From positions 5,341-69,340 of the forward strand of contig CAKTMW010000003.1 of NCBI GenBank assembly GCA_934574095.1: a stretch of 64,000 nt of DNA. The letters run 5' to 3'. The DNA is from an uncultured Oscillospiraceae bacterium (GTDB lineage: Bacteria > Bacillota > Clostridia > Oscillospirales > Oscillospiraceae). How positions within the stretch are numbered: the stretch's first letter is position 1; each line of letters starts with the position of its first letter. Under the pieces are notes generated by a model. That model ran no database searches. It worked only from the letters and a program-made list of their open reading frames with translations, and was not told where the DNA came from. A program made the translations under genes and the position numbers. This document shows positions 1-64,000 of this stretch, piece by piece.

Positions 1-212
1 GCACATGAGTGGCAGCGGCGCAAGAAGAAAGTCGATGCGTCATGCGCAACGAAATCAAACGTTTTCCGTGAACGTGTGGAAAAAGGCCACAAATTCGCAG
101 CGGAAACAGCGCGCAGGAAGTCTTGAAACCTGGGTTTCAAGTTGTCCTTTTGGGTACTTTTGGGACAATGGCCAAAAGTACCTCGTCCCCGCAGGGACGA
201 AACACCCCTCAC
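1..212. repeat. Family E repeat, half copy (E1)
   Basis: Non-coding. It starts inside the conserved centre (AGCGGCGCAAGAAG at 14-27) and runs to the right terminus. The terminus carries an arm GGTACTTTTGGGACAATGGCC (first 19 bases at about 154-172), an AAAAGTACC arm and a small GACGAAA end hairpin. The same terminal sequences recur inverted at 17980-18424 and 34050-34480, so this is the right half of a larger element cut by the window edge. Confidence 0.7.
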
Positions 213-231
213 AAGAAAAGGAGGAACTCCC

Positions 232-879
232 ATGAAACGCCGTATCACCGCCCTGCTGCTGGCCCTTGCCATGGCCCTGCCGCTGGCGGGCTGCTCCCTG
301 CTGGAGCGCAGCTACAGCAGCGTGGAGCGCCACGACTCCTCCTACTACGAGAGCGCCGACAAGGACGTTCTCCAGCCGGAGAACTATCAGGACCTGGTCA
401 ACGCCCTGCTGGTGCTGGTGGACGACCACGCGGCGGAGGGCACCATCTGGCTGTCCTCCGGCAACGATGTTCTGAACCCGGAGGAGGCCATCGACCGGGC
501 CTGTCAGGAGGTCCAGCGGGAGACCCCCATGGGGGCCTACGCTGTGGAGTATATCACCTACACCGTGTCCCAGGACAACCGGGCGTACAGTGAGATCAAG
601 CTGGCGCTGGGCTATCGCCGCACCGAGGCCCAGGTGAAGAGCATCGTCCACGCCACCAGCATTTCCGCCCTTCACGCCCTGCTGACCGCCGCCGCCGAGA
701 ATGACGCGGCGGAGCTGGTGGTCCAGGTGGGCTATTTCCAGGACCAGGCCCAGGAGGTCCGGGACATCGCCGCCCAGGTGGAGCGGGAGATATCCGGCGC
801 GGAGGAGCCTACTTGGCAGGTGGAGTTCTATCCCAACGAGAGCGCCGCGGGAATTATTGAGATTTTATTGAAAAACTAA
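232..879 (+). CDS. Putative lipoprotein of unknown function
   Basis: The 215-residue protein starts at ATG 232, which is preceded by AAAAGGAGG about 8 bases upstream. The N-terminus is a lipoprotein signal: KRR, a hydrophobic stretch, then lipobox Leu18-Ala-Gly-Cys21. The mature part is acidic and mixed alpha/beta with no motif I recognise. It should be anchored to the outer face of the membrane through Cys21. It stands alone, between repeat E1 and the promoter of tRNA-Gly. Its function cannot be named from sequence. Confidence 0.75.
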   Translation: MKRRITALLLALAMALPLAGCSLLERSYSSVERHDSSYYESADKDVLQPENYQDLVNALLVLVDDHAAEGTIWLSSGNDVLNPEEAIDRACQEVQRETPMGAYAVEYITYTVSQDNRAYSEIKLALGYRRTEAQVKSIVHATSISALHALLTAAAENDAAELVVQVGYFQDQAQEVRDIAAQVEREISGAEEPTWQVEFYPNESAAGIIEILLKN

Positions 880-889
880 AAATGCGGGA

Positions 890-918
890 TTGACAAACGC
901 CGATTCTTGTGCTACAAT
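890..918 (+). promoter_or_regulatory. Promoter of tRNA-Gly
   Basis: TTGACA (890-895) and TACAAT (913-918) are separated by exactly 17 bases. This is a near-consensus sigma-A promoter ending 13 bases before the tRNA. Confidence 0.85.
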
Positions 919-931
919 CAATCTTGCGTTT

Positions 932-1007
932 GCGGGCGTAGCTCATCTGGTAGAGCGCGACCTTGCCAAGGTCGAGGTAGCGAGTTCGAGCCTCGTCGCC
1001 CGCTCCA
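932..1007 (+). tRNA. tRNA-Gly(GCC)
   Basis: This 76-base cloverleaf has acceptor arms GCGGGCG and CGCCCGC, D-loop CATCTGGTA, anticodon loop TTGCCAA (anticodon GCC), T-loop TTCGAGC, discriminator T and an encoded CCA. The terminal UCCA is complementary to the UGGA of the glyS T-box at 47.9 kb. Confidence 0.97.
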
Positions 1008-1045
1008 AAAAGAAACACCATCCAAAAGGATGGTGTTTCTTTTTG
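1007..1045 (+). terminator. Rho-independent terminator of tRNA-Gly
   Basis: A perfect 17-bp stem with an AAAA loop (1007-1023 and 1028-1044) ends in a T-run directly after the tRNA CCA. Confidence 0.9.
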
Positions 1046-1241
1046 GAATGGCACGGGCCGAGGCTCGAACAGGGCACGAGCGAAGCGAGAAAAACGTGCC
1101 GGTGGCACGTTTTGGTGCCCGCGTGCGTGTCGCGGCGCTGAGCGCCGCGAGCGGGCCTCGTCGTCGCCTCGGCTGTGCCCTCGTCGTGTCAGCCAATGCC
1201 CGTCCCCGTTCGGGGCCTGGCCTTTCTTTTGCTTCTGTACA
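1046..1241. repeat. Hairpin-rich intergenic region, family G-like
   Basis: Contains the perfect hairpin AAAACGTGCC-GGT-GGCACGTTTT (1091-1113), followed by GCGGCGCTGAGCGCCGC. The architecture matches the G modules at 37983-38075 and 45061-45150 (a GTGCC/GGCAC-type hairpin followed by a CGGCGG palindrome). No gene is visible. Confidence 0.5.
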
Positions 1242-1919
1242 ATGTATGAAAAAAGAGGTGAACTGCCGGTATCGAGAAAACATGACCAAACCGCAAACAA
1301 TGTAGGAAGTACGCTGCGTACTATGCGCGAGGAACGCAAGATGACCCGCGAAAAACTCTCTGAACGAGCCGAGCTGGGGCTGCGGCACGTGGTCGCCATC
1401 GAACTCGGTGAAAAGAATCCCAGCGTCGATACGTTGATTCGATTTGTTCGCAGCCTTGCCGCTCCGGCTGATCGAATATTCTATCCGGAAACATATTCAG
1501 GTGACAGTGACATGGAGCTTATATCCAGGCTATCCGCGACGTGTTCACCAAAACAGCGGAAAATGATCATCGCCTTCATTGAGATGATGCTGGATCATGA
1601 GGAGTTTGAATACCATGCCTCCCATCGTCATATCGAGGCCGGTGCTCCTGCACCTGCTCCGGAAACGGCGGCTCCAAGCGCCGCAGCCGACCGAACTCCG
1701 TTTCCACCACGCCGTCATGCTCCATGCAGTCCGCGCCGTAGCGTTCAAAGTCCATGTATCCTTCCAGCTCCGCGATGCTCTCGTCATCCAGTTCCAGCCG
1801 CTCCTGCAAGCGCTGTTGGCCGTAGCTGTAGGTGTCGACGATGCGTTGGTAGTTGTCCATCTCCTGCAAGAGCTCACGTGCCCGGTGCAGCGTATCAGGC
1901 CGCTCGGCATCCAGAATAG
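1242..1919 (+). CDS. XRE-family HTH protein, remnant with aberrant C-terminus
   Basis: Residues about 20-85 form a helix-turn-helix of the Xre/Cro type, with TLRTMREERKMTREKLSERA and then the motif HVVAIELGEKNPSVDTLIRF. A further stretch to about residue 125 (CSPKQRKMIIAFIEMML) fits small regulators carried by integrative elements. Beyond that the frame is low-complexity Pro/Ala/Arg and lies antisense to the recombinase remnant, so the natural stop seems to be lost. No good ribosome binding site precedes ATG 1242. It is probably a decayed accessory regulator of the element covering 1.2-2.8 kb. Confidence 0.55.
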   Translation: MYEKRGELPVSRKHDQTANNVGSTLRTMREERKMTREKLSERAELGLRHVVAIELGEKNPSVDTLIRFVRSLAAPADRIFYPETYSGDSDMELISRLSATCSPKQRKMIIAFIEMMLDHEEFEYHASHRHIEAGAPAPAPETAAPSAAADRTPFPPRRHAPCSPRRSVQSPCILPAPRCSRHPVPAAPASAVGRSCRCRRCVGSCPSPARAHVPGAAYQAARHPE

Positions 1920-2100
1920 CATCACGCTTCTTGGCAGAGACCTTGAAGCCAGACACACCTTTTTCCGAGAATTCCCGGACGATATCCCAGCCCATTTGTG
2001 CAGCGAACTCATGGCATCGCTGTTTCTGCATGGGAATATCATCCTTCTCGACCTGCTTCAGCGTGGAAACACGGTACAGGCAGCAAACTTTTTTACCCAA
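1576..2100 (-). pseudogene. Truncated, chimeric serine recombinase (TnpX-like)
   Basis: A TTG start at 2100 is preceded by AAGGAGGT at the right distance. The first ~60 residues are the N-terminal part of a large serine recombinase: CLYRVSTLKQ, containing the catalytic Ser, then IPMQKQRCHEFAAQMGW and SEKGVSGFKVSAKKRDA. After that the sequence switches to an unrelated acidic segment and ends at 174 residues, whereas family members are usually 450-600. The rest of the catalytic domain and the recombinase domain are absent. It is an inactive internal-deletion remnant, upstream in transcription of nothing intact and downstream of tnpW. Confidence 0.7.
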
Positions 2101-2112
2101 GGCGGTACCTCC

Positions 2113-2256
2113 TTACGCTTGCAGCGTCCGAATGTAGCTGTTTTTCAGGATCGCACGAATAGCATCCGCTGCATCGCTGTCCGGGAAGGGTGTAAAAGTA
2201 AGATGTACATGAAGTCCGTTTACCTCCAGCGTCATCGTGTTCTTAGTAGCCGTCAT
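2113..2256 (-). CDS. TnpW-family small transposon protein
   Basis: This 47-residue protein starts at 2256 with a strong GGAAGGAGG site. The pattern MTATKNTMTLEVNGLHVHLT followed by FPDSDAADAIRAIL and a basic/aromatic end matches the TnpW family of clostridial integrative elements. That family sits next to large serine recombinases such as TnpX. The gene overlaps the end of the upstream AbrB-like gene by 14 bases and is 12 bases from the recombinase start, which is the usual order for such an element end. It appears intact although its partner is broken. Confidence 0.65.
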   Translation of the reverse strand: MTATKNTMTLEVNGLHVHLTFTPFPDSDAADAIRAILKNSYIRTLQA

Positions 2257-2746
2257 GGAATGAGCCTCCTTCCGTAATATCCGGTTCATTTGCAAATTGT
2301 TGAGCGCGATCATTGGCCGCCCGCAAGCGGTCAACGACCTCGCTCAATTCGTCCTCGTTCAATGCGGAATCTTCAGCGATGATAATGGCACCTTCGACGC
2401 AAATGACCTGTACTTCACCATCGGGATCAATGCCCGCTTCCTCCAGCAGCGGCTGGGGCACAGCGATTCGTTGGGAGCAATCCATCTCGGAGAGCGAAAC
2501 AGAGGACACCGTGAACTCGCTGTATTGGTTCGCAAGGTCATCATCGGCAATATAGGCCACAAACACGTTTTGACCAGGTGACAACCCCATTTCAGCCAGG
2601 TCAGTGGCGGGGATCACCAGCCGACCCTCGTCGCCGATGGTATATGAGCTTTCAGAGATTCTGATATGTTTTGTCCAGAAAACGCAAAAAGAGCGCCGAT
2701 TCGATGGTTTTATGAAACCAACAAACCGACGCTCTCGTTTTTCCAT
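2243..2746 (-). CDS. SpoVT/AbrB-like element protein, 5' end uncertain
   Basis: The recognisable part begins with KHIRISESSYTIGDEGRLVI and continues PATDLAEMGLSPGQNVFVAY, a swapped-hairpin (SpoVT/AbrB/MazE) type DNA-binding fold. It is followed by an acidic C-terminal region. The reading frame is open to ATG 2746, but a terminator-like hairpin lies inside 2685-2742 and no ribosome binding site precedes that ATG. The original start near position 2670 therefore appears to have been lost when the element end was rearranged. It belongs with tnpW and the recombinase remnant. Confidence 0.5.
   Translation of the reverse strand: MEKRERRFVGFIKPSNRRSFCVFWTKHIRISESSYTIGDEGRLVIPATDLAEMGLSPGQNVFVAYIADDDLANQYSEFTVSSVSLSEMDCSQRIAVPQPLLEEAGIDPDGEVQVICVEGAIIIAEDSALNEDELSEVVDRLRAANDRAQQFANEPDITEGGSFHDGY
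2685..2742. terminator. Bidirectional terminator-like hairpin at element edge
   Basis: Arms AGAGCG...CGCTCT (2690-2695 and 2730-2735) enclose a second complementary layer (GGTTT / AAACC). T-runs follow on the plus strand and A-runs on the other side. It marks the boundary between element remnant and tRNA-Ala region. Confidence 0.55.
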
Positions 2747-2853
2747 ATGTTGTTTTTCAGATGCGAACCACTTGGGGGCAGCACTTCCAACGGCGTTCAA
2801 AACCCACCGGAAACGCTCGGTTCGCATCCGCACAAAACTCCTCAAAAAGTTAC

Positions 2854-2888
2854 AAAAAAGCTGTGAAATATGAAATTTCACAGCTTTT
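2854..2888 (-). terminator. Terminator of tRNA-Ala
   Basis: The stem AAGCTGTGAAAT / ATTTCACAGCTT (2858-2869, 2875-2886), followed on the minus strand by a T-run, begins three bases after the tRNA CCA end. Confidence 0.85.
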
Positions 2889-2890
2889 CG

Positions 2891-2966
2891 TGGTGGACCT
2901 GAAGGGATTCGAACCCTCGACCTCTCGGATGCGAACCGAACGCTCTCCCAGCTGAGCTACAAGCCC
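2891..2966 (-). tRNA. tRNA-Ala(CGC)
   Basis: This is a 76-base cloverleaf on the minus strand. The acceptor is GGGCTTG/CAGGTCC with the G3:U70 alanine identity pair. The anticodon stem is TTCGG/CCGAG with loop TTCGCAT, giving anticodon CGC. The T-loop is TTCGAAT and ACCA is encoded. CGC reads the GCG codon, common in this GC-rich genome. Confidence 0.93.
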
Positions 2967-3001
2967 GAATATGAAGTTGTATGGTTGCGGTATGTCAGGC
3001 C

Positions 3002-3027
3002 CGCTCTCCCAGTTGAGCTACAAGCCC
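3002..3027 (-). pseudogene. 5' fragment of a tRNA-Ala copy
   Basis: These 26 bases match the first 26 bases of the intact tRNA-Ala (2941-2966) with one mismatch. They lie between the promoter and the intact gene, so they would be transcribed as a leader. They look like the remainder of a second tandem copy or of an integration event. Confidence 0.7.
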
Positions 3028-3037
3028 GTACCCTTAC

Positions 3038-3065
3038 ATTATACACAGATTTTCCGAAAAAGCAA
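3038..3065 (-). promoter_or_regulatory. Promoter of tRNA-Ala
   Basis: On the minus strand TTGCTT (3060-3065), 16 bases and TATAAT (3038-3043) precede the tRNA fragment and the intact tRNA. Confidence 0.75.
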
Positions 3066-3115
3066 GAGGAAAAATTCATTAAGTGCAGCTTATGTCGACT
3101 ATTAAAAATTGGCAT

Positions 3116-3144
3116 TTTACTTATGCATTCCCGTCTGATATAAT
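3116..3144 (+). promoter_or_regulatory. Promoter of the CofE-like gene
   Basis: TTTACT (3116-3121), a 17-base spacer and TATAAT (3139-3144) lie about 45 bases before the start codon. Confidence 0.7.
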
Positions 3145-3189
3145 AAAGTGCAAAACGCAATTGACACGAATGGGAAAGGATATGGGAAT

Positions 3190-4386
3190 ATGAGAACGTT
3201 GGGAACTGTTGTACGGGGCGTGCGCGCGCCCATTTTCCGCCAGGGCGACGACGCCGTGGCCGTCACTGTGGATACCGTGCTGAACGCACTTCGGGAGAAC
3301 GGCATCCAGGCTCACGACAAGGACGTGGTGGCCATCACCGAGTCCGTGGTGGCCCGCTGCCAGGGCAACTACGCCACCGTGGCCCAGATCAGCGCCGACG
3401 TCCGGGCCAAGACCGGCGGCGAGACCGTTGGCGTCACGTTCCCCATTCTCAGCCGCAACCGCTTCTCCTTGCTGCTGGAGGGCATCGCCGGCGGCTGCAA
3501 GAAGGTGGTGCTGATGCTCAGCTATCCCTCCGACGAGGTGGGCAACCATCTGGTGTCCATGGACCAGCTGGACGAGGCGGGCATCGACCCCTGGCACGAC
3601 GTGCTGGACCTGAAGCGCTTCCGTGACGCCTTCGGCGCGGTGATCCACCCCTTCACCGGCGTGGACTATGTGGACTACTACAAGTCCATCATCGAGAAAG
3701 CCGGAGCCCAGGCGGAGATCGTGTTCGCCAACCGGGTGCAGGCGGTGCTGGACTACACCGACACCGTCATCTGCTGCGACATCCACACCCGCGCACGCAG
3801 CAAGCGTCTGCTGAAGGCCGCCGGGGCAAAGGCAGTGCTGGGTCTGGACGACCTGCTGACCGCCCCTGTGGACGGCAGCGGCTACAACCCCCAGTACGGC
3901 CTGCTGGGCAGCAACAAGGCCGACGACGAACGCATCAAGCTGTTCCCCCGCGACGCCATGGCGGTGGCCGAGGGTATCGGCAAGGCCATGAGCGAGGCCA
4001 CCGGCAAGCAGATCGAGGCCATGGTCTACGGCGACGGCGCTTTCAAGGACCCCGCCGGAAAGATTTGGGAGCTGGCCGACCCCGTGGTGGCCCCCGGCTA
4101 CACCGCCGGTCTCATCGGCACCCCTAACGAGCTGAAGCTGAAGTACCTGGCCGACCACGACTTCGGCGACCTGACCGGCGAGGCGCTGCAAAAGGCCGTG
4201 GCCGAGAAAATTCGCCAGAAGGACGCCAAGGTGAGCCTGGTGGGCAATATGGTGTCCGAGGGTACCACCCCCCGCAACCTCACCGACCTGATCGGCTCCC
4301 TGTGCGACCTGACCTCCGGCAGCGGCGACAAGGGCACCCCCATCATCTACATCCAGGGGTATTTCGACAACTACACCAACGAGTGA
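3190..4386 (+). CDS. Coenzyme F420-0:L-glutamate ligase-family protein (CofE-like)
   Basis: The 398-residue protein starts at ATG 3190, ten bases after GGGAAAGGA. The sequence RTLGTVVRGVRAPIFRQGDD, DKDVVAITESVVARCQGN and VYGDGAFKDPAGKIWELADP fits the F420 ligase fold, in which true CofE adds gamma-linked glutamate to F420-0 using GTP. Clostridial relatives of about 400 residues carry this annotation. Anaerobes of this type are not known to make F420 and no cofC, cofD, cofG or cofH is nearby, so the real substrate is probably another phospho- or carboxyl-bearing acceptor. It is monocistronic, with its own promoter and terminator. Confidence 0.75.
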   Translation: MRTLGTVVRGVRAPIFRQGDDAVAVTVDTVLNALRENGIQAHDKDVVAITESVVARCQGNYATVAQISADVRAKTGGETVGVTFPILSRNRFSLLLEGIAGGCKKVVLMLSYPSDEVGNHLVSMDQLDEAGIDPWHDVLDLKRFRDAFGAVIHPFTGVDYVDYYKSIIEKAGAQAEIVFANRVQAVLDYTDTVICCDIHTRARSKRLLKAAGAKAVLGLDDLLTAPVDGSGYNPQYGLLGSNKADDERIKLFPRDAMAVAEGIGKAMSEATGKQIEAMVYGDGAFKDPAGKIWELADPVVAPGYTAGLIGTPNELKLKYLADHDFGDLTGEALQKAVAEKIRQKDAKVSLVGNMVSEGTTPRNLTDLIGSLCDLTSGSGDKGTPIIYIQGYFDNYTNE

Positions 4387-4390
4387 ACCA

Positions 4391-4422
4391 CAGCGGCCCG
4401 CCCTCCGGCGGGCCGCTTTTTT
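4391..4422 (+). terminator. Terminator of the CofE-like gene
   Basis: AGCGGCCCGCC / GGCGGGCCGCT stem followed by six T. Confidence 0.9.
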
Positions 4423-4468
4423 GATAGACACGGGAACATTTTTCCTGCGGCTCTCGTCAAAATAGTAC

Positions 4469-4496
4469 TTGCATTGCAGGAAAAACGCGCTATACT
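4469..4496 (+). promoter_or_regulatory. Promoter of DUF4358-type lipoprotein
   Basis: TTGCAT (4469-4474), 16 bases, TATACT (4491-4496). Confidence 0.7.
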
Positions 4497-4550
4497 TGTC
4501 GCGGGCATCAGGAAGACGCCTTTGCGAAAGAAAAGAAAGGAAGGATCAAG

Positions 4551-5063
4551 ATGAAGAAATTGCTTTGTGTATTGCTGGCCGCCGTGATGGTGCTGGCCCT
4601 GGCCGCCTGCGGCGGCGGAAACGGCACCCCCGCCGGGGACAGCAGCGATCCCCAGCAGGACCAGCAGGCCCAGTCCGTGGACCTGAAGCAGGTGGCGGCG
4701 GACGCCGTGGCCGCCCTGGGCGACGAGTACCCCATGTTCCCGGTGGAGGAGGCCGACCAGCTGGAGAGTCTCTATCCCGGCCTGACCGCCGTGGAGACCA
4801 AGCAACTGGTGGCCTATCAGCCGCCGGTGTCCGGCTTCGGCTGTGAGCTGGCCATGGCGGAGGTAGCCAACGCCGCCGACGCCGAGACCGTCCGCGCCAT
4901 CTTCCAGCAGCGGGTGGACAGCATCGCCAACGACACCGCCTATCCGGAGAACGCCCCCGCCTGGAAGAACAACTCCGCCGTCACCGTCAACGGCAATTAC
5001 GTGGTGCTGGGCGTCCTGCCGGAGGGCACGGAGCTGCCCGCCGCCTTCAGAGCGGTGTTTTAA
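4551..5063 (+). CDS. DUF4358-like lipoprotein
   Basis: This 170-residue protein starts with a lipoprotein signal (MKKLLCVLLAAVMVL, then LAAC with Cys20) and a GAAAGGAAGGATC ribosome binding site. A Gly/Asp/Gln linker leads to a domain of about 130 residues with VEEADQLESLYPGL, MAEVANAADAETVRAIFQQR and NGNYVVLGVLP. This pattern is typical of the DUF4358 lipoproteins common in clostridia, whose role is unknown. It would be exported and tethered outside the membrane. It has its own promoter and is followed by a D repeat and a shared terminator. Confidence 0.7.
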   Translation: MKKLLCVLLAAVMVLALAACGGGNGTPAGDSSDPQQDQQAQSVDLKQVAADAVAALGDEYPMFPVEEADQLESLYPGLTAVETKQLVAYQPPVSGFGCELAMAEVANAADAETVRAIFQQRVDSIANDTAYPENAPAWKNNSAVTVNGNYVVLGVLPEGTELPAAFRAVF

Positions 5064-5082
5064 GGCTGCCCGCCGGTATTCC

Positions 5083-5168
5083 CATCATGCCGCCTGCGGC
5101 GGCATGATGGAAATTGTGCCGCAAAGCGGCACACCTCAATTTTTCATTCTTCACTCTTCACTCTTCTC
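5083..5168. repeat. Family D repeat
   Basis: The palindrome CATCATGCCGCC/GGCGGCATGATG is followed by TTGTGCCGCAAAGCGGCACA and the CACTCTTCACTCTTC tail. Copies occur at 9447-9510, 41475-41530, 42015-42105, 46080-46200 and 48150-48205. Confidence 0.75.
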
Positions 5169-5170
5169 TG

Positions 5171-5203
5171 CAAAAAAAGAGAGCCTTACGGCTCTCTTTT
5201 TGC
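5171..5203. terminator. Bidirectional terminator between convergent genes
   Basis: A-run, AAGAGAGCC-TTAC-GGCTCTCTT stem, T-run. It serves the lipoprotein gene on the plus strand and the oxidoreductase gene on the minus strand. Confidence 0.85.
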
Positions 5204-5204
5204 T

Positions 5205-6584
5205 TTATTCCTCGTTCTCCGCCAGATACCGGGCCACGAAGATGCCGCTGGCGCTGGCGTGGGACAGGGAGTGGGTGACGCCGCTGCCGTCGCCGATGAC
5301 GAACAGACCCTTGTGGGGCGTCTCCAGATGCTCGTCCAGCGCCACCTCCATGTTGTAGAACTTCACCTCCACGCCGTACAGCAGCGTGTCGTCGCTGGCG
5401 GTGCCGGGTGCGATCTTGTCCAGGGCGTAGATCATCTCGATGATGCCGTCCAGAATGCGCTTGGGCATCACCAGGCTCAAATCGCCGGGGGTGGCGGCCA
5501 GCGTGGGGGTCATGAAGCCCTTTTCAATGCGCTTGGGCGTACTGCGCTGGCCCCGGATCAGGTCGCCGAACCGCTGGACGATGACGCCGCCGCCCAACAT
5601 ATTGCTGAGCCGTGCGATGCTCTCGCCGTAGCCGTTGCTGTCCCGGAACGGCTCGGTAAAATGCTTGGACACCAGCAGGGCGAAGTTGGTGTTCTCGGTG
5701 TGCAGGGCCGGGTCCTCATAGCTGTGGCCGTTGACGGTGACGATGCCGTTGGTGTTCTCGTTGACCACCGCGCCCTTGGGGTTCATGCAGAAGGTGCGCA
5801 CCTTGTCCTGATACTTCTCGGTCTTATAGACGATCTTGCTCTCGTACAACTCGTCGGTGATGGGGGCGAACACCTCGGCGGGCAGCTCCACCCGGACGCC
5901 GATGTCCACGCGGTTGGACTTGGTGGGGATGTTCAAGTCCTCACACACCGTCTCCATCCACTTGCTGCCGCTGCGGCCCACGGAGATGATGCACTTGCGG
6001 CCCCGGAAAGCGCCCTTTTCGGTCTCGGCCTCGTACAGGCCGTCAGGGGTGATGGTCAGGGCCTTCACCGGTGTCAGGAAGTGGAAGTCCACCTTGTCCT
6101 TCAGCTGGGCGTAGAGGTTTTCCAGCACCTTGTAGTTGATATCCGTGCCCAGATGGCGAACGGAAGCGTCCAGCAGGTGCAGGTTGTTCTGCAAACACAG
6201 CCGCTTGAAGCCGCTGTCGGCGGTGGAGTACAGCTTGGTGCCCGCGCCGCCGTTCTGCATATTGATATCGTCCACATAGCGCATCAGGTCCATGGCCTGC
6301 TGCTTGCCGATATACTCATACAGCGTGCCGCCGAAGGCGTTGGTGAGGTTATACTTGCCGTCGGAGAACGCGCCGGCGCCGCCGAAGCCGTTCATGATGG
6401 CGCAGGTCTTGCAGTGGATGCAGGACTTCACCTTCACGCCGTCGATGGGGCAATGGCGCTTTTCCAGCGGATTGCCCGCCTCCAGCACGGCCACCTTCCA
6501 CTCCGGCTTGCGCTGCACCAGCTCATAGGCGGAGAAAATGCCGCCGGGGCCTGCGCCGATGATGATCACGTCGTATTGGTTCAT
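5205..6584 (-). CDS. FAD-dependent dehydrogenase (COG2509 type)
   Basis: The 459-residue protein begins with a Rossmann FAD-binding motif (VIIIGAGPGG, Gly10-x-Gly12-x-x-Gly15). It has the family motif CIHCKTCAIMNGFGGAGAFS at 55-74. Cys45, 55, 58 and 61 are spaced like possible iron-sulfur ligands. Further FAD-contact segments are CIISVGRSGSKW and GLFVIGDGSGVTHSLSHA near the C-terminus. This matches uncharacterised NAD(P)/FAD-dependent dehydrogenases of the COG2509 group; substrate and redox partner are unknown. It is the last gene of the minus-strand run mnmE-prmA-this gene, 33 bases after prmA. Confidence 0.8.
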   Translation of the reverse strand: MNQYDVIIIGAGPGGIFSAYELVQRKPEWKVAVLEAGNPLEKRHCPIDGVKVKSCIHCKTCAIMNGFGGAGAFSDGKYNLTNAFGGTLYEYIGKQQAMDLMRYVDDINMQNGGAGTKLYSTADSGFKRLCLQNNLHLLDASVRHLGTDINYKVLENLYAQLKDKVDFHFLTPVKALTITPDGLYEAETEKGAFRGRKCIISVGRSGSKWMETVCEDLNIPTKSNRVDIGVRVELPAEVFAPITDELYESKIVYKTEKYQDKVRTFCMNPKGAVVNENTNGIVTVNGHSYEDPALHTENTNFALLVSKHFTEPFRDSNGYGESIARLSNMLGGGVIVQRFGDLIRGQRSTPKRIEKGFMTPTLAATPGDLSLVMPKRILDGIIEMIYALDKIAPGTASDDTLLYGVEVKFYNMEVALDEHLETPHKGLFVIGDGSGVTHSLSHASASGIFVARYLAENEE

Positions 6585-6617
6585 GAGAAAAGCCTCCTCT
6601 CGTCACTCGCGCCGCCG

Positions 6618-7571
6618 TTAGCGGCAGATATAGCAGTACCAGCCCTCGCTGGTGCAGGATTCCACAATGTTCCACCCGGCGGCCACCAACGCGGCGGCCA
6701 CCTCGTCGGCCCGGTCGTCGATGATGCCAGAGGTCAGGAACCAGCCGTCCTCCTTCAGGAAGTGCCGCACCTGGGGCGCCAGGGAGATGATGACGTCCGC
6801 CACGATGTTGGCCACCACCACATCATAGCCTGTGCCGATGGCATCGCGCAGCGGGCCTTCTTTTGTGGCGTCGCCCTGCCGCACCATCAGGCGGTCTTTG
6901 CCGATGCCGTTCAGCGCAGCGTTTTCATAGGCCACGTCGATGCACTTCTCGTCAATGTCGCAGGCGAAGGCGGTCTTTGCGCCAAGCCGCAGTGCGGCGA
7001 TGGACAGAATGCCGCTGCCGCAGCCCAAATCCAGCACCTTCTCGCCGCCGTGGATGCGGCTCTCCAGCGCCGTCAGGCACAACCGGGTGGTGGCGTGGCT
7101 GCCGGTGCCGAAGGTGAGGCCCGGATTCAGCGTCAGCGTCACGCGATCCTTTGCTTCGGCCTGCTCCCACGCGGGGATCACCAGCAGCCGCTCCCCGATC
7201 TCCATGGGCTTATAGAACTGCTTCCAGTTGTTCTCCCAGTCCTCGTCCTTCACGTTTTCCATGGTCAGCAGCAGCGGCGCGTACTCCGGATGCTTCTGCT
7301 TCATGGCGTGCATGGCCATGCGGATGGCGGCGATGACGCTGTACCCCGCCGGGGAGTTCTCCACATAGAAGGTCACACGGCAGAGGTTTTCCTTCTCCTT
7401 CACCAGCGTCTCGTCCACATAGTCCCAATAGGCCTGATTGTGGGCCATAAAGTCCTGAAAGTCCCGCTGATCGTCGATGATCACGCCGGTAACGCCCTGC
7501 TCTTCCAGCATCTCCGTCACCGGATCGATGCCGGCGGGGGCGGTGTCGATCTTCAATTCCAGCCAGTCCAT
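6618..7571 (-). CDS. prmA: Ribosomal protein L11 methyltransferase
   Basis: This 317-residue PrmA homologue trimethylates lysines and the N-terminus of ribosomal protein L11 using S-adenosylmethionine. It has the family signature GLTFGTGSHATT at 151-162, the SAM-binding loop DLGCGSG at 181-187 and the catalytic-loop segment VVVANIVADVI. The N-terminal ~120 residues are the L11-binding domain (WENNWKQFYKP). The start lies 7 bases after the mnmE stop, so translation is probably coupled within the mnmE operon. Confidence 0.95.
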   Translation of the reverse strand: MDWLELKIDTAPAGIDPVTEMLEEQGVTGVIIDDQRDFQDFMAHNQAYWDYVDETLVKEKENLCRVTFYVENSPAGYSVIAAIRMAMHAMKQKHPEYAPLLLTMENVKDEDWENNWKQFYKPMEIGERLLVIPAWEQAEAKDRVTLTLNPGLTFGTGSHATTRLCLTALESRIHGGEKVLDLGCGSGILSIAALRLGAKTAFACDIDEKCIDVAYENAALNGIGKDRLMVRQGDATKEGPLRDAIGTGYDVVVANIVADVIISLAPQVRHFLKEDGWFLTSGIIDDRADEVAAALVAAGWNIVESCTSEGWYCYICR

Positions 7572-7578
7572 AGTCTCC

Positions 7579-8946
7579 TCACTTTCCCACGCAGAACCGG
7601 GAAAAGATGGTGTCCACCAGATCCTCCCGGATGTGTTTTCCGTTCAATTCGCCCAGGGCCTCCAGCGCGCCCTCCGCGTCCGTCAGCACCACGTCCGGCG
7701 TCATGCCGATCCGCAGGGAGGACAGCGCGCTTCTGACGCAGCCCAGCGCCCGGTCCACGGCGTCGGCCTGGCGGGCGTTGGTCAGCAGCTGGCCCTGAGG
7801 CTCGCCCCCGGAGGGGTACAGCGCCCCGATGGCTTGGCACAGCGCCGCCATGCCCTCGCCGGTCCTGGCGGACACGGCCAGTACGCCGCCGAAGCGCTTC
7901 TCCAGCGCCGCCTTGTCCAGCACACAGGGCAGGTCGCTCTTGTTGACCACCGCCAGCCGGTGGGGCGCACTTTTCGCCACGGCCATGGCCGCTTCGTCCT
8001 GCTCATCCAACGGCCGGGAGCCGTCCAGCAGCAGCAGCGCCAGCGAAGCGCCCGCCGCCGCCTTGCGGCTGCGCTCCACGCCCAGCCGCTCCACGGCGTC
8101 CCCCGTCTCCCGGATGCCCGCCGTGTCGGTGAGCCGCAGCAGTACATGGCCCAGCAGCAGCGATTCCTCCACCGTGTCGCGGGTGGTGCCCGCCACGTCG
8201 GTGACGATGGCCCGGTCATAGCCCACCAGCGCGTTCAGAAGGGACGATTTGCCCACGTTGGGCTTGCCCAGCAGCACCGTGGGGACGCCGTTTTTCAGCA
8301 CCTGCCCGCGGGAATAGGTGGCCAGCAGGGCATCCAGCTCCCGCTCGCTCCGGGCCAGGGCCTCCAGCAGATGCTGGCGCTGCACGTCCTCGATGTCCTC
8401 GTCGGGGTAGTCCACAATGGCGTAAAACCGGCTGACCACGTCCATCAGCGTGTCGTACACCGTCTGGACGGTGCGGCTCAGTACGCCGTCCAACTGTCCG
8501 GCGGCGTTGCGGGCGGCCTGGGCCGTCTCCGCATCGATGACGTCCACCACGGCCTCCGCCTGCATCAGATCCATCCGGCCGTTGAGGAAGGCCCGCTGGG
8601 TGAACTCGCCGCCCTTTGCCTGCCGCGCCCCGTGGCTCAGCAGCAGCTTCAGCCCCTCCGTCAGCACAATGGGCGAGCCGTGACAGTGGAGCTCGGCGCA
8701 GTCCTCGCCGGTGTAGCTGTTGGGACCGGGGAACAGGACGCATAGGGCGCTGTCCAGTACGCGGCCCTCGCCGTCCAGCAGGTGGCCCAGCACCATGGTG
8801 CGGGCGGTCTGCCGGGACATGGGCCTGCCGTTCAGAGGGAAAAATACAGCGTCCAGCACGGCCTTCGTGTCCGGGCCGCTGAGCCGCAGAATGCCGATGG
8901 CGCTGGGCGTCAGCGCCGTGGCGATGGCGGCAATGGTATCTGACAT
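7579..8946 (-). CDS. mnmE: tRNA modification GTPase MnmE
   Basis: The 455-residue protein is full length when started at ATG 8946 behind AAAGGGAGG; the open frame upstream is not conserved-looking. The N-terminal formyl-THF-binding domain (1-120) has SYTGEDCAELHCHGS. The G domain has P-loop GKPNVGKS (227-234), GTTRDT, DTAG and NKSD. The C-terminal CVGK motif (452-455) supplies the catalytic cysteine. With MnmG it modifies the wobble uridine (cmnm5U34) of tRNAs; no mnmG is in the window. In many Firmicutes it sits beside jag/yidC, but here it is 40 kb away. Confidence 0.97.
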   Translation of the reverse strand: MSDTIAAIATALTPSAIGILRLSGPDTKAVLDAVFFPLNGRPMSRQTARTMVLGHLLDGEGRVLDSALCVLFPGPNSYTGEDCAELHCHGSPIVLTEGLKLLLSHGARQAKGGEFTQRAFLNGRMDLMQAEAVVDVIDAETAQAARNAAGQLDGVLSRTVQTVYDTLMDVVSRFYAIVDYPDEDIEDVQRQHLLEALARSERELDALLATYSRGQVLKNGVPTVLLGKPNVGKSSLLNALVGYDRAIVTDVAGTTRDTVEESLLLGHVLLRLTDTAGIRETGDAVERLGVERSRKAAAGASLALLLLDGSRPLDEQDEAAMAVAKSAPHRLAVVNKSDLPCVLDKAALEKRFGGVLAVSARTGEGMAALCQAIGALYPSGGEPQGQLLTNARQADAVDRALGCVRSALSSLRIGMTPDVVLTDAEGALEALGELNGKHIREDLVDTIFSRFCVGK

Positions 8947-9042
8947 GGAGATGACCTCCCTTTTACGCATAGTCTTACAAATAGCAGTATAGCACAAGAG
9001 GAGACAAAAGAAAAGCAGAGGTTTCAAGTAGTAGATATAAGG

Positions 9043-9069
9043 AAAAGCGAACCTTCGCGGTTCGCTTTT
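9043..9069. terminator. Hairpin terminator upstream of mnmE
   Basis: AAAAGCGAACC-TTCGC-GGTTCGCTTTT. The gene it ends is not obvious; it may have served the small remnant at 9141-9256. Confidence 0.5.
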
Positions 9070-9140
9070 AGCTGTTGCAAGAGCCGCGCAAATAACGCGG
9101 CGGGTTTCCTGTTACCGCGCGTAGGGGCCGCAGGCGGTTT

Positions 9141-9256
9141 TTATGCTTCTTCCGTCTCCACATAGATATCCTCGCAGTCCTGCAAGGCCACGGTCAGCAT
9201 GGCTCTGGTCAGGAACACCTGCTGGGCCGCACCGCCAAACCGGAAATGAATGAATA
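9141..9256 (-). pseudogene. C-terminal remnant of an unrecognised gene
   Basis: A coding-like frame reads HFRFGGAAQQVFLTRAMLTV and ends LQDCEDIYVETEEA before a TAA at 9141-9143. The frame runs directly into a family A repeat at its 5' side and has no start codon. Codon use resembles the genes here. It is probably the tail of a gene whose front was lost or replaced by repeats. Confidence 0.35.
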
Positions 9257-9257
9257 A

Positions 9258-9510
9258 GCTGCGTAGGGGCGGGGTTCTACCCCGCCCGCTGTTTATCAAA
9301 AATGCCATCGTACACCGACCGGGAGGGGCAGAGCCCCTCCCCTACGCACCGTTTACCGATAGGCCGACAGAGTCGTCGGCCCCTACGAAGTCCTACCGTG
9401 CCTGTTTGTAGGGCGGCCTGACCACAGGCCGCCGCGTATTTACATTCATGCCGCCTTTGGCGGCATACCATAACGCTTCACTTTTCTCTTTTCACTCTTC
9501 TCTCGCCGCT
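9258..9510. repeat. Family A and D repeats
   Basis: GTAGGGGCGGGGTTCTACCCC and its partner GGGAGGGGCAGAGCCCCTCC form paired palindromes. A second A unit (GGCCGACAGAGTCGTCGGCCC) and a family D tail follow, ending just before gpr. Confidence 0.75.
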
Positions 9511-9521
9511 TTAGCGGCGGC

Positions 9522-10379
9522 TTATCCCAGCAGTCCCGTTACGTCCTCCACGCACAGGCCCTCCTGCAGGGCCAGCGTCACGCCGTAGCCGATCACCCGG
9601 CCCAGCTCCCGGACCTTGGCGTCGATATCCCGCGGCGTCAGGAACAGGGGGTCGTCCTCGTCCTCCGTCCCCAGCAGGCCGGCGGCGATGACGGTGGGCA
9701 CCCCCAGGGCGATGACCGGAACGCCCAGCGTCTCCGCGTTGATGGCCTTGCGGTGGTTGCCCACGCCGCTGCCGGGGATCAGTCCCGTATCCCCCAGCTG
9801 GATGGTGGCGCACAGCCGGTCGCGGCTGCGGGCGGCCAGCGCGTCGATGACGATGACGGCGGCGCTGCCGGTGGAGCGGACCGCGCCCCGCAGCAGCTCC
9901 AGCGTTTCGATGCCCGTCTCCGCCAGAACGCCGGGGGCCAGGGCCGACACCGGGGTGAAGCCCCGGAACTGCCGGGGCAGCGAGCGCACCATGTGCCGCG
10001 TCACCAGCAAACTCTCCAGCGCCAGAGGCCCCACCGCGTCGGCGGTCATGCAACGGTTGCCCAGGCCCGCCGCCAGCACGGGGAAATCCGGCCCCGCCTT
10101 GGGCAGCAGCGAGCGCACCTCGCAGGCCAGACACTCCGCCGCACGGGCGAAAAACCCCTCCTCCCGCCGGAAATAGGGCCGCAGGTCGATGGTCACGTAC
10201 CGGCCCGCCGGTTTGCCCAGCGCCTTTGCCGCCCCCTCGGTGGCGACGCGCACGTCCGTGACGCCGTAGCCCCGGCGGGTATACTCCGCCGCCGTGACGC
10301 CGTTCAGCCGGGAAATATCGCCCCCCTGCCGCAGTTCCTCTACGTTTTCCAGGGCCAGATCGGTGCGGGTGATCCTCAT
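9522..10379 (-). CDS. gpr: GPR endopeptidase (germination protease)
   Basis: This aspartic spore protease degrades small acid-soluble proteins during germination. It is made as a zymogen in the forespore and trimmed at the N-terminus. Family segments seen are RYVTIDLRPYF, VLAAGLGNRCMTADAVGPLA, TGIETLELLRG, VIVIDALAARS and GSGVGNHRKAINAETLGVPV. Length is 285 residues from ATG 10379. A GTG at 10391 lies only one base after the AAAGGAG, so the ATG is more likely. Its presence says the organism is a spore-former or recently was. It is divergent from rpsT. Confidence 0.93.
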   Translation of the reverse strand: MRITRTDLALENVEELRQGGDISRLNGVTAAEYTRRGYGVTDVRVATEGAAKALGKPAGRYVTIDLRPYFRREEGFFARAAECLACEVRSLLPKAGPDFPVLAAGLGNRCMTADAVGPLALESLLVTRHMVRSLPRQFRGFTPVSALAPGVLAETGIETLELLRGAVRSTGSAAVIVIDALAARSRDRLCATIQLGDTGLIPGSGVGNHRKAINAETLGVPVIALGVPTVIAAGLLGTEDEDDPLFLTPRDIDAKVRELGRVIGYGVTLALQEGLCVEDVTGLLG

Positions 10380-10487
10380 GTTTGTGGTCACGCTCCTTTC
10401 AAAAACACAAAATGTTGTGGAAATCCGGCGGTTTTACCGCCCCAAAAAGTTTTCAGTGAAAAAAAGAGACAAATATTAAAAAAAAGC

Positions 10488-10516
10488 TTGCATTTTCTGG
10501 GCAAAGATGCTAAAAT
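10488..10516 (+). promoter_or_regulatory. Promoter of rpsT
   Basis: TTGCAT (10488-10493), a 17-base spacer and TAAAAT (10511-10516) are preceded by an A-rich tract (about 10460-10485) that could act as an UP element. Confidence 0.75.
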
Positions 10517-10574
10517 ATCATCCTGCGTGGGACTTTGTGTCTCCGTTAATGTCATAACCGAGGAGGTGTTTGGT

Positions 10575-10838
10575 TTGCCGAATATCAAGTCTGCTAAGAA
10601 GCGTGTTCTGGTGGCAGAGGCGCGCAATGCCCGCAACAAAGCCGAAAAGTCCGCACTGAAGACTGCTATCAAGAAGTTCGAGGCTGCTGCCGTTGACGGC
10701 GATCGCACCGAGGCCGAGGGCACTTACAAGGTGGCGGTCAAGGCCATCGACAAGGCTGCTGCCAAGGGTTTGATGCACAAGAACAACGCGGCTCACAAGA
10801 AGTCCGCTCTGACCCTGAAGCTGAATAAGATCGGTTAA
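10575..10838 (+). CDS. rpsT: 30S ribosomal protein S20
   Basis: This 87-residue, lysine/alanine-rich primary 16S rRNA-binding protein has the S20 pattern PNIKSAKKRVLVAEARNARN near the start and HKNNAAHKKSALTLKLNKI at the end. The start is TTG at 10575 with a strong GAGGAGGTG seven bases upstream. A TTG start is known to keep S20 synthesis low and autoregulated in other bacteria. The gene has its own promoter and a doubled terminator. Confidence 0.96.
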   Translation: MPNIKSAKKRVLVAEARNARNKAEKSALKTAIKKFEAAAVDGDRTEAEGTYKVAVKAIDKAAAKGLMHKNNAAHKKSALTLKLNKIG

Positions 10839-10852
10839 CAAACCACATTCGA

Positions 10853-10927
10853 CAGACGTCCTTCGGACGTCTGTTTTTGTTTTTCCAATTTGACAAGTAA
10901 AGGCGTCCTCCGGACGTCTGTTTTTGT
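10853..10927 (+). terminator. Tandem duplicated terminators of rpsT
   Basis: CAGACGTCC/GGACGTCTG plus T-run (10853-10884) is followed by a second near-copy, GGCGTCC/GGACGTC plus TTTTTG (about 10902-10926). The second looks like a local duplication of the first. Confidence 0.8.
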
Positions 10928-11081
10928 TTCGCGTGGTTTGTTCTGCTCTCTTCCGGTCGCCGCGCAAAAAGACCGTTTACCATACTGTCATTTTCTCTCC
11001 GGTTGCCCTTTTCTGTGCAACGCGCCCCGCATTTTTCCGCAGGGGTAAAGGGCACTGCCCAAAACAAAGGAGGAATTTACC

Positions 11082-11405
11082 ATGATGAAAATGATGCAAG
11101 AACCGAAACGGCCCGGCGTGATGCTGTACTTCGACCTGTGCGACATCATCAGAAAAATGCCTATGGAGGACGCCTACGAGACGGTGATGGCGATTGCCGA
11201 TTACGCCCAGAACGGCGTGGCTCCCACGTTCCGGAACCCCGCGCTGACCTATGCCTGGGGCTTCATCCAGCAGTACATCGAGCGGGACGGCCAGCGTTAC
11301 GACCGGGTGGTGGAGCAGAAACGGAAGGCCGCCCAGAAACGCTGGTCAAAAACGCGGGAGACTTCCCTACACGACGAGGACGAGGATGCATCCGTATGCA
11401 CCTGA
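11082..11405 (+). CDS. DUF6291-like phage-derived protein
   Basis: This 107-residue protein starts behind AAAGGAGGAATTTACC. The pattern VMLYFDLCDIIRKM, DYAQNGVAPTFRNPALTYAW and DRVVEQKRKAAQKRW matches the DUF6291 family. In phages these proteins sit at the N-terminal side of replication modules (replisome-organiser neighbourhood). Here it is alone and short with an acidic tail, so it is a leftover or domesticated piece. The DnaA-box-like cluster about 105 bases downstream supports a former phage replication region. Confidence 0.6.
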   Translation: MMKMMQEPKRPGVMLYFDLCDIIRKMPMEDAYETVMAIADYAQNGVAPTFRNPALTYAWGFIQQYIERDGQRYDRVVEQKRKAAQKRWSKTRETSLHDEDEDASVCT

Positions 11406-11509
11406 TGCCAACGACAGTCCACAATCCCCAAAAAACAGCCACAAAAAACAATTGCAATTTTCAAAACCCCCCTGGTTCCCCCCTGCAAAACCGCCGTTTT
11501 TTCCGCTTA

Positions 11510-11541
11510 TGTGGAAAACTTTGTGGATAACCTGTGGAAAA
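11510..11541 (+). other. Cluster of three DnaA-box-like 9-mers
   Basis: TGTGGAAAA (11510-11518), TGTGGATAA (11522-11530, a perfect DnaA box on the opposite strand) and TGTGGAAAA (11533-11541) are in the same orientation, with starts 12 and 11 bases apart. That places them on one face of the helix. Confidence 0.6.
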
Positions 11542-11628
11542 CCGGATTTTTCCTGTTCTTTTTTCGCTGCCGACGGGAACATTTTGCCCCCTTTCCGCGT
11601 CTAATAGACAGAAAGGTTGGTGCTTCTT

Positions 11629-12366
11629 ATGAAACGTTCTCTGTCTTTAATCCTGCTGGCGGCGGTGTGCGTCCTGGCGCTGGCGGCTGTCACCTCTCTC
11701 AGCGGCTGCTCCGCCCAGGATCCGGCCAACGACCCCACCGGCAATATCGACGCTCCCGACCCCGCTCCCGCCGTCACCGGCGAGACCGCCGCCTATACCA
11801 GCGGCTATGTGGACATGGCCCTGACCATTCCGGAGGGCTGGCAGTGGGAATCCGTGCAGGATAAGTCCGTGGGGACCGAGGGCATCCGTTTCTGGAAGAC
11901 CGGCGATACGGTGGTCTCCTTTGAGCTGCTGTGCTGGCGCAATGGCTACGGCATCTGCGGCACCGACGTGACCAGTGAGGAGCTGACCCTCTCTGGCGGC
12001 CAGAAGGTGTGGCAGTACACGGAGGAGGGCGACGACAGCCTGTGGCTGAATCTTTACTTCGAGAATGTCCCCGGCGATTACGTCTGCGCGCCCAGAGGCA
12101 CGTTTACCCAGGCGGACTGGGACGGCTGCCGGGACGAGGTGCTGGCCATTCTGTCCACCGCGCAGTTCGGCCGTGACGCCATGACGGAGCAGGCGGCCAT
12201 TGACGCCGCCGCGGCTCAGTACGGCGGCGAGTATGCCCAGGCCTACGGCCGCTACGACGTGGCCACCGGCTGCTGGACCGTCACCTTCACCAAGGGCGCC
12301 ATGGGCCAGAACAGCGACAGCTTCACCGTCTCGCCCCAGGGCGGCGTGACGCCCGCGGCGGAATAA
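11629..12366 (+). CDS. Putative lipoprotein
   Basis: This 245-residue protein begins with a long hydrophobic signal and lipobox Leu-Ser-Gly-Cys27, behind GAAAGG. A Pro/Asp-rich linker leads to a domain with MALTIPEGWQWESVQDKSVG and FWKTGDTVVSFELLCW. The last ~60 residues (TEQAAIDAAAAQYGGEYAQAYG and a following Trp-containing strand) resemble a small NTF2- or PepSY-like fold. I do not recognise a named family. It would be anchored outside the cell. The gene stands alone between the DnaA-box cluster and a repeat block. Confidence 0.7.
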   Translation: MKRSLSLILLAAVCVLALAAVTSLSGCSAQDPANDPTGNIDAPDPAPAVTGETAAYTSGYVDMALTIPEGWQWESVQDKSVGTEGIRFWKTGDTVVSFELLCWRNGYGICGTDVTSEELTLSGGQKVWQYTEEGDDSLWLNLYFENVPGDYVCAPRGTFTQADWDGCRDEVLAILSTAQFGRDAMTEQAAIDAAAAQYGGEYAQAYGRYDVATGCWTVTFTKGAMGQNSDSFTVSPQGGVTPAAE

Positions 12367-12369
12367 AGA

Positions 12370-12710
12370 TTTTATATGTCATTGCGAGTCAGTGCGCACA
12401 CTGGCGTGGGAATCCGTATCCTACTTTCACAAAAGGAAAACGGATTGCCGCGTCGGGCTTCGCCCTCCTCGCAATGACAGTGTTTCAGCAGGGTGGACAA
12501 AAGTCCGCCCTGTTGTTCGGTTTTTGCGGTTTTGCAGAAAACGGACGGGTACGTGTTGTGTGTATGGGCCGATACTCCCTTGCCTCCCTCTGTGAGGGAG
12601 GTGTCAACGCAAAGCGTTGACGGAGGGAGAGAACAAAAGACTTAAATTCTCTCCCCCAGTCTCGCTTGCGCTCGACAGCCCCCTCACAGAGGGGGCCAAG
12701 GACAAATTCC
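12370..12710. repeat. Family C and B repeats
   Basis: A family C unit (TCATTGCGAGTCAGTGCGCA ... CTCGCAATGACAG) is followed by a complete family B unit (CCTCCCTCTGTGAGGGAGG, GTCAACGC/GCGTTGAC hairpin, TCTCTCCCCC, TCGCTTGCGCTCGA, CCCCCTCACAGAGGGGG). No gene in this stretch. Confidence 0.8.
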
Positions 12711-12811
12711 CTGTTGCTCACCCTTCCCCCTCTCAAGCAGAAAACCCTTGCCTTTTTCCCGGTTTTGCTGCATACTAAAGGGTGGAACATTTTCCACACA
12801 GGGAGAGACCT

Positions 12812-13963
12812 ATGGAGACCATCAAGCTATACTATCAGGACGCGTTCCTGCGGCAATTCGACGCCGCGGTGCTGGACTGCGCCGCCGATAAAAAGGCGTG
12901 GCAGGTGGTGCTGGACCGCACCGCCTTCTATCCGGAGGGCGGCGGACAGGGGGCCGACCACGGTACGCTGGGCGGCGTCAATGTGCTGGACGTTCACGAG
13001 AAGGACGGCGTCATCTACCACACCTGCGACGGACCGCTGACCGTGGGCGGGACCGTCACCGGCCAGATCGACTGGCAGCGCCGCTTTGACCATATGCAGC
13101 AGCACTCCGGCGAGCATATCGTCTCCGGTATGCTGTGCAGCACCTACCACTGCGACAACACCGGCTTCCACCTGGGGGCCGATACCGTCACCATCGACTA
13201 CAACGCCGACATCCCCTGGGAGGGTGTGCTGGACATCGAACGGCGGGCCAACCGCTACATCTGGGAGAATCACCCCATCGTCATCCGCTATCCCGACCCG
13301 GCGGAGCTGGCCGTCCTGCCCTACCGCAGCAAAAAGGCGCTGGAGGGCCCCGTGCGCATCACCGAGTTCCCCGGCGCGGATATGTGCGCCTGCTGCGGCA
13401 CCCACGTGGAGACCAGCGGTCAGGTGGGTCTGGTGAAGTTCATCGGCTGGCAGAAGTTCCGGGACGGCGTGCGGCTGGAGGTGCTGTTCGGACAGCGGGC
13501 GCTGGACTATCTGGCCCTGAACTGGCAGCAGAACAGCGCCATCGGCCGCGAGCTGTCGGTGAAGCCCGACGCCACCCACGCCGCCGTGACGCGGCTGAAG
13601 GAGGAGCTGGCCGCCGTGAAGCAGCGGTGCGACGCCCTGGAGACGGCCCAATTTGAGAGCCTTGCCGCCCAATATGACGGCGCGGGCAATGTGCTGCTGG
13701 TGCAGCCGCCTATGGAGTCCGACGCGGCGCGGCGGCTGTGCGACCTGGTGGCGGCACGGTGCGGCGGACGCTGCGCCGTATTCGCGGGACAGGACGGCGC
13801 GTACAAATACGCCGTCATCCACCCCGGCGCGGACATCCGGGAGCTGATCAAAACCATGAACGCCGCCCTGAACGGACGCGGCGGCGGCCGGGACGGCTTC
13901 GCCCAGGGCAGCGCCGCCTGCACCGAGGCGGACATCCGTAACTTTTGGGGAGGACTGAACTGA
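12812..13963 (+). CDS. Alanyl-tRNA editing protein AlaX, long form
   Basis: This 383-residue free-standing editing domain hydrolyses Ser- or Gly-mischarged tRNA-Ala. The AlaRS second-additional-domain signatures are present: TAFYPEGGGQGADHGTL (37-53), the zinc pair His98-x3-His102 in MQQHSGEH, and Cys194-x3-His198 in CACCGTHVETSGQVG. The C-terminal ~130 residues are a DHHA1-like region (AACTEADIRNFWGG end), which defines the AlaX-L type. Start ATG 12812 follows AGGGAGAG. Its stop overlaps the start of the next gene (TGATG), so the two are co-translated. Confidence 0.88.
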   Translation: METIKLYYQDAFLRQFDAAVLDCAADKKAWQVVLDRTAFYPEGGGQGADHGTLGGVNVLDVHEKDGVIYHTCDGPLTVGGTVTGQIDWQRRFDHMQQHSGEHIVSGMLCSTYHCDNTGFHLGADTVTIDYNADIPWEGVLDIERRANRYIWENHPIVIRYPDPAELAVLPYRSKKALEGPVRITEFPGADMCACCGTHVETSGQVGLVKFIGWQKFRDGVRLEVLFGQRALDYLALNWQQNSAIGRELSVKPDATHAAVTRLKEELAAVKQRCDALETAQFESLAAQYDGAGNVLLVQPPMESDAARRLCDLVAARCGGRCAVFAGQDGAYKYAVIHPGADIRELIKTMNAALNGRGGGRDGFAQGSAACTEADIRNFWGGLN

Positions 13964-14931
13964 TGGCACAGGGAAAGAGAACCTATTATGGCCGCCGCGG
14001 CCCGTCGCCCATCGTGTGGATCATCGCCCTGGTGGTGCTGATCGCTGCGGTGGTGCTGGTGGTGCTGGGACTGACCAAGCACGACGCCATTCCCCCCAAG
14101 CACGACGACACCCAGCAGACCCAGCCCCACGCCACCGACGGCAGCACCCAGACGCCGGAGGACAAGACCGGCCCGGCGGATACCAACGAGCCGGATAACA
14201 CCGGCGACGCCAACAAGGGCGGCGACACCAATAATAACAACGGCACCACCGGCGACGCCAACAATACGTCCAGCGACACGCCGTATATCGACGCCAGCGG
14301 CTTGCTGCAATACTCCACCAAGGGCCACTATGTCCAGATGGACAGCTATCAGGGCGGCGGACAGCCGGACTGGAAGCTGCTGCTGGTGAACGACTGGAAC
14401 CCCCTGCCCGCCGGCTATGACAGCGACGTCAGCTTCACCACCGTCACCGGCGGCAAGCAGATGGACAGCCGCATCACCGACATTGTGGAGCAGATGCTGA
14501 AGGACGCCAGCGCCTACGACCTGGCGGTGGTCAGCGCCTACCGGCCCAAAGAGGAGCAGAACACCCTCTACTGGCGGAAGGTAAAGCAGTACACCGACAA
14601 GGGCTACTCCGACCTGGACGCCCAGACCGTGGGCGGCACCATCGTCAAGCGCCCCGGCTTCAGCGAGCATAACTGCGGCCTGGCCATGGACGTGGGCGGC
14701 AGCGGCGACTATACGCTGGAGCAGACCTTCGCCAACACGGCGGCCTACACGTGGCTGATGGAGCACTGCGCCGACTATGGCTTCATCCTCCGGTTCCCGG
14801 AGGGCAAGGAGGACATCACCGGCGTCATCTACGAGCCGTGGCACTACCGCTACGTGGGCGCGGAAGCGGCCAAGTACATCATGGACAACGACCTGTGTCT
14901 GGAGGAATATCTGGCACAGGTGAAGAAATGA
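13963..14931 (+). CDS. D-alanyl-D-alanine carboxypeptidase, VanY/M15B type
   Basis: This 322-residue protein has an N-terminal membrane anchor (about 17-37, IVWIIALVVLIAAVVLVVLG), a Thr/Asn/Asp-rich linker to about 105, and a zinc peptidase domain. M15 motifs are SAYRPKEEQ, SEHNCGLAMDVG (His and Asp zinc ligands) and EPWHYRYVG (catalytic Glu, third ligand His). It should trim the terminal D-Ala from peptidoglycan stem peptides outside the cell. No vanR/S/H genes are nearby, so it is a wall-maturation enzyme rather than a glycopeptide-resistance gene. It overlaps the AlaX stop by one base. Confidence 0.88.
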   Translation: MAQGKRTYYGRRGPSPIVWIIALVVLIAAVVLVVLGLTKHDAIPPKHDDTQQTQPHATDGSTQTPEDKTGPADTNEPDNTGDANKGGDTNNNNGTTGDANNTSSDTPYIDASGLLQYSTKGHYVQMDSYQGGGQPDWKLLLVNDWNPLPAGYDSDVSFTTVTGGKQMDSRITDIVEQMLKDASAYDLAVVSAYRPKEEQNTLYWRKVKQYTDKGYSDLDAQTVGGTIVKRPGFSEHNCGLAMDVGGSGDYTLEQTFANTAAYTWLMEHCADYGFILRFPEGKEDITGVIYEPWHYRYVGAEAAKYIMDNDLCLEEYLAQVKK

Positions 14932-14932
14932 C

Positions 14933-14962
14933 AAAAAGGCCGCCCGGATGGGCGGTCTTTTT
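14933..14962 (+). terminator. Terminator of AlaX-VanY pair
   Basis: AAAAAGGCCGCCC-GGAT-GGGCGGTCTTTTT. Confidence 0.9.
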
Positions 14963-14965
14963 GTC

Positions 14966-15665
14966 AGTGAAGAGAGAAGAGTGAAAAGTGAAAAGAAAAG
15001 GTGTGCCGCCAGCGGCGGCACGTATTGCAGCCAAAGCGGGGTCCGGGTGATCCCGCGGGCAGTGCGTAGGGGCCGATGCCCACGCAGTGGAGCGGAGCGG
15101 AACAAGTACCCTTGGGGTGCATCGGCCCGCACGGTAGGCGCGATGGGTACGGTGTTCGTGCGTAGGGGCGGGGTTCTACCCCGCCCGCCGTTTAACGAAA
15201 ATGCCATCGTATAACGAGCGGGAGGGGCAGAGCCCCTCCCCTACGCACCGTTTAGCGTACCCGGTGTGTAACCCCGACGGATTGTAGGGCGGGCCCCGTG
15301 TGGCCCGCCGCACGATACCCACAGCAATAACGGCGGCGAAGCACATTGGCCCCGCCCTACTGACCGTGTATCGTACCGTCTCGTGCGTCGTCAGGGCCGA
15401 TACCCCAGGGGCACTTGTTTCGCTTCGCTTCGCAGCGCTCGTCGTCGGCCCCTACAACGGTATAACGTACCCCCATTGCGTTTGTCGTGCGGGCGGGGTA
15501 GAACCCCGCCCCTACGAATGGTTACCGTACCCGCTGCGTTTACTATGTGGCGGGGCACATGGGCCCCGCCCTATGAAAGGGTACGATAGAACTTCGTAGG
15601 GCGCGATGATCCTGTTGCGGCACCCAAAATTTCGTTGCGGCATTTGCCCTCGTTGTGCCATCCGC
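14966..15665. repeat. Dense block of family D, A and F repeats
   Basis: A family D tail is followed by at least six family A units back to back (GTAGGG...CCCTAC palindromes). One carries the GCAGTGGAGCGGAGCGGAAC module (15083 on). A partial F module (CTGTTGCGGCACCCAAAATTTCG, first 20 bases from 15613) ends the block. No gene. Confidence 0.75.
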
Positions 15666-15759
15666 CCGGCGACCACCTACGTGTTCGCTGAGCGGGGCAC
15701 TGCCTTGAAAACGGCTTGCTTTATCTGCCGCTGGCAGCGCCGCGCCGCTTTCCCCGCAA

Positions 15760-15792
15760 AAGAAAAAACCGGACTTACGTCCGGTTTCTTCT
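15760..15792. terminator. Orphan terminator
   Basis: AAACCGGAC-TTAC-GTCCGGTTT stem between A-run and T-run. There is no gene directly upstream on either strand; 15666-15940 holds nothing else I can recognise. Confidence 0.6.
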
Positions 15793-15940
15793 TACAGGGA
15801 TGCAGGAACAAAAAGAGAAAATAAGAAAGAAAAAAGTAGAAAGTAAATTCAGAGCAAGGATGGCGGCCTTGCGATGGCAACGGGGGATGGGATCGTGTCC
15901 CCCGCCTGTTGCGCTGTTACTGTATCACAGTTTTTTTCTC

Positions 15941-15969
15941 TTGTAAAACGGATAAAATCCCCATATAAT
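15941..15969 (+). promoter_or_regulatory. Promoter of the LysR regulator
   Basis: TTGTAA (15941-15946), 17 bases, TATAAT (15964-15969). The -10 box lies inside the palindrome described next. Confidence 0.75.
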
Positions 15970-15995
15970 ATAAATACGATTTATATTATATGGGG
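15959..15995 (+). promoter_or_regulatory. Perfect palindromic operator overlapping promoter and RBS
   Basis: CCCCATATAATATAAAT (15959-15975), spacer ACG, and its exact reverse complement (15979-15995). The left arm contains the -10 box. The right arm runs into the GGGGAGG ribosome binding site at 15992-15998. It is the natural candidate for an autoregulatory site. Confidence 0.75.
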
Positions 15996-16006
15996 AGGCC
16001 GCGCAG

Positions 16007-16909
16007 ATGAATAACACCGATATGGAGACCTTTTGGGCCGTGCTGGAGCACGGCACCCTGACCGCCGCCGCCGAGGCGCTGTTCATCACCCAGCCCACGC
16101 TGACCAACCGCATCCAGGCGCTGGAGGCGGAGGTGGGCGCTCAGCTCTTTCACCGGGGCAAGGGCATCCGCCACATCGAGCTGACCGAGGCGGGCCAGCG
16201 GTTCCTGCCCCTGGCCTACCGCTGGCAGTCCCTGCTGGACGAGACGAAGGGCGTGGCGGAGGCCGCCACCCGGAAATACCTGCGCATCGGCGCGGTGTTC
16301 TCCACCAATCAGTACATCCTTCCGGCGGCGTACCGCCGCTTCCTCCGCCGGAAGCTGCCGGTGGCCCTGTGGGTGCAGACGCTGCCCGGCCCCGGCTACG
16401 ACGGAGCCCAGCCTGTGGCGCGGGGCGAGCTGGAGATGGCCCTGATGGACGGCGACAGCTTCTATCACCCCCAGCTGGAGCTCACCCCCCTGTGCAGCGA
16501 GGAGACGGTGGTGGCCTGCTCGCCGGACAGCCCCTACGGCGACGTGATCTCCCCCAAGGAGCTGGACCCCAACAACGAGATCGTGGTGTCCTGGCGCAAG
16601 GCGGTGCAGGACTGGCGGGACCACTGGTTCGGCCTGTCGGTATCGCCCCTGCTGTACGCCGACTCCATGCAGGTGGTGAACACCTTCCTGAGCAGCGAAA
16701 TGATGTGGGCCATCGTCCCGGCGGCGGCGGCGCGGGCGCTGGAAAAGGAGGGCCGGGCCCGCATCTGCCGCCTGACCGACCCGCCGCCGGAGCGGGTGTC
16801 CTACCTGATGACCCGCCGGGGCGAGCCCCTGAGCCGGGCGGCCCAGCTGCTGCTGGAGGATATCCGCACCGAGATACACGCCATCGACGGCGCACAGGTC
16901 TTCCTGTAA
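16007..16909 (+). CDS. LysR-family transcriptional regulator
   Basis: This 300-residue protein has an N-terminal winged helix (1-62): MNNTDMETFWAVLEHGTLTA, AAEALFITQPTLTNRIQALE and GAQLFHRGKGIRHIELTEAG, the standard LysR layout. The co-inducer domain begins near residue 90 (LRIGAVFSTNQYILPAAYRRF). The effector is unknown. No divergent target gene lies next to it, so the palindrome over its own promoter suggests autoregulation, with the targets elsewhere. It converges on dnaC with a shared terminator. Confidence 0.92.
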   Translation: MNNTDMETFWAVLEHGTLTAAAEALFITQPTLTNRIQALEAEVGAQLFHRGKGIRHIELTEAGQRFLPLAYRWQSLLDETKGVAEAATRKYLRIGAVFSTNQYILPAAYRRFLRRKLPVALWVQTLPGPGYDGAQPVARGELEMALMDGDSFYHPQLELTPLCSEETVVACSPDSPYGDVISPKELDPNNEIVVSWRKAVQDWRDHWFGLSVSPLLYADSMQVVNTFLSSEMMWAIVPAAAARALEKEGRARICRLTDPPPERVSYLMTRRGEPLSRAAQLLLEDIRTEIHAIDGAQVFL

Positions 16910-16917
16910 TCGAAAAC

Positions 16918-16948
16918 AAGAAACGGGCCCGGAAGGGTCCGTTTCTTG
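16918..16948. terminator. Bidirectional terminator, LysR gene / dnaC
   Basis: CAAGAAACGG...CCGTTTCTTG stem between convergent genes. Confidence 0.8.
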
Positions 16949-16959
16949 CTTGCCGTCTT

Positions 16960-17955
16960 TCACATCTGCTGTCTCCGGCGGAGCTTGCGGATATCCTCGC
17001 CGAAGAAGGGCAGGATGCGGTACTCCCCCTCCAGCCGGGACTGTATCTGGGGCGAATAGCGCTCGCCCAGCTGCTGGGGCGCCAGGTTGGTGTTGATGAC
17101 GGTCTTCTTCCCCGCCAGCAGGCGGCCGTTGATGAGCTGGTACAGGGCGCTCTGGACGAAGCTGGTGACCATCTCCGTGCCCAGATCGTCCACGATCAGC
17201 AGATCGCAGCTCAGATACCGGGCCACGTCCTGGCGGGAGGCGGAGGATTCGTCGGGGCGGAACTTCTCCTCCTCCATCTGGGAGAAGATGTGCTCCGCCG
17301 TGTCGTACACCACGCTGAAGCCCCGGTCGTTGACCACGCGGGCGATGCTGGCGGAGAGGAAGGTCTTGCCCAGGCCCGGCTGGCCCGTCAGCAGCAGGTT
17401 GTCCGCCGAGAGGGAGAAGTGGCGGGCGTAGTCCTGGCAGATGTCGAAGTTGCGCTCCATATTCTCGCGGGGAGAGCGCTTGCGCTGGCCCCGTTCGTCG
17501 CTGTACCAGTCGAAGGAGAAGGTCTCGAAGCTTTGGCCGCCCATGTCCAGCAGCCTGGACAGCTCGGAGAGCTGGGCCTTTTTGTAGTACTCCCGCAGGC
17601 AGCGGCAGACCTGGCCGTCGTGATAGCCGGTGTCGCCGCACAGGGGGCAGGCGGGCTGCTCCTCCAGATAGTCGGCGGGGTAGCCCATGCCGGTCAGCAG
17701 CTGGGCGCGCTCCTTTTGCAGGGCCAGGTTCTCGTCCCGGATGACCCGCACGGCGGGCAGCGGGTCGGCGCCCCGGCGCAGCGCCGAGGAGATCAGCTTG
17801 GGCATGGTGGCGCGCAGCTGCTGCTCGATCTCCCGCAGGCGGGGCTCCGCCGCGTACAGGCGGTCGCGCCGCCGCTGGAACTCCGCGGCGCGGCGCTGCT
17901 TGTCCTCGTCAAACCGGGCCAGCGCCTGGCGCATGATCTTTCCGTCGTATGACAT
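16960..17955 (-). CDS. DnaC/DnaI-type helicase loader ATPase
   Basis: This 331-residue protein starts at ATG 17955 behind AAAGGAGGC. An N-terminal coiled region (15-60) is followed by a zinc-binding knuckle with Cys103, Cys106, Cys117 and Cys119 (CPLCGDTGYHDGQVCRC). The AAA+ domain has Walker A GQPGLGKT (191-198), Walker B LLIVDDLGTE and INTNLAPQQL sensor 1. The layout matches DnaI/DnaC loaders that place the replicative helicase at the origin. dnaD lies upstream on the same strand, separated by repeat E2; in related genomes the two are adjacent. Confidence 0.9.
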   Translation of the reverse strand: MSYDGKIMRQALARFDEDKQRRAAEFQRRRDRLYAAEPRLREIEQQLRATMPKLISSALRRGADPLPAVRVIRDENLALQKERAQLLTGMGYPADYLEEQPACPLCGDTGYHDGQVCRCLREYYKKAQLSELSRLLDMGGQSFETFSFDWYSDERGQRKRSPRENMERNFDICQDYARHFSLSADNLLLTGQPGLGKTFLSASIARVVNDRGFSVVYDTAEHIFSQMEEEKFRPDESSASRQDVARYLSCDLLIVDDLGTEMVTSFVQSALYQLINGRLLAGKKTVINTNLAPQQLGERYSPQIQSRLEGEYRILPFFGEDIRKLRRRQQM

Positions 17956-17979
17956 GGGGGTGCCTCCTTTTTTTGAAGA

Positions 17980-18424
17980 GTTTTCGTCCCTGCGGGGACG
18001 AGGTACTTTTGGCCATTGTCCCAAAAGTACCCAAAAAGACAACCAGAAACCCAGGTTTCTGGACTTCCTGCACGCTGTCCCTTTTACAAATTTGATACCG
18101 TATACCACGCGTTCACAGTACATGGTAGATATCGTTATGTATGACGCATCGACTTTCTTCTTGCGCCGCTGCCGCTCATACGGTGCGACAGTAGACACAG
18201 AAGCGTTGTTCGGCGTAGGCATCAGCGGCAGCGGCGCAGGAGCAAAAGCGATCCTTTTAACGAAACGAAAAAGGAAATTCTGCGTGAACGTGTGGCAGGC
18301 AGTTACAAATCTGTACGCACGATAGCGCGCCCGGAGGTGAAGGAACCGGAGGTTCTTTCCGGTGCTTTTGCCTACTTTTGCCACTGTTGGCAAAAGTAGG
18401 TCGCGCCGGGGCGCGAAACACTCC
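17980..18424. repeat. Family E compound inverted repeat, full copy (E2)
   Basis: About 445 bases separating dnaD from dnaC. The left end TTTTCGTCCCTGCGGGGACG and GTACTTTTGG/CCAAAAGTAC hairpin mirror the right end (CTACTTTTGCC/GGCAAAAGTAG, GCGCGAAA). The centre has GCCGCTGCCGCT facing AGCGGCAGCGGCGC. The whole unit is therefore two similar halves head to head. No coding potential. Confidence 0.75.
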
Positions 18425-18431
18425 CCAACCA

Positions 18432-19325
18432 CTACATATACTCGTCCATCCAGTCGGTTTTGGCGGGCTTCGCGCCGGATTTTTTCGGGGCACGCTGCTG
18501 GCCCTCCTCCACCTGCTCGGCGGTGTGCCAGCCCTGCTGGTGCCAGCGGCGCAGGATGCCGTTGAGATACCGCCAGTTCAGCTCCTTCTTATAGAACACC
18601 GTCTTATCATAGGCCAGGGCCACCGTCTCCGGCGGGAAGCCCATGTCCATCCAGTCCAGGATATAGCGCTGCTCGCTCTCCACCGGGGGACGGCCGCCCA
18701 ATTGCAGCGCCTGCATATAGGCGGCGGTCTTCTCCTGCTTGTTGGCGTAATCCCTGAGATAGCGCCCGGCGCTGTCCTGGTCCATCAGGCCCAGCCGCGC
18801 CCAGTAGGCGCCCTCCTTCTCGATCTGCCGGAGCGTGGGGCGGCGGCCGGGGCCAAACCGGCGCTGCGCCCGCTCCACACAGTGGCACACCAGCAGATAG
18901 ATCACGTCCACCGGCAGGCCCAGGTCGTCATACAGGCCCGCAAGGATCTGCAAGTCGGCGGTTTTCAGCTTTTTGCCCAGCTTCTCCTCCGTCTGGGGCA
19001 CCAGCATACGGAAGCCGCTGTCGGTCTCCAGCAGGTCGGCCAGCTCGCCGGTGGAGTAGGCGCGGCGCTCGTCGGCGGGAGCGGGCCGGGGCTGGGAGCG
19101 CCGCAAAAAGCCCATATCCTGCAAGGCCGTCTCCGCCGCGCCCAGGCGCAGCTGGCTCCAGCCCAGCTTTTCCGCCAGGGTCTCCACGGCGACGGGGCCG
19201 TCCATCCGCTGCAGCAGCAGGTACAGCAGCGCCGCGTCGCCATTGCCGCCCTTCACCAGGGCGTCCACCTGCGAGGCGGAGAGGACCACGCTTTTTTCCT
19301 GTCCGCGGGTGATATAGCCTGCCAT
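18432..19325 (-). CDS. DnaD domain protein
   Basis: This 297-residue primosome protein has an N-terminal winged-helix DnaB_2-like part (about 1-105) and a C-terminal DnaD domain. The latter reads YWARLGLMDQDSAGRYL, then EQRYILDWMDMGFPPETVAL, AYDKTVFYKKELNWRYLNGI and LRRWHQQG; the YxxxxNWRYLxxIL-type end is diagnostic. Together with the DnaC/DnaI-type ATPase it helps load helicase after DnaA opens the origin or at restart. Start ATG 19325 follows GGAGGGAC. It ends eight bases from repeat E2. Confidence 0.9.
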   Translation of the reverse strand: MAGYITRGQEKSVVLSASQVDALVKGGNGDAALLYLLLQRMDGPVAVETLAEKLGWSQLRLGAAETALQDMGFLRRSQPRPAPADERRAYSTGELADLLETDSGFRMLVPQTEEKLGKKLKTADLQILAGLYDDLGLPVDVIYLLVCHCVERAQRRFGPGRRPTLRQIEKEGAYWARLGLMDQDSAGRYLRDYANKQEKTAAYMQALQLGGRPPVESEQRYILDWMDMGFPPETVALAYDKTVFYKKELNWRYLNGILRRWHQQGWHTAEQVEEGQQRAPKKSGAKPAKTDWMDEYM

Positions 19326-19399
19326 GGCGGTCCCTCCTTTCTGATTATCTGGCGAAAAATCTGCGATTTTTCTGCCAAAGGGATTACGGCCGGCATGTA

Positions 19400-19872
19400 G
19401 CCATGCCGCCCTACAAGGGGTGCGAGAACTCTGTAGGGGCGGACGACTCTGTCCGCCCTGACGTTCTCTTTCGTAGGGGCGGGGCTCTGCCCCGCCCGCT
19501 TTTTGTCGGAGCGCTTTCGCTTATTGGGCGGGAGGGGTAGAACCCCTCCCCTACGCACGGTATAACGTACCTGCCCGTTCATCGTGCGGCGGGCCACGTG
19601 GGGCCCGCCCTACGGAAATACGGTCATGCTCTGTAGGGCAGGGCCAATGTGCCCCGCCACATGGTATGCAAATAACGTTCGGTGATCGGTTGTAGGGCGC
19701 GATGCCCACGCAGTGGAGCGAAGCGGAACAAGTGCCCTTGGGGTGCATCGCGTCGGCCCCCTCTGAGAGGGGGCTGTCGCCGCAAGGCAACTGGGGGAGA
19801 GAACAAAAGCCTTTCATTCTCTCCCTCCGTCATGACCTGCGGTCATGACACCTCCCTCACAGAGGGAGGCTT
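19400..19872. repeat. Family A and B repeats
   Basis: At least five A units (GTAGGG.../...CCCTAC), one with the GCAGTGGAGCGAAGCGGAAC module (from 19711), run into a family B unit (CCCCCTCTGAGAGGGGGC ... CTCCCTCACAGAGGGAG). No gene between 19326 and 20050. A TATAAT at 19989-19994 is the likely -10 box for zapA. Confidence 0.75.
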
Positions 19873-20050
19873 TGGCTTCCGCGCATCAAATTCTCCCCTA
19901 TTCTACACGAAAACTCTCTTTTCGTAAAGCGCCGCGGCGAGATTTTCGGAAATTTACAGAAAGTTCTTCCACCGCCTTGAATTTGTGGTATAATGGATTC
20001 TGTATTCGTATGAATAATTTCGGAAAGAATGGACATAGGAGGACTTTATC

Positions 20051-20377
20051 ATGGCAAACCGTGTGACGATGACGATCTGCGGCCAGGATTACACCCTTGT
20101 GGCCGATGAAAGCGCCGCCTATATGCAGAAGGTGGGCGCGCTGGTGGACCAGAAAATGACCGAGCTGATGGACAGCGCCCACGTCAGCCGCTATGACGCG
20201 GCGGTGCTGGCCGCCATCAACCTGGCGGACGAGCTCTATAAGCAGCAGGAGGGCACGGAGAATCTGCGCCGCCAGCTGAAGACCTATCTGGACGAGGCTA
20301 CCGCCGCCAAGAACGAGGCCAGCGACCTGAAGCGCCAGCTGTTCAAGGCCCAGCAGCGCTGCAATAACAACAAATGA
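20051..20377 (+). CDS. zapA: Cell division protein ZapA
   Basis: This 108-residue protein starts at ATG 20051 behind AGGAGGAC. It has the ZapA pattern: N-terminal strand-rich head NRVTMTICGQDYTLVADESA, then a long helix (YMQKVGALVDQKMTEL, VLAAINLADEL) ending in a C-terminal coiled coil from about residue 68. ZapA binds FtsZ and bundles protofilaments at midcell. The stop overlaps the next start by four bases (ATGA), so U32 synthesis is coupled to it. Confidence 0.9.
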   Translation: MANRVTMTICGQDYTLVADESAAYMQKVGALVDQKMTELMDSAHVSRYDAAVLAAINLADELYKQQEGTENLRRQLKTYLDEATAAKNEASDLKRQLFKAQQRCNNNK

Positions 20378-22449
20378 TGGAGCTGCTCTCCCCTGCCGGC
20401 TCCCGCGCCGCCCTTGAGGCGGCGGTGCAGTCCGGGGCGGACGCGGTGTACATGGGCTTCGGAGCCTTCAACGCCCGCCGCAACGCCAAAAATTTCACCG
20501 ACGAGGAGTTCGCCGACGCGGTGGCCTACTGCCACCTTCGCGGCGTGCGGGTGTTTCTGACGCTGAACACCCTGCTGACCGACCGGGAGCTGCCCCAAGC
20601 CGCCGAGGTACTGCGGAAGGCCTCTCAGATGGGCGTGGACGCGGTGCTGGTGCAGGATTGGGGCGTGTTGACGCTGGCACAGGCGGTGACGCCTGACCTG
20701 CCCATCCACGCCAGCACCCAGATGAGCCTGTTCACCTCCGGCGGCGCGCGCTGGGCGGAGCGCCTGGGCATGGAACGGGTGGTGCTGGCCCGTGAACTTT
20801 CCCGCGAGGACATCGCCGCCGTGTGCCGGAATTGCGGCACGGAGATCGAGGTGTTCGTCCACGGGGCGCTGTGTATGTGCTATTCCGGCCAGTGCACCAT
20901 GAGCGCCCTCATCGGCCAGCGCAGCGGCAACCGGGGCGCCTGTGCCCAACCCTGCCGCCTGCCCTACGGCGTCAACGGCCCGTGCCGGAACCAGTTCCCC
21001 CTGAGCCTGAAGGACGCCAATCTGTCGGCCTATTTACAGGAGCTGGGCGACATGGGGGTGGCCTGCCTGAAGCTGGAGGGCCGCATGAAGCGGCCGGAGT
21101 ACGTGGCGGTCATCACGTCCATCTACCGGCGGCTCGTGGACGAGAAGCGCGGCCCCACGGCGGCGGAATCCCAGGCGCTGGAGCAGGCCTTTTCCCGCAG
21201 CGGCTTCACCGACGGCTACTATCGCCGCCGGAAAGGCCCCGCCATGTTCGGCACCCGTCCGGAGAACGCCCCGGAGCCGAAGGAACTGTTCAGCGAGGCC
21301 CGGAAGCTATACGAAAACGGGGAGCACAAATTGGTCCCCATCACCATGCAGGCCGCCATTTTCGCCGGCCGGCCCGCCGCTCTGACGGTCAGCGACGGCG
21401 CTCACGCCGTCACTGTTACCGGCCCTGTGCCGGAGACTGCCCGCAACCGGGCGCTGACGGCGGAGGACACGGCGGAGCGGCTGCAAAAAACCGGCGGCAC
21501 CGTGTTCCGCTGCGAGACGGCGGAGGTAGACATCGGCGACGGCCTGATGCTGAGCGCGTCGGCCATCAACGGCCTGCGGCGCGACGCTTTGGACGCGCTG
21601 GCGGCGGCACGGACGGCCGTTCCGGAACGGCGAAGCCTGCCCACCCCGGCGCTTCCGGAACGGGAGACCTTCTCCCCCGCCGCGCCCAAGCTGACCTGCT
21701 CCATCGCCCGGCTGGACCAACTGACAGACACCGTAGCCGAGAACGTGGCGCTCATTTACGTTCCCATTGAGCTGCTGCCCCGCCTGACGGACTATCGCGG
21801 CAAGGCGAAGCTCTGCGCGGTGCTGCCCCGTGTGTGGCGGGACGGCGACGAGGCGGGTTTCCGGAAAATTTTGGAAACCACCCCCGCTCTGTGGGCGGTA
21901 AGCATCGGCAACGCGGGACATATGGCCATCGCGGATGGCCTGCCGCTGGAAAAGCGGGGCGACTTCGGATTGAACGTGTTCAACTCCCGCGCCGTAGCTT
22001 TCTGGCAAGAGCAGGGACTTGACAGCGTGACGGTGTCCTTCGAGCTGCGGCACCAGCAGGTGCGGGAGCTGCGGAAATACCTGCCCTGCGAGGGCATCGT
22101 GTACGGCCGCCTGCCGCTGATGGTGACGGAGAACTGCATGACCGGCAACGCCGGGAACTGCCGCGGCGACAAGCGGCTATGCGACGGGGACAATTACCTG
22201 ACTGACCGCACGGGAGCCCGGTTCCCTCTGCTGGGGCAGTACGGCTGCCGCTGCGAGATCGAAAACAGCCGCACCCTGTTTCTGGCGGACAAGCCGGAGT
22301 GGCGCAATTGCGGCCTGACCTGGGCCCGGCTGCGGTTCACCACCGAAAGCCCCGACCAGTGCGACGCCGCCCTGCGGCGGTATCTGGGCGAGGGTGAGTG
22401 GATGCCGGAGGAGTTTACCAGGGGATTGTTTTACCGCGGGGTGGAGTGA
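20374..22449 (+). CDS. Peptidase U32-family protein (RlhA/TrhP-like hydroxylation factor)
   Basis: The 691-residue protein carries the U32 domain: MELLSPAGSRAALEAAVQSG, then ADAVYMGFGAFNARRNAKNF, then the family signature EIEVFVHGALCMCYSGQC followed by GNRGACAQPCRLPY, with cysteines that in relatives hold an iron-sulfur cluster. Its length and C-terminal extension (DUF3656-like, then a second Cys-rich area CMTGNAGNCRGDKRLCDGD) resemble RlhA, which hydroxylates a cytidine in 23S rRNA, more than the ~450-residue TrhP. Calling it an RNA hydroxylation factor is an inference from the family. It forms an operon with zapA. Confidence 0.85.
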   Translation: MMELLSPAGSRAALEAAVQSGADAVYMGFGAFNARRNAKNFTDEEFADAVAYCHLRGVRVFLTLNTLLTDRELPQAAEVLRKASQMGVDAVLVQDWGVLTLAQAVTPDLPIHASTQMSLFTSGGARWAERLGMERVVLARELSREDIAAVCRNCGTEIEVFVHGALCMCYSGQCTMSALIGQRSGNRGACAQPCRLPYGVNGPCRNQFPLSLKDANLSAYLQELGDMGVACLKLEGRMKRPEYVAVITSIYRRLVDEKRGPTAAESQALEQAFSRSGFTDGYYRRRKGPAMFGTRPENAPEPKELFSEARKLYENGEHKLVPITMQAAIFAGRPAALTVSDGAHAVTVTGPVPETARNRALTAEDTAERLQKTGGTVFRCETAEVDIGDGLMLSASAINGLRRDALDALAAARTAVPERRSLPTPALPERETFSPAAPKLTCSIARLDQLTDTVAENVALIYVPIELLPRLTDYRGKAKLCAVLPRVWRDGDEAGFRKILETTPALWAVSIGNAGHMAIADGLPLEKRGDFGLNVFNSRAVAFWQEQGLDSVTVSFELRHQQVRELRKYLPCEGIVYGRLPLMVTENCMTGNAGNCRGDKRLCDGDNYLTDRTGARFPLLGQYGCRCEIENSRTLFLADKPEWRNCGLTWARLRFTTESPDQCDAALRRYLGEGEWMPEEFTRGLFYRGVE

Positions 22450-22895
22450 GGGGTGTTTCGTGGCTGCGGCCACGAGGTACTTTTGGCCGTTGTCCCAAAA
22501 GTACCCAAAAGGACAACTTAAACCTGCGGTTTAAGAATCCGCCCGCGCTATACCCCATTTAACTCTTATACCTTTTACCGCACGTTCACAGGACTCTGTT
22601 GCTTTCGTTTCATGTGACGCATCGACTTTCTTCTTGCGCCGCTGCCGCTGATGCGTTGCAACGGTAGAAGATGAATCGCTGTACGGCGGGGCGATGTGGG
22701 CATCGCCCCCTACGAACGGGTACGGATGGACTTCCGTAGGGCGCGATGCCCACATCACGCCGCACGGTGAGCGAAAGAGCCTGTCATTCTGAGCCAGTGC
22801 GTAGGGGAGGGGTTCTACCCCTCCCGTCCGATAAACGAAAGCACCCCGGTAAGACGGCGGGCGGGGTAGAACCCCGCCCTACGAAAAAGTCTACC
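22449..22895. repeat. Family E half copy (E3) fused to family A units
   Basis: The left half of E (GTGTTTCGTGGC end, GTACTTTTGG/CCAAAAGTAC hairpin, AACCTGCGGTTTAAG hairpin) continues to the centre (GCGCCGCTGCCGCTGATG). It then breaks into A units at about 22690. The E right half is missing. 22896-22985 holds only the leader of dut. Confidence 0.7.
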
Positions 22896-22985
22896 GATGC
22901 AACTATTTTTACAGCGCCATACTCTCCGTCTTGTAATATCCGGCACACTTTCTACACTTAGTAATCAAACATCAGGAGAAAAACC

Positions 22986-23435
22986 ATGATCTTACAGATA
23001 AAAGCCCTGTCGCCCAAGATCGGCGACGTTATCCCCGCGCCCCGTTTCGCCACCCCCGGCAGCGCCGCTATGGATTTGTGCGCGTGTCTTGACGGCGACG
23101 TGACCCTGAAGGCCGGGGAACGGCAGGTGCTGCCCACCGGCATCGCCATCGCCCTGCCCAGCGCCGACTACGTGGCGCTGATCTGCGCCCGCAGCGGCCT
23201 GGCCTCCAAGCACGGCATCACCATGGCCAACGGCGTGGGCGTCATCGACAGCGACTACCGGGGCGAGCTGCGGGTGGCCCTCTACAACGAGTCCGACACC
23301 GACTACGTCATCCACGACGGCGACCGCATCGCCCAGCTGATGGTGCTGCCGGTGGTGCAGCCCACGCTGGAATTCGTGGACAAGCTGGACGAGACGGAGC
23401 GGGGCGCAGGCGGCTTCGGCTCCACGGGAAGGTGA
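22986..23435 (+). CDS. dut: dUTP diphosphatase
   Basis: This trimeric dUTPase of 149 residues hydrolyses dUTP to dUMP, keeping uracil out of DNA and feeding dTMP synthesis. All five motifs are visible: AAMDLCA (1), ICARSGLASKHG (2), NGVGVIDSDYRGEL with the catalytic Asp and Tyr (3), GDRIAQLMVLP (4) and the C-terminal P-loop-like arm RGAGGFGSTGR (5). The ribosome binding site is AGGAGAAA. It heads the run dut-maf-mreC-mreD-PBP2. Confidence 0.97.
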   Translation: MILQIKALSPKIGDVIPAPRFATPGSAAMDLCACLDGDVTLKAGERQVLPTGIAIALPSADYVALICARSGLASKHGITMANGVGVIDSDYRGELRVALYNESDTDYVIHDGDRIAQLMVLPVVQPTLEFVDKLDETERGAGGFGSTGR

Positions 23436-23440
23436 GGAAT

Positions 23441-24010
23441 ATGGCAAACATCGTATTGGCCTCCGGCTCCCCCCGGCGGCAGGAATTATTGGGACGCATC
23501 GGCGTCCGGGATTTCACGGTCTCCGTCCCTCAGGTGGAGGAGGTCTGCCCGGAGGGGCTGACGCCGGAGGAGACGGTGTGCCACATCTCCCGGCAGAAGT
23601 CCGGCGCGGTACGCGCCGGAGCGGAGGATATCGTCATCACCGCCGACACCATGGTCTTTCTGGATGGCCAGCGGCTGGGCAAGCCCCGCGACGAGGCGGA
23701 CGCCCTGCGGATGCTGCTGGAATTGCAGGGGCGGCACCACACCGTCTGCACCGGCGTGACGGTGCGGCAGGGTGAAAAGGCCCTGACGCGGGCACAATCC
23801 ACACAGGTGTGGTTCCGGGAAGCCACGGCGGAGGAGCTGAAAGCCTACATCCGCAGCGGCGAACCCATGGACAAGGCCGGGGCCTACGGCGTACAGGGGC
23901 TGGGCTCCCTGCTGGTGGAGCGCATCGACGGCGATTTCTTCAACGTGATGGGTCTGCCGGTGCTGCTGCTGAGCCGGATGCTGGCCCAGTTCGGCGTGAC
24001 GCTGCTGTAA
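23441..24010 (+). CDS. maf: Maf-family nucleoside triphosphate pyrophosphatase
   Basis: This 189-residue protein starts at ATG 23441 behind GTGAGG, six bases after dut. Signature segments are IVLASGSPRRQELL (substrate loop), ITADTMVFLDG (metal-binding), KPRDEADALRML and DKAGAYGVQGLGSLLVERI. Maf proteins hydrolyse dTTP/UTP or modified nucleotides and are linked to septum control in Bacillus. Its position between dut and mreC is the common Firmicute arrangement. Confidence 0.95.
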   Translation: MANIVLASGSPRRQELLGRIGVRDFTVSVPQVEEVCPEGLTPEETVCHISRQKSGAVRAGAEDIVITADTMVFLDGQRLGKPRDEADALRMLLELQGRHHTVCTGVTVRQGEKALTRAQSTQVWFREATAEELKAYIRSGEPMDKAGAYGVQGLGSLLVERIDGDFFNVMGLPVLLLSRMLAQFGVTLL

Positions 24011-24046
24011 CACCCCCTCCCCTATTCAACACAAGGAACTGCTTTT

Positions 24047-24886
24047 ATGAAACGATTTTTTTCCAAAAACGGAATCTGGATGCTGGCCGCGGTGGCGGTG
24101 ATCGTGGTGGTGCTGTGCATCATCTCCGCCGTCAGCTCCGGTACGCCCTTTCTGCGGAACGCCGCCGGTGTGATCGCCTCCCCCTTCCGCTCGGCGGGCT
24201 CCGCCGTGGCGGGCTGGTTCGGCGGCATCGGCGACCACTTTGACAAGGTGGCCGACTTACAGCAGGAAAACGACGACCTCCGGACCCAGGTGGCCGACCT
24301 GGAGCGGCAGCTGCGGCAGGCCCAGAAGGACAGCGAGGAGAACCAGCGCCTGCGGGACCTGCTGGAGCTGGAGAGCCAGCGGCGGGACCTGAAGACCGTG
24401 TCGGCGCGGGTGGCGGAGCGCTCCGTCAGCAACTGGGAAAACGCCCTGACCCTGACGCGGGGCACCTCCGCCGGAGTGGCCATCGGCGACTGCGCCATTG
24501 ACGAATACGGCAATCTGGTGGGCGTGGTGACGGACGCGGGCATGAACTGGTGCACCGTCACCACCATTCTGGACACCACCAGCTCCATCGGCGCCACGGT
24601 GTTCCGCACGGAGCAGGTGGCGGTGGCCCAGGGCCAGCTGGGACTGATGAGCCAGGACTGTCTAGCGCTGACCTATGTGGAGGAGCCGGACAAGCTGATC
24701 GCCGGCGATCTGGTGGTCACGTCCGGTCTGGGCGGCTACTACCCCTCCGGGCTGCCCATCGGCACGGTGACGGAGCTGCGCACCGACACCGGCGGACTGA
24801 CCCAGTACGCGGTGCTCTCCCCCAAGGCGGACATCGGCGCGTTGACCCAGGTGTTCCTGATCACCGAATTTGACGTGGTGGAGTAA
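24047..24886 (+). CDS. mreC: Rod shape-determining protein MreC
   Basis: The 279-residue protein has one N-terminal membrane helix (about 10-30), a coiled coil (about 64-108, LQQENDDLRTQVADLERQLR) and an extracellular beta domain. The beta domain has VAERSVSNWENALTLTRGT, VGVVTDAGMNWCTVTTILD and the MreC end VTSGLGGYYPSGLPIGTV. It scaffolds the elongasome that directs lateral wall growth together with MreD and PBP2 encoded next. No mreB lies in this cluster. Confidence 0.95.
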   Translation: MKRFFSKNGIWMLAAVAVIVVVLCIISAVSSGTPFLRNAAGVIASPFRSAGSAVAGWFGGIGDHFDKVADLQQENDDLRTQVADLERQLRQAQKDSEENQRLRDLLELESQRRDLKTVSARVAERSVSNWENALTLTRGTSAGVAIGDCAIDEYGNLVGVVTDAGMNWCTVTTILDTTSSIGATVFRTEQVAVAQGQLGLMSQDCLALTYVEEPDKLIAGDLVVTSGLGGYYPSGLPIGTVTELRTDTGGLTQYAVLSPKADIGALTQVFLITEFDVVE

Positions 24887-24891
24887 GGGCC

Positions 24892-25398
24892 ATGACGAGA
24901 CGGATGCTGACCATCAAATGGTCCTTTTACGCCTTGTGGACGCTGGCGTTCCTGCTGGCGCAGCAGCTGGTGCTCCCCTATCTCCGCATCGGCGGGGTAC
25001 ACCCCTTCGTGCTGCCCGCCCTGGCGGCCATCGCCGCCTCCTTCGAGGGCAAGCGGGAGGGACCCGTCTACGCGCTGGTGCTGGGGCTGATCTGCGACGC
25101 GCTGTTTGTGGGGGCCTTCCCCTGCTTTTACGCGGTGACGCTGACGGTCTCCGCCCTGCTGGCGGGCCAGGCGGCCCGGCGGCTCATTATGCCGGGGCCG
25201 GTGTGCTCGCTGGCGGTGTTCGCCGGGGCGCTGCTGGTGACGGACCTGTTCAACACCATGGCGCTGACCTACTCCTCCGGTACGCCGCTGGCGGCCTCGC
25301 TGTGGCTGACGGCGCGGGAGCTGGCGGTCTCGCTGCCCTTTGCCATGCTGGTGCATCTGGCGTTTTCCCGCGTTCACCGGCGGTTCTCCGGACGGTAA
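24892..25398 (+). CDS. mreD: Rod shape-determining protein MreD
   Basis: This 168-residue protein is almost entirely hydrophobic, with about five membrane helices (LWTLAFLLAQQLVLPYL, PFVLPALAAIAASF, VLGLICDALFVGAFPCFYAV, VCSLAVFAGALLV and LAVSLPFAMLVHLAF). The acidic/aromatic GLICDALFVGAF segment is typical of MreD. It starts five bases after mreC and bridges MreC and the transpeptidase in the membrane. Confidence 0.9.
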   Translation: MTRRMLTIKWSFYALWTLAFLLAQQLVLPYLRIGGVHPFVLPALAAIAASFEGKREGPVYALVLGLICDALFVGAFPCFYAVTLTVSALLAGQAARRLIMPGPVCSLAVFAGALLVTDLFNTMALTYSSGTPLAASLWLTARELAVSLPFAMLVHLAFSRVHRRFSGR

Positions 25399-25437
25399 GT
25401 CCCCTCCCCCATCCCCGCTGAAAGGAGCGACCTTTCC

Positions 25438-27441
25438 ATGATGAAAAATCCCCGCCCCTCCCACAGCCGCATGACGGCGCTGACCGTGGCGCTGGGGCTG
25501 ATCCTGCTGCTGTTTCTCATCGCGCTGTATGACGCGCAGATCGTAAACGGCAATAAAAACCGGGCCAACTCCATCGCCTCCAACGCCACGTGGCAGTCGG
25601 TGGAGGCCAGCCGCGGCATCCTCACCGACCGCAACGGCAAGGTGCTGGTGTCCAACCGCCTGGCCTATACCCTGACCTTCAGCAAGAAGGCTTTTTCCGA
25701 CGACCGGGAGCTGAACGCCGCCATCTGGCGGCTGGTGGAGCTGTGCCAGCAGGCGGACACGGCCTGGGTGGACACGCTGCCCCTTTCCCAGCGGTCGCCG
25801 TATCTGTATCTGGCCTCGCGGGACGACGAGACCTTTACCAAATTCCTGGCGCGGAACAAGATCGCGGCCACATCCTCCTCCGCCCAACTGCTGGAATCCC
25901 TGCGGACGCTGTTCGGCATCGACGAGAGCTACACCACCGCCCAGGCCCGGCTCATCGCCGGGGTGCGGTATGAGCTGTCGGGCCGGGACAGCTATGTGTT
26001 CGCCGAGGATGTGCCCACGGAGCTGATCTCCCAGATCACCGACGGCAATTTCGCCGGGGTCACCACGGGACAGTCCTCCATCCGGCAGTACAACACCACC
26101 TACGCCGCCCACATTCTGGGCCGCATCACCCGCATCTACGCGGAGGATTGGCCCACATATCGTGAAAAGGGCTACTCCATGGACGCCCTGGTGGGCGAAA
26201 GCGGCGTGGAGCGGGCCTTTGAGGACTGGCTCCACGGCAACAACGGCACCCGTCTTGTCACCACCGACGAGAAGGGGAAGATCACCGGCGAGGTGTATAT
26301 GCAGGAGCCCAAGCCCGGCGGCACCGTGGCGCTGACGCTGGATCTGGACTTGCAGGCCGCCACCGAAGACGCGCTGGCCAACACCATCGAGGGCATGATC
26401 GACAAGGACAGCGACCAGCGGGGCGGCGCGGCCGCCGTGGTGAAGGTGGGCTCCGGCGAGGTGCTGGCCCTGGCCTCCTACCCCTCCTTCGACCTGTCCA
26501 CCTTCGCCCAGAGCTACAACGACCTGCTGGAGGACGAGCGGCTGCCCATGTTCAACCGGGCCGTCAACGGCACCTACGCGCCCGGCTCCACCTTCAAGAT
26601 GAACACCGCTGTGGCGGCGCTGGAATCCGGCATCATCACCCCCTCCTCCATCATTCAGGACAAGGGCGTATACACCTTCTACGAATACCCCCAGCCCTGG
26701 TGCTGGGTGTGGCCCCTGGGCTATACCCACGGACGGGTCAATGTCAGCGACGCCATCGCCGTGTCCTGCAACTACTTCTTCTATGAGGTAGGCCGCCTGA
26801 CCGGCATCCAGACCATCGACGATTACGCCACCCAGTTCGGTCTGGGCCGCTCCACCGGCATTGAGATCGGCGACAGCGTCGGCGCGCTGGCCTCGCCGGA
26901 GTACGCCGAGGCCCACGAGCTGGAGTGGACCGACGGCCAGACCCTGACCGCCGCCATCGGCCAGTCCTATAACCTGTTCACCCCCTTGCAGCTGGCCAAC
27001 TACATCGCCACGCTGGTGGGCGGCGGCGAGCACTATCAGGCTCACCTGCTGAAAAGCGTGAAGAAATACGACAACAGCCAGCTGCTGTATGTCTACGACG
27101 AGCCGCCGCAGAATACGGTGGAGATGTCGGAGAGCACCGTGGCCGCCGTCACCAAGGGTATGCACGAGCTGACCACCACCTCCCTGGCAGGGGCTTTCGC
27201 CAACTGCGTGGTGTCCGCCGGCGCCAAGACCGGCTCGGCCCAGGTGGGCACGGAGGTGGCCAACGGCGTGTTCGTGGCCTTCGCCCCCTATGAGGACCCG
27301 GAGATCGCCGTGGCCATCGTCATCGAAAAGGGCGGCGCGGGCGCTGCCCTGGCCACCACCGCCGTGGAGGTCATCAACGCCTATTTCGCCGACCGCGTCA
27401 ACGGCGGCGACGTGGTGGGGGAGAATACGATGCTGAAGTGA
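25438..27441 (+). CDS. Penicillin-binding protein 2-type transpeptidase
   Basis: This 667-residue class B PBP has a membrane anchor (about 12-32), a dimerisation/pedestal domain (NATWQSVEASRGILTDRNGK), a linker domain to about 310 and a transpeptidase domain. The active site has Ser384-x-x-Lys387 (APGSTFKM), Ser443-Cys-Asn (SCNYFF) and Lys597-Thr-Gly (AKTGSAQ). It cross-links peptidoglycan during elongation and is the PBP2/MrdA partner of MreCD. The ribosome binding site is GAAAGGAGCG. It is the last gene of the run; family A repeats follow. Confidence 0.92.
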   Translation: MMKNPRPSHSRMTALTVALGLILLLFLIALYDAQIVNGNKNRANSIASNATWQSVEASRGILTDRNGKVLVSNRLAYTLTFSKKAFSDDRELNAAIWRLVELCQQADTAWVDTLPLSQRSPYLYLASRDDETFTKFLARNKIAATSSSAQLLESLRTLFGIDESYTTAQARLIAGVRYELSGRDSYVFAEDVPTELISQITDGNFAGVTTGQSSIRQYNTTYAAHILGRITRIYAEDWPTYREKGYSMDALVGESGVERAFEDWLHGNNGTRLVTTDEKGKITGEVYMQEPKPGGTVALTLDLDLQAATEDALANTIEGMIDKDSDQRGGAAAVVKVGSGEVLALASYPSFDLSTFAQSYNDLLEDERLPMFNRAVNGTYAPGSTFKMNTAVAALESGIITPSSIIQDKGVYTFYEYPQPWCWVWPLGYTHGRVNVSDAIAVSCNYFFYEVGRLTGIQTIDDYATQFGLGRSTGIEIGDSVGALASPEYAEAHELEWTDGQTLTAAIGQSYNLFTPLQLANYIATLVGGGEHYQAHLLKSVKKYDNSQLLYVYDEPPQNTVEMSESTVAAVTKGMHELTTTSLAGAFANCVVSAGAKTGSAQVGTEVANGVFVAFAPYEDPEIAVAIVIEKGGAGAALATTAVEVINAYFADRVNGGDVVGENTMLK

Positions 27442-27469
27442 GGTTTCGCGCCAACGTCCTTGCTTCTTT

Positions 27470-27695
27470 TGTAGGGGCCGATGCCCACGCAGTGGAGCAA
27501 AGCGGAACAAGTACCCTTGGGGTGCATCGGCCCGTGCGCTGACCACTGCGCCATCGTTACCCATTGCGTAGGGGCGGGGTTCTACCCCGCCCGCCGAATT
27601 TTGAAAGCGCCGGCGTTTATCAGGCGGGAGGGGTACCCCAAGGGCACTTGTTCCGCTTCGCTCCACTGCGCCCGCCCCTCCCCTACGCACGACTG
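27470..27695. repeat. Family A repeats with GCAGTGGAGC module in both orientations
   Basis: The forward module CACGCAGTGGAGCAAAGCGG begins at 27485 and its reverse complement (CCGCTTCGCTCCACTGCGCC) sits at 27653-27672. Plain A palindromes lie between. Confidence 0.75.
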
Positions 27696-27732
27696 ACACG
27701 CGAATCGCATCTTACAAACCGGGAGATTTTCT

Positions 27733-29574
27733 ATGACCATCTTCAATTCCCGTGACGAAAACTACAAATCCCCCTTCGGGGCGGTGTGCTGCGGCGCGGC
27801 GGTGTCCTTCACCGTCACGCCGGGGCCGGATTACTGCTCCTGCGGGCTGCTGACCTTCGGCGAATTTGCCGGCGCGCACGGCGAAACAGCCCTCCTCCCC
27901 TGTCCGGGCGGCTTTTCCGGTGTGTTCACCGCGCCGGACACACCGGAGCTGGTGTGGTACAGCTTCCGCTTCACCCGGCCTGACGGCAGCTACGTCTATC
28001 TGGGCCGCAACGGTCTGGGAGAGCAGGCTTCCCGCCAGCCGTGGCAGCTGACGGTATACGAAAGCCGTCCCACGCCGGAGTGGTTCGGTCGGGGCGTTAC
28101 ATACCAGATTTTTCCAGACCGTTTCTGCCGTGACGCCATCCCCGACCCCAAGGGACTGCTGGGCCAGCGGACGGTGCACGACAACTGGGACGATCCGCCC
28201 CGGTTGGGGCCCGATCCCCTGACGGGTCGCTGGAACAGCGATTTCTTCGGCGGCAGCCTGCGGGGCATCTGCCAAAAGCTGGACTACCTGCAAAGCCTGT
28301 CGGTCACCACCCTGTACCTGAACCCCATTTTCTACGCCGCCAGCAGCCACCGGTACGACACGGCGGACTACCGCATGATCGACCCCATGCTGGGCACGGA
28401 GGGCGACCTGCGGATGCTGTGCGCCGAGGCGAAAAAGCGGGGCATCCACGTGATGCTGGACGGCGTGTTCAACCACACCGGCGACGACAGCCGGTACTTC
28501 AACCGGGGCGGCTTTTTCGACACCCCCGGCGCGTACCAGAGCAAGAGCTCCCCCTGGTACGACTGGTTCTGCTTCCAGCACTGGCCGGACAAGTACGACG
28601 CCTGGTGGGGCATCGACACACTGCCCGCTGTCAATGAGAACGCCCCGGCCTACCGGGACTTCATCATCCGGAGCGAGGACAGCGTGATCCGCCATTGGCT
28701 GCGGTGCGGCGCGGACGGCTGGCGGCTGGACGTGGCCGACGAGCTGCCGGACGACTTCATCGAGGAAATTCGCGCCGCCATGGAGCAGGAAAAGCCCGAC
28801 AGCTTTCTGCTGGGCGAGGTGTGGGAGGACGGCAGCAACAAGATCGCCTACTCCCGCCGCCGCAAGTACCTGCTGGGACGGGAGACCCACGGCCTGATGA
28901 ACTATCCCCTGCGGACGGCGGCGCTGGCCTATCTCCGGGGCGGCGACGCGGCGGCCTTCCGGGACGCCATGGAGGAGCAGCGGGAGAACTACCCCCCTGC
29001 CGCCTTTTACAGCGGCCTGAACATTCTGGGCACCCACGACACGCCCCGCATCCTGACGCTGCTGGGCGCGGACACCATTCCGGACAGCAAGGAGGCCCGC
29101 GCCGCCTACCACCTGTCGCCGGAAGCCCGGCGGCTGGCCGTCCGCCGCCTGACGCTGGCGGCCATGCTGCTGTACACCTTCCCCGGCTCCCCCACCCTCT
29201 ATTATGGGGACGAGGCGGGCATGGAGGGCTTCGAGGACCCCATGAACCGGCGGGGCTTTCCCTGGGGACGGGAGGATCAGCGGCTGTTGGCGCTGTACCG
29301 GACGCTGGGCAGGCTGCGGAAGGAGCGGGAGTCCCTGCAAGCGGGCGACCTCGCCTACCTCACCGCCGACGGCGGGCTGCTGGTCTATTGCCGCTCTCTG
29401 AACGGCGAGCGCACCTATACGGCGCTGAACACCGGCGACACGCCGCGGGACGTAACGCTGCCTTGGCCCAACGGCTTTGCCGTGGACGCGGTCAGCGGCC
29501 AGCGGTTCTGGGTGCGGAACGGGACGCTGCGCATCGACCTGCCGCCCTGCGACGGCGTGGTTTTGGTAATATGA
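27733..29574 (+). CDS. Glycoside hydrolase family 13 alpha-amylase/neopullulanase-like
   Basis: The 613-residue cytoplasmic enzyme (no signal peptide) has an N-terminal beta-sandwich (about 1-115) as in neopullulanases and cyclomaltodextrinases, then a GH13 barrel. Conserved regions are DGVFNHTG (I), GWRLDVAD with nucleophile Asp333 (II), GEVWED with acid/base Glu362 (III) and LGTHDTPR with Asp436 (IV). It should cleave alpha-1,4 (and possibly alpha-1,6) linkages of imported maltodextrins. Start ATG 27733 follows CCGGGAG. Its terminator is the parS-bearing hairpin downstream. Confidence 0.9.
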   Translation: MTIFNSRDENYKSPFGAVCCGAAVSFTVTPGPDYCSCGLLTFGEFAGAHGETALLPCPGGFSGVFTAPDTPELVWYSFRFTRPDGSYVYLGRNGLGEQASRQPWQLTVYESRPTPEWFGRGVTYQIFPDRFCRDAIPDPKGLLGQRTVHDNWDDPPRLGPDPLTGRWNSDFFGGSLRGICQKLDYLQSLSVTTLYLNPIFYAASSHRYDTADYRMIDPMLGTEGDLRMLCAEAKKRGIHVMLDGVFNHTGDDSRYFNRGGFFDTPGAYQSKSSPWYDWFCFQHWPDKYDAWWGIDTLPAVNENAPAYRDFIIRSEDSVIRHWLRCGADGWRLDVADELPDDFIEEIRAAMEQEKPDSFLLGEVWEDGSNKIAYSRRRKYLLGRETHGLMNYPLRTAALAYLRGGDAAAFRDAMEEQRENYPPAAFYSGLNILGTHDTPRILTLLGADTIPDSKEARAAYHLSPEARRLAVRRLTLAAMLLYTFPGSPTLYYGDEAGMEGFEDPMNRRGFPWGREDQRLLALYRTLGRLRKERESLQAGDLAYLTADGGLLVYCRSLNGERTYTALNTGDTPRDVTLPWPNGFAVDAVSGQRFWVRNGTLRIDLPPCDGVVLVI

Positions 29575-29583
29575 CTCCGCGAG

Positions 29584-29618
29584 GGGGATGTTTCACGTGA
29601 AACATCCCCCCGCCTTTT
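29584..29618 (+). terminator. Terminator whose stem is a parS site
   Basis: GGGGATGTTTCACGTGAAAC continues into ATCCCC and is followed by a T-run. The central 16 bases (29589-29604) are a perfect TGTTTCACGTGAAACA, the ParB-binding consensus. The hairpin ends the GH13 transcript. Confidence 0.85.
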
Positions 29619-29625
29619 TTGCCGA

Positions 29626-29661
29626 CGCCGGTGTTTCACGTGAAACACCGGCGTTTCTTTT
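29626..29661 (+). promoter_or_regulatory. Second parS site, also a hairpin with T-run
   Basis: CGCCGGTGTTTCACGTGAAA continues into CACCGGCG and TTTCTTTTTT. The parS core is at 29632-29647, 43 bases after the first. Confidence 0.85.
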
Positions 29662-29695
29662 TTGCAAAAATTGTCACGCGCCGTTGAAAAAAGTA

Positions 29696-29723
29696 TTGAA
29701 ACCTATCACTTTTGTGGTATACT
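29696..29723 (+). promoter_or_regulatory. Promoter of parAB
   Basis: TTGAAA (29696-29701), 16 bases, TATACT (29718-29723). Confidence 0.75.
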
Positions 29724-29770
29724 ATTTCTATTATAGAGACAGAACTGGCGAAAGTACGAGGAGAATTACC

Positions 29771-30526
29771 GTGGCAAAAATCGTTGCGATCGTAAATCAG
29801 AAGGGCGGCGTGGGCAAGACCACCACCTGTGTGAATCTGGCGGCAGGCGTGGCCCTGGCGGGCAAGCGGGTGCTGCTGTGCGACTTTGACCCCCAGGCCA
29901 ACGCCACCAGCGGCATGGGCGTGGACAAAACCGTGTCCAACGGCGTGTACGACGTCATCATCAACGGCGTGGAGACAGAGAAGGTCATCGTCACCACCCC
30001 CTACGGCGACGTGCTGCCCAGCAGCAAGGCGCTGGCAGGCGCGGGCGTGGAGATGATCAACCTGCCGGAGCGGCAATTCCTGCTGAAGCAGGCGCTGCGC
30101 CAGGTGGCGGACCGGTATGATTACATCTTCATCGACTGCCCCCCTTCCCTGGAGCTGCTGACGCTGAACGCCCTGTGCGCCGCCAATTCCCTGCTGGTGC
30201 CGGTGCAGGGGGAGTATTTCGCCCTGGAGGGGCTCAGCGATCTGATGAACACGGTGCGTCTGGTGCGCCGGGGCATGAATCCCCAGCTGCAGATCGAGGG
30301 TGTCCTGCTGACCATGTTCGACGGCCGCACCAATCTCAGCATTCAGGTGGCGCAGGAGATCAAGCGCTTCTTCCCCGGCAAGGTCTATTCCACGGTGATC
30401 CCCCGGAATATCCGTCTCAGCGAAGCGCCCAGCCACGGCAAGCCCATTTACAGCTATGACCGCACCTGCCGGGGCACGGAGGCCTATGCGGCGCTGACGG
30501 CAGAATTTCTGAAGAAAAACGCCTGA
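29771..30526 (+). CDS. parA: Chromosome-partitioning ATPase ParA (Soj)
   Basis: The 251-residue protein starts at GTG 29771 behind CGAGGAGAA; the open frame upstream crosses the parS hairpins and is not used. It has the deviant Walker A NQKGGVGKTTT (about 8-18), the switch DFDPQANAT and Walker B IDCPPSLELLTLNAL. It forms ATP dimers on DNA that pull ParB-parS complexes apart and, in Bacillus, also controls DnaA. parB follows 37 bases later. Confidence 0.95.
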   Translation: MAKIVAIVNQKGGVGKTTTCVNLAAGVALAGKRVLLCDFDPQANATSGMGVDKTVSNGVYDVIINGVETEKVIVTTPYGDVLPSSKALAGAGVEMINLPERQFLLKQALRQVADRYDYIFIDCPPSLELLTLNALCAANSLLVPVQGEYFALEGLSDLMNTVRLVRRGMNPQLQIEGVLLTMFDGRTNLSIQVAQEIKRFFPGKVYSTVIPRNIRLSEAPSHGKPIYSYDRTCRGTEAYAALTAEFLKKNA

Positions 30527-30563
30527 CGGGGCTTGCGCCCCGCGTGAAAGGAGTACGGGATAT

Positions 30564-31424
30564 ATGGCAAAAGAAAAGGGCCTGGGCAAGGGCCTTGACG
30601 CCTTGTTCGGCGACGATTTCATCGCCGAGCCGGAGGTGAAGAGCAGTCTCTTCCTCCCTATTTCCCAGGTGGAGAGCTGCGCCACCCAGCCCCGGAAGCA
30701 GTTTGACCCCGACGCGCTGGCCGATCTGGCGGACTCCATCCGGCAGCACGGCATCATCCAGCCGCTGACGGTGCGGAAGCTGCAATCCGGCTACTATCAG
30801 ATCATCGCCGGTGAGCGCCGGTGGCGGGCCGCCCGCATGGCGGGATTGAGCCAGGTGCCGGTGGTGGTCATCGAGGCCGACGACCGCAAGGCCATGGAGC
30901 TGGCCATGATCGAAAACCTCCAGCGTGAGGACCTGAATCCCATGGAGGAGGCCGAGGGCTACCGCACACTGATGGACCAGTACGGCCTGACCCAGGAGGA
31001 GACCTCCCAGCGGGTGGGCAAGTCCCGCAGCGCCGTGGCCAACGCATTGCGGCTGCTGAACCTGTCGAAAGAGGTGCGGGCGCTGGTGGAGGAGGGCAAG
31101 CTGTCCGGCGGACACGCCCGCGCACTGGTGCCGCTGACAGCGGAGATGCAGCAAAAAGCCGCCGCCCTCATCATCAAGGACGATCTGTCCGTCCGCCAGA
31201 CGGAGCTGCTGGTGAAGAAGCTGACGGCGGAGAAGAAGGACGCGCCCGCCAAGGACGCCACCGCCGTGGATTACGCCGCCGAGGCCGCCCGTGAGCTGGG
31301 CGAACGGCTGGGCCGTCCCTGCAAGATCGTCACCGGCAAGAAGAAGGGCCGCATTGAGCTGGAATACTACGGCGTGGACGACCTGAACGCACTGCTGGAC
31401 GCGCTGCATCAACTGAAGAAGTAA
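30564..31424 (+). CDS. parB: Chromosome-partitioning protein ParB (Spo0J)
   Basis: This 286-residue protein has the N-terminal ParA-stimulating peptide (KGLGKGLDALFG), the CTP-binding ParB domain (IIQPLTVRKL, then GERRWRAARMAGLSQVPVVV and ENLQREDLNPMEEAEGY), a helix-turn-helix (TQEETSQRVGKSRSAVANAL) and a C-terminal dimer domain. It loads at parS, spreads as a CTP clamp and recruits condensin. The third parS lies two bases after its stop codon. Confidence 0.95.
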   Translation: MAKEKGLGKGLDALFGDDFIAEPEVKSSLFLPISQVESCATQPRKQFDPDALADLADSIRQHGIIQPLTVRKLQSGYYQIIAGERRWRAARMAGLSQVPVVVIEADDRKAMELAMIENLQREDLNPMEEAEGYRTLMDQYGLTQEETSQRVGKSRSAVANALRLLNLSKEVRALVEEGKLSGGHARALVPLTAEMQQKAAALIIKDDLSVRQTELLVKKLTAEKKDAPAKDATAVDYAAEAARELGERLGRPCKIVTGKKKGRIELEYYGVDDLNALLDALHQLKK

Positions 31425-31425
31425 G

Positions 31426-31441
31426 TGTTTCACGTGAAACA
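31426..31441. promoter_or_regulatory. Third parS site
   Basis: Perfect TGTTTCACGTGAAACA directly downstream of parB. Confidence 0.92.
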
Positions 31442-31538
31442 TGTCCTCTCCCCTGCCCCACAACGTCGGCAAATGGGCGGACAGGGTCGTCCGCCCCTAC
31501 AAAATAGGATCATACATTGTATATAAGAGGTAAGCATC

Positions 31539-32861
31539 ATGCTTGATATCAAATTTGTCCGGGAAAATCCCGATATCGTCAAGGAAAACATCCGCAAGAA
31601 GTTCCAGAATGCCAAGCTGCCGCTGGTGGACGAGGCCATCGCGCTGGACGCCCAGCGCCGCCAGGCCATCGCCGACGGCGAGGCCCTGAAGGCCGAGCGC
31701 AACAAGCTGTCCAAGGCCAACGGCCCCCTGTTCGGCAAGCTGAAAAAGTGCACCGACGAGGCGGAGAAGGCCGCCATTCAGGCCCAGATCGACGCCAACA
31801 ACGCCGCCGTCAAGGCCGACGCCGACCGTATGGCCGCGCTGGAGGCCCAGAAGGAGCAGGCCGAGGCCGCCCTGAATAAGATCATGCTGGTGATCCCCCA
31901 GATCATCGACGACAGCGTCCCCATCGGCCCCGACGACAGTTGCAACGTGGAGGTGGAGCGCTTCGGCGAGCCCAAGACCCCGGATTTCGAGGTGCCCTAT
32001 CACACCGACATTATGGAGCGGTTTGACGGCATCGATCTGGATGCGGCGGGCCGCGTGTCCGGCAGCGGCTTCTACTACCTGCTGGGCGACATCGCCCGGC
32101 TCCACGAGGCGGTACTGGCCTACGCCCGCGACTTCATGATCGACAAGGGCTTCACCTACTGCATCCCCCCCTTCATGATCCACGGCAATGTGGTGGAGGG
32201 CGTTATGAGCCAGACCGACATGGACGCCATGATGTACAAGATTGAGGGCGAGGACCTGTACCTGATCGGCACCAGCGAGCACTCCATGATCGGCAAGTTC
32301 ATCGAGCAGATCCTGCCGGAGGACAAGCTGCCCCAGACCCTGACCTCCTACTCCCCCTGCTTCCGCAAGGAGAAGGGCGCCCACGGCATCGAGGAGCGGG
32401 GCGTGTACCGCATCCACCAGTTTGAAAAGCAGGAGATGATCGTGGTCTGCAAGCCGGAGGACTCCAAGGCCTGGTACGAGAAGATGTGGCGTTACAGCGT
32501 GGAGCTGTTCCGCAGTCTGGATATCCCCGTGCGGCAGCTGGAGTGCTGCTCCGGCGATCTGGCCGATCTGAAGTGCAAGTCCTGCGACATCGAGGCCTGG
32601 TCCCCCCGCCAGCAGAAGTACTTCGAGGTGTGCTCCTGCTCCAATCTTGGCGACGCTCAGGCCCGCCGCCTGAAGATCCGCTACAAGGACAAGGACGGCA
32701 AGATGCAGCTGTGCCACACCCTGAACAACACCGTGGTGGCCCCTCCCCGGATGCTGATCGCCTTCCTGGAGAACAATCTGCAAGCCGACGGCAGCGTTCT
32801 GGTGCCGGAGGTGCTGCGGCCCTACATGGGCGGCAAGGCCGTTCTGATGCCCAAGCATTGA
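31539..32861 (+). CDS. serS: Serine--tRNA ligase
   Basis: The 440-residue class II synthetase has an N-terminal tRNA-binding coiled-coil arm (about 25-105) and a catalytic core with motif 2 FRKEKGAHGIEERGVYRIHQ and motif 3 near NNTVVAPPRMLIAFLENN. The segment CCSGDLADLKCKSCDIEAWS followed by CSCSNLGDAQARR is the serine/ATP site region. It charges tRNA-Ser and also tRNA-Sec where present. No T-box is visible in the 97 bases before it, which hold a partial A repeat. Confidence 0.96.
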   Translation: MLDIKFVRENPDIVKENIRKKFQNAKLPLVDEAIALDAQRRQAIADGEALKAERNKLSKANGPLFGKLKKCTDEAEKAAIQAQIDANNAAVKADADRMAALEAQKEQAEAALNKIMLVIPQIIDDSVPIGPDDSCNVEVERFGEPKTPDFEVPYHTDIMERFDGIDLDAAGRVSGSGFYYLLGDIARLHEAVLAYARDFMIDKGFTYCIPPFMIHGNVVEGVMSQTDMDAMMYKIEGEDLYLIGTSEHSMIGKFIEQILPEDKLPQTLTSYSPCFRKEKGAHGIEERGVYRIHQFEKQEMIVVCKPEDSKAWYEKMWRYSVELFRSLDIPVRQLECCSGDLADLKCKSCDIEAWSPRQQKYFEVCSCSNLGDAQARRLKIRYKDKDGKMQLCHTLNNTVVAPPRMLIAFLENNLQADGSVLVPEVLRPYMGGKAVLMPKH

Positions 32862-32919
32862 CAACCATTTGTAATATTTCATTTCGTCTATACAGTTTGC
32901 TATCAGGAGGACGAAGAAA

Positions 32920-33366
32920 ATGAAGAAATTTATCGCCGAATTCAAGGAATTCGCCATGAAGGGCAACGTAGTGGACATGGCCATCGGCGTTGTCATCGGC
33001 GCTGCCTTTGGCAAGATCACCACCTCGCTGGTGAACGACGTCATCATGCCCCTCATCTCCCGCATCACCGGCGGCGTGGATTTCAGCGCCTGGAAATGGG
33101 TACTGAAGGCCGCCGAGGTGGCCGAGGACGGCACGGAGATTCCGGAGATCGCCGTCAACTACGGCAGCTTCATCGCCGTGGTGCTGGACTTCCTGATCAT
33201 CGCCTTTGTGCTGTTCCTGGTGGTGAAGGCCATCAATAAGCTGCGCAGCATCGGCAAGAAGGAGGAGCCCGCCGAAGAGGAGGACCCCGCCCCCACCAGC
33301 GAGGAGCTGCTGACGGAGATTCGGGACCTGCTGAAGGAGCACAGCGATGGAAGCCACTCTGCGTGA
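32920..33366 (+). CDS. mscL: Large-conductance mechanosensitive channel MscL
   Basis: The 148-residue protein has the N-terminal amphipathic helix and first pore helix [20 protein letters not shown], then [20 protein letters not shown] periplasmic-type loop is followed by the second helix ([20 protein letters not shown]) and a C-terminal helix bundle ([15 protein letters not shown]). It opens on membrane tension to release solutes in osmotic downshock. Its last 20 bases overlap rsmG in another frame. Confidence 0.96.
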
Positions 33367-34045
33367 GGGCCTGGCGGCGCTGGGTCTCCCCTCCCCCGCC
33401 GCGCCGCAGCTGCTGGATTTCGTCCGGCGGCTGCTGGAAAAAAATCAGGTGATGAACCTGACGGCCATCACGGAGCCCAAGGACGTGGCCGCCCTGCACC
33501 TGCTGGACTGCGCCGCGCTGCTGACCATGGCGGACTTCCGGGGCAAGACGGTGGTGGACGTGGGCACCGGCGCGGGATTCCCCGGCATGGTGCTGCGGAT
33601 ACTGGAGCCGGACTTCGATTTGACGCTGCTGGACAGTCTGGGCAAACGCATCGACTGGCTGCGGGAGACCTGCGATGACATGGGGCTTTCCCGCGTTGCC
33701 TGCGTCCACGCCCGCGCCGAGGAATTCGCCGGAGCGCACCGGCAAGCCTACGACATGGCCACCTCCCGCGCTGTGGCGGCGCTGCCGCTGCTGAGCGAGC
33801 TGGCGCTGCCGCTGGTGAAACCGGGCGGCTGCTTCCTGGCCATGAAATCCGTGGACAGCGGCGAGGAGATCGACAGCGCACGGGGCGCTATCGGCCAGCT
33901 GGGCGGCCGGATCGAGGCCATCCGGGATTACGCCATCCCCGGTACGGACGTGACCCACCGTGTGGTGGTCATCCGCAAGGTGAAGGACACCCCGCCCCAG
34001 TTTCCCAGAAGCTGGGCGAGGATGAAGAAAGCGCCGTTGAAGTAG
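33347..34045 (+). CDS. rsmG: 16S rRNA (guanine-N7) methyltransferase RsmG
   Basis: This 232-residue SAM methyltransferase modifies G527 (E. coli numbering) of 16S rRNA. Signature segments are [22 protein letters not shown], the SAM loop [27 protein letters not shown] and [20 protein letters not shown], then [11 protein letters not shown]. It overlaps mscL by 20 bases, so translation of the two is linked. In many Firmicutes it precedes parAB, but here it follows parAB-serS-mscL. Confidence 0.95.
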
Positions 34046-34049
34046 GGGG

Positions 34050-34510
34050 TTTCGTCCCTGCGGGGACGAGGTACTTTTGGCCGCTGTCCCAAAAGTACCC
34101 AAAAGGACAGCTTAAACCTGCGGTTTAAGAATCCGCGCACGCTATTCCCCTTTCGTAATTGCTGCCTTTTACCTCGCGTTCGCGGAACACAGTTGTTATC
34201 GCTACGTATGACGCATTGACTTCCTTCCTACGCCGCTGCCGCTCATGCGCTGCAACGGCAGAAACAACAGCGTTGTTCGGCGTAGGCATCAGCGCCAGCG
34301 GCGCTGTTGCTGAGACGATTCGATAACAAAACGAAAAAAGAAAATTCTGCGCGAACGTGCGGTACACATCTGCAATTTTGCATAAAGCATAGCGCGCAAG
34401 GAGGTGCAGGAACCTTGGTTCCTGCTGGCGTTCTTTCCCCCTTTCTTTCGCTATTGAAAGAAAGGGGCCACGAAACACCCCCTCGCGCCCAAAGGCGCGA
34501 AACACCCCCA
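34050..34510. repeat. Family E compound inverted repeat, full copy (E4)
   Basis: Left end TTTCGTCCCTGCGGGGACGA with GTACTTTTGG/CCAAAAGTAC. The left half carries AAACCTGCGGTTT. The centre is CGCCGCTGCCGCT / AGCGCCAGCGGCGC. The right half ends in CCCCTTTCTTTCG/GAAAGAAAGGGG and CACGAAACACCCC. An additional GCGCCCAAAGGCGC copy of the end follows. No gene between 34046 and 34586. Confidence 0.7.
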
Positions 34511-34586
34511 TAGGGCCGACAGAGTCATCCGCCCCTACGGCCGATTCAAGAACACTTCTTCATCATCTCACGAAAGGAGAACCCCC

Positions 34587-35330
34587 ATGGGAAAGATCAT
34601 CGCTGTGGTGTCCGGCAAGGGCGGCACAGGCAAGACCTCCCTCACCGCCTGCGTGGGCCTGGCCCTGGCGGAAATGGGCTATGAGACCCTGGCGCTGGAC
34701 TGCGACATTACGCTGCGGAACCTGGATTTGGCCCTGGGCCTGTCCGACAGCGCCGCCATGGACTTCTCCGACGTGCTGGAGGGCCGATGTACCCTGGCGG
34801 AAGCCGCCGTCCGGCACCGGAAATACCCCAAGCTATCCCTGCTGGCCGCGCCGCTGGCTCCTGTGGGGGCGCGGTTCTCCCAGACCGCCATGCAGGCGCT
34901 GGGACAGGCCATCCGCCAGCAGTACGACTACTGCCTCATTGACGCCCCGGCGGGATTGGGCCAGGGCTTTCAACTGGCCACCGCCGCCGCCGACAGCGTG
35001 ATCGTCGTCACCACCACCGACCCCGCCGCCCTGCGGGACGCCCAGCGCACCGTCATGGAGCTGCGGCGCTTCCCCGCCGGACAGGTCCATCTGGTGGTGA
35101 ACCGGGTGCGGAAGAAAATGCTGAAGGCGCTCCACGCCACCATCGACGACGCCATGGACACGGCGGGCCTTCCCCTGCTGGGGGTGATCCCAGAGGACAC
35201 CGACGTGCCACTGGCGCTGAACCGGGGTATTCCGCTGCGGGATATGAACTACTACGCCCAGCGGGCCTATGACAACATTGCCAAACGTATCACCGGCAAG
35301 CGCGTCCCCCTGATGCGGGCCCGGTGGTAA
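34587..35330 (+). CDS. MinD-like ParA-family ATPase
   Basis: The 247-residue protein starts behind GAAAGGAG. It has the deviant Walker A VVSGKGGTGKTS, the switch DCDITLRNLDLALGL, Walker B CLIDAPAGLGQGF and NRVRKKMLKALHATIDDAMD with EDTDVPLALNRGIPL; these read most like MinD. No MinC or MinE gene is adjacent and the usual C-terminal amphipathic membrane helix is short (NIAKRITGKRVPLMRARW). It could place the division site or position another structure. It precedes mgsA, as minD often does in clostridia. Confidence 0.8.
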   Translation: MGKIIAVVSGKGGTGKTSLTACVGLALAEMGYETLALDCDITLRNLDLALGLSDSAAMDFSDVLEGRCTLAEAAVRHRKYPKLSLLAAPLAPVGARFSQTAMQALGQAIRQQYDYCLIDAPAGLGQGFQLATAAADSVIVVTTTDPAALRDAQRTVMELRRFPAGQVHLVVNRVRKKMLKALHATIDDAMDTAGLPLLGVIPEDTDVPLALNRGIPLRDMNYYAQRAYDNIAKRITGKRVPLMRARW

Positions 35331-35369
35331 ACAAGATACATCACTACTCAGTAAAGGAGCTGAAACCAT

Positions 35370-35786
35370 ATGAATATCGCCCTGATCGCCCACGACAACC
35401 GCAAAGAGCTGATGGTGCAGTTCTGCACCGCCTACTGCGGCATTCTGGCACAGCACACCCTGTGCGCCACCGCCAACACCGGCAAGCAGGTGCAGGAGGC
35501 CACCGGCCTGAAGGTCCACCGTTTTCTGACCTTTGAAAACGGCGGCGGCCAGCAGATCGCCGCCCGCATCGCCTACAACGAGATCGATATGGTGCTGTGC
35601 TTCGACGACCCCAACAAGCGCACCACCCACGAGGACATTCTGTATATCGCCAAGCTGTGCGACAAGAACAACATCCCCTTCGCCAGCAACGTGGCCACCG
35701 CCGAGATGCTGGTGCTGGGCCTGGCACGGGGCGATCTGGACTGGCGCGACATCGTCAATCCCAAGACCAAGCCCTTCACGGCGTAA
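35370..35786 (+). CDS. mgsA: Methylglyoxal synthase
   Basis: The 138-residue protein converts dihydroxyacetone phosphate to methylglyoxal plus phosphate, a bypass used when phosphate is short. The MGS-like fold shows IALIAHDNRKELMVQFC, the phosphate-binding TANTGKQVQEATGL, HRFLTFENGGGQQIAARIA and MVLCFDDPN, where other members have a similar aspartate loop. NIPFASNVATAEML closes the active site. It starts 39 bases after the MinD-like gene. Confidence 0.92.
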   Translation: MNIALIAHDNRKELMVQFCTAYCGILAQHTLCATANTGKQVQEATGLKVHRFLTFENGGGQQIAARIAYNEIDMVLCFDDPNKRTTHEDILYIAKLCDKNNIPFASNVATAEMLVLGLARGDLDWRDIVNPKTKPFTA

Positions 35787-35799
35787 GGGACGAGGCACA

Positions 35800-35972
35800 C
35801 CTCCAAAAGCCTCCCTCTGCGAGGGAGGTGGCGCGAAGCGCCGGAGGGAGAGAATAAAAAACTTAAATTCTCTCCCCCAGTCTCGCTTGCGCTCGACAGC
35901 CCCCTCACAGAGGGGACCAAGGACGGATTCCCACGACAGTGACATCGGTTACTGTCTCGGAATGACAGCGCA
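35800..35972. repeat. Family B unit followed by family C unit
   Basis: CCTCCCTCTGCGAGGGAGG, GCGCGAAGCGC, TCTCTCCCCC, TCGCTTGCGCTCGA and CCCCCTCACAGAGGGG, then GGATTCCCACGACAGTGACA and GGAATGACAG. Confidence 0.8.
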
Positions 35973-36019
35973 CACAGTATTTTCCCTAACAGCAACAAAC
36001 AACAAGGAGAGAGAAAACA

Positions 36020-36514
36020 TTGATACAAACCGCTTTGAACTGGTTGTACGACAACCTCTATAACTACATGATCCCCGTGTGCGGCCTGTGTGTGCTGCGG
36101 GTGATCGTCAGCTTTCTGGAACTGGGCCACATGAAGCGCCTGCGGGACAAGAAGTTTGTCTTCCGCCGGGTGGGCACCCAGTACCGGGACATCGGCGCGT
36201 TTACCGGCCTGTTCATCGGCAGCGTCCTCATCTGCCTGCTGCCCAAGCTGGGTCTGCTGCTGGCCGTGGTGGCGGCGGGCCTGACGGTGCTGGGCTATCA
36301 GATCGGCAAGCGCAAGGGCGACGAGGCCGACCGCATCTGGCAAGAGGTAGTCAACGAACTGGCCGAGAGCGAGGACGGCCACAAGGTCAACGCCCTCAGC
36401 GTCGAGAGCAACATCCACGGTCTCATCGACACGCTGGATATGTATGACAAGGAAGAATTCCCCGCTCCGGAAGAGCCCGCCGAAGAAGCGACGTCCGCCG
36501 ACAGCGAAGAATAA
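36020..36514 (+). CDS. Small membrane protein of unknown function
   Basis: This 164-residue protein starts at TTG 36020 behind AAGGAGAGAG. It has one membrane helix near residues 15-35 (YMIPVCGLCVLRVIVSFLEL), a basic loop, and a hairpin of two helices at about 58-95 (IGAFTGLFIGSVLICLLPKL, LLLAVVAAGLTVLGYQIG). A long acidic cytosolic tail is rich in Glu/Asp/Pro. I do not recognise the family. It sits 16 bases before hisS, so both are probably on one transcript. Confidence 0.7.
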   Translation: MIQTALNWLYDNLYNYMIPVCGLCVLRVIVSFLELGHMKRLRDKKFVFRRVGTQYRDIGAFTGLFIGSVLICLLPKLGLLLAVVAAGLTVLGYQIGKRKGDEADRIWQEVVNELAESEDGHKVNALSVESNIHGLIDTLDMYDKEEFPAPEEPAEEATSADSEE

Positions 36515-36530
36515 AGAGAGGAAGATACCC

Positions 36531-37886
36531 ATGGAGAAGATGAAGCCCCGGACGCTATCCGGGTTTATGGAGCTGCTGCCCGCCCCCCAGCAGCAGATGG
36601 AGCGGATAATGGACATCCTCCGCAGGACTTACAGCCTGTACGGCTTTACCCCGCTGGACACCCCCCTCATCGAGGCCAGCGAGGTGCTGCTGGCCAAGGG
36701 CGGCGGCGAGACGGAAAAGCAGATCTACCGCTTCACCAAGGGCGACGCCGACCTGTCCCTGCGGTTCGATTTGACGGTGCCGCTGGCCAAGTACGTGGCG
36801 CTGCACTACAATGAGCTGAGCTTCCCCTTCCGCCGCTATCAGATCGGCAAGGTCTACCGCGGTGAGCGGGCTCAGCGGGGCCGCTTCCGGGAGTTCTATC
36901 AGGCCGACATCGACGTGATCGGCGACGGCAAGCTGGACATCACCAACGAGGCGGAAATTCCCGCCATCATCTACCAGACCTTTACCGAGCTGGGATTGAA
37001 GCGGTTTCAGATCCGCGTCAACAACCGCCGCATCCTTAACGGCTTTTACGCCATGCAGGGTCTGACGGAGCGCTCCGGCGACATTATGCGCACCGTGGAC
37101 AAGCTGGACAAGATCGGCCCGGAGAAGGTGCGCACCCTCCTGATGGACGACGTGGGCCTGACCGATGAGCAGGCGGCGGAAATTCTGAAGTTCATCGCCA
37201 TCACCGGCGGCAACGAGCAGGTCATCGCCGCGCTGGAGGGCTACGCAGGCCGGAACGAGGTCTTTGACGAGGGTCTGGACCAGCTGAAGACCGTGGTGAA
37301 GTACCTCTCCTCCTTCGGCGTGCCGGAGGAAAACTTCGCCGTAGACCTGACCATTGCCCGGGGCCTCGACTACTACACCGGCACGGTGTACGAGACCACG
37401 CTGCTGGATCATCCGGAGATCGGCTCCGTCTGCTCCGGCGGCCGGTACGACAATCTGGCGGAGTACTACACCGACAAGCAGCTGCCCGGCGTGGGTATCT
37501 CCATCGGCCTGACCCGGCTGTTCTACGTGCTGGGCGAGCAGAAGATGCTGAACGACAACCTGCCCACCGCGCCCTGTGATGTGCTGGTGCTGCCCATGAC
37601 GGAGGAACTGTCCCCCGCCATCGACGCCGCCACAGCCCTGCGCCGCGCCGGTATCCGCACCCAGCTGTACACCGAGCCCAAGAAGTTCAAGGCCAAGATG
37701 AACTACGCCGACAAGCTGGGCGTCCCCTATGTCCTGTTCCTGGGCGAGGATGAGATCGCCGTCGGCATGGTGTCCTGCAAGAACATGACCACCGGCGCAC
37801 AAACCAAGCTCCCCGTGGCCGACGCCATCCTCCTGATCCGCGACGACCTGGCGGAACGAAATAAGGGCAAGGTTATTGTGGAGTGA
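36531..37886 (+). CDS. hisS: Histidine--tRNA ligase
   Basis: The 451-residue class II synthetase starts at ATG 36531 behind AGAGAGGAAG. Motif 1 region: SGFMELLPAPQQQMERIMDI. Motif 2: YRGERAQRGRFREFYQADID. Histidine A motif: ARGLDYYTGTVYE. Motif 3: GVGISIGLTRLFYVL. The C-terminal anticodon-binding domain begins near 355 (CDVLVLPMTEELSPAIDAAT). aspS follows after a 299-base gap filled by mosaic repeat E5. Confidence 0.95.
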   Translation: MEKMKPRTLSGFMELLPAPQQQMERIMDILRRTYSLYGFTPLDTPLIEASEVLLAKGGGETEKQIYRFTKGDADLSLRFDLTVPLAKYVALHYNELSFPFRRYQIGKVYRGERAQRGRFREFYQADIDVIGDGKLDITNEAEIPAIIYQTFTELGLKRFQIRVNNRRILNGFYAMQGLTERSGDIMRTVDKLDKIGPEKVRTLLMDDVGLTDEQAAEILKFIAITGGNEQVIAALEGYAGRNEVFDEGLDQLKTVVKYLSSFGVPEENFAVDLTIARGLDYYTGTVYETTLLDHPEIGSVCSGGRYDNLAEYYTDKQLPGVGISIGLTRLFYVLGEQKMLNDNLPTAPCDVLVLPMTEELSPAIDAATALRRAGIRTQLYTEPKKFKAKMNYADKLGVPYVLFLGEDEIAVGMVSCKNMTTGAQTKLPVADAILLIRDDLAERNKGKVIVE

Positions 37887-37889
37887 AAG

Positions 37890-38115
37890 GGTGTTTCGTC
37901 TGTCGTCCCAAAGGCCCCCTCTGAGAGGGGGCTGTCGAGCGCAAGCGAGACTGGGGGAGAGAATTCTCTCCCTCCGTCGGGGCGTTAAGAAAACATGCCG
38001 GTGGCATGTTTTTAGTCCCGATCTCGGCGGCTATGCCGCCGTAGCGTCTATCTGCGCTTGCATAGCATGACGCGGCCAAAAGTACCTCGTCCCCGCAGGG
38101 ACGAAATCCCCTCGC
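37890..38115. repeat. Mosaic family E copy with B and G modules inside (E5)
   Basis: GGTGTTTCGTCTGTCGTCCC is an E left end. It is interrupted at about 37911 by a B unit (CCCCCTCTGAGAGGGGG ... TCTCCCTCCGTC), then a G module (AAACATGCC-GGT-GGCATGTTT, TCGGCGGCTATGCCGCCG). It resumes as an E right end (GCGGCCAAAAGTACCTCGTC and CCGCAGGGACGAAA). This is the clearest nested copy. Confidence 0.75.
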
Positions 38116-38185
38116 AAAACAACAACTCCCCGTAATATCCCATTCAGATTATACAAACCATTATCATAAAAGGAGAAAAAACAGT

Positions 38186-39964
38186 ATGATGCAGATGCGT
38201 ACACATACCTGCAACGAGCTGCGCCTGGAACACGTAGGCCAGCAGGTAAAGATCGTGGGCTGGATGGAAAACGTCCGTGCCGTGGGCCAGAACTTCGCCT
38301 TTGTGGTGCTGCGCGACTTCTACGGCACCACCCAGGTGGTGGTGGAGAACGAGGAGATGATGAACATCATCAACGGTCTCAACAAGGAGTCCACCATCTC
38401 CGTAGAGGGTGTCGTTCGCGAACGCGCCAGCAAGAACCCCAAGCAGGCCACCGGCGACGTGGAGGTGGTCCCCAGCAAGATCGAGGTGCTGGGCCGCTGC
38501 CGCTACAACTCCCTGCCCTTCGAGATCAACCGCAGCCGCGAGGCCGACGAGACCGCCCGTCTCAAGTACCGCTTCCTGGACCTGCGCAACCCCGCCGTGA
38601 AGCAGAATATTATCCTGCGCTGCCAGGTGGTGGCCGCCCTCCGCGCCGCCATGACCGAGCACGGCTTCCTGGAGATCACCACCCCCATCCTGACCGCCAG
38701 CTCCCCTGAGGGCGCCCGCGACTATCTGGTGCCCGCCCGCAAGCATCCCGGCAAGTTCTACGCGCTGCCTCAGGCGCCCCAGCAGTTCAAGCAGCTGCTG
38801 ATGACCTCCGGCTTTGACCGCTACTTCCAGATCGCGCCCTGCTTCCGCGACGAGGATGCCCGCGGCGACCGCTCCCCCGGCGAGTTCTATCAGCTGGATA
38901 TGGAGATGGCCTTCGCCACCCAGGATGACGTGTTCGCCGTGCTGGAGGACGTGCTGCCTCCCATCTTCGCCAAGTTCGGCACCTACAACGTGGCCTCCAG
39001 CGCACCCTTCCGCCGCATCGCCTACAACGACGCCATGGAGACCTACGGCTCCGATAAGCCCGACCTGCGCATCGATCTGACCTGCAAGAACGTGACCGGG
39101 CTGTTCGCCGACAGCGAGTTCGAGGCCCTGAAGGGCCAGACCGTGAAGATGGTGGACATCACCAACTGCACCCTGACCCGCAAGCAGATTGAAAAGCTGC
39201 TGACCGACTGCGAGGTGCAGTCCGGCTCCAAGGGCTACTGGTTCAAGGTGGACGAGAACGGCGAGCTGGCCGGCGGCATCGCCAAGTTTGTCTCCGGCAA
39301 GAAGGACGAGCTGGCCAAGGTGCTGGAGTTGAAGCCCAACACGCTGGTGGTGGTGGCCGCCGGTCAGTACGCCACCAAGTCCGTGGGCGTGATGATCAAG
39401 ACCTTCGGCGCCGCCTGCGAGGGCCACATGGACAAGGAGCGCTACGAGTTCTGCTGGATCGTGGACTTCCCCATGTACGAGATCGGCGACGAGTCCGGCG
39501 AGCTGGAGTTCTGCCACAACCCGTTCTCCATGCCCAACGGCGGCATGGAGGTGCTGCTGAAGGCCGAGCGGGGCGAGATGGATCCGCTGGACATCTACGC
39601 CAACCAGTACGACCTGGTGTGCAACGGCGTAGAGCTTAGCTCCGGCGCGGTCCGTAACCACGACCCGGAGATCATGATCAAGGCCTTCGAGCTGGTGCGT
39701 CTGGGCGAGGAGGACGTGAAGAAGAAGTTCCCCGCCATGTACAACGCCTTCTGCTACGGCGCACCTCCCCACGCCGGTATCGCGCCGGGCGTGGACCGCA
39801 TGGTGATGCTGCTGGCGGGCGAGAGCTCCATCCGCGAGATCATCCCGTTCCCCATGAACAAGAACGCCCAGGATATCATGATGGGCGCGCCCTCCACCGT
39901 CGAGCAGAAGCAGCTGGACGAGCTGCACATCGCCATCGTCGGCGAGGTGGAAAAGGACGACTGA
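38186..39964 (+). CDS. aspS: Aspartate--tRNA ligase
   Basis: The 592-residue bacterial-type class IIb synthetase has an N-terminal OB fold (VKIVGWMENVRAVGQNFAFV), motif 1 near ITTPILTASSPEGARDYLVP, and motif 2 (FDRYFQIAPCFRDEDARGDR followed by SPGEFYQLDMEM). The inserted GAD domain spans about 290-420. Motif 3 is GIAPGVDRMVMLLAGESSIR. Start ATG 38186 follows AAAAGGAGA. It forms the common hisS-aspS pair. Confidence 0.97.
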   Translation: MMQMRTHTCNELRLEHVGQQVKIVGWMENVRAVGQNFAFVVLRDFYGTTQVVVENEEMMNIINGLNKESTISVEGVVRERASKNPKQATGDVEVVPSKIEVLGRCRYNSLPFEINRSREADETARLKYRFLDLRNPAVKQNIILRCQVVAALRAAMTEHGFLEITTPILTASSPEGARDYLVPARKHPGKFYALPQAPQQFKQLLMTSGFDRYFQIAPCFRDEDARGDRSPGEFYQLDMEMAFATQDDVFAVLEDVLPPIFAKFGTYNVASSAPFRRIAYNDAMETYGSDKPDLRIDLTCKNVTGLFADSEFEALKGQTVKMVDITNCTLTRKQIEKLLTDCEVQSGSKGYWFKVDENGELAGGIAKFVSGKKDELAKVLELKPNTLVVVAAGQYATKSVGVMIKTFGAACEGHMDKERYEFCWIVDFPMYEIGDESGELEFCHNPFSMPNGGMEVLLKAERGEMDPLDIYANQYDLVCNGVELSSGAVRNHDPEIMIKAFELVRLGEEDVKKKFPAMYNAFCYGAPPHAGIAPGVDRMVMLLAGESSIREIIPFPMNKNAQDIMMGAPSTVEQKQLDELHIAIVGEVEKDD

Positions 39965-39989
39965 GAGCGTTTCGTAACTTTATACTCAT

Positions 39990-40018
39990 AAAAAGAAGGG
40001 CGTTTGCCCTTCTTTTTA
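39990..40018 (+). terminator. Terminator of aspS
   Basis: AAAAAGAAGGGC-GTTT-GCCCTTCTTTTT. Confidence 0.9.
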
Positions 40019-40028
40019 TATGGGGATA

Positions 40029-40585
40029 TTTCGCGCTCCGGCGCGACCTACTTTTGTCAACAGTGACAAAAGTAGGCAAAAGCACCGGAAGGAACCAATG
40101 GTTTCTTCACTTCCTTGCGCGATACACTTTATACTGGATTGTAATTGCCTGCCGCACGTTCACGTGAGGTTTCCTCTTTCGTTTCGTAAAAGGATCGTCT
40201 CTGCACCTGCGCCGCTGCCGCTGAATATTACGCCGAAGAACCATATGCGTCTACCGTGCGGGCCGATGTGGGCATCGGCCCCTACGGAGTTCTATCGTAC
40301 CCTTTCGTAGGGCGGGGCCAATGTGCCCCGCCGCATAGTAAACGCAGCGGGTACGGTAACCATTCGTAGGGGCGGGGTTCTACCCCGCCCGCATGATAAT
40401 CACAACAGATTCGTTATACCGTTGTAGGGGCGGGCGACTCTGCCCGCCCTATCGGTAAACGCAGATTGTTCTTGCCCTGTCATTGCGAACCAGCGCGCAC
40501 ACTGGTGTGGCAATCCGTTTCTCCTTTTGTGAAAGCAGGATGCGGATTCCCACGTCGGCCCGCTGGGCCTCCTCGCAATGACACA
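40029..40585. repeat. Family E half copy (E6), family A units and a family C unit
   Basis: The E left half (TTTCGCGCTCCGGCGCGACC, ACTTTTGTC/GACAAAAGT, centre CGCCGCTGCCGCTG at 40210-40223) breaks into A units from about 40258. A C unit (TGTCATTGCGAACCAGCGCG ... CTCGCAATGACA) ends just before the nadE promoter. No gene. Confidence 0.75.
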
Positions 40586-40596
40586 CAACAAGGCCC

Positions 40597-40625
40597 TTGC
40601 GCTCTCACCGCCACTGTGCTACAAT
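40597..40625 (+). promoter_or_regulatory. Promoter of nadE
   Basis: TTGCGC (40597-40602), 17 bases, TACAAT (40620-40625). Confidence 0.7.
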
Positions 40626-40655
40626 AGACCAAATTTGAAAAAGGAGGCTTTCTCC

Positions 40656-41438
40656 ATGGAATTCAATGTACAGCTTCAATTGGCCGGGCTGCTGGAATGG
40701 ATGCACCAGCAGATGAATGCCTGCCACGGCAAGACCGCCGTCATCGGCATCTCCGGCGGAAAGGACAGCTCCACCGTGGCGGCGCTGGCGGTGGCGGCCT
40801 ACGGCAAGGAAAACGTCATGGGCGTGCTGATGCCCGACGGCGTACAGCCGGATATCGACTACTCCAACGGTCTGGTGGACGTGCTGGATATCCCCCACGT
40901 GACCATCAACATCCACGACGCCGTACAGGGCGTGGTGAAGGAGATGGAGCGGGTGGGGCTGACCCCCAGCCGCCAGACGCTGGTGAACCTGCCCAGCCGC
41001 GTCCGTATGGCTACCCTGTATGCCGTGGCACAGACGGTGGAGCAGGGCATCGTCATCAACACCAGCAATCTCAGCGAGGACTGGGTGGGCTACTGCACCA
41101 TTTACGGCGACAGCGCCGGGGCCTTTTCCCCGCTGGGCATGTACACCACCGAGGAGGTCATCGCCTTGGGCCGTGCGCTGGGCCTGCCGGAGCGGTTCCT
41201 CATCAAGCCGCCGTCCGACGGTCTGACCGGCCTCACCGACGAGGACAATCTGGGCTTTACCTATCACGCTGTTAACGAGTACATCCGCCGGGGCGTGGTG
41301 GACGAGAAGATCAAGGCCGACATTGACCATAAGCACGCCGTCAGCCGCTTCAAGTTCCAGACGCTGCCGGTGTATCAGAACGGCCTGCCCATCGTGCTGG
41401 AGGAGCCGACGGATTACTATAATCCCAACAAGAAGTGA
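40656..41438 (+). CDS. nadE: NAD(+) synthase, ammonia-dependent type
   Basis: The 260-residue protein starts at ATG 40656 behind AAAAAGGAGG. It has the N-type ATP pyrophosphatase loop GISGGKDSS, the deamido-NAD contacts LVNLPSRVRMATLYAVAQTV and NTSNLSEDWVGYCTIYGDSA, and KPPSDGLTGLTDEDNLGFTY. No glutaminase domain is fused, so ammonia is the direct nitrogen donor. It completes NAD synthesis. Own promoter and terminator. Confidence 0.95.
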   Translation: MEFNVQLQLAGLLEWMHQQMNACHGKTAVIGISGGKDSSTVAALAVAAYGKENVMGVLMPDGVQPDIDYSNGLVDVLDIPHVTINIHDAVQGVVKEMERVGLTPSRQTLVNLPSRVRMATLYAVAQTVEQGIVINTSNLSEDWVGYCTIYGDSAGAFSPLGMYTTEEVIALGRALGLPERFLIKPPSDGLTGLTDEDNLGFTYHAVNEYIRRGVVDEKIKADIDHKHAVSRFKFQTLPVYQNGLPIVLEEPTDYYNPNKK

Positions 41439-41440
41439 TG

Positions 41441-41468
41441 AAAAAGCTGCCAAAAGGCAGCTTTTTCT
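41441..41468 (+). terminator. Terminator of nadE
   Basis: AAAAAGCTGCC-AAAA-GGCAGCTTTTT. Confidence 0.9.
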
Positions 41469-41474
41469 TTTCCA

Positions 41475-42100
41475 GTGAAGAGAGAAGAGTGAAAAGTGAA
41501 GAGGTTTGGTATGCCGCCTGCGGCGGCATGTATGGGAAAAAACGGAGTGTACGCGGCGGCATGTGGTCATGCCGCCCTACGGAAGACCATCGATAGAATT
41601 TCCGCAACAGGAAATCCGTTCCCCTTGCCTCTCCCTTTGGGAGAGGTGGCCGAGCAAAGCGAGGACGGAGAGGGCAAACGATGACCATACCAAAAGACAG
41701 CCAAAACCGCCAGCAAGCCCTCTCAGTCACCTGGGGTGACAGCTCTCCCAAAGGGAGAGCCAAGGGCGGACAGGGTCGTCCGCCCCTACAGGCGAATTCC
41801 GATAGAACGAGCGTAGGGGCGGGGTTCTACCCCGCCCGTTCGGTTTACGATGACATATCTGTTAAACGGCAGGAGGGGTACCCCAAGGGCACTCGTTCCG
41901 CTTCGCTCCACAGCGCCCGCTCCTCCCCTACGAACGTTTACCACACCTGCTGCGTTCACTGTGCGGGGCATCGAGGACGCCGCCCCCTACGAAGTTCTAC
42001 CGGACCATTGTTAATTCATGCCGCCTACGGCGGCATGATTAAAATTGTGCCGCCTTGGCGGCACACCTCAATTTTTCACTCTTCTCTTTTCTCTCTTCTC
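41475..42100. repeat. Repeat block: families D, A, B variant, A, D
   Basis: D units frame the block (41475-41530 and 42015-42100). A B variant (CTCTCCCTTTGGGAGAGG ... CTCTCCCAAAGGGAGAG) lies at 41630-41762. A units follow, including the reversed GCAGTGGAGC module near 41880-41920. No gene between 41439 and 42168. Confidence 0.75.
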
Positions 42101-42104
42101 TTTC

Positions 42105-42133
42105 TTGTCTTTCCCGCCGGTATGTGCTATGCT
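42105..42133 (+). promoter_or_regulatory. Promoter of the radical SAM operon
   Basis: TTGTCT (42105-42110), 17 bases, TATGCT (42128-42133), 35 bases before the start codon. Confidence 0.65.
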
Positions 42134-42168
42134 GGGGACGGGAGCGCTGCGCTTCCAAGGAGGAATCT

Positions 42169-43548
42169 ATGAAACATATGACATTCCGCGAACGGCGCTA
42201 CCGCCGGGCACACCTGGACTGTGTGCGCCACATCACGCTGGACCCCAAAGGCCCCGGCGTGGTACGCATCCATATGATCCCGCCCCGGGACGAGACACCG
42301 GCGGCGCCCTTTCTGCTGCTGCTCAACGGCGCGCAGCTGGTGCCGCTGAATCTCAGCTGGGCCATCATGCTGGCCAATCTGATGGATCAGCTGCAAGCCT
42401 ACGAGGGGCAGGATCTGGCGGAGGATCAGTGGGAGGCCCTGCTGACGGCGGCGGTGGAGGAGACTCACCGCACCTATCCCCGCACCAAACGGCAGACGCT
42501 GGCCTCCGACCTGCACCTGATGCTGACCAGTCTGGTCGCCATCGCTCAGGGACGCGAGCCGGAGGCGGAGGTGGGGCTTCTCTCGCTGTCGGACTACGCG
42601 CCGGAGATGACCGCGCCCCACCGGATGGATCTGATGGTCAGCGCCATGGAGAAGGATGGCGGGTGGCACTGCAACCAGAAGTGCCTGCACTGCTACGCGG
42701 CGGGACAGCCTATGGGCGAGACGCCGGAGCTATCCACCGAGCAGTGGAAAACCGCACTGGCGCTTCTCCGCAAGGCCAACATTCCCCAGGTGACCTTCAC
42801 CGGCGGCGAGCCCACGTTGCGGAGCGATCTGGTGGAGCTGGTGCAGGCGGCGGAGTGGTTCGTCACCCGGCTGAACACCAACGGCCGCTTGCTGACGCCG
42901 GAGCTGTGCGCGGGACTCTATGACGCCAGCCTTGACAGCGTACAGGTGACGCTGTACAGCGCCGAGGGCAACATCCACAACCAGCTGGTAGGCACCAACG
43001 GCTTCAACGACACGGTGCAGGGCATCCGCCACGCGGTGGAGGCCGGGCTGATCGTGTCGGTGAACACGCCGCTTTGCTCCCTGAACACCCACTATGCCGA
43101 GACACTGCGATTCGCCCACAGTCTGGGGGTGCGGTACGCCACCTGCTCCGGGCTGATCCCCTCCGGCAGCGCCTGCGGACAGGAGAGCCGGGCCACCGCC
43201 CTGACCCCGGAGCAGCTGACGGACATTCTCCGTCAGGCGGTAGACACGGCAGAAGAGCTGGGCATGGAGCTGGACTTCACCTCCCCCGGCTGGCTGGAGG
43301 AGGAGACGCTGCGCTCTCTCGGCCTGAATCTGATCCCCAGCTGCGGCGCGTGCCTTTCCAACATGGCGGTAACGCCGGACGGCAAGGTGGTGCCCTGCCA
43401 GAGCTGGCTGTCGGACGAGCCGCTGGGCGACCTGCTCCATGACGACTGGGCGGACATCTGGAACAGTCCCCGCTGCGCTGCCATCCGGGCGGAGAGCGCC
43501 AAGCTGGAACACATCTGCCAGCTAAAGGGAAAGGAGGCGGCGGAATGA
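42169..43548 (+). CDS. Radical SAM/SPASM protein, putative peptide maturase
   Basis: This 459-residue protein starts at ATG 42169 behind CAAGGAGG. Residues 1-160 form an N-terminal domain with a hydrophobic core (PFLLLLNGAQLVPLNLSWAI) that could be a leader-recognition (RRE/PqqD-like) fold; this is an inference. The radical SAM core has Cys168-x3-Cys172-x2-Cys175 (CNQKCLHCY) and the GGEP-type motif TFTGGEPTLRSDL. The SPASM-like end has Cys392, 395, 410, 436 and 450 (CGACLSNMAVTPDGKVVPC) for auxiliary iron-sulfur clusters. It overlaps the next gene by four bases (ATGA). Such enzymes make thioether or carbon cross-links in peptides, so the Cys-rich tail of the next protein is the likely substrate. 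Confidence 0.85.
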   Translation: MKHMTFRERRYRRAHLDCVRHITLDPKGPGVVRIHMIPPRDETPAAPFLLLLNGAQLVPLNLSWAIMLANLMDQLQAYEGQDLAEDQWEALLTAAVEETHRTYPRTKRQTLASDLHLMLTSLVAIAQGREPEAEVGLLSLSDYAPEMTAPHRMDLMVSAMEKDGGWHCNQKCLHCYAAGQPMGETPELSTEQWKTALALLRKANIPQVTFTGGEPTLRSDLVELVQAAEWFVTRLNTNGRLLTPELCAGLYDASLDSVQVTLYSAEGNIHNQLVGTNGFNDTVQGIRHAVEAGLIVSVNTPLCSLNTHYAETLRFAHSLGVRYATCSGLIPSGSACGQESRATALTPEQLTDILRQAVDTAEELGMELDFTSPGWLEEETLRSLGLNLIPSCGACLSNMAVTPDGKVVPCQSWLSDEPLGDLLHDDWADIWNSPRCAAIRAESAKLEHICQLKGKEAAE

Positions 43549-44636
43549 AAAAGCTGTTGACCCTGCTGGCGGCGCTGGCCGTTACGCTGGTGCTGGCCGT
43601 GACCGCGTGGGCGGATTACGACTACATCGACCGCTACGACGTGACCGTCACCCCCGACACCGACGACGGCAGCCTGAGCATCACCGTGTCCATGGACTGG
43701 ACGCCGCTGGAGGAGCTGCCCTACGGGCAGGAGCTGAAGATCGGCATTCCCAACGGCTCTCTCCGGGAGGAGACGGCTCTGACGGACAACATTGAGCGGC
43801 TGACATACGACAACAGCTACATGTACGTGTATTTTGACCGGGCCTACAACGCGGACGAGACATTTACCTTCGCCTTCTCGTGGGTGCAGGAGTTCATGTA
43901 CACGCTGGATGGCGATGCGGTGTCCTACGACTACACCCCAGGCTGGTTCGACGAGGCGCAGATCGGCGTGATGACCCTGACCTGGAACGACCCGGCGGGG
44001 GTCGAGGGCGATTACAGCGCCACCGCCAATCCGCTGGGAACGCAGGAGCAGCACGACGGCGTTATCCTGACGGCCTACGGCGTGGACTACGGCAAGACCA
44101 TGACCATCAACGTCCGGTACGACAGCTGGCCTACCGTGCTGGATCAGGCCTACAGCGCCGACAACATGCCTGTTGACTACGTGGACTACGACGACTGGTA
44201 CGACGAGGACGAGGACACAAGCATGGCTGCCCTGTTCCTGACGCTGATCATCACCATCTTCATCGTTTGGGCGGTGGTGTGGATCCTCCGGGAGCTGGGC
44301 GACGGCTACGCCGGCGGCTTCGGTACCCGGTATGTGTTCGTCAACCATCTCTGGTACCCTGCCGGGCCTGACGGCAAGCCCCGTCCCGGCAGCGTGGGCA
44401 CCAAGACGCGGCCCCGCCCGCCCCGCAGCGGCGGTGGCGGCTTTGGCGGCGGAAGCCGGGGCGGCGGGTTTAGCGGCGGCGGCTTCGGCGGCGGGGGACA
44501 CTGTGCCTGCGCCAGCAGCTGCGCCTGTGCCTGTGCCTGCGCCTGTGCCGGCGGCGGCCGCGCCGGATGCAGCGCCAAGAATCTTTACGGCGCGGTGAAG
44601 CTGAGCCGGGAGGTAACGGAACGGTTGGAAGAATAA
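43545..44636 (+). CDS. Membrane-anchored protein with Gly-rich and Cys-Ala repeat tail, candidate modified substrate
   Basis: The 363-residue protein has a signal peptide (1-23, cleavage after AWA), an extracellular acidic beta-rich domain (24-226), one membrane helix (about 227-248, MAALFLTLIITIFIVWAVVW) and a cytosolic tail. An acidic stretch precedes the helix and basic residues follow it, which supports C-in topology. The tail is Pro/Arg then Gly-rich (290-318: GGGGFGGGSRGGGFSGGG) and ends with eight Cys. These are at 320, 322, 326, 328, 330, 332, 334 and 342, mostly alternating with Ala, before a charged end. The tail faces the compartment where the radical SAM enzyme works. Function is unknown; alternatives are metal binding or a secretion-dependent scaffold. 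Confidence 0.7.
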   Translation: MKKLLTLLAALAVTLVLAVTAWADYDYIDRYDVTVTPDTDDGSLSITVSMDWTPLEELPYGQELKIGIPNGSLREETALTDNIERLTYDNSYMYVYFDRAYNADETFTFAFSWVQEFMYTLDGDAVSYDYTPGWFDEAQIGVMTLTWNDPAGVEGDYSATANPLGTQEQHDGVILTAYGVDYGKTMTINVRYDSWPTVLDQAYSADNMPVDYVDYDDWYDEDEDTSMAALFLTLIITIFIVWAVVWILRELGDGYAGGFGTRYVFVNHLWYPAGPDGKPRPGSVGTKTRPRPPRSGGGGFGGGSRGGGFSGGGFGGGGHCACASSCACACACACAGGGRAGCSAKNLYGAVKLSREVTERLEE

Positions 44637-44652
44637 ATTTTTTTGAGGGGTT

Positions 44653-45187
44653 GTTTCGCGCTTCCGAGCGCGACCTACTTTTGTCAACAGTGACAAAAGT
44701 AGGCAAAAACACCGGAAGGAACCTCCGGTTCCTTCACCTCCCGGCGCGCTATACGATGTACGGAATTGTCATTGCATACCGCACGTTCACGTGAGATGTT
44801 CTTTTTCGATTCGATAAAAGGATCGTCTCTGCATCGGCGCCGCTGCCGCTGATGCCAACGCCGAACAGCGCTTCAGTGTCTACCGTTGAGATTGGGAGCG
44901 GCAGCGGCGCAAGAAGAAAGTCGATGCGTCATACAAAACAATAACATCCGTGTTTCGTGAACGCGTGGCATAAGGCATCATATTTGTACACGGTATAGCG
45001 TGCGCGGATTCTTAAACCGCAGGTTTAAGTGGCGTTCTTGGTTACTTTTGCCGTCGGGACGTTAAGAAAATATGCCAGTGGCATATTTTTAGTCTCCGCT
45101 CTCGGCGGCTATGCCGCCGTAGCAGCCGCTGTGTTTACACAGCGTGATTGGGCAAAAGTAACTCGCGCCGGAGCGCGAAATTCTCCT
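44653..45187. repeat. Family E full copy with G module in the right arm (E7)
   Basis: The left end TTTCGCGCTTCCGAGCGCGA with ACTTTTGTC/GACAAAAGT hairpin mirrors the right end GGGCAAAAGTAACTCGCGCC and GAGCGCGAAA. The centre is CGCCGCTGCCGCT / AGCGGCAGCGGCGC. Between TTACTTTTGCC and its partner sits a G module (AAATATGCC-AGT-GGCATATTT, CGGCGGCTATGCCGCCG). Confidence 0.75.
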
Positions 45188-45198
45188 ATCGAAAAGTA

Positions 45199-45232
45199 TA
45201 AAAAGGGGCCGCGTTCTGCACCAGAACGCGGC
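45199..45232 (-). terminator. Minus-strand terminator with no annotated gene
   Basis: GCCGCGTTCTG/CAGAACGCGGC stem (45208-45218, 45222-45232), followed on the minus strand by CCCCTTTTTAT. It starts directly after the stop codon of the small frame at 45233-45316. Confidence 0.65.
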
Positions 45233-45316
45233 TCAAGCGGGTGGGATATTGGAAAGCTTCCGGATATTATGGTACACCATCTGCCCCCCACTTGTCCATA
45301 GGAGCTTTTGTCGCAT
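45233..45316 (-). CDS. Possible 27-residue peptide gene
   Basis: ATG 45316 opens a frame encoding MRQKLLWTSGGQMVYHNIRK plus seven residues, ending at TGA 45233-45235 against the terminator above. The upstream AAGCGGAA is a weak ribosome binding site and no clear promoter is seen. The tight fit of stop and terminator is the only reason to list it. It could instead be the end of a small RNA or of a decayed gene. Confidence 0.25.
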   Translation of the reverse strand: MRQKLLWTSGGQMVYHNIRKLSNIPPA

Positions 45317-45497
45317 TTCCGCTTCTTTCGGCGCGTCTCGTCGAAACGCACAAAAAATGTTGCACTTTTGTGAACTTTCCCTAAATTTACTGTGATGCTC
45401 TTTTCAAACACAGGGCAATGTGCTATAATGCGGACAAGGATAAGGGGAAATCCCTCCCCGACCCTATGTTCCGTATCCCAAGAAAGGAGCAACCAAT

Positions 45498-46034
45498 ATG
45501 AAGTTCACATTCGCCTGCAAGAAGATCGCGCTGAACGACTCCATCAAGGAGTACGCCGAGAAGAAGATCAGTAAGCTCGACCGGTACTTCGCGGAGGAAG
45601 CGGACGCATTTGTGACCTTTGCCGTGGAAAAGAAGAACCGCTGCACCGTGGAGCTGACCATCCGCGCCGCCAACGGCACCCTGTTCCGTGCCCAGGCCGA
45701 GGATCCCGACGGTGACATGCGGGGCGCCATCGACGGGACCGTCAGTTTCATCGAGCGCCGCATCCGCAAGAACAAGACCCGCCTGGCCAAGAACCTGCGG
45801 CCGGAGGTCATGGAGCCGGAGCTGCCGGAGTTCCATGTGGAGGAAGAGGACGAGTTCCACGTGGTACGCACCAAGCGCTTCACCGTCAAGCCCATGACCA
45901 TCGACGAGGCCATCTTGCAGATGAACCTGCTGGATCATTCCTTCTATGTGTTCCGCAACGTGGCGGACGACGTGATCTCCGTGGTCTATCGCCGCAACAA
46001 CGGCGGCTACGGTATCATCGAGACGCAGGAATAA
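45498..46034 (+). CDS. hpf: Ribosome hibernation-promoting factor, long form
   Basis: The 178-residue protein has an N-terminal S30AE domain (MKFTFACKKIALNDSIKEYA, then KISKLDRYF and VELTIRAANGTLFRAQAEDP) and a C-terminal domain (KRFTVKPMTIDEAILQMNLL, then DHSFYVFRNVADDVISVVYR and GGYGIIE). This layout dimerises 70S ribosomes into 100S particles in stationary phase. The ribosome binding site is AAGAAAGGAGC. A TATAAT at 45424-45429 is the likely -10 box, with a weak TTTTCA at -35. Confidence 0.95.
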   Translation: MKFTFACKKIALNDSIKEYAEKKISKLDRYFAEEADAFVTFAVEKKNRCTVELTIRAANGTLFRAQAEDPDGDMRGAIDGTVSFIERRIRKNKTRLAKNLRPEVMEPELPEFHVEEEDEFHVVRTKRFTVKPMTIDEAILQMNLLDHSFYVFRNVADDVISVVYRRNNGGYGIIETQE

Positions 46035-46043
46035 TTATATAGC

Positions 46044-46073
46044 AAAAAAAGCCGCCCAAAGGGCGGCTTTTTT
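46044..46073 (+). terminator. Terminator of hpf
   Basis: AAAAAAGCCGCCC-AAA-GGGCGGCTTTTTT. Confidence 0.9.
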
Positions 46074-46079
46074 CTGATA

Positions 46080-46200
46080 GTGAAGAGATAAAAGTGAAAA
46101 GTGAAGAGTTTCGGTATGCCGCCTGCGGCGGCATAATTGAAATTGTGCCGCAAAGCGGCACACCTCAGTTTTTCACTCTTCGCGGTTCTCTTTTCACTGA
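46080..46200. repeat. Family D repeat
   Basis: TATGCCGCCTGCGGCGGCATA, TTGTGCCGCAAAGCGGCACA and mirrored AGTGAAGAG / CTCTTTTCACT tails. Confidence 0.8.
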
Positions 46201-46206
46201 ACAAAG

Positions 46207-46230
46207 AAAAGGCGGCTTATGCCGCCTTTT
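46207..46230 (-). terminator. Terminator of glyS
   Basis: AAAAGGCGGC-TTAT-GCCGCCTTTT, next to the glyS stop. Confidence 0.85.
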
Positions 46231-46240
46231 CTCTTATTTT

Positions 46241-47662
46241 TTAGTACGCCAGCTTCTCCGCCAGATAGCTCTTCAGCTCGCTGATGGGGATGCGCACCTG
46301 CTCCATGGAGTCGCGCTCGCGGACGGTGACGCAGTTGTCGCCGGCCTTCTCCGCGTCGCCCACGGTGTCGAAGTCCACAGTGATGCAGTAGGGGGTGCCC
46401 ACCTCATCCTCGCGGCGGTAGCGCTTGCCGATGGAGCCGGTCTCGTCGAAGTCGATCATCCACTCCTTGCTGAGCTCCTCGTAGATCTTGCGGGCAGGCT
46501 CGCTGAGCTTCTTGCTGAGGGGCAAGATAGCGGCCTTGTAGGGCGCCAGCGCCGGGTGCAGGTGCAGCACCACGCGGACGTCGTTCTTGGCCTCGTCCAC
46601 GATCTCCTCGTCATAGGCGTCCACCAGCACGGCCAGCACGCTGCGCTCCACGCCCAGAGACGGCTCGACGACATAGGGGATGTAGCGCTCGTTGGTCTCA
46701 GGGTCGAAATAGGTCAGATCCTTGCCGGACACGGTCTGATGCTGGGTCAGGTCGTAGTCGGTACGGTCGGCCACGCCCCACAGCTCGCCCCAGCCGAAGG
46801 GGAACAGGAACTCGAAGTCCGTGGTGGCCTTGGAGTAGAAGCACAGCTCCTCGGGATCGTGGTCCCGCAGCCGCAGGTTCTCGTCCTTCAGGCCGATGCC
46901 CAGCAGCCAGTTGTGGCAGAAGGTGCGCCAGTAGTTGAACCACTCCAGGTCGGTGCCGGGCTTGCAGAAGAACTCCAGCTCCATCTGCTCGAACTCGCGG
47001 ACGCGGAAGATGAAGTTGCCCGGGGTGATCTCGTTGCGGAAGGACTTACCGATCTGGCACACGCCGAAGGGCAGCTTGCGGCGGGTGGTGCGCTGGGTGT
47101 TGACGAAGTTGGTAAAGATGCCCTGGGCCGTCTCAGGACGGAGGTACACGGTGTTCTTGGCGTCCTCGGTGACGCCCTGGAAGGTCTTGAACATCAGGTT
47201 GAACTGACGGATATCAGTGAAGTTATGCTTGCCGCAGCTGGGGCAGGGAATGTTCTTCTCCTCCACGAAGTCCTTCATCTCCTGCTGAGAGAAGGCATCG
47301 ATGGGCTTGGGCAGCTCAAAGCCGTTCTGCTGGCACCATTCCTCGATCAGCTTGTCGGCGCGGAAGCGCTCCTTGCACTCCTTGCAGTCCATCAGGGGAT
47401 CGGAGAAGCCCGCCAGATGGCCGCTGGCCACCCAGGTCTGGGGGTTCATGAGGATGGCGGCGTCCTGACCCACGTTGTAGGGGTTCTCCTGCACGAACTT
47501 CTTCCACCAGGCCTTTTTGATGTTGTTCTTCAGCTCCACGCCCAGGGGGCCGTAGTCCCAGGTGTTGGCAAGGCCGCCGTAGATCTCAGAGCCTGCGAAG
47601 ATGATGCCGCGGTTTTTGCACAGCGCCACGATCTTATCCATGGTCTTTTCGGTGTTTTTCAT
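46241..47662 (-). CDS. glyS: Glycine--tRNA ligase (alpha2 type)
   Basis: The 473-residue single-chain class II synthetase starts at ATG 47662 behind AAAGGAGAT. It has the motif 1 region [20 protein letters not shown] followed by GPLG, motif 2 [20 protein letters not shown], the glycine-binding [13 protein letters not shown], a zinc-finger-like CPSCGKHNF, and motif 3 [20 protein letters not shown]. The anticodon-binding domain covers the last ~120 residues. Expression is controlled by the T-box leader at 47855-48013. Confidence 0.97.
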
Positions 47663-47854
47663 GGTGATATCTCCTTTGTTCTTTATTATGATTCTTTCTC
47701 GGTTATTTATATTTAATCGGTTTTTGCCGCGGTTTATCCGTGGCAAAAACACCATAAAAGCGACCAACGGGAGCTCTCGCATCGACCAAAGCACCGGAGG
47801 TGCTGCGATAAATGCGAGTCCCTACTTGGAAAACAACGTTTTCCAAGTAATATA

Positions 47855-48013
47855 AAAACGCCCTGAGCCTGTCAAAAGGCTCAGGGCGAACTAAACAGTC
47901 CGTGGTTCCACCTGAATTTGGAAGCATCCACACTCTTACTGCCGGTAACGGGGCGTCCGGCGGGCATTTCCTCCCGCGGCTCCGGGCAGCCACGCCCATC
48001 ATCGCCTGTTGCT
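47855..48013 (-). promoter_or_regulatory. T-box riboswitch of glyS
   Basis: The minus-strand leader contains the T-box AGGTGGAACCACGG (complement of 47900-47913). The terminator GCCCTGAGCC/GGCTCAGGGC with T-run (47855-47887) follows, and a structured stem I precedes. The UGGA of the T-box pairs with UCCA, the 3' end of the tRNA-Gly encoded at 932-1007. Uncharged tRNA-Gly should favour the antiterminator and raise glyS transcription. 47663-47854 holds two further hairpins before the start codon. Confidence 0.85.
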
Positions 48014-48019
48014 TTGCCT

Positions 48020-48048
48020 AGGATAGCACGTTTTTCCGCAGGTGTCAA
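48020..48048 (-). promoter_or_regulatory. Promoter of glyS
   Basis: On the minus strand TTGACA (48043-48048), 17 bases, TATCCT (48020-48025). Confidence 0.8.
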
Positions 48049-48099
48049 GGAAATTTGGGAAAGGGTCGTGGGAAAATACCGAACGCACGCCGCTTTTTG

Positions 48100-48205
48100 C
48101 GTAGGAGCCGATATCTACATTGGCCCGCCCTCACCCCGCCGTTTTCCCATCATGCCGCCGCAGGCGGCATACTACTTCTCTTCTCTCTTCTCTTTTCACT
48201 CTTCA
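48100..48205. repeat. Family A and D fragments
   Basis: GTAGGAGCCGATATCTACAT (degenerate A) and CATCATGCCGCCGCAGGCGG with the CTCTTCTCTTTTCACTCTTC tail (D). Confidence 0.6.
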
Positions 48206-48211
48206 CTGACA

Positions 48212-48239
48212 AAAAAACCGCCCTGACGGGCGGTTTTTT
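48212..48239 (-). terminator. Terminator of the rpmH-jag cluster
   Basis: AAAAAACCGCCC-TGAC-GGGCGGTTTTTT directly after the jag stop. Confidence 0.9.
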
Positions 48240-48242
48240 ATG

Positions 48243-49109
48243 TCAGTTGTTCTCGCCCCGGTCGTAGGCCACCACCACGCGGCGGTTGGGCTCAGTGCCC
48301 ACCGAATAGGTGGTGACGCCCTTCACATCCTGAAGAGCGGCGTGGATCACGTGGCGCTCGTAGGCGTTCATGGCTTCCAGCGTGACGCTGCGGCGGTACT
48401 TCTTCACCTTACCGGCCACCTTCATGGCCAGGCTCTCCAGACTGGCTTCCCGGCGGGCGCGATAGTTCTCGGCGTCCACGTGGACGCGGATGCGCTTCTC
48501 GCTGCCGCTGTTGACGGCGTAGTTGGTCAGCTGCTGGATGGCGTCCAGGGTCTCGCCCCGGCGGCCGATCAGCGCGCCCAGCTTCTGGCCCTCCAGAATG
48601 GCCTTATACCGGCCCTTCTCCTCCTCGTACACCTTCACGGCGGCGGGGCTCTCCATATGCTCCAGCAGACCGGTCAGGAACGCGGTGATGCGCTGGGCGT
48701 TGTCGTCGTGGCACTCCGGCAGCTCCACGGCGGGGGCGGCGGGCTTTTCCACGGTCTCCGCGGCGCTCTCCTCCCGCCTGGGCTGGGGCTTGGCCGGCTT
48801 CTGCTGCTGGGGTTTGGGCTGCTTGGGCTGCTGGGGTCTCTGGGGCTTGGGCTGAGGCTTGGGGGCCTCCTCCTTCTTCTCCGCCTTCTCCACAACAGGC
48901 TTGACAGGCGCGGCGACCTCCTCCATGGGAGCTTCGTCGGGACCGTAGGTCACGCGGACGCGGGCGGGCTTGGCGCCCATGCCCAGGAAACCGCTCTTGG
49001 CCCGCTCCAGAATCTCCACAGACACATCGTCCCGGTCCATGCCCAGCTGGGCAAGGGCTTTGCCGATGGCCTCTTCCTCGGTCTTGCCTGTTACATCGAT
49101 ATAACTCAT
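48243..49109 (-). CDS. jag: Jag/KhpB (EloR) RNA-binding protein
   Basis: The 288-residue protein starts at ATG 49109, eight bases after AAGGAG. An N-terminal Jag domain (SYIDVTGKTEEEAIGKALAQ, AKSGFLGMGAKPARV) is followed by a Lys/Pro/Gln-rich linker (about 75-125), then a KH domain (LEGQKLGALIGRRGETLDAI) and an R3H domain (LEAMNAYERHVIHAALQDVK). It binds RNA with KhpA and influences elongation and division. It follows yidC by 12 bases, the usual order. Confidence 0.93.
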   Translation of the reverse strand: MSYIDVTGKTEEEAIGKALAQLGMDRDDVSVEILERAKSGFLGMGAKPARVRVTYGPDEAPMEEVAAPVKPVVEKAEKKEEAPKPQPKPQRPQQPKQPKPQQQKPAKPQPRREESAAETVEKPAAPAVELPECHDDNAQRITAFLTGLLEHMESPAAVKVYEEEKGRYKAILEGQKLGALIGRRGETLDAIQQLTNYAVNSGSEKRIRVHVDAENYRARREASLESLAMKVAGKVKKYRRSVTLEAMNAYERHVIHAALQDVKGVTTYSVGTEPNRRVVVAYDRGENN

Positions 49110-49121
49110 AGACAAAACTCC

Positions 49122-50222
49122 TTATTCGTCATAATGCTTCTCGCTGTACGCGCGGCCGCGGGCGTAGGGACGGTTGCCCACGCGGCCCGCCTCGGTGGTG
49201 GCGGCGCGCTTGTCCTTGGGTTCCTCCTTGGGCTGCTTCTTCTTGCTGCCCTGCTGGGGCTTCTTGGGGGCGTTGGCCTGCTCCAGCTGATTGTTGTAGT
49301 TTTCGCGGGCGGCCTGCATCTTGGCGGCGCGCTTTTCCCGCTTCTCCCGCTCCTTCTCGGTCTCCTCTTCCTCCAGCTTCTTATTGAAGAACTTGGTGAG
49401 GATGGCCTCCTGAATGGCGGAGAAGGCGGCGTTGGCGATCCAGTACACGCACAGAGCAGCGGGGAACATGAAGCCCATCCAGATGGTCATCAGGGGGAAC
49501 AGGTACATCATCATCTTGCTCTGACCGTTCATGGTGTTGGAGCTGGCCTTCATGGAGACCATGCTCATCACCAGCTGCAGACCGGCGGCAATAAAGGGCA
49601 TGATCAGCAGACCCCAGACCGGCCAACCGCCGCCGGGGAACTGGCTGAGCACCTGAGAGGGCTGGCTGGCCAAATCCACACCCAGGAAGGAGTAATCCAG
49701 ATCGATCAGACCGTCGAACTTACCGGCGAAATCCGCCCAGTGGTCATGGATGAAGTCGGTCAGATAAATCTGCTCGTAGGCGTTGTTGCTGGCGGACGCC
49801 GTATAGCCCAGCGAAGTGGCCAGATCGGTGATCTGGGTGATCACGTCATTGGACAGGTTCATGAAGAACCGCAGGGGGGTACGGATGATATAGTACAGGG
49901 CGATCAGAATGGGGAAAGGCAGGAAGGACCACAGGCAGCCGGACATGGGGTTGACGCCCTCCTTGGCGTACAGGTCGGCCATTTCCTGCTGCTGCCGCTC
50001 CTTGTTGTTGGCGAAGCGGGTCTGGATATCCTTGATCTTGCCCTGCATCCGGTTCATGCGCAGCATGCTCTTCTTGCTCTTCATCTGGAAGGGCAGGATC
50101 ACCAGCTTCACCACCAGGGTGAACAGGATCAGCGCCACGCCGTAGGAGCCGGTCAGGCTGTAGAACATTCTCGTCAGCCAGGCGAAAGGCACACAGATAT
50201 AATATCCGATTTGTGCAAACAT
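49122..50222 (-). CDS. yidC: Membrane protein insertase YidC
   Basis: The 366-residue Oxa1-family insertase has about five membrane helices. The core segments are GVALILFTLVVKLVILPFQM, KSMLRMNRMQGKIKDIQTRF, YAKEGVNPMSGCLWSFLPFP and MTIWMGFMFPAALCVYWIAN. It carries a long positively charged cytosolic tail that can bind ribosomes. No lipobox is present, unlike Bacillus SpoIIIJ. The external loop (about 125-205) is longer than usual. It inserts membrane proteins alone or with SecYEG. Confidence 0.95.
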   Translation of the reverse strand: MFAQIGYYICVPFAWLTRMFYSLTGSYGVALILFTLVVKLVILPFQMKSKKSMLRMNRMQGKIKDIQTRFANNKERQQQEMADLYAKEGVNPMSGCLWSFLPFPILIALYYIIRTPLRFFMNLSNDVITQITDLATSLGYTASASNNAYEQIYLTDFIHDHWADFAGKFDGLIDLDYSFLGVDLASQPSQVLSQFPGGGWPVWGLLIMPFIAAGLQLVMSMVSMKASSNTMNGQSKMMMYLFPLMTIWMGFMFPAALCVYWIANAAFSAIQEAILTKFFNKKLEEEETEKEREKREKRAAKMQAARENYNNQLEQANAPKKPQQGSKKKQPKEEPKDKRAATTEAGRVGNRPYARGRAYSEKHYDE

Positions 50223-50298
50223 TTTTTTTCCTCCGTTGGTCGTTTACTTGTGTCGCGGATATGGAAAATTGTGGGAAAACACCTCAAACGTATCGGTT

Positions 50299-50511
50299 TC
50301 AGGGCACGGGGTCGTACCACCCGCCCTTGTGGAACGGATGGCACTTGAGAAACCGGCGGAACGCCAGCCAGCCGCCCTTTAACGCGCCGTACTTCTCCAC
50401 CGCCTCCAGCGCGTACTGGGAGCAGGTGGGGATAAACCGGCACCGGGGCGGGAACAGGGGCGACACCGCCGTCTGGTAAAAGCGGATGGCTTTCAGAAGC
50501 GCCCGTTTCAT
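50299..50511 (-). CDS. yidD: Membrane protein insertion efficiency factor YidD
   Basis: This 70-residue protein has the family pattern [20 protein letters not shown], then [20 protein letters not shown] and [13 protein letters not shown], with the conserved cysteines. It assists YidC-dependent insertion. Its start overlaps the rnpA stop by four bases. Confidence 0.95.
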
Positions 50512-50852
50512 GCCTGCGTTTCCAGCAGGCCCAGCGCCTCCAACGCCCGGCCATACTGCTTGTCCAGCTTGCTGTATGGCGTGTGGACTGCCTTCACCCG
50601 GCCCACCAGGATCACATCGTAGCCCTTTTTCATCATGGGCAGGTGCAGGCGGTACATCTCACGCAGCTGGCGGCGGACGCGGTTGCGCACCACGGCCTTC
50701 CCCAGCTTGGTGCTGACGGTCACGCCCAGGCGGGTCTTACCCTGCCTGTTTTTCTGGCAGTAGACCACAAGACCGGGCTGTACGCTGGACTGTCCCTTTC
50801 GGTAAATGCGCCGGAACACATAATTCTCTTTTACGGTCACGGCAGCTTTCAT
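50508..50852 (-). CDS. rnpA: Ribonuclease P protein component
   Basis: The 114-residue basic protein binds RNase P RNA and helps process the 5' ends of tRNAs. The signature [20 protein letters not shown] is intact, preceded by [20 protein letters not shown]. Between it and rpmH lie 257 bases with A repeats, whereas the two genes are usually nearly adjacent. Confidence 0.95.
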
Positions 50853-50892
50853 GGTTTCTCCTTGTGGAAATAGGAAAGAGTCCTTTTGACAT

Positions 50893-50985
50893 TTCGTAGG
50901 GGCCGATGCCTACATCGGCCCGCTCGTCTTACGGATACTGCTTCATAATATGACGGGGCGATGTGGGCATCGTCCCCTACAACAT
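50893..50985. repeat. Two family A units inside the rpmH-rnpA cluster
   Basis: CGTAGGGGCCGATGCCTACA / TCGGCCCG and GGGGCGATGTGGGCATCGTC / CCCTAC. Confidence 0.75.
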
Positions 50986-51037
50986 ATCATTTGACCCTAT
51001 TGCTTATCTCCCGCTTTTTCAAAAATGCAAATACCAA

Positions 51038-51070
51038 CAGGGACGGCAGTTTTCCCTTCCACCGTCCCTG
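51038..51070 (-). terminator. Hairpin after rpmH
   Basis: CAGGGACGG...CCGTCCCTG, followed on the minus strand by TTGGTATTTGCATTTTTG. It would act as terminator or attenuator between rpmH and rnpA. Confidence 0.6.
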
Positions 51071-51109
51071 GCTTATTTAAGCTTGTTTGGGGTGCACTTT
51101 CCGCCGTCC

Positions 51110-51244
51110 TCAGTGGGTCAGGCGGGCACGGCCCTTGGCGCGGCGACGGGCGAGAACCTTGCGGCCATTGCTGGTAGCCATTCTCTTACGGAAGCCGTGC
51201 ACCTTGGAGCGCTGGCGCTTCTTGGGCTGATAGGTACGGAACAT
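51110..51244 (-). CDS. rpmH: 50S ribosomal protein L34
   Basis: This 44-residue, Arg/Lys-rich protein shows the L34 pattern [20 protein letters not shown], then [18 protein letters not shown]. Start ATG 51244 follows TGGAGGTG. It marks the left flank of the classical Firmicute origin region. Confidence 0.97.
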
Positions 51245-51365
51245 TGCATGACACCTCCATCTTAAAAATATCGCCTCCGCACATGGTTTCATGGCGGCGC
51301 GTACTCGACAGCGGACGAAAAGTCCGCCGCAGTCGACTTGAAAAGTGCGCAAACGCGCAACTGAT

Positions 51366-51395
51366 ATTATACAGAAAACCACCAACGTTTGTCAA
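51366..51395 (-). promoter_or_regulatory. Strong promoter of rpmH
   Basis: On the minus strand TTGACA (51390-51395), 18 bases, TATAAT (51366-51371): perfect hexamers. Confidence 0.85.
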
Positions 51396-51474
51396 CAACT
51401 AAATATTGTGTCTTTGTCGAAGGGTGGAAACAATAAGGCGGAATAATATGCAATACGACGGGGTGTGGGGAGCG

Positions 51475-51910
51475 ATCCGAGCGCTGCCGGTGGCAGATGA
51501 AGCGAGGTGAGCGAGTGGCAGCGGTCAAAATTTCGGCGGCTTAAATGCCGCTGCGAAATTTTGGGTACCGCAACAGGATCACCCCGCCCTACGAAATTCT
51601 ATCGGTGGTTGGTACGTAGGGCGGCATGACCACGCAGTGGAGGGAAGCGGAACAAGTACCCTTGGGGTGCATGCCGCCGCACAGGAATTCACCGCACTAT
51701 TGATAGAATTTCGTAGGGGGCGATGCCCACATCGCCACGGACGGTAAACGCAATGGGTTCTTGTTTGTTCGTAGGGGCGGGGTTCTACCCCGCCCGCCGT
51801 TTACCGGAATGCCTTCGTTTATCGAACGGGAGGGGCAGAGCCCCTCCCCTACGCACCGTTTAACGTACCCGTCTGTGCGGGCCGATGTGGGCATCGGCCC
51901 CTACGAAAAT
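51475..51910. repeat. Family F module and family A units between rpmH and the MATE gene
   Basis: The F module GCAGCGGTCAAAATTTCGGC ... GCGAAATTTTGGGTACCGCA (51478-51590) is followed by five A units, one with the GCAGTGGAGGGAAGCGGAAC module (51635 on). 51396-52034 holds no gene and no DnaA-box cluster that I can see. Confidence 0.75.
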
Positions 51911-52034
51911 ATCCCTCAAAAAACACTTTCCCTCTGCGAAAGCTTTATTACTTCTCTCCTATTGCTTTCTTTACTCCCCAGTAGTATCATAGTTATTTAC
52001 GAAGCATTTTACGGAACAGAAAGGAACCTCTCCC

Positions 52035-53429
52035 ATGGCAGAAAACAAGCTGGGCGTCATGCCCGTTTCCAAACTCATCTGGAACATGTCCCTCCCCATT
52101 ATCGCCTCCATGCTGGTGCAGGCGCTGTACAACATCGTGGACAGCGTGTTCGTCAGCTGGGTCAGCGAGGCGTCGCTGACGGCGGTGTCGCTGGCCTTCC
52201 CCGCCCAGAACCTGATGATCTCGCTGGCGGCAGGCACGGCGGTAGGCGTCAACGCTCTGCTGGGCCGGGCACTTGGCGCGGGAGAGCGGCAGCGGGCCGA
52301 CCGCGTGGCGGTGAACGGCCTGTTTCTGGCGTTTGTTGGCTTCGCCATCTGCTGTGTGCTGGGCCTGACCTGCGCCGGGGCGTTCCTCCGCTCCCAAACC
52401 CAGGTGGAGGAGATCGTAGTGATGGGCGAGCAGTACCTGCACATCGTCATGGGCTGCTCCTTCGCCCTGTTCGGCCAGATCATGCTGGAGCGGCTGCTGC
52501 AAGGCACCGGCCGTTCCCTGCTGAGTATGTACACCCAGGGTCTGGGCGCTATCGTCAACATCATCCTGGATCCGGTGTTCATCTTTGTGTTCGACATGGG
52601 CGTGGCCGGCGCCGCTATCGCCACCGTCATCGGTCAAATCTGCGGCATGCTGCTGGCGGCCTATTTCAACGTGAAGAAGAACACCGATATTACCCTCCGC
52701 ATCAAGGGCTTCCGGCCCGACTGGCGGCTCATCTGCAGCATCTACGCCATCGGCCTGCCCAGCGTGATCATGATGGCCATCGGCTCCGTCATGACCTTCC
52801 TGATGAACAAGATCCTCATCGTCTACCACTCTGCCCACGAGACGGCGGCTACCGCCTTCGGTATTTACTTCAAGCTGAATTCCTTCATCTTCATGCCGGT
52901 GTTCGGCCTGAACAACGGCGTGGTGCCCATCATCGCCTATAACTACGGCGCGCAGAACCGCGCCCGTATGGTGGAGGCCATCAAGCGCAGCGCCATTTGC
53001 GCCTCCATCATCATGCTGCTGGGTATGGCGCTGTTCCTGTCCATCCCCGGCACGCTGCTGAAGATTTTCGACGCCACCGACACTATGCTGACCGTAGGCA
53101 TTCCCGCCCTGCGGATCATCTCCCTCAGCTTCTGGATCGCCGGCGCCTGCATCGCCTTGGGCGGCTCGTTCCAGGCGCTGGGCAAGTCGATGTACTCCAT
53201 GGTGGTGTCCATCATCCGCCAGCTGGTGTTCCTGATCCCCATCGCCTATGTGCTGGCCCGGTACGGTCAGAGCATCGGCAACGACGATCTGGTGTGGTGG
53301 TGCTATCCGTTGGCGGAGGTGGCGTCGCTGTTCGTGACGCTGGCGTTCTTCCGGCGGCTGTACCGGACGCTGATCTCAAAAATCCCGGAGCACGGCGTCA
53401 ACGACGGCGGCGAGGAGAGCTTGCTGTAA
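52035..53429 (+). CDS. MATE-family efflux transporter
   Basis: The 464-residue protein has twelve predicted membrane helices in two similar halves. MATE segments are KLIWNMSLPIIASMLVQALY, FVSWVSEASLTAVSLAFPAQ, GTAVGVNALLGRALG and, in the second half, PVFGLNNGVVPIIAYNYGAQ. It exchanges Na+ or H+ for organic cations or metabolites; the substrate is unknown. It starts behind AGAAAGGAACC. Its position between rpmH and dnaA is unusual, since these normally face each other across the origin. Confidence 0.9.
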   Translation: MAENKLGVMPVSKLIWNMSLPIIASMLVQALYNIVDSVFVSWVSEASLTAVSLAFPAQNLMISLAAGTAVGVNALLGRALGAGERQRADRVAVNGLFLAFVGFAICCVLGLTCAGAFLRSQTQVEEIVVMGEQYLHIVMGCSFALFGQIMLERLLQGTGRSLLSMYTQGLGAIVNIILDPVFIFVFDMGVAGAAIATVIGQICGMLLAAYFNVKKNTDITLRIKGFRPDWRLICSIYAIGLPSVIMMAIGSVMTFLMNKILIVYHSAHETAATAFGIYFKLNSFIFMPVFGLNNGVVPIIAYNYGAQNRARMVEAIKRSAICASIIMLLGMALFLSIPGTLLKIFDATDTMLTVGIPALRIISLSFWIAGACIALGGSFQALGKSMYSMVVSIIRQLVFLIPIAYVLARYGQSIGNDDLVWWCYPLAEVASLFVTLAFFRRLYRTLISKIPEHGVNDGGEESLL

Positions 53430-53451
53430 GTTTATTCTGTATTCATTTGAA

Positions 53452-53479
53452 AGAGCGGACGTAGGTCCGCTCTTTTTTT
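53452..53479 (+). terminator. Terminator of the MATE gene
   Basis: AGAGCGGAC-GTAG-GTCCGCTCT plus T-run. Confidence 0.9.
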
Positions 53480-53483
53480 GGGG

Positions 53484-53634
53484 AGTTTCGCTCTCCGGCG
53501 CGACCTACTTTTGAACTGTTGCGGTGGTCAAAATTTCAAGCGCCCGCCGTGAGGCAGCGCAGAAATTTTGGGCACCGCAACAGGACACTTTTGGGACAAA
53601 GGCCAAAAGTGACTCGCCCCGCAGGGCGAAAATT
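53484..53634. repeat. Short family E copy with F module (E8)
   Basis: Only the termini of E (TTTCGCTCTCCGGCGCGACC, CTACTTTTG; GGACACTTTTGGGACAAAGG, CAGGGCGAAA) remain. They enclose an F module (CTGTTGCGGTGGTCAAAATT ... AATTTTGGGCACCGCAACAG). It appears to be an internal-deletion derivative. Confidence 0.7.
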
Positions 53635-53672
53635 CTTTTTCTTCGCGCGTTTAATTAGAATAAGTATTTTAC

Positions 53673-53701
53673 TTTACTTTTCCACCGTTTTCTGGTATAC
53701 T
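53673..53701 (+). promoter_or_regulatory. Promoter of dnaA
   Basis: TTTACT (53673-53678), 17 bases, TATACT (53696-53701), in an AT-rich leader with one TTTTCCACC. Confidence 0.7.
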
Positions 53702-53749
53702 TAGTATCAGATAAATATGCCCATAGGAAAACGGGAAGGGAGTGCGGGG

Positions 53750-55063
53750 ATGAATTCACTGTCCGACGTTTGGAAAACAGTGCTTGACCGGCTGAAAAAG
53801 CAGCTGTCCGACACCACCATCAACACCTGGTTCGACGAGGTGACGGTGGTCACCATGGAGGACTCGGCGCTGGTGCTGCACTGCGGCAACGTCTTTAAGA
53901 AAAATACCATTGAAAAACGCTTCACGCCTCAGATCAAGGAGGCCCTGCGGGATATCTTCTCCTCCGACCTGGAGGTGAAGCTGCTGGACGACGAGCAGCT
54001 GTCCGCCTATCACGGTGTGCGGCCCGACCATCCCGATACCCTGGCTGACAGCGAGGCCTTTACCTTCGAGACCTATGTGGTGGGCCCGCAGAACAAAATG
54101 GCCTACGCCGCCGCCCGCAGCGTGGCGGAAAAGCCCGCCGGCGCCTTCAATCCCCTGTTCATCTACGGCGACAGCGGACTGGGCAAGACCCACCTGCTCC
54201 ACGCCATCGCCCGGCAGACCAAGCGCCTGCGGCCCGACAGCAGTATCGTACTGGTAAAGGGCGTGGACTTCACCAACGACCTGATCGAGGCCATCCGGGG
54301 CGGCACTACCTCCGAATTCCGGGATAAATACCAGAAGGAATCCCTACTGCTGGTGGACGATATCCAGTTCATCGCCGGCAAGAAGCAGACCCAGGAGGAG
54401 TTCTTCCACACCTTCAACGCCCTGTACGAGTCCGGCCGCCAGATCGTCCTGACCTCCGACCGGCCGCCCAAGGAGATGACCCAGCTGGAAGACCGGCTGC
54501 GAACCCGCTTTGAATGGGGCCTGATGGTGGACGTGGAACCGCCCGATTATGAGACGAGACTTGCCATCATCCGCAACAAGGCGGCTATGCTGAGCATCAA
54601 CCTGCCGGACCGCATCTCAAACATGATCGCCGAGAATATCACCGCCAACGTCCGGCAGATCGAGGGTGTGCTGAATAAAATACTGGCATACAGCGACCTG
54701 ATGGGCGTCATGGATGAGGAAGCCATCATGAAGGCGCTGGAGGACGTGGTGAAGAACAACAACGAGTACATGCCCACGCCGGAGAATATCATCGAGTATA
54801 TCGCCAAGTATTTCGAGTTGGACCCGGAGTCCCTGCGGGGACAGAGCCGCAGCCGCGACGTGGTCAACGCCCGCCAGATCGCCATGTATCTGATCCGCCG
54901 GCTGAACAAAATGTCCACCAAGGACATCGGCAACGCCTTCGGCGGCCGCGACCACACCACAGTGCTTCACAGCCTGGACAAGGTGGAGGCCCAGATGCGC
55001 TCCGACCCGGCCTTTGCCGAGACGGTGAAGGAGATCACGACGAACATCAACGCGAAGCAGTGA
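53750..55063 (+). CDS. dnaA: Chromosomal replication initiator DnaA
   Basis: The 437-residue protein starts at ATG 53750 after GGGAAGGG. Domain I (1-80) interacts with DnaD/helicase. A short linker leads to the AAA+ domain with Walker A GDSGLGKT (140-147), Walker B LLLVDDIQF, sensor 1 VLTSDRPP and the arginine region. Domain IV ends with the DnaA signature GGRDHTTVLHSLDKV, which reads DnaA boxes. It opens oriC; the candidate origin lies directly downstream, before dnaN. Confidence 0.98.
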   Translation: MNSLSDVWKTVLDRLKKQLSDTTINTWFDEVTVVTMEDSALVLHCGNVFKKNTIEKRFTPQIKEALRDIFSSDLEVKLLDDEQLSAYHGVRPDHPDTLADSEAFTFETYVVGPQNKMAYAAARSVAEKPAGAFNPLFIYGDSGLGKTHLLHAIARQTKRLRPDSSIVLVKGVDFTNDLIEAIRGGTTSEFRDKYQKESLLLVDDIQFIAGKKQTQEEFFHTFNALYESGRQIVLTSDRPPKEMTQLEDRLRTRFEWGLMVDVEPPDYETRLAIIRNKAAMLSINLPDRISNMIAENITANVRQIEGVLNKILAYSDLMGVMDEEAIMKALEDVVKNNNEYMPTPENIIEYIAKYFELDPESLRGQSRSRDVVNARQIAMYLIRRLNKMSTKDIGNAFGGRDHTTVLHSLDKVEAQMRSDPAFAETVKEITTNINAKQ

Positions 55064-55072
55064 TTTTAAGGC

Positions 55073-55619
55073 TTTTCGTGGCCCCGGCCACGACCTACTT
55101 TTGAACTGTTGCGGTGCACAAAATTTCGTTTGCGGCATTAAGCCGCCGAAATTTTGACCGCAGCCACTCGCTCACCTCGCTTCATCTGCCACAGGCAGCG
55201 CTCGAATCGCTCCCAACAGTGGAAAAAGTAGGCAAAAACAACGGAAAAAACCTCCGGTTCCTTCACTGACCGGCGCGCTATGCTCCAAAAAAATTTGTAA
55301 CTTCCAACCACACGTTTACGTAAGAATTTCTTTTTCGTTTGGTTGAAAGAATCATCTCTGCTCCAGCGCCGCTGCCGCTAATGCCTACGACGGACAGCGC
55401 TTCAGTGTCTACCGTTGAGAACGTGAGCGGCAGCGACGCAAGAAGAACAGACGATACGTCATACGCAACGAAAACAAACATACCCCGCGCACACGTGGAA
55501 AAGGTCGCAAATTTGTAATCGGCATAGCGTGTGCGGATTCTTAAACCGCAGGTTTAAGTGGCGTTTATGGTTACTTTTGCCGCCAAGGGCAAAAGTAACT
55601 CGCCCCGGAGGGCGAAACT
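55073..55619. repeat. Family E full copy with F module in the left arm (E9)
   Basis: The left end TTTTCGTGGCCCCGGCCACG and CTACTTTTG is interrupted by an F module (CTGTTGCGGTGCACAAAATT ... TCGCTCCCAACAG, 55102-55219). It resumes as AAAAAGTAGGC. The centre CGCCGCTGCCGCT / AGCGGCAGCGACGC and the right end GTTACTTTTGCC / GGCAAAAGTAAC, GGGCGAAA follow. Confidence 0.75.
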
Positions 55620-55639
55620 CCTTAAAATGAAAACCATTT

Positions 55640-55893
55640 TTCCCCATTTCCCGTGGATTCCACGTGGAAATTCTGTGGAAAACAGGCCTGTCCCAGTAAC
55701 GTGTGGAAACCACTCCCCTTTTCCCACCATGTTCCGTGGAGAAAAAACGGCGGGAAATCGCGGCTTCGACCCACTTTTCCACAATTCTTTTTCCTACGGC
55801 TAATATCACTAAAATAAATAGATTAGTTTATGTTGTGTTTCCGAAAAATATTCCGCTTAATTTTCGGGAACGTACAACAGGAAAGGACCGCAT
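55640..55893. other. Candidate oriC with degenerate DnaA boxes and AT-rich region
   Basis: TGTGGAAAA (55674-55682), TGTGGAAAC (55702-55710) and TTTTCCACA (55775-55783) resemble DnaA boxes. Weaker CGTGGA repeats lie near 55652, 55663 and 55735. The AT-rich tract 55800-55866 could be the unwinding element. Position between dnaA and dnaN and beside dnaA fits Firmicute origins. The boxes are not perfect TTATCCACA, so this is a prediction. Confidence 0.6.
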
Positions 55894-57006
55894 ATGCTGA
55901 AATTTTCCTGCGAAAAAGCGCTGCTGCAGGCCGCGGCGGCCACCGCCAGCCGCGCTGTGTCGGCAAAAAGCTCCATCCCGGCGCTGGAGGGCCTGCTGCT
56001 GGACGGCAGCAACGGCCTGACCCTGTCCGGCTACAACACCCAAACCGGCATCCGCACCATGCTGGAGGCCGACGTCACCCAGCCGGGCCGCATCGTGCTG
56101 AACGCCCGCCTGTTCGGCGACATTATCCGCCGTATGCCCGACGACATGATCGTCTTTTCCGCCGATGAAAAGCTGATGGTCCATCTCAGCTGCGGCGACG
56201 CCAGTTTTGACATTCTGGGCCTGTCCGCCGACGACTATCCTGAGCTGCCGGAGGTAGACGACCAGTACGCCGTCGCCTTGCAGCAGCGGATGCTGAAGGC
56301 CATGATCGGCCAGACGGCCTTTGCCGTCTCCACCAACGAGAGCCGCCCCGTCCATACCGGCTCCCTGTTCGAGATCGACGACTCCGGCCTGACCATGGTG
56401 TCCGTGGACGGCTTCCGCCTGGCCCTGCGCCACGAGCCGCTGGAGAAGATCGAGGGCGGCGCGTTCCGCTTCGTGGCCCCCGGCAGCGCCCTGAAAGAGG
56501 TGGAGAACATCTGCGGCGACACCGACGATATGATCCACGTCACCTGCGGCAAGCGGCACATCCTCTTCTCCGCCGGTCAGACCCAGCTGATCTGCCGCCG
56601 TCTGGAGGGCGAATTTCTGGATTACAAGAACGCCATCCCCCGCAACAATCCCATTCTGGTGGACGTGGAGAACAGCGCCCTGCTGCAAAGCCTGGACCGC
56701 GTGTCCGTGGTCATCAGCGAGAAGCTGAAAAGCCCCGTCCGCTGCGTGTTTGACAACGACCGTGTCTATCTCAGCGCCCGTACCGGCAACGGCGAGGCCA
56801 AGGATATCTGCCCCACCAAGGGCGACGGCAAGGAGCTGGAGATCGGCTTCAACAACCGCTATCTCATGGAGGCGCTGCGGTACGCCCCGGCGGATGAAGT
56901 GCGCTTCGCCCTGAACACCAACATCTCCCCCTGCGTTATCACCCCAACCGACGGCAGCGACAACTTCCTTTATATGGTGCTGCCGGTGAGATTGAAGGCG
57001 CAGTAA
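55894..57006 (+). CDS. dnaN: DNA polymerase III subunit beta (sliding clamp)
   Basis: The 370-residue protein has the three repeated clamp domains: MLKFSCEKALLQAAAATASR, then GLTLSGYNTQTGIRTMLEAD; KAMIGQTAFAVSTNESRPVH, then SVDGFRLALRHEPL; and YLMEALRYAPADEVRFALNT. The conserved end is YMVLPVRL. It starts behind AACAGGAAAGG. It encircles DNA and tethers polymerase. It leads the run dnaN-yaaA-recF-remB-gyrB-gyrA. Confidence 0.97.
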   Translation: MLKFSCEKALLQAAAATASRAVSAKSSIPALEGLLLDGSNGLTLSGYNTQTGIRTMLEADVTQPGRIVLNARLFGDIIRRMPDDMIVFSADEKLMVHLSCGDASFDILGLSADDYPELPEVDDQYAVALQQRMLKAMIGQTAFAVSTNESRPVHTGSLFEIDDSGLTMVSVDGFRLALRHEPLEKIEGGAFRFVAPGSALKEVENICGDTDDMIHVTCGKRHILFSAGQTQLICRRLEGEFLDYKNAIPRNNPILVDVENSALLQSLDRVSVVISEKLKSPVRCVFDNDRVYLSARTGNGEAKDICPTKGDGKELEIGFNNRYLMEALRYAPADEVRFALNTNISPCVITPTDGSDNFLYMVLPVRLKAQ

Positions 57007-57026
57007 GGACTGTCGGTAGAACGACG

Positions 57027-57195
57027 GTAGGGCGGGGCCCATGTGCCCCGCCGCCGGTGCAGAGAATATCATGCGGCGGGCCACACGGGGCCCGCCCTAC
57101 GGGGTTTTTCTTCACGTATGCGTAGGGGCGACCCTTGCGGTCGCCCGCATAGCACAGCGTCCGTTTCGGGCGGCCGCAAGGGCCGCCCTTACAAT
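57027..57195. repeat. Family A units between dnaN and yaaA
   Basis: GTAGGGCGGGGCCCATGTGC, GGCGGGCCACACGGGGCCCG / CCCTAC and GTAGGGGCGACCCTTGCGGT / GGGCGGCCGCAAGGGCCGCC. Confidence 0.75.
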
Positions 57196-57221
57196 GGCAT
57201 CATATAAAAAAGGACAACATT

Positions 57222-57440
57222 ATGGAAACCATCACCATCACCACAGAATTTATCAAATTACAGGACCTTCTCAAGCTCTCCGGTCTGGTCTACACCGGAG
57301 GCGAGGCCAAGGTGCTGATCCAGGAGGGCGCTGTGTCCGTCAACGGCGAGGTCTGCACCCAGCGGGGCAAAAAGCTCCGCCCCGGCGACACCGTGACCTT
57401 TGGCGGCAAGCAGCTGGCCGTGCAGTATGCGGATCAATGA
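57222..57440 (+). CDS. yaaA: S4 domain protein YaaA
   Basis: The 72-residue protein is a single S4 RNA-binding domain: [40 protein letters not shown], then [13 protein letters not shown]. It is the small S4 protein conserved between dnaN and recF in Firmicutes, probably binding structured RNA. The recF start lies inside its last 14 bases. Confidence 0.93.
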
Positions 57441-58530
57441 ACTGACCGTTTCGGGCTTCCGCAACTACCACCGCCAGAGCCTGACCTTCGACCCCGACTG
57501 CAATGTCATCTACGGCGAAAACGCCCAGGGCAAGACCAACCTGCTGGAGGCCATCGTCTACCTTGCCTGCGGCAAATCCCCCCGCACCCATGCGGACAGG
57601 GAACTGATCGGCTTTGACGCGCCCGGCGCGGTGCTGGAGGGCCGCATCCTGTCCCGCGCCCGGGACTTTGTGACCCGTATCGAGCTGAACCGGGGCAAAA
57701 AGCGGAAGATGACCGTTAACGGCGTGGCCGCCAAAAACGCCGCCGCTCTCTCTGACGTGCTGCACACGGTGTTTTTCGCGCCGGAGGATCTGTTTCTCAT
57801 CCGGGACGGCGCGGCGGCAAGGCGGAGGTTCATGGATCTGTCCCTGTGCCAGCTGCGGCCCCGGTATGCCGAGGCGTTGGCGGAGTACAGCCGCCTGTAC
57901 GAGCACAAGACCCGCATCCTCCGGGACAGCGAGGACTTTCCCGGCCTGCTGGACACCCTGCCGGAGTTCAACCACCGGCTCATTCAGGTGGGCGCGATGC
58001 TGATCCGCTACCGGGCGTCCTTCTGCGAAAAGCTGCGGCAGTACGCCGCCCAGGCTCACGCCGAATGCAGCGGCGGCCGCGAGGAGCTGTCCTTGCAGTA
58101 TAAGACCGTCAAAACCGTCACCGATCCGCTGGTGGATGCTTCGGTGGTGGCGCAGCAGCTGGCGGAGCATCAGCAGAGCCACTACACCGCCGAGATCGCG
58201 TCCCGCCTGTGTCTCAGCGGTCCCCACAAGGATGATATCGAGGTGTTCGTCAACGGCCACAGCGCCCGGCAGTACTGCTCACAGGGGCAGGTGCGGACGG
58301 CGGCGCTGGCCCTGAAGCTGGCGGAACGGGAAATTCACAAGGACACCTTCGGCGAGTACCCCGTCATGCTGCTGGACGATGTGCTCAGTGAGCTTGACCC
58401 CCTGCGGCAGGAGTACGTCCTCAACCGCATCGCCGGAGGACAGGTGTTCATCACCTGCTGCGAAAACGACCGCCTGGACGCCCTGCTGAACGGCAAGGTG
58501 TTTCACGTGAAAAACGGGGAGGTGCTGTGA
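57427..58530 (+). CDS. recF: DNA replication and repair protein RecF
   Basis: The 367-residue SMC-like ATPase starts at ATG 57427. It has Walker [16 protein letters not shown], the signature/coiled arm region around 150-260, [36 protein letters not shown] (signature) and Walker [14 protein letters not shown]. It loads RecA at gaps with RecO and RecR. It overlaps yaaA by 14 bases and remB by one. A near-perfect parS lies in its last codons. Confidence 0.96.
58499..58514. promoter_or_regulatory. parS-like site in the 3' end of recF
   Basis: TGTTTCACGTGAAAAA differs from the parS consensus at one base (C to A at position 15). It is close to the candidate origin, where parS sites cluster. Confidence 0.7.
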
Positions 58531-58802
58531 TGCCCTATCTGCACATTGGCCAGAGCGTCACCGTGGAGGACAGGCGGATCATCGGTATCTTCGATCTGGA
58601 CAACACCACCTATTCCAAGCATACCCGGAACTTTCTGGACGGCGCGGAAGCGGAGGGCCAGGTCATCTCCGTGTGCGAGGATATCCCCCGCTCCTTCCTG
58701 CTGTGCGACCACCCCTATCATAAGCAGATCGTCTATCTCTCCCAGCTGAACACCGCCACGCTGCAAAAGCGCGCCGAAAGCTGGAAAGAGGAGTTGGAAT
58801 AA
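58530..58802 (+). CDS. remB: RemB-like extracellular matrix regulator (DUF370)
   Basis: The 90-residue protein starts at ATG 58530, overlapping the recF stop, behind GGGGAGG. The pattern YLHIGQSVTVEDRRIIGIFD, LDNTTYSKHTRNFL and FLLCDHPYHKQIVYLSQLNT matches the small protein found between recF and gyrB (YaaB/RemB). Related RemA proteins bind DNA as rings and activate matrix genes. The regulatory role here is inferred from family. Confidence 0.88.
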   Translation: MPYLHIGQSVTVEDRRIIGIFDLDNTTYSKHTRNFLDGAEAEGQVISVCEDIPRSFLLCDHPYHKQIVYLSQLNTATLQKRAESWKEELE

Positions 58803-58831
58803 GGTACCACATTCGTAGAGGAATGATAAGA

Positions 58832-59050
58832 GTCTGTCATTCCGAGAAAGTGACCGACGTCACTGTCGTGGGAATCCGTACCCCTTACCTCCCTCTGTGA
58901 GGGAGGTGTCATGACCGCAGGTCATGACGGAGGGAGAGAATAAAAGACTTAAATTCTCTCCCCCAGTCTCGCTTGCGCTCGCCAGCCCCCTCACAGAGGG
59001 GGCCAAGGACGGATTCCCACACCAGTGTGCGCACTGGTTCGCAATGACAG
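58832..59050. repeat. Family C, B and C units in tandem
   Basis: TGTCATTCCGAGAAAGTGAC ... GTGGGAATCCG, a full B unit (CCTCCCTCTGTGAGGGAGG, GTCATGACCGCAGGTCATGA, CCCCCTCACAGAGGGGG), then GGATTCCCACACCAGTGTGC ... TTCGCAATGACAG. Confidence 0.8.
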
Positions 59051-59088
59051 AATATACGCAAATCCCTTCTTACAGAGGAGAATACAAT

Positions 59089-61026
59089 ATGTCTGAATTT
59101 GAAAACATCACCCACGTGGAAACGGAATACGACGCCTCGGAGATTCAAGTCCTTGAGGGTCTGGAGGCCGTGCGCAAGCGGCCCGGTATGTATATCGGTT
59201 CCACCAGCGCCAGCGGTCTGCACCACCTGGTGTACGAGATCGTGGACAACGCCATCGACGAGGCCCTGGCCGGCTACTGCACCGACATTACCGTCACCAT
59301 CAACGATGGCAACACCATCACCGTCACCGACAACGGCCGCGGCATCCCCGTGGATATCCAGAAGCAGACGGGCCGTCCCGCGCTGGAGGTGGTGTTTACC
59401 GTGCTGCACGCCGGCGGCAAGTTCGGCGGCGGCGGCTACAAGGTGTCCGGCGGCCTGCACGGCGTCGGCGCGTCCGTGGTCAACGCCCTGTCCGAATGGC
59501 TCACCGTTCAGGTCCACAAGGACGGCCACATCTACGAGATGCAGTTCTCCCGCGGCCACATCACCTCCGAGATGAAGATGATCGGCGACACCGACCACAC
59601 CGGCACCACCGTCACCTTCAAGCCCGACGGCGAGATGTTCGACACGCTGGAGTATGACTATGAGACGCTGCACACCCGTATGCGGGAGCAGGCGTTCCTG
59701 AACGCGGGCCTGCGCATTACCATCACCGACGCCCGCCCCGGCAAAGAGCAGTCGGAGACTATGCGGTACGAGGGCGGCATCCGGGAGTTTGTCACCTATA
59801 TCAACCGCAACAAGACGGCGCTCCATGAGGAGGTCATCTACCTCTCCGGAGCCAAGGACGACGCCACCGCCGAGATCGCCATGCAGTATAACGACGGCTA
59901 CAACGAGACGCTGGTGTCCTTCGCCAACGACATCCACACGCCGGAGGGCGGTATGCACGAGACCGGCTTCAAGGCCGCGCTGACCCGTGTGCTGAACGCC
60001 TACGGCCTGAAGTACGGCATGATCAAGGAGGGCGACAAGGTCTCCGGCGAGGACGTCCGAGAGGGCATCACCGCCGTCATCTCCGTAAAGCTCACCGAGG
60101 CCCAGTTTGAGGGCCAGACCAAGGCCAAGCTGGGCAACGCCTATATCCGTACCCTGGTGGACAGCATCGTGTCCGACCAGCTGGCCGCCTATCTGGAGGA
60201 GCATCCCGTGGTGGCCCGCACCATTCTGGACAAGGCCATGACCGCCAACCGCGCCCGTGAAGCGGCCCGCAAGGCCCGCGAGTCCATCCGCCGCAAGACG
60301 GTGCTGGGCGGCGCGGCCATGCCGGACAAGCTCCGTGACTGCAACGAGAATAACCCGGAGCTCACCGAGCTGTATATCGTGGAGGGCGACTCCGCAGGCG
60401 GCTCCGCCACCCAGGGCCGTGACTCCCGCTTTCAGGCCATCCTTCCCCTGTGGGGCAAGATGCTGAACGTGGAAAAGGCCCGCGTGGACAAGGTCTACGG
60501 CAACGACAAGCTCCAGCCCGTCATCATCGCCCTGGGTGCCGGTATCGGCGAGGATTTCGACGAGAATAAGCTCCGCTATCACAAGATCATCATCATGGCC
60601 GATGCCGATGTGGACGGCGCCCATATCCGTACCCTGCTGCTGACCTTCTTCTTCCGCTATATGCGCCCCCTCATCGAGCAGGGCTACGTCTATTCCGCCG
60701 TGCCGCCGCTCTTCAAGCTGAGCCGGGGCAAGACCACCCGCCTGGCCTTCAGCGAGGAGGAGCGGGACGCCATCTCTGCCGAGCTGCGGGGCGGCAACTC
60801 CAACGTGAAGATCGACATCAGCCGCTTCAAGGGCCTGGGCGAGATGAACCCCCACGAGCTGTGGGAGACCACCATGGACCCCACCACCCGCACGCTGCGC
60901 CGCATCACCCTGGACGACGCCGTCAAGGCCGACGCTACCTTCACCGTCCTCATGGGCGAGAAGGTGGAGCCCCGCAAGGAATTCATCGAGCGCCGCGCCA
61001 AGTATGCTGTAAATCTGGATTACTAA
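59089..61026 (+). CDS. gyrB: DNA gyrase subunit B
   Basis: The 645-residue type IIA topoisomerase subunit starts at ATG 59089 behind CAGAGGAGAA. Its GHKL ATPase domain has [45 protein letters not shown] and [15 protein letters not shown]. The TOPRIM domain has [20 protein letters not shown] and [16 protein letters not shown]. The C-terminal tail has [18 protein letters not shown]. It supplies ATP-driven strand passage with GyrA. Confidence 0.98.
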
Positions 61027-61034
61027 TACCTTTT

Positions 61035-61200
61035 TGCCTCCCCTGTGTAAGGGGAGGTGTCAACGCGGAGCGTTGACGGAGGGGTTGTTACCAGACTTTT
61101 CGCAGAAGGACAATCCCTCAGTCAGTGCTTCGCACTGACAGCTCCCTTTACACAAGGGAGCCGGGCGGACAGAGTCGTCCGCCCCTACAGACGGGTATCG
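61035..61200. repeat. Family B variant and A fragment between gyrB and gyrA
   Basis: CCTCCCCTGTGTAAGGGGAGG, GTCAACGCGGAGCGTTGACG, TCAGTGCTTCGCACTGACAG, CTCCCTTTACACAAGGGAG, then GGCGGACAGAGTCGTCCGCC. The normally tight gyrB-gyrA spacing is opened to 226 bases. Confidence 0.75.
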
Positions 61201-61252
61201 AACTTTTAATGCCGCCCTCCCCTCGCAAATCCTTCACTAAGGAGACAACACT

Positions 61253-63733
61253 ATGTCCAAAAAACCACAATACGATCCCGAAGAGATTCGTTTTCCCGAC
61301 CAGCATATCGTGGAATCCCCACTGGTGCCGGAGATGGAGAACTCCTATATCGAGTACGCCATGTCCGTCATCGTGGGCCGCGCCCTGCCTGACGTGCGGG
61401 ACGGTCTCAAGCCCGTCCACCGGCGTATCCTCTACGCCATGTACGAGGATAATCTGACCTCCGACCGGCCCTTCAAAAAGTCCGCCACCTGCGTGGGCGA
61501 CGTGCTGGGCCGCTACCACCCCCATGGCGACGCCTCGGTCTACGACGCGCTGGTGCGTCTGGCCCAGGACTTCTCCATGCGCTATATGCTGGTGGACGGC
61601 CACGGCAACTTCGGCTCTGTGGATGGCGACCCCCCCGCCGCCTACCGTTATACCGAGGCCCGTCTCAGCAAGATATCCAACGAGATGCTGCGGGACATCG
61701 ACAAGGAGACGGTGGACTGGGACCCCAACTTTGACGAGAGCCGCAAGGAGCCCCGCGTCCTGCCCTGCCGCTTCCCCAACCTGCTGGTGAACGGCTCCAG
61801 CGGCATCGCCGTGGGTATGGCCACCAACATCCCGCCCCACAACCTGCGGGAGGTCATCGGCGCCTGCATCTGCGTGTTGGACAACCCGGAGGCCACCCTC
61901 TCCGATTTGATGGAGCACGTGAAGGGCCCCGACTTCCCCACCCGCGGCATTATCATGGGCCGCAGCGGCATCCGCGCCGCCTACGCCACCGGCCGCGGCC
62001 GTCTGATGGTCCGCGCCCGCCACGAGTTCGAGGAGTTCGGCAACGGCCGGACCCGCATCGTCATTACCGAGCTTCCCTATCAGGTCAACAAGCGTATGCT
62101 CATCAAGGCCATCGCCGACCAGGTGGAGGACAAGCGCATCGAGGGTATCTCCGATATCCGCGACGAGTCCGACCGCAACGGTATGCGCGTGGTCATTGAG
62201 CTGAAGCGTGACGCCAATCCCCAGGTGGTGCTGAACCGCCTGTTTGCCCAGACCCAGCTGCAGACCACCTTCGCCATCAATATGCTGGCCCTGGTGGAAA
62301 ACCAGCGCCAGCCCAAGATTCTGTCCCTGCGGCACATCATCGACGAGTATCTCAAGTTCCAGGAAGAGATCATCGTCCGCCGCACCCGCTTCGACCTGAA
62401 GAAGGCCCAGGAGCGGGCCCATCTGCTGGAAGGTCTGCTGGTGGCCCAGGACAATATCGACGAGGTCATCCGCATCATCCGCAGCAGCTACGACAACGCC
62501 AAGGAGAACCTGATGACCCGCTTCGGCCTGGACGACGTGCAGGCCCAGGCCATCCTGGATATGCAGCTCAAGCGTTTGCAGGGCCTCGACCGGGAGAAAT
62601 TGCAGGCCGAGTACAAGGAGCTGGAGGAGCGCATCGCCTACTTCCTGCGCATTCTCAACGACGAGTCTCTGGTGAAGTCCATCCTGAAGGAGGAGCTGAC
62701 CGCCATTGCCGACAAGTACGGCGATGACCGCAAGACCGAGATTCAGGACGTGGAGGACGAGATCGACATCGAGGACCTCATCGAGGAGGAGCAGTGCGTC
62801 TATACCCTGACCAACAACGGCTATATCAAGCGCACGCCTGTCAGCGAGTACGCCGCCCAGTCCAAGGGCGGCATGGGCAAGAAGGGCATCACCACCCGCG
62901 ACGAGGACTACGTCTGCGACGTGTTCACCGCCTCCACCCATGATTTCATCATGTTCTTCACCGATACCGGCAAGGTCTACCGCAAGAAGGGCTATCAGAT
63001 CCCCGAATCCGGCAAGGCCGCCAAGGGCACGGCGCTGGTGAATATTTTGCAGATCGAGACCGACGAGCGGGTGCAGGCCATGATCCACTACCGGCCCAGC
63101 GAGGAAACCGACAGCAGCAACCTCCAGCTGACCATGGTGACGGAGAACGGCACCGTCAAGCGCGTGGCCGTATCCGCCTTCCGCAACCTGCGGCAGAACG
63201 GCATCCGCGCCCTCCGTCTGGACGAGGGCGACCGCCTGGTGTCCGTGCTGGAGACCGACGGCCGGAGCAATATCCTCATCGCCACCTATGACGGCATGGC
63301 CGTCTGCTTCGACGAAAACGACGTCCGCTCCATGGGCCGCGACGCCGTGGGCGTCCGTGGCATCCGCCTGCGGGAAGGCGACCGGGTCATCGGCGCGGCC
63401 TGCGCCGTGGCGGGCTGCCAGGTGCTGTCCATCACCCAGCGTGGCTTCGGCAAGCAGACGCCGGTGGAGGAGTACCGCGTCACCAACCGCGGCGGCATCG
63501 GCATCAAGAACTATATGGTCACCGACAAGACCGGCGGCGTGGTGGGCATGAAGGTGGTGGACGGCAGCGAGGATATCCTGCTGATCACCCAGAGCGGTAT
63601 CATGCTGCGCACGGCGGTGGAGAATATCCGCAGCACCGGCCGCGCCACCCAGGGTGTCATCGTCATGCGCTTCAAGGAGGAGGGCGATCAGGTGATCGCC
63701 ATGGCCCTGACCGACAAGGACGAGGAGGAATAA
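61253..63733 (+). CDS. gyrA: DNA gyrase subunit A
   Basis: The 826-residue subunit starts at ATG 61253 behind AAGGAGAC. Its N-terminal breakage-reunion domain has [17 protein letters not shown] and the catalytic Tyr133 ([12 protein letters not shown]). The C-terminal half is a six-bladed DNA-wrapping propeller with the GyrA box [11 protein letters not shown], slightly degenerate, which separates it from ParC. In the quinolone region ([10 protein letters not shown], 90-99) the residue equivalent to E. coli Ser83 is Ala94, while Asp98 matches Asp87. Confidence 0.97.
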
Positions 63734-63744
63734 GCAATGTTGGG

Positions 63745-63928
63745 GGGAGGGGCTTTGCCCCTCCCCTATGCACCGACCACCGATAGAATATTTGTAGGGC
63801 GGGGTGCCCACACCCCGCCGCTCTGTCATTCCGAACCAGAGACCGACGTCACTGGTGTGGGAATCCGTCCTTGGCCCCCTCTGTGAGGGGGCTGTCGAGC
63901 GCAAGCGAGACTGGGGGAGAGAATTTAA
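63745..63928. repeat. Family A, C and truncated B units
   Basis: GGGAGGGGCTTTGCCCCTCC and GTAGGGCGGGGTGCCCACAC / CCCCGCC (A), TGTCATTCCGAACCAGAGAC ... GTGGGAATCCG (C), then CCCCCTCTGTGAGGGGG, TCGAGCGCAAGCGAGA and GGGGGAGAGAATTTAA (B). The B unit is cut off at 63928. Confidence 0.75.
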
Positions 63929-64000
63929 GGCAACACCGCATGAAAAGATGAGCCATCAACGGTTGAATATGATATAGTATACATATGGATAAACAGATGA
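63929..64000 (+). mobile_element. Left end of a probable insertion sequence
   Basis: The B repeat matches its other copies up to TTTAAG and then changes abruptly to GGCAACACCGCATGAAAAGA, AT-richer than the host. An ATG at 63985 opens a frame (Met-Asp-Lys-Gln-Met) that could be a transposase start. The rest lies beyond the window, so family and integrity are unknown. Confidence 0.45.

What the first reader, a model, noticed from the sequence alone, without database searches (positions are those of the whole stretch)
42105..44636. Radical SAM/SPASM enzyme translationally coupled to a membrane protein with a cytosolic Gly-rich, Cys-Ala repeat tail
Seen directly: the two genes overlap by four bases behind one promoter. 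The first encodes a CxxxCxxC radical SAM core (Cys168/172/175) with five SPASM-region cysteines. The second encodes a signal peptide, external domain, one membrane helix and a tail with eight cysteines in 23 residues, seven of them alternating with Ala. Known: SPASM radical SAM enzymes install thioether or C-C links in peptides (sactipeptides, ranthipeptides, others). Inference: the tail is the substrate. Acidic residues before and basic residues after the helix put the tail in the cytoplasm, where the enzyme is. Unlike usual RiPPs the target is a large anchored protein and no protease or exporter is adjacent, so the product would stay in the membrane. I cannot assign it to a named class.
Basis: partly seen in the sequence, partly recalled or inferred. 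Interest (0 to 1): 0.85.

Follow-up and report, generated by a model that had tools for sequence, protein, structure and literature searches.

The report
Radical SAM enzyme, cysteine-repeat membrane tail
A two-gene unit from a gut-type bacterium pairs a radical enzyme with a membrane protein whose inner tail is a cysteine-alanine repeat, and the same pairing recurs in distant bacteria and archaea, so it looks like an undescribed way of chemically modifying a protein that stays in the membrane.

Summary
In detail: a radical SAM/SPASM gene (42169-43548) overlaps by four bases the gene (43545-44636) for a signal peptide / ectodomain / one-helix protein whose eight cysteines all lie in a 23-residue C-terminal stretch. 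No NCBIfam or Pfam model names either protein at its cut-off, and open-access text searches showed no description.

The interpretation survives the genomic tests its author named. Starting from the enzyme in eight genome samples, 109 genomes carry this enzyme family: 88 have a Cys-repeat-tailed protein in the same gene cluster, 6 elsewhere in the assembly, 9 are cut by a contig end, 6 have none found. Tails come in two kinds, (Cys-Ala)n and (Cys-His-Ser-Ala)n, and the enzyme tree separates them with one change. The system spans Clostridia, several other bacterial phyla, and Thermoplasmatota and Asgard archaea; outside Clostridia it often adds a pseudo-enzyme, a methyltransferase and a small membrane protein.

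Best reading: the enzyme modifies the cytosolic tail of a protein that stays membrane-anchored. Thioether cross-links are the likeliest chemistry, but no chemistry or function is shown. New variant of a known kind (RiPP-type radical SAM maturation).

The parts
42169..43548 (+). Radical SAM/SPASM enzyme, 459 aa
   Evidence: ORF with Shine-Dalgarno AAGGAGG; PF04055 67.5 bits and PF13186 41.8 bits, both above Pfam cut-off; AlphaFold2 pLDDT 92.8
42226..42546 (+). N-terminal RRE-like domain, residues 20-126 (four strands, then three helices)
   Evidence: Model strands and helices; SkfB and SuiB align over it; profile A5 matches A4 (hhalign probability 96); A4 members match PqqD and the profile matches RREs TfuB1/TbiB1
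42670..42693 (+). CxxxCxxC motif, Cys168/172/175
   Evidence: invariant in A2, whose rows were chosen to hold the motif
43342..43521 (+). SPASM region with Cys392, 395, 410, 436, 450
   Evidence: PF13186; C392, C410 and C450 invariant in A2
43545..43548 (+). ATGA overlap of stop and start codons
43545..44636 (+). Membrane protein with Cys-repeat tail, 363 aa (putative substrate)
   Evidence: ORF; homologues
43545..43613 (+). Signal peptide / N-terminal hydrophobic helix
   Evidence: Hydropathy segment at residues 4-22, helix 2-18 in model
43614..44144 (+). External beta-sandwich domain, DUF2207-like
44229..44288 (+). Transmembrane helix, residues about 229-248
   Evidence: Hydropathy; net charge -9 in the 20 residues before, 0 in the 20 after
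44430..44498 (+). Gly-rich linker, residues 296-318
   Evidence: Sequence; pLDDT under 50 in the model
44499..44573 (+). Cys-Ala tail HCACASSCACACACACAGGGRAGCS

Best explanation
The enzyme is a RiPP-type radical SAM/SPASM maturase that binds the membrane protein in the cytosol through its N-terminal RRE and modifies the Cys-repeat tail; the product stays attached to the membrane. Shown by computation: the pairing, the RRE, the tail's conservation, and two tail classes that the enzyme tree follows. Inferred: that the tail is the substrate (about 0.85). Inferred more weakly: the reaction is cysteine thioether formation, S to the alpha or beta carbon of residues in the repeat (about 0.5), because the closest solved relative by fold and by sequence is the sactisynthase SkfB. 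The proposed function, a cytosolic metal- or redox-active Cys array coupled to the external domain, is a guess (about 0.3).
Against: No chemistry was tested. Of 16 genomes found through the tail, 3 (G008, G012, G013) have no enzyme at E 1e-40; G012's contig is a 6.5 kb fragment, but G013's tail gene lies inside a 489 kb contig beside arginine-biosynthesis genes (gene names from my reading). Six Asgard enzymes have no tail found though their contigs continue (G954, G910, G885, G904, G962, G900). G869 has a tail but no enzyme hit at 1e-50. The thioether guess rests on relatedness: SPASM enzymes recalled to make C-C bonds, oxidise Cys or epimerise share this fold (SuiB, anSME, EpeE).
Confidence: 0.62

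Rival explanations
1. The unmodified Cys (or Cys/His) repeat is a metal-binding or Fe-S-receiving array, and the radical SAM protein helps build or insert the metal site without changing the peptide.
For: Alternating Cys, and Cys-His in the CHSA class, suit thiolate/imidazole ligation; zinc ribbons occur in some tail proteins and, weakly, in the small membrane protein of the cluster.
Against: The enzyme has an RRE, a module of peptide maturases; its closest fold is a sactisynthase; a methyltransferase is often in the cluster outside Clostridia.
Confidence: 0.17
2. The tail is modified, but not by thioethers: C-C linkage, epimerisation, Cys oxidation (formylglycine-like) or methyl-related chemistry.
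For: SuiB, anSME and EpeE are also good fold matches (their chemistries are recalled); a class I methyltransferase is part of many clusters outside Clostridia; Ala is a constant neighbour of Cys in both tail classes.
Against: Best structural and PDB sequence match is SkfB; Cys is the residue common to both repeats in every unit.
Confidence: 0.3
3. The tail is the recognition handle, and the enzyme modifies another part of the membrane protein or another substrate.
For: RRE enzymes bind one region and modify another (recalled); some Asgard enzymes have no tail gene nearby.
Against: The tail is the conserved part while the rest diverges (mean column identity 15%, though most rows there were chosen by the tail pattern); enzyme clade and tail class go together.
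Confidence: 0.08
4. Chance low-complexity sequence or a DNA repeat expansion next to an unrelated gene.
For: The tail is Gly/Cys/Ala-rich; 9 of the 119 genome-scan loci are chance matches by my reading.
Against: Peptide fixed while third codon positions vary; same unit in bacteria and archaea; 0 of 20000 shuffles.
Confidence: 0.01

Closest known systems
SkfB / AlbA-type sactipeptide maturases (RRE + radical SAM + SPASM)
   Same: Domain order and fold; SkfB is the best solved relative; RRE at the N-terminus
   Different: Their substrates are small exported peptides (recalled); here the partner is a 363-aa one-helix membrane protein with a C-terminal tail, and I saw no protease or exporter adjacent; score for the SkfB model 63.5 bits against a cut-off of 300
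His-Xaa-Ser (Hxs) and ACGX systems of NCBIfam
   Same: Radical SAM enzymes paired with a short tandem repeat (the repeats are recalled; models TIGR03977 and TIGR04340)
   Different: Scores far below cut-off: window enzyme 58.9 of 267.9 for HxsC; CHSA enzyme L291 109.6 of 267.9 for HxsC and 101.4 of 400 for ACGX
TvgA/TvgB poly-cyclopropylglycine RiPP (PMC9062424, passages read)
   Same: Radical SAM enzyme acting on a tandem-repeat core; the passages also mention an Asp-Cys repeat peptide next to a radical SAM gene, product unknown
   Different: Separate precursor peptide with TVGG repeats and transporter genes; the passages I saw name no membrane-anchored substrate
DUF2207 membrane proteins (e.g. 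S. mutans SMU.243, PMC10457818, passages read)
   Same: Large external N-terminus, internal C-terminus rich in Gly and Ser; weak PF09972 matches in relatives
   Different: Below the Pfam cut-off (16.6-18.8 of 24.4 bits); the passages I saw mention no Cys repeat and no radical SAM partner

Membership tests
RRE-bearing radical SAM/SPASM peptide maturase | Radical SAM core with CxxxCxxC | tested here: met
   PF04055 67.5 bits, cut-off 29.5; Cys168/172/175
RRE-bearing radical SAM/SPASM peptide maturase | SPASM domain | tested here: met
   PF13186 41.8 bits, cut-off 21.5
RRE-bearing radical SAM/SPASM peptide maturase | N-terminal RRE (PqqD-like) | tested here: met
   Fold; 14 of 21 related N-termini match PqqD at E up to 1, best 3.1e-7; A5 vs A4 probability 96; L291 enzyme 25.4 bits, cut-off 23.4. 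The window's own enzyme gave no PqqD match
RRE-bearing radical SAM/SPASM peptide maturase | Genetic linkage to a substrate with a conserved core | tested here: met
   88 of 109 genomes in the same cluster (calls listed in the Full report section)
Sactipeptides / ranthipeptides | Thioether cross-links in the product | not testable with these tools
   Needs mass spectrometry
Sactipeptides / ranthipeptides | Small precursor peptide with protease and exporter genes | tested here: not met
   Partner is 363 aa with signal peptide and one TM helix; flanking ORFs read as hisS, aspS, nadE, a ribosome-hibernation-factor-like gene and glyS (names from my reading, no family search)
DUF2207 (PF09972) | Pfam match above the gathering score | tested here: not met
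   No match for the window protein; three relatives 16.6-18.8 bits, cut-off 24.4
His-Xaa-Ser system | HxsC model TIGR03977 above cut-off | tested here: not met
   58.9 of 267.9 bits
ACGX system | TIGR04340 above cut-off | tested here: inconclusive
   CHSA enzymes 87.2 (L285) and 101.4 (L291) of 400 bits; for the window enzyme the model is not among the 25 best of 61 listed, so no score was seen

The most novel reading that the evidence does not exclude
An undescribed, inter-domain protein-modification system: RRE-guided radical SAM enzymes (with a pseudo-enzyme partner and a methyltransferase in many lineages) convert the cytosolic Cys-Ala or Cys-His-Ser-Ala repeat tail of DUF2207-like membrane proteins into a covalently rebuilt, permanently membrane-anchored cofactor-like array, common in Asgard archaea and present in gut Clostridia.
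Probability: 0.45. Interest if true: 0.92.

Novelty: new variant of a known kind. Interest (0 to 1): 0.82.

Why it matters
RiPP enzymology mostly concerns small peptides that are cut and exported. If this holds, the same chemistry is used to remodel the tail of a resident membrane protein, in lineages as far apart as gut Clostridia and Asgard archaea (44 of 119 genomes sampled in the phylum of G014), which argues for a housekeeping role and not an antibiotic one. It also gives the widespread but unexplained DUF2207-like architecture a testable biochemical handle, and the naturally paired CA and CHSA enzymes are a ready system for studying how a repeat sequence steers radical chemistry.

Tried and rejected
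Curated names: NCBIfam and Pfam on the window pair, ten tail proteins, ten enzymes, accessory proteins and CHSA members: no listed NCBIfam family reached its cut-off for an enzyme or a tail protein, and Pfam gave only general domains. In some searches only the best 25 families of longer lists were shown; one search was limited to E 1e-20.

My first reading of the ten weak Clostridia hits (L145-L154) as enzymes without tails (checkpoint note) was wrong: my regular expression could not see the CHSA repeat; one search found it in all ten stretches and one search shows it overlapping or touching the enzyme ORF in each (in L154 the open frame with the tail is only 57 aa long). The same happened with L185 and L190.

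Of its 119 loci, one search counted 109 with an in-frame tail in ORFs of 40 aa or more; one search shows that two it left out (L061, L092) are real tails cut off by the stretch, and L072 I judged chance: 110 real, 9 chance by my reading. Searches used 108 (without L061, L092, L072).

Loci without an adjacent enzyme were mostly cut by their 8 kb limit; true exceptions are named in the Against line. In the tree, rows without a tail (12 of 126) were kept but not scored for CA/CHSA; a 380-residue minimum and thinning at 80% identity took 179 enzymes to 126. The 62 enzymes added to the window's in A2 were filtered to hold CxxxCxxC.

Promoter and terminator scan: no promoter hit on the right strand; terminator-like sites not interpreted. 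PDB fold matches absent from the list are not taken as evidence.

Literature: (listings). No paper on this pairing was seen in the listings; the peptide strings HSACHSA, CHSACHS, CACACACAGGGR and CACAGGGRAG gave six papers, all unrelated by title; ACGX with radical SAM gave none. Haft and Basu 2011 is not held. Most subscription papers, and bioRxiv as a library, were not searchable.

Full report
What is there. The window holds a radical SAM/SPASM gene (42169-43548) whose stop codon overlaps the start of a second gene (43545-44636) as ATGA; both have good Shine-Dalgarno sequences. The second protein has a signal peptide, a beta-sandwich external domain, one transmembrane helix, a Gly-rich linker and a tail holding all eight of its cysteines. 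Flanking genes read as ordinary housekeeping genes (hisS, aspS and nadE before; a ribosome-hibernation-factor-like gene and glyS after; names are my reading), so the pair seems to stand alone here. A promoter was not found by the consensus scan.

Conservation of the tail. A protein search scored 7999 candidates and returned 2100 homologues of the membrane protein; the 120 listed are 57-96% identical to it, and 119 of 120 hold HCACASSCACACACACAGGGRAGC exactly. Third codon positions vary while the peptide does not. In a wider alignment of 78 relatives (mean column identity 15%) the invariant columns are the CACACACA-G-G stretch, but most of those rows were chosen by a DNA pattern for that stretch, so this second figure is not independent.

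Reach. By my reading 110 are real tails and 9 chance. By record titles they come from Clostridia, Heimdallarchaeota, Methanomassiliicoccales, other Thermoplasmatota, Methanocella, Chloroflexi, Armatimonadetes, Planctomycetes, Krumholzibacteriia, Aminicenantes and others. Clostridial tails run on past the repeat (GGGRAGCSxKDFY...); most others stop exactly at CACACACAGGGR. In 83 of the 108 loci used a cluster of ORFs that holds the enzymes is present; most others are cut by the 8 kb stretch.

Co-occurrence, starting from the enzyme. To avoid selecting on the tail I searched whole genomes with the enzyme and then looked for tails. 'Same cluster' below means within a few kilobases, with at most the pseudo-enzyme and a gap between (largest seen about 3.7 kb, L272). 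Group names are my reading from the record titles of the centre loci; the tool gives none. Class of G001 (Clostridia), 291 genomes: 15 with a hit at 1e-25. Five are full-length relatives at 428-733 bits, and exactly the same five of 291 hold the Cys-Ala DNA pattern; three have it in the same cluster, in two (G212, G251) it lies on another contig, at a contig end. The other ten hits (98-126 bits) each overlap or touch an ORF with a (Cys-His-Ser-Ala)n tail. Family of G001, 120 genomes: two new enzymes, both with a Cys-Ala tail. Order of G001, 345 genomes: six new, all six with it. Order of G005 (Lachnospirales), 146 genomes: two, both with it. Phylum of G006 (Thermoplasmatota), 145 genomes: ten, all ten with it. 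Phylum of G007 (Chloroflexota), 151 genomes: ten genomes with eleven enzymes, nine with CA tails and two with CHSA tails. Phylum of G014 (Asgard), 119 genomes: 44 enzymes, 30 with a tail in the cluster (18 CA, 12 CHSA), two with a CA tail elsewhere (G898, G877), six cut by contig ends, six none found. Phylum of G011 (Armatimonadota), 121 genomes: 20 enzymes, 15 with it (12 CA including G011, 3 CHSA), two elsewhere (G1354, G1306), three cut by contig ends. Sum: 109 genomes, 88 in the cluster, 6 elsewhere, 9 cut, 6 none. The sums are my own addition of these calls. Thresholds differed (1e-25 to 1e-60), so CHSA-type enzymes will have been missed in the stricter searches. Centre genomes G001, G005, G006, G007, G011 and G014, and at least three others seen (those of L014, L042 and L092), had been found through the tail and are included. 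Genomes are related, so the counts are not independent events.

Controls and exceptions. A CACACA pattern in 50 genomes gave chance matches in many, but real in-frame tails in only 1 (G869) of 34 genomes without an enzyme hit, and in 4 of 16 enzyme-bearing genomes where no tail had been seen beside the enzyme. This pattern cannot see CHSA tails. Conversely, of 16 genomes found through the tail, 13 have the enzyme at E 1e-40 and three do not (G008, G012, G013). G013 is an orphan by this test: its tail gene lies well inside a large contig, with no CxxxCxxC protein among the ORFs listed around it.

Two tail classes, one enzyme tree. A FastTree of 126 enzymes (from 179, thinned at 80% identity) needs one change to separate CA-tail from CHSA-tail enzymes, with 12 rows without a tail left unscored. 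The enzyme's lineage therefore predicts the repeat it sits beside, which is what a substrate relationship would give.

Accessory parts. Outside Clostridia the cluster often holds a second protein related to the enzyme that has lost CxxxCxxC (five examined, more), a class I methyltransferase (a cluster in 21 of 108 loci; three members examined are Methyltransf_11) and a small membrane protein (9 of 108 loci; three members examined have weak zinc-ribbon matches below cut-off). The clostridial form is the minimal one: enzyme plus one or two tail proteins.

Topology. In 89 tail proteins with an internal helix, net charge after the helix exceeds that before it in 68, equals it in 7 and is less in 14. 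Two of ten tail proteins examined had zinc-ribbon matches between helix and tail, one of them above Pfam's cut-off. A published DUF2207 protein is described as having an external N-terminus and an internal Gly/Ser-rich C-terminus (PMC10457818, passages). The tail is thus most likely cytosolic, where the enzyme is.

Mechanism. The best-supported model: the tail protein is inserted in the membrane; the cytosolic enzyme docks by its RRE and rebuilds the Cys repeat; the product is not cut off or exported. Pairing, RRE, conservation and class matching are computed results; substrate identity is inferred; thioether chemistry and a metal/redox role are weaker inferences.

Novelty. No NCBIfam release 20.0 or Pfam model that was listed names the enzyme or the tail protein at its cut-off, beyond the general radical SAM, SPASM, PqqD and zinc-ribbon domains, and the text searches listed in Tried and rejected showed no description, within an open-access library only. 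The enzyme type and RRE logic are known; a resident membrane protein as substrate, the two repeat classes, the pseudo-enzyme and the reach into Asgard archaea are, as far as I could search, not described.

Noticed in passing
L145-L154 (class Clostridia genomes), L285-L287, 12 stretches among L289-L305, L185, L190: A second tail class, (Cys-His-Ser-Ala)n, beside enzymes of the same family; in the 291 Clostridia genomes it was commoner (10) than Cys-Ala (5). It became part of the finding.
   Followed up: partly
L031:3680-5047, L073:3584-5140, L118:1873-3420, L004:1670-2974, L050:1800-3509: Pseudo-radical-SAM paralogues that keep the RRE-like N-terminus and late SPASM cysteines but lack CxxxCxxC, encoded next to the tail gene.
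   Followed up: partly
[not shown]
   Followed up: no
9265, 15164, 15490, 19475, 19529, 22803, 22858, 27570, 40368, 41815, 51773: Eleven copies of a palindromic element AGGGGCGGGGTTCTACCCCGCCCG (up to 3 mismatches; none in 100 shuffles), one about 330 bases upstream of the enzyme gene.
   Followed up: no
18372-18390 (-), 40057-40075, 44684-44702: Repeated stretch TCAACAGTGACAAAAGTAG (up to 2 mismatches), one copy just behind the tail gene.
   Followed up: no
L197:8632-9447 (G013): Orphan Cys-Ala tail protein with no enzyme hit at 1e-40 in its genome: a natural test of whether the tail works unmodified.
   Followed up: partly
L217 (G945), L219 (G917): Asgard enzyme genes of this family with in-frame TAG codons (1 and 2); assembly errors or codon reassignment not examined.
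   Followed up: no
L123 (G011:C369): A second, different Cys-Ala-tailed protein on another contig of the same genome, ending FGGGFSCACACAGCACACACAGGGR, with no recognised partner on its 6.6 kb contig (L192).
   Followed up: no
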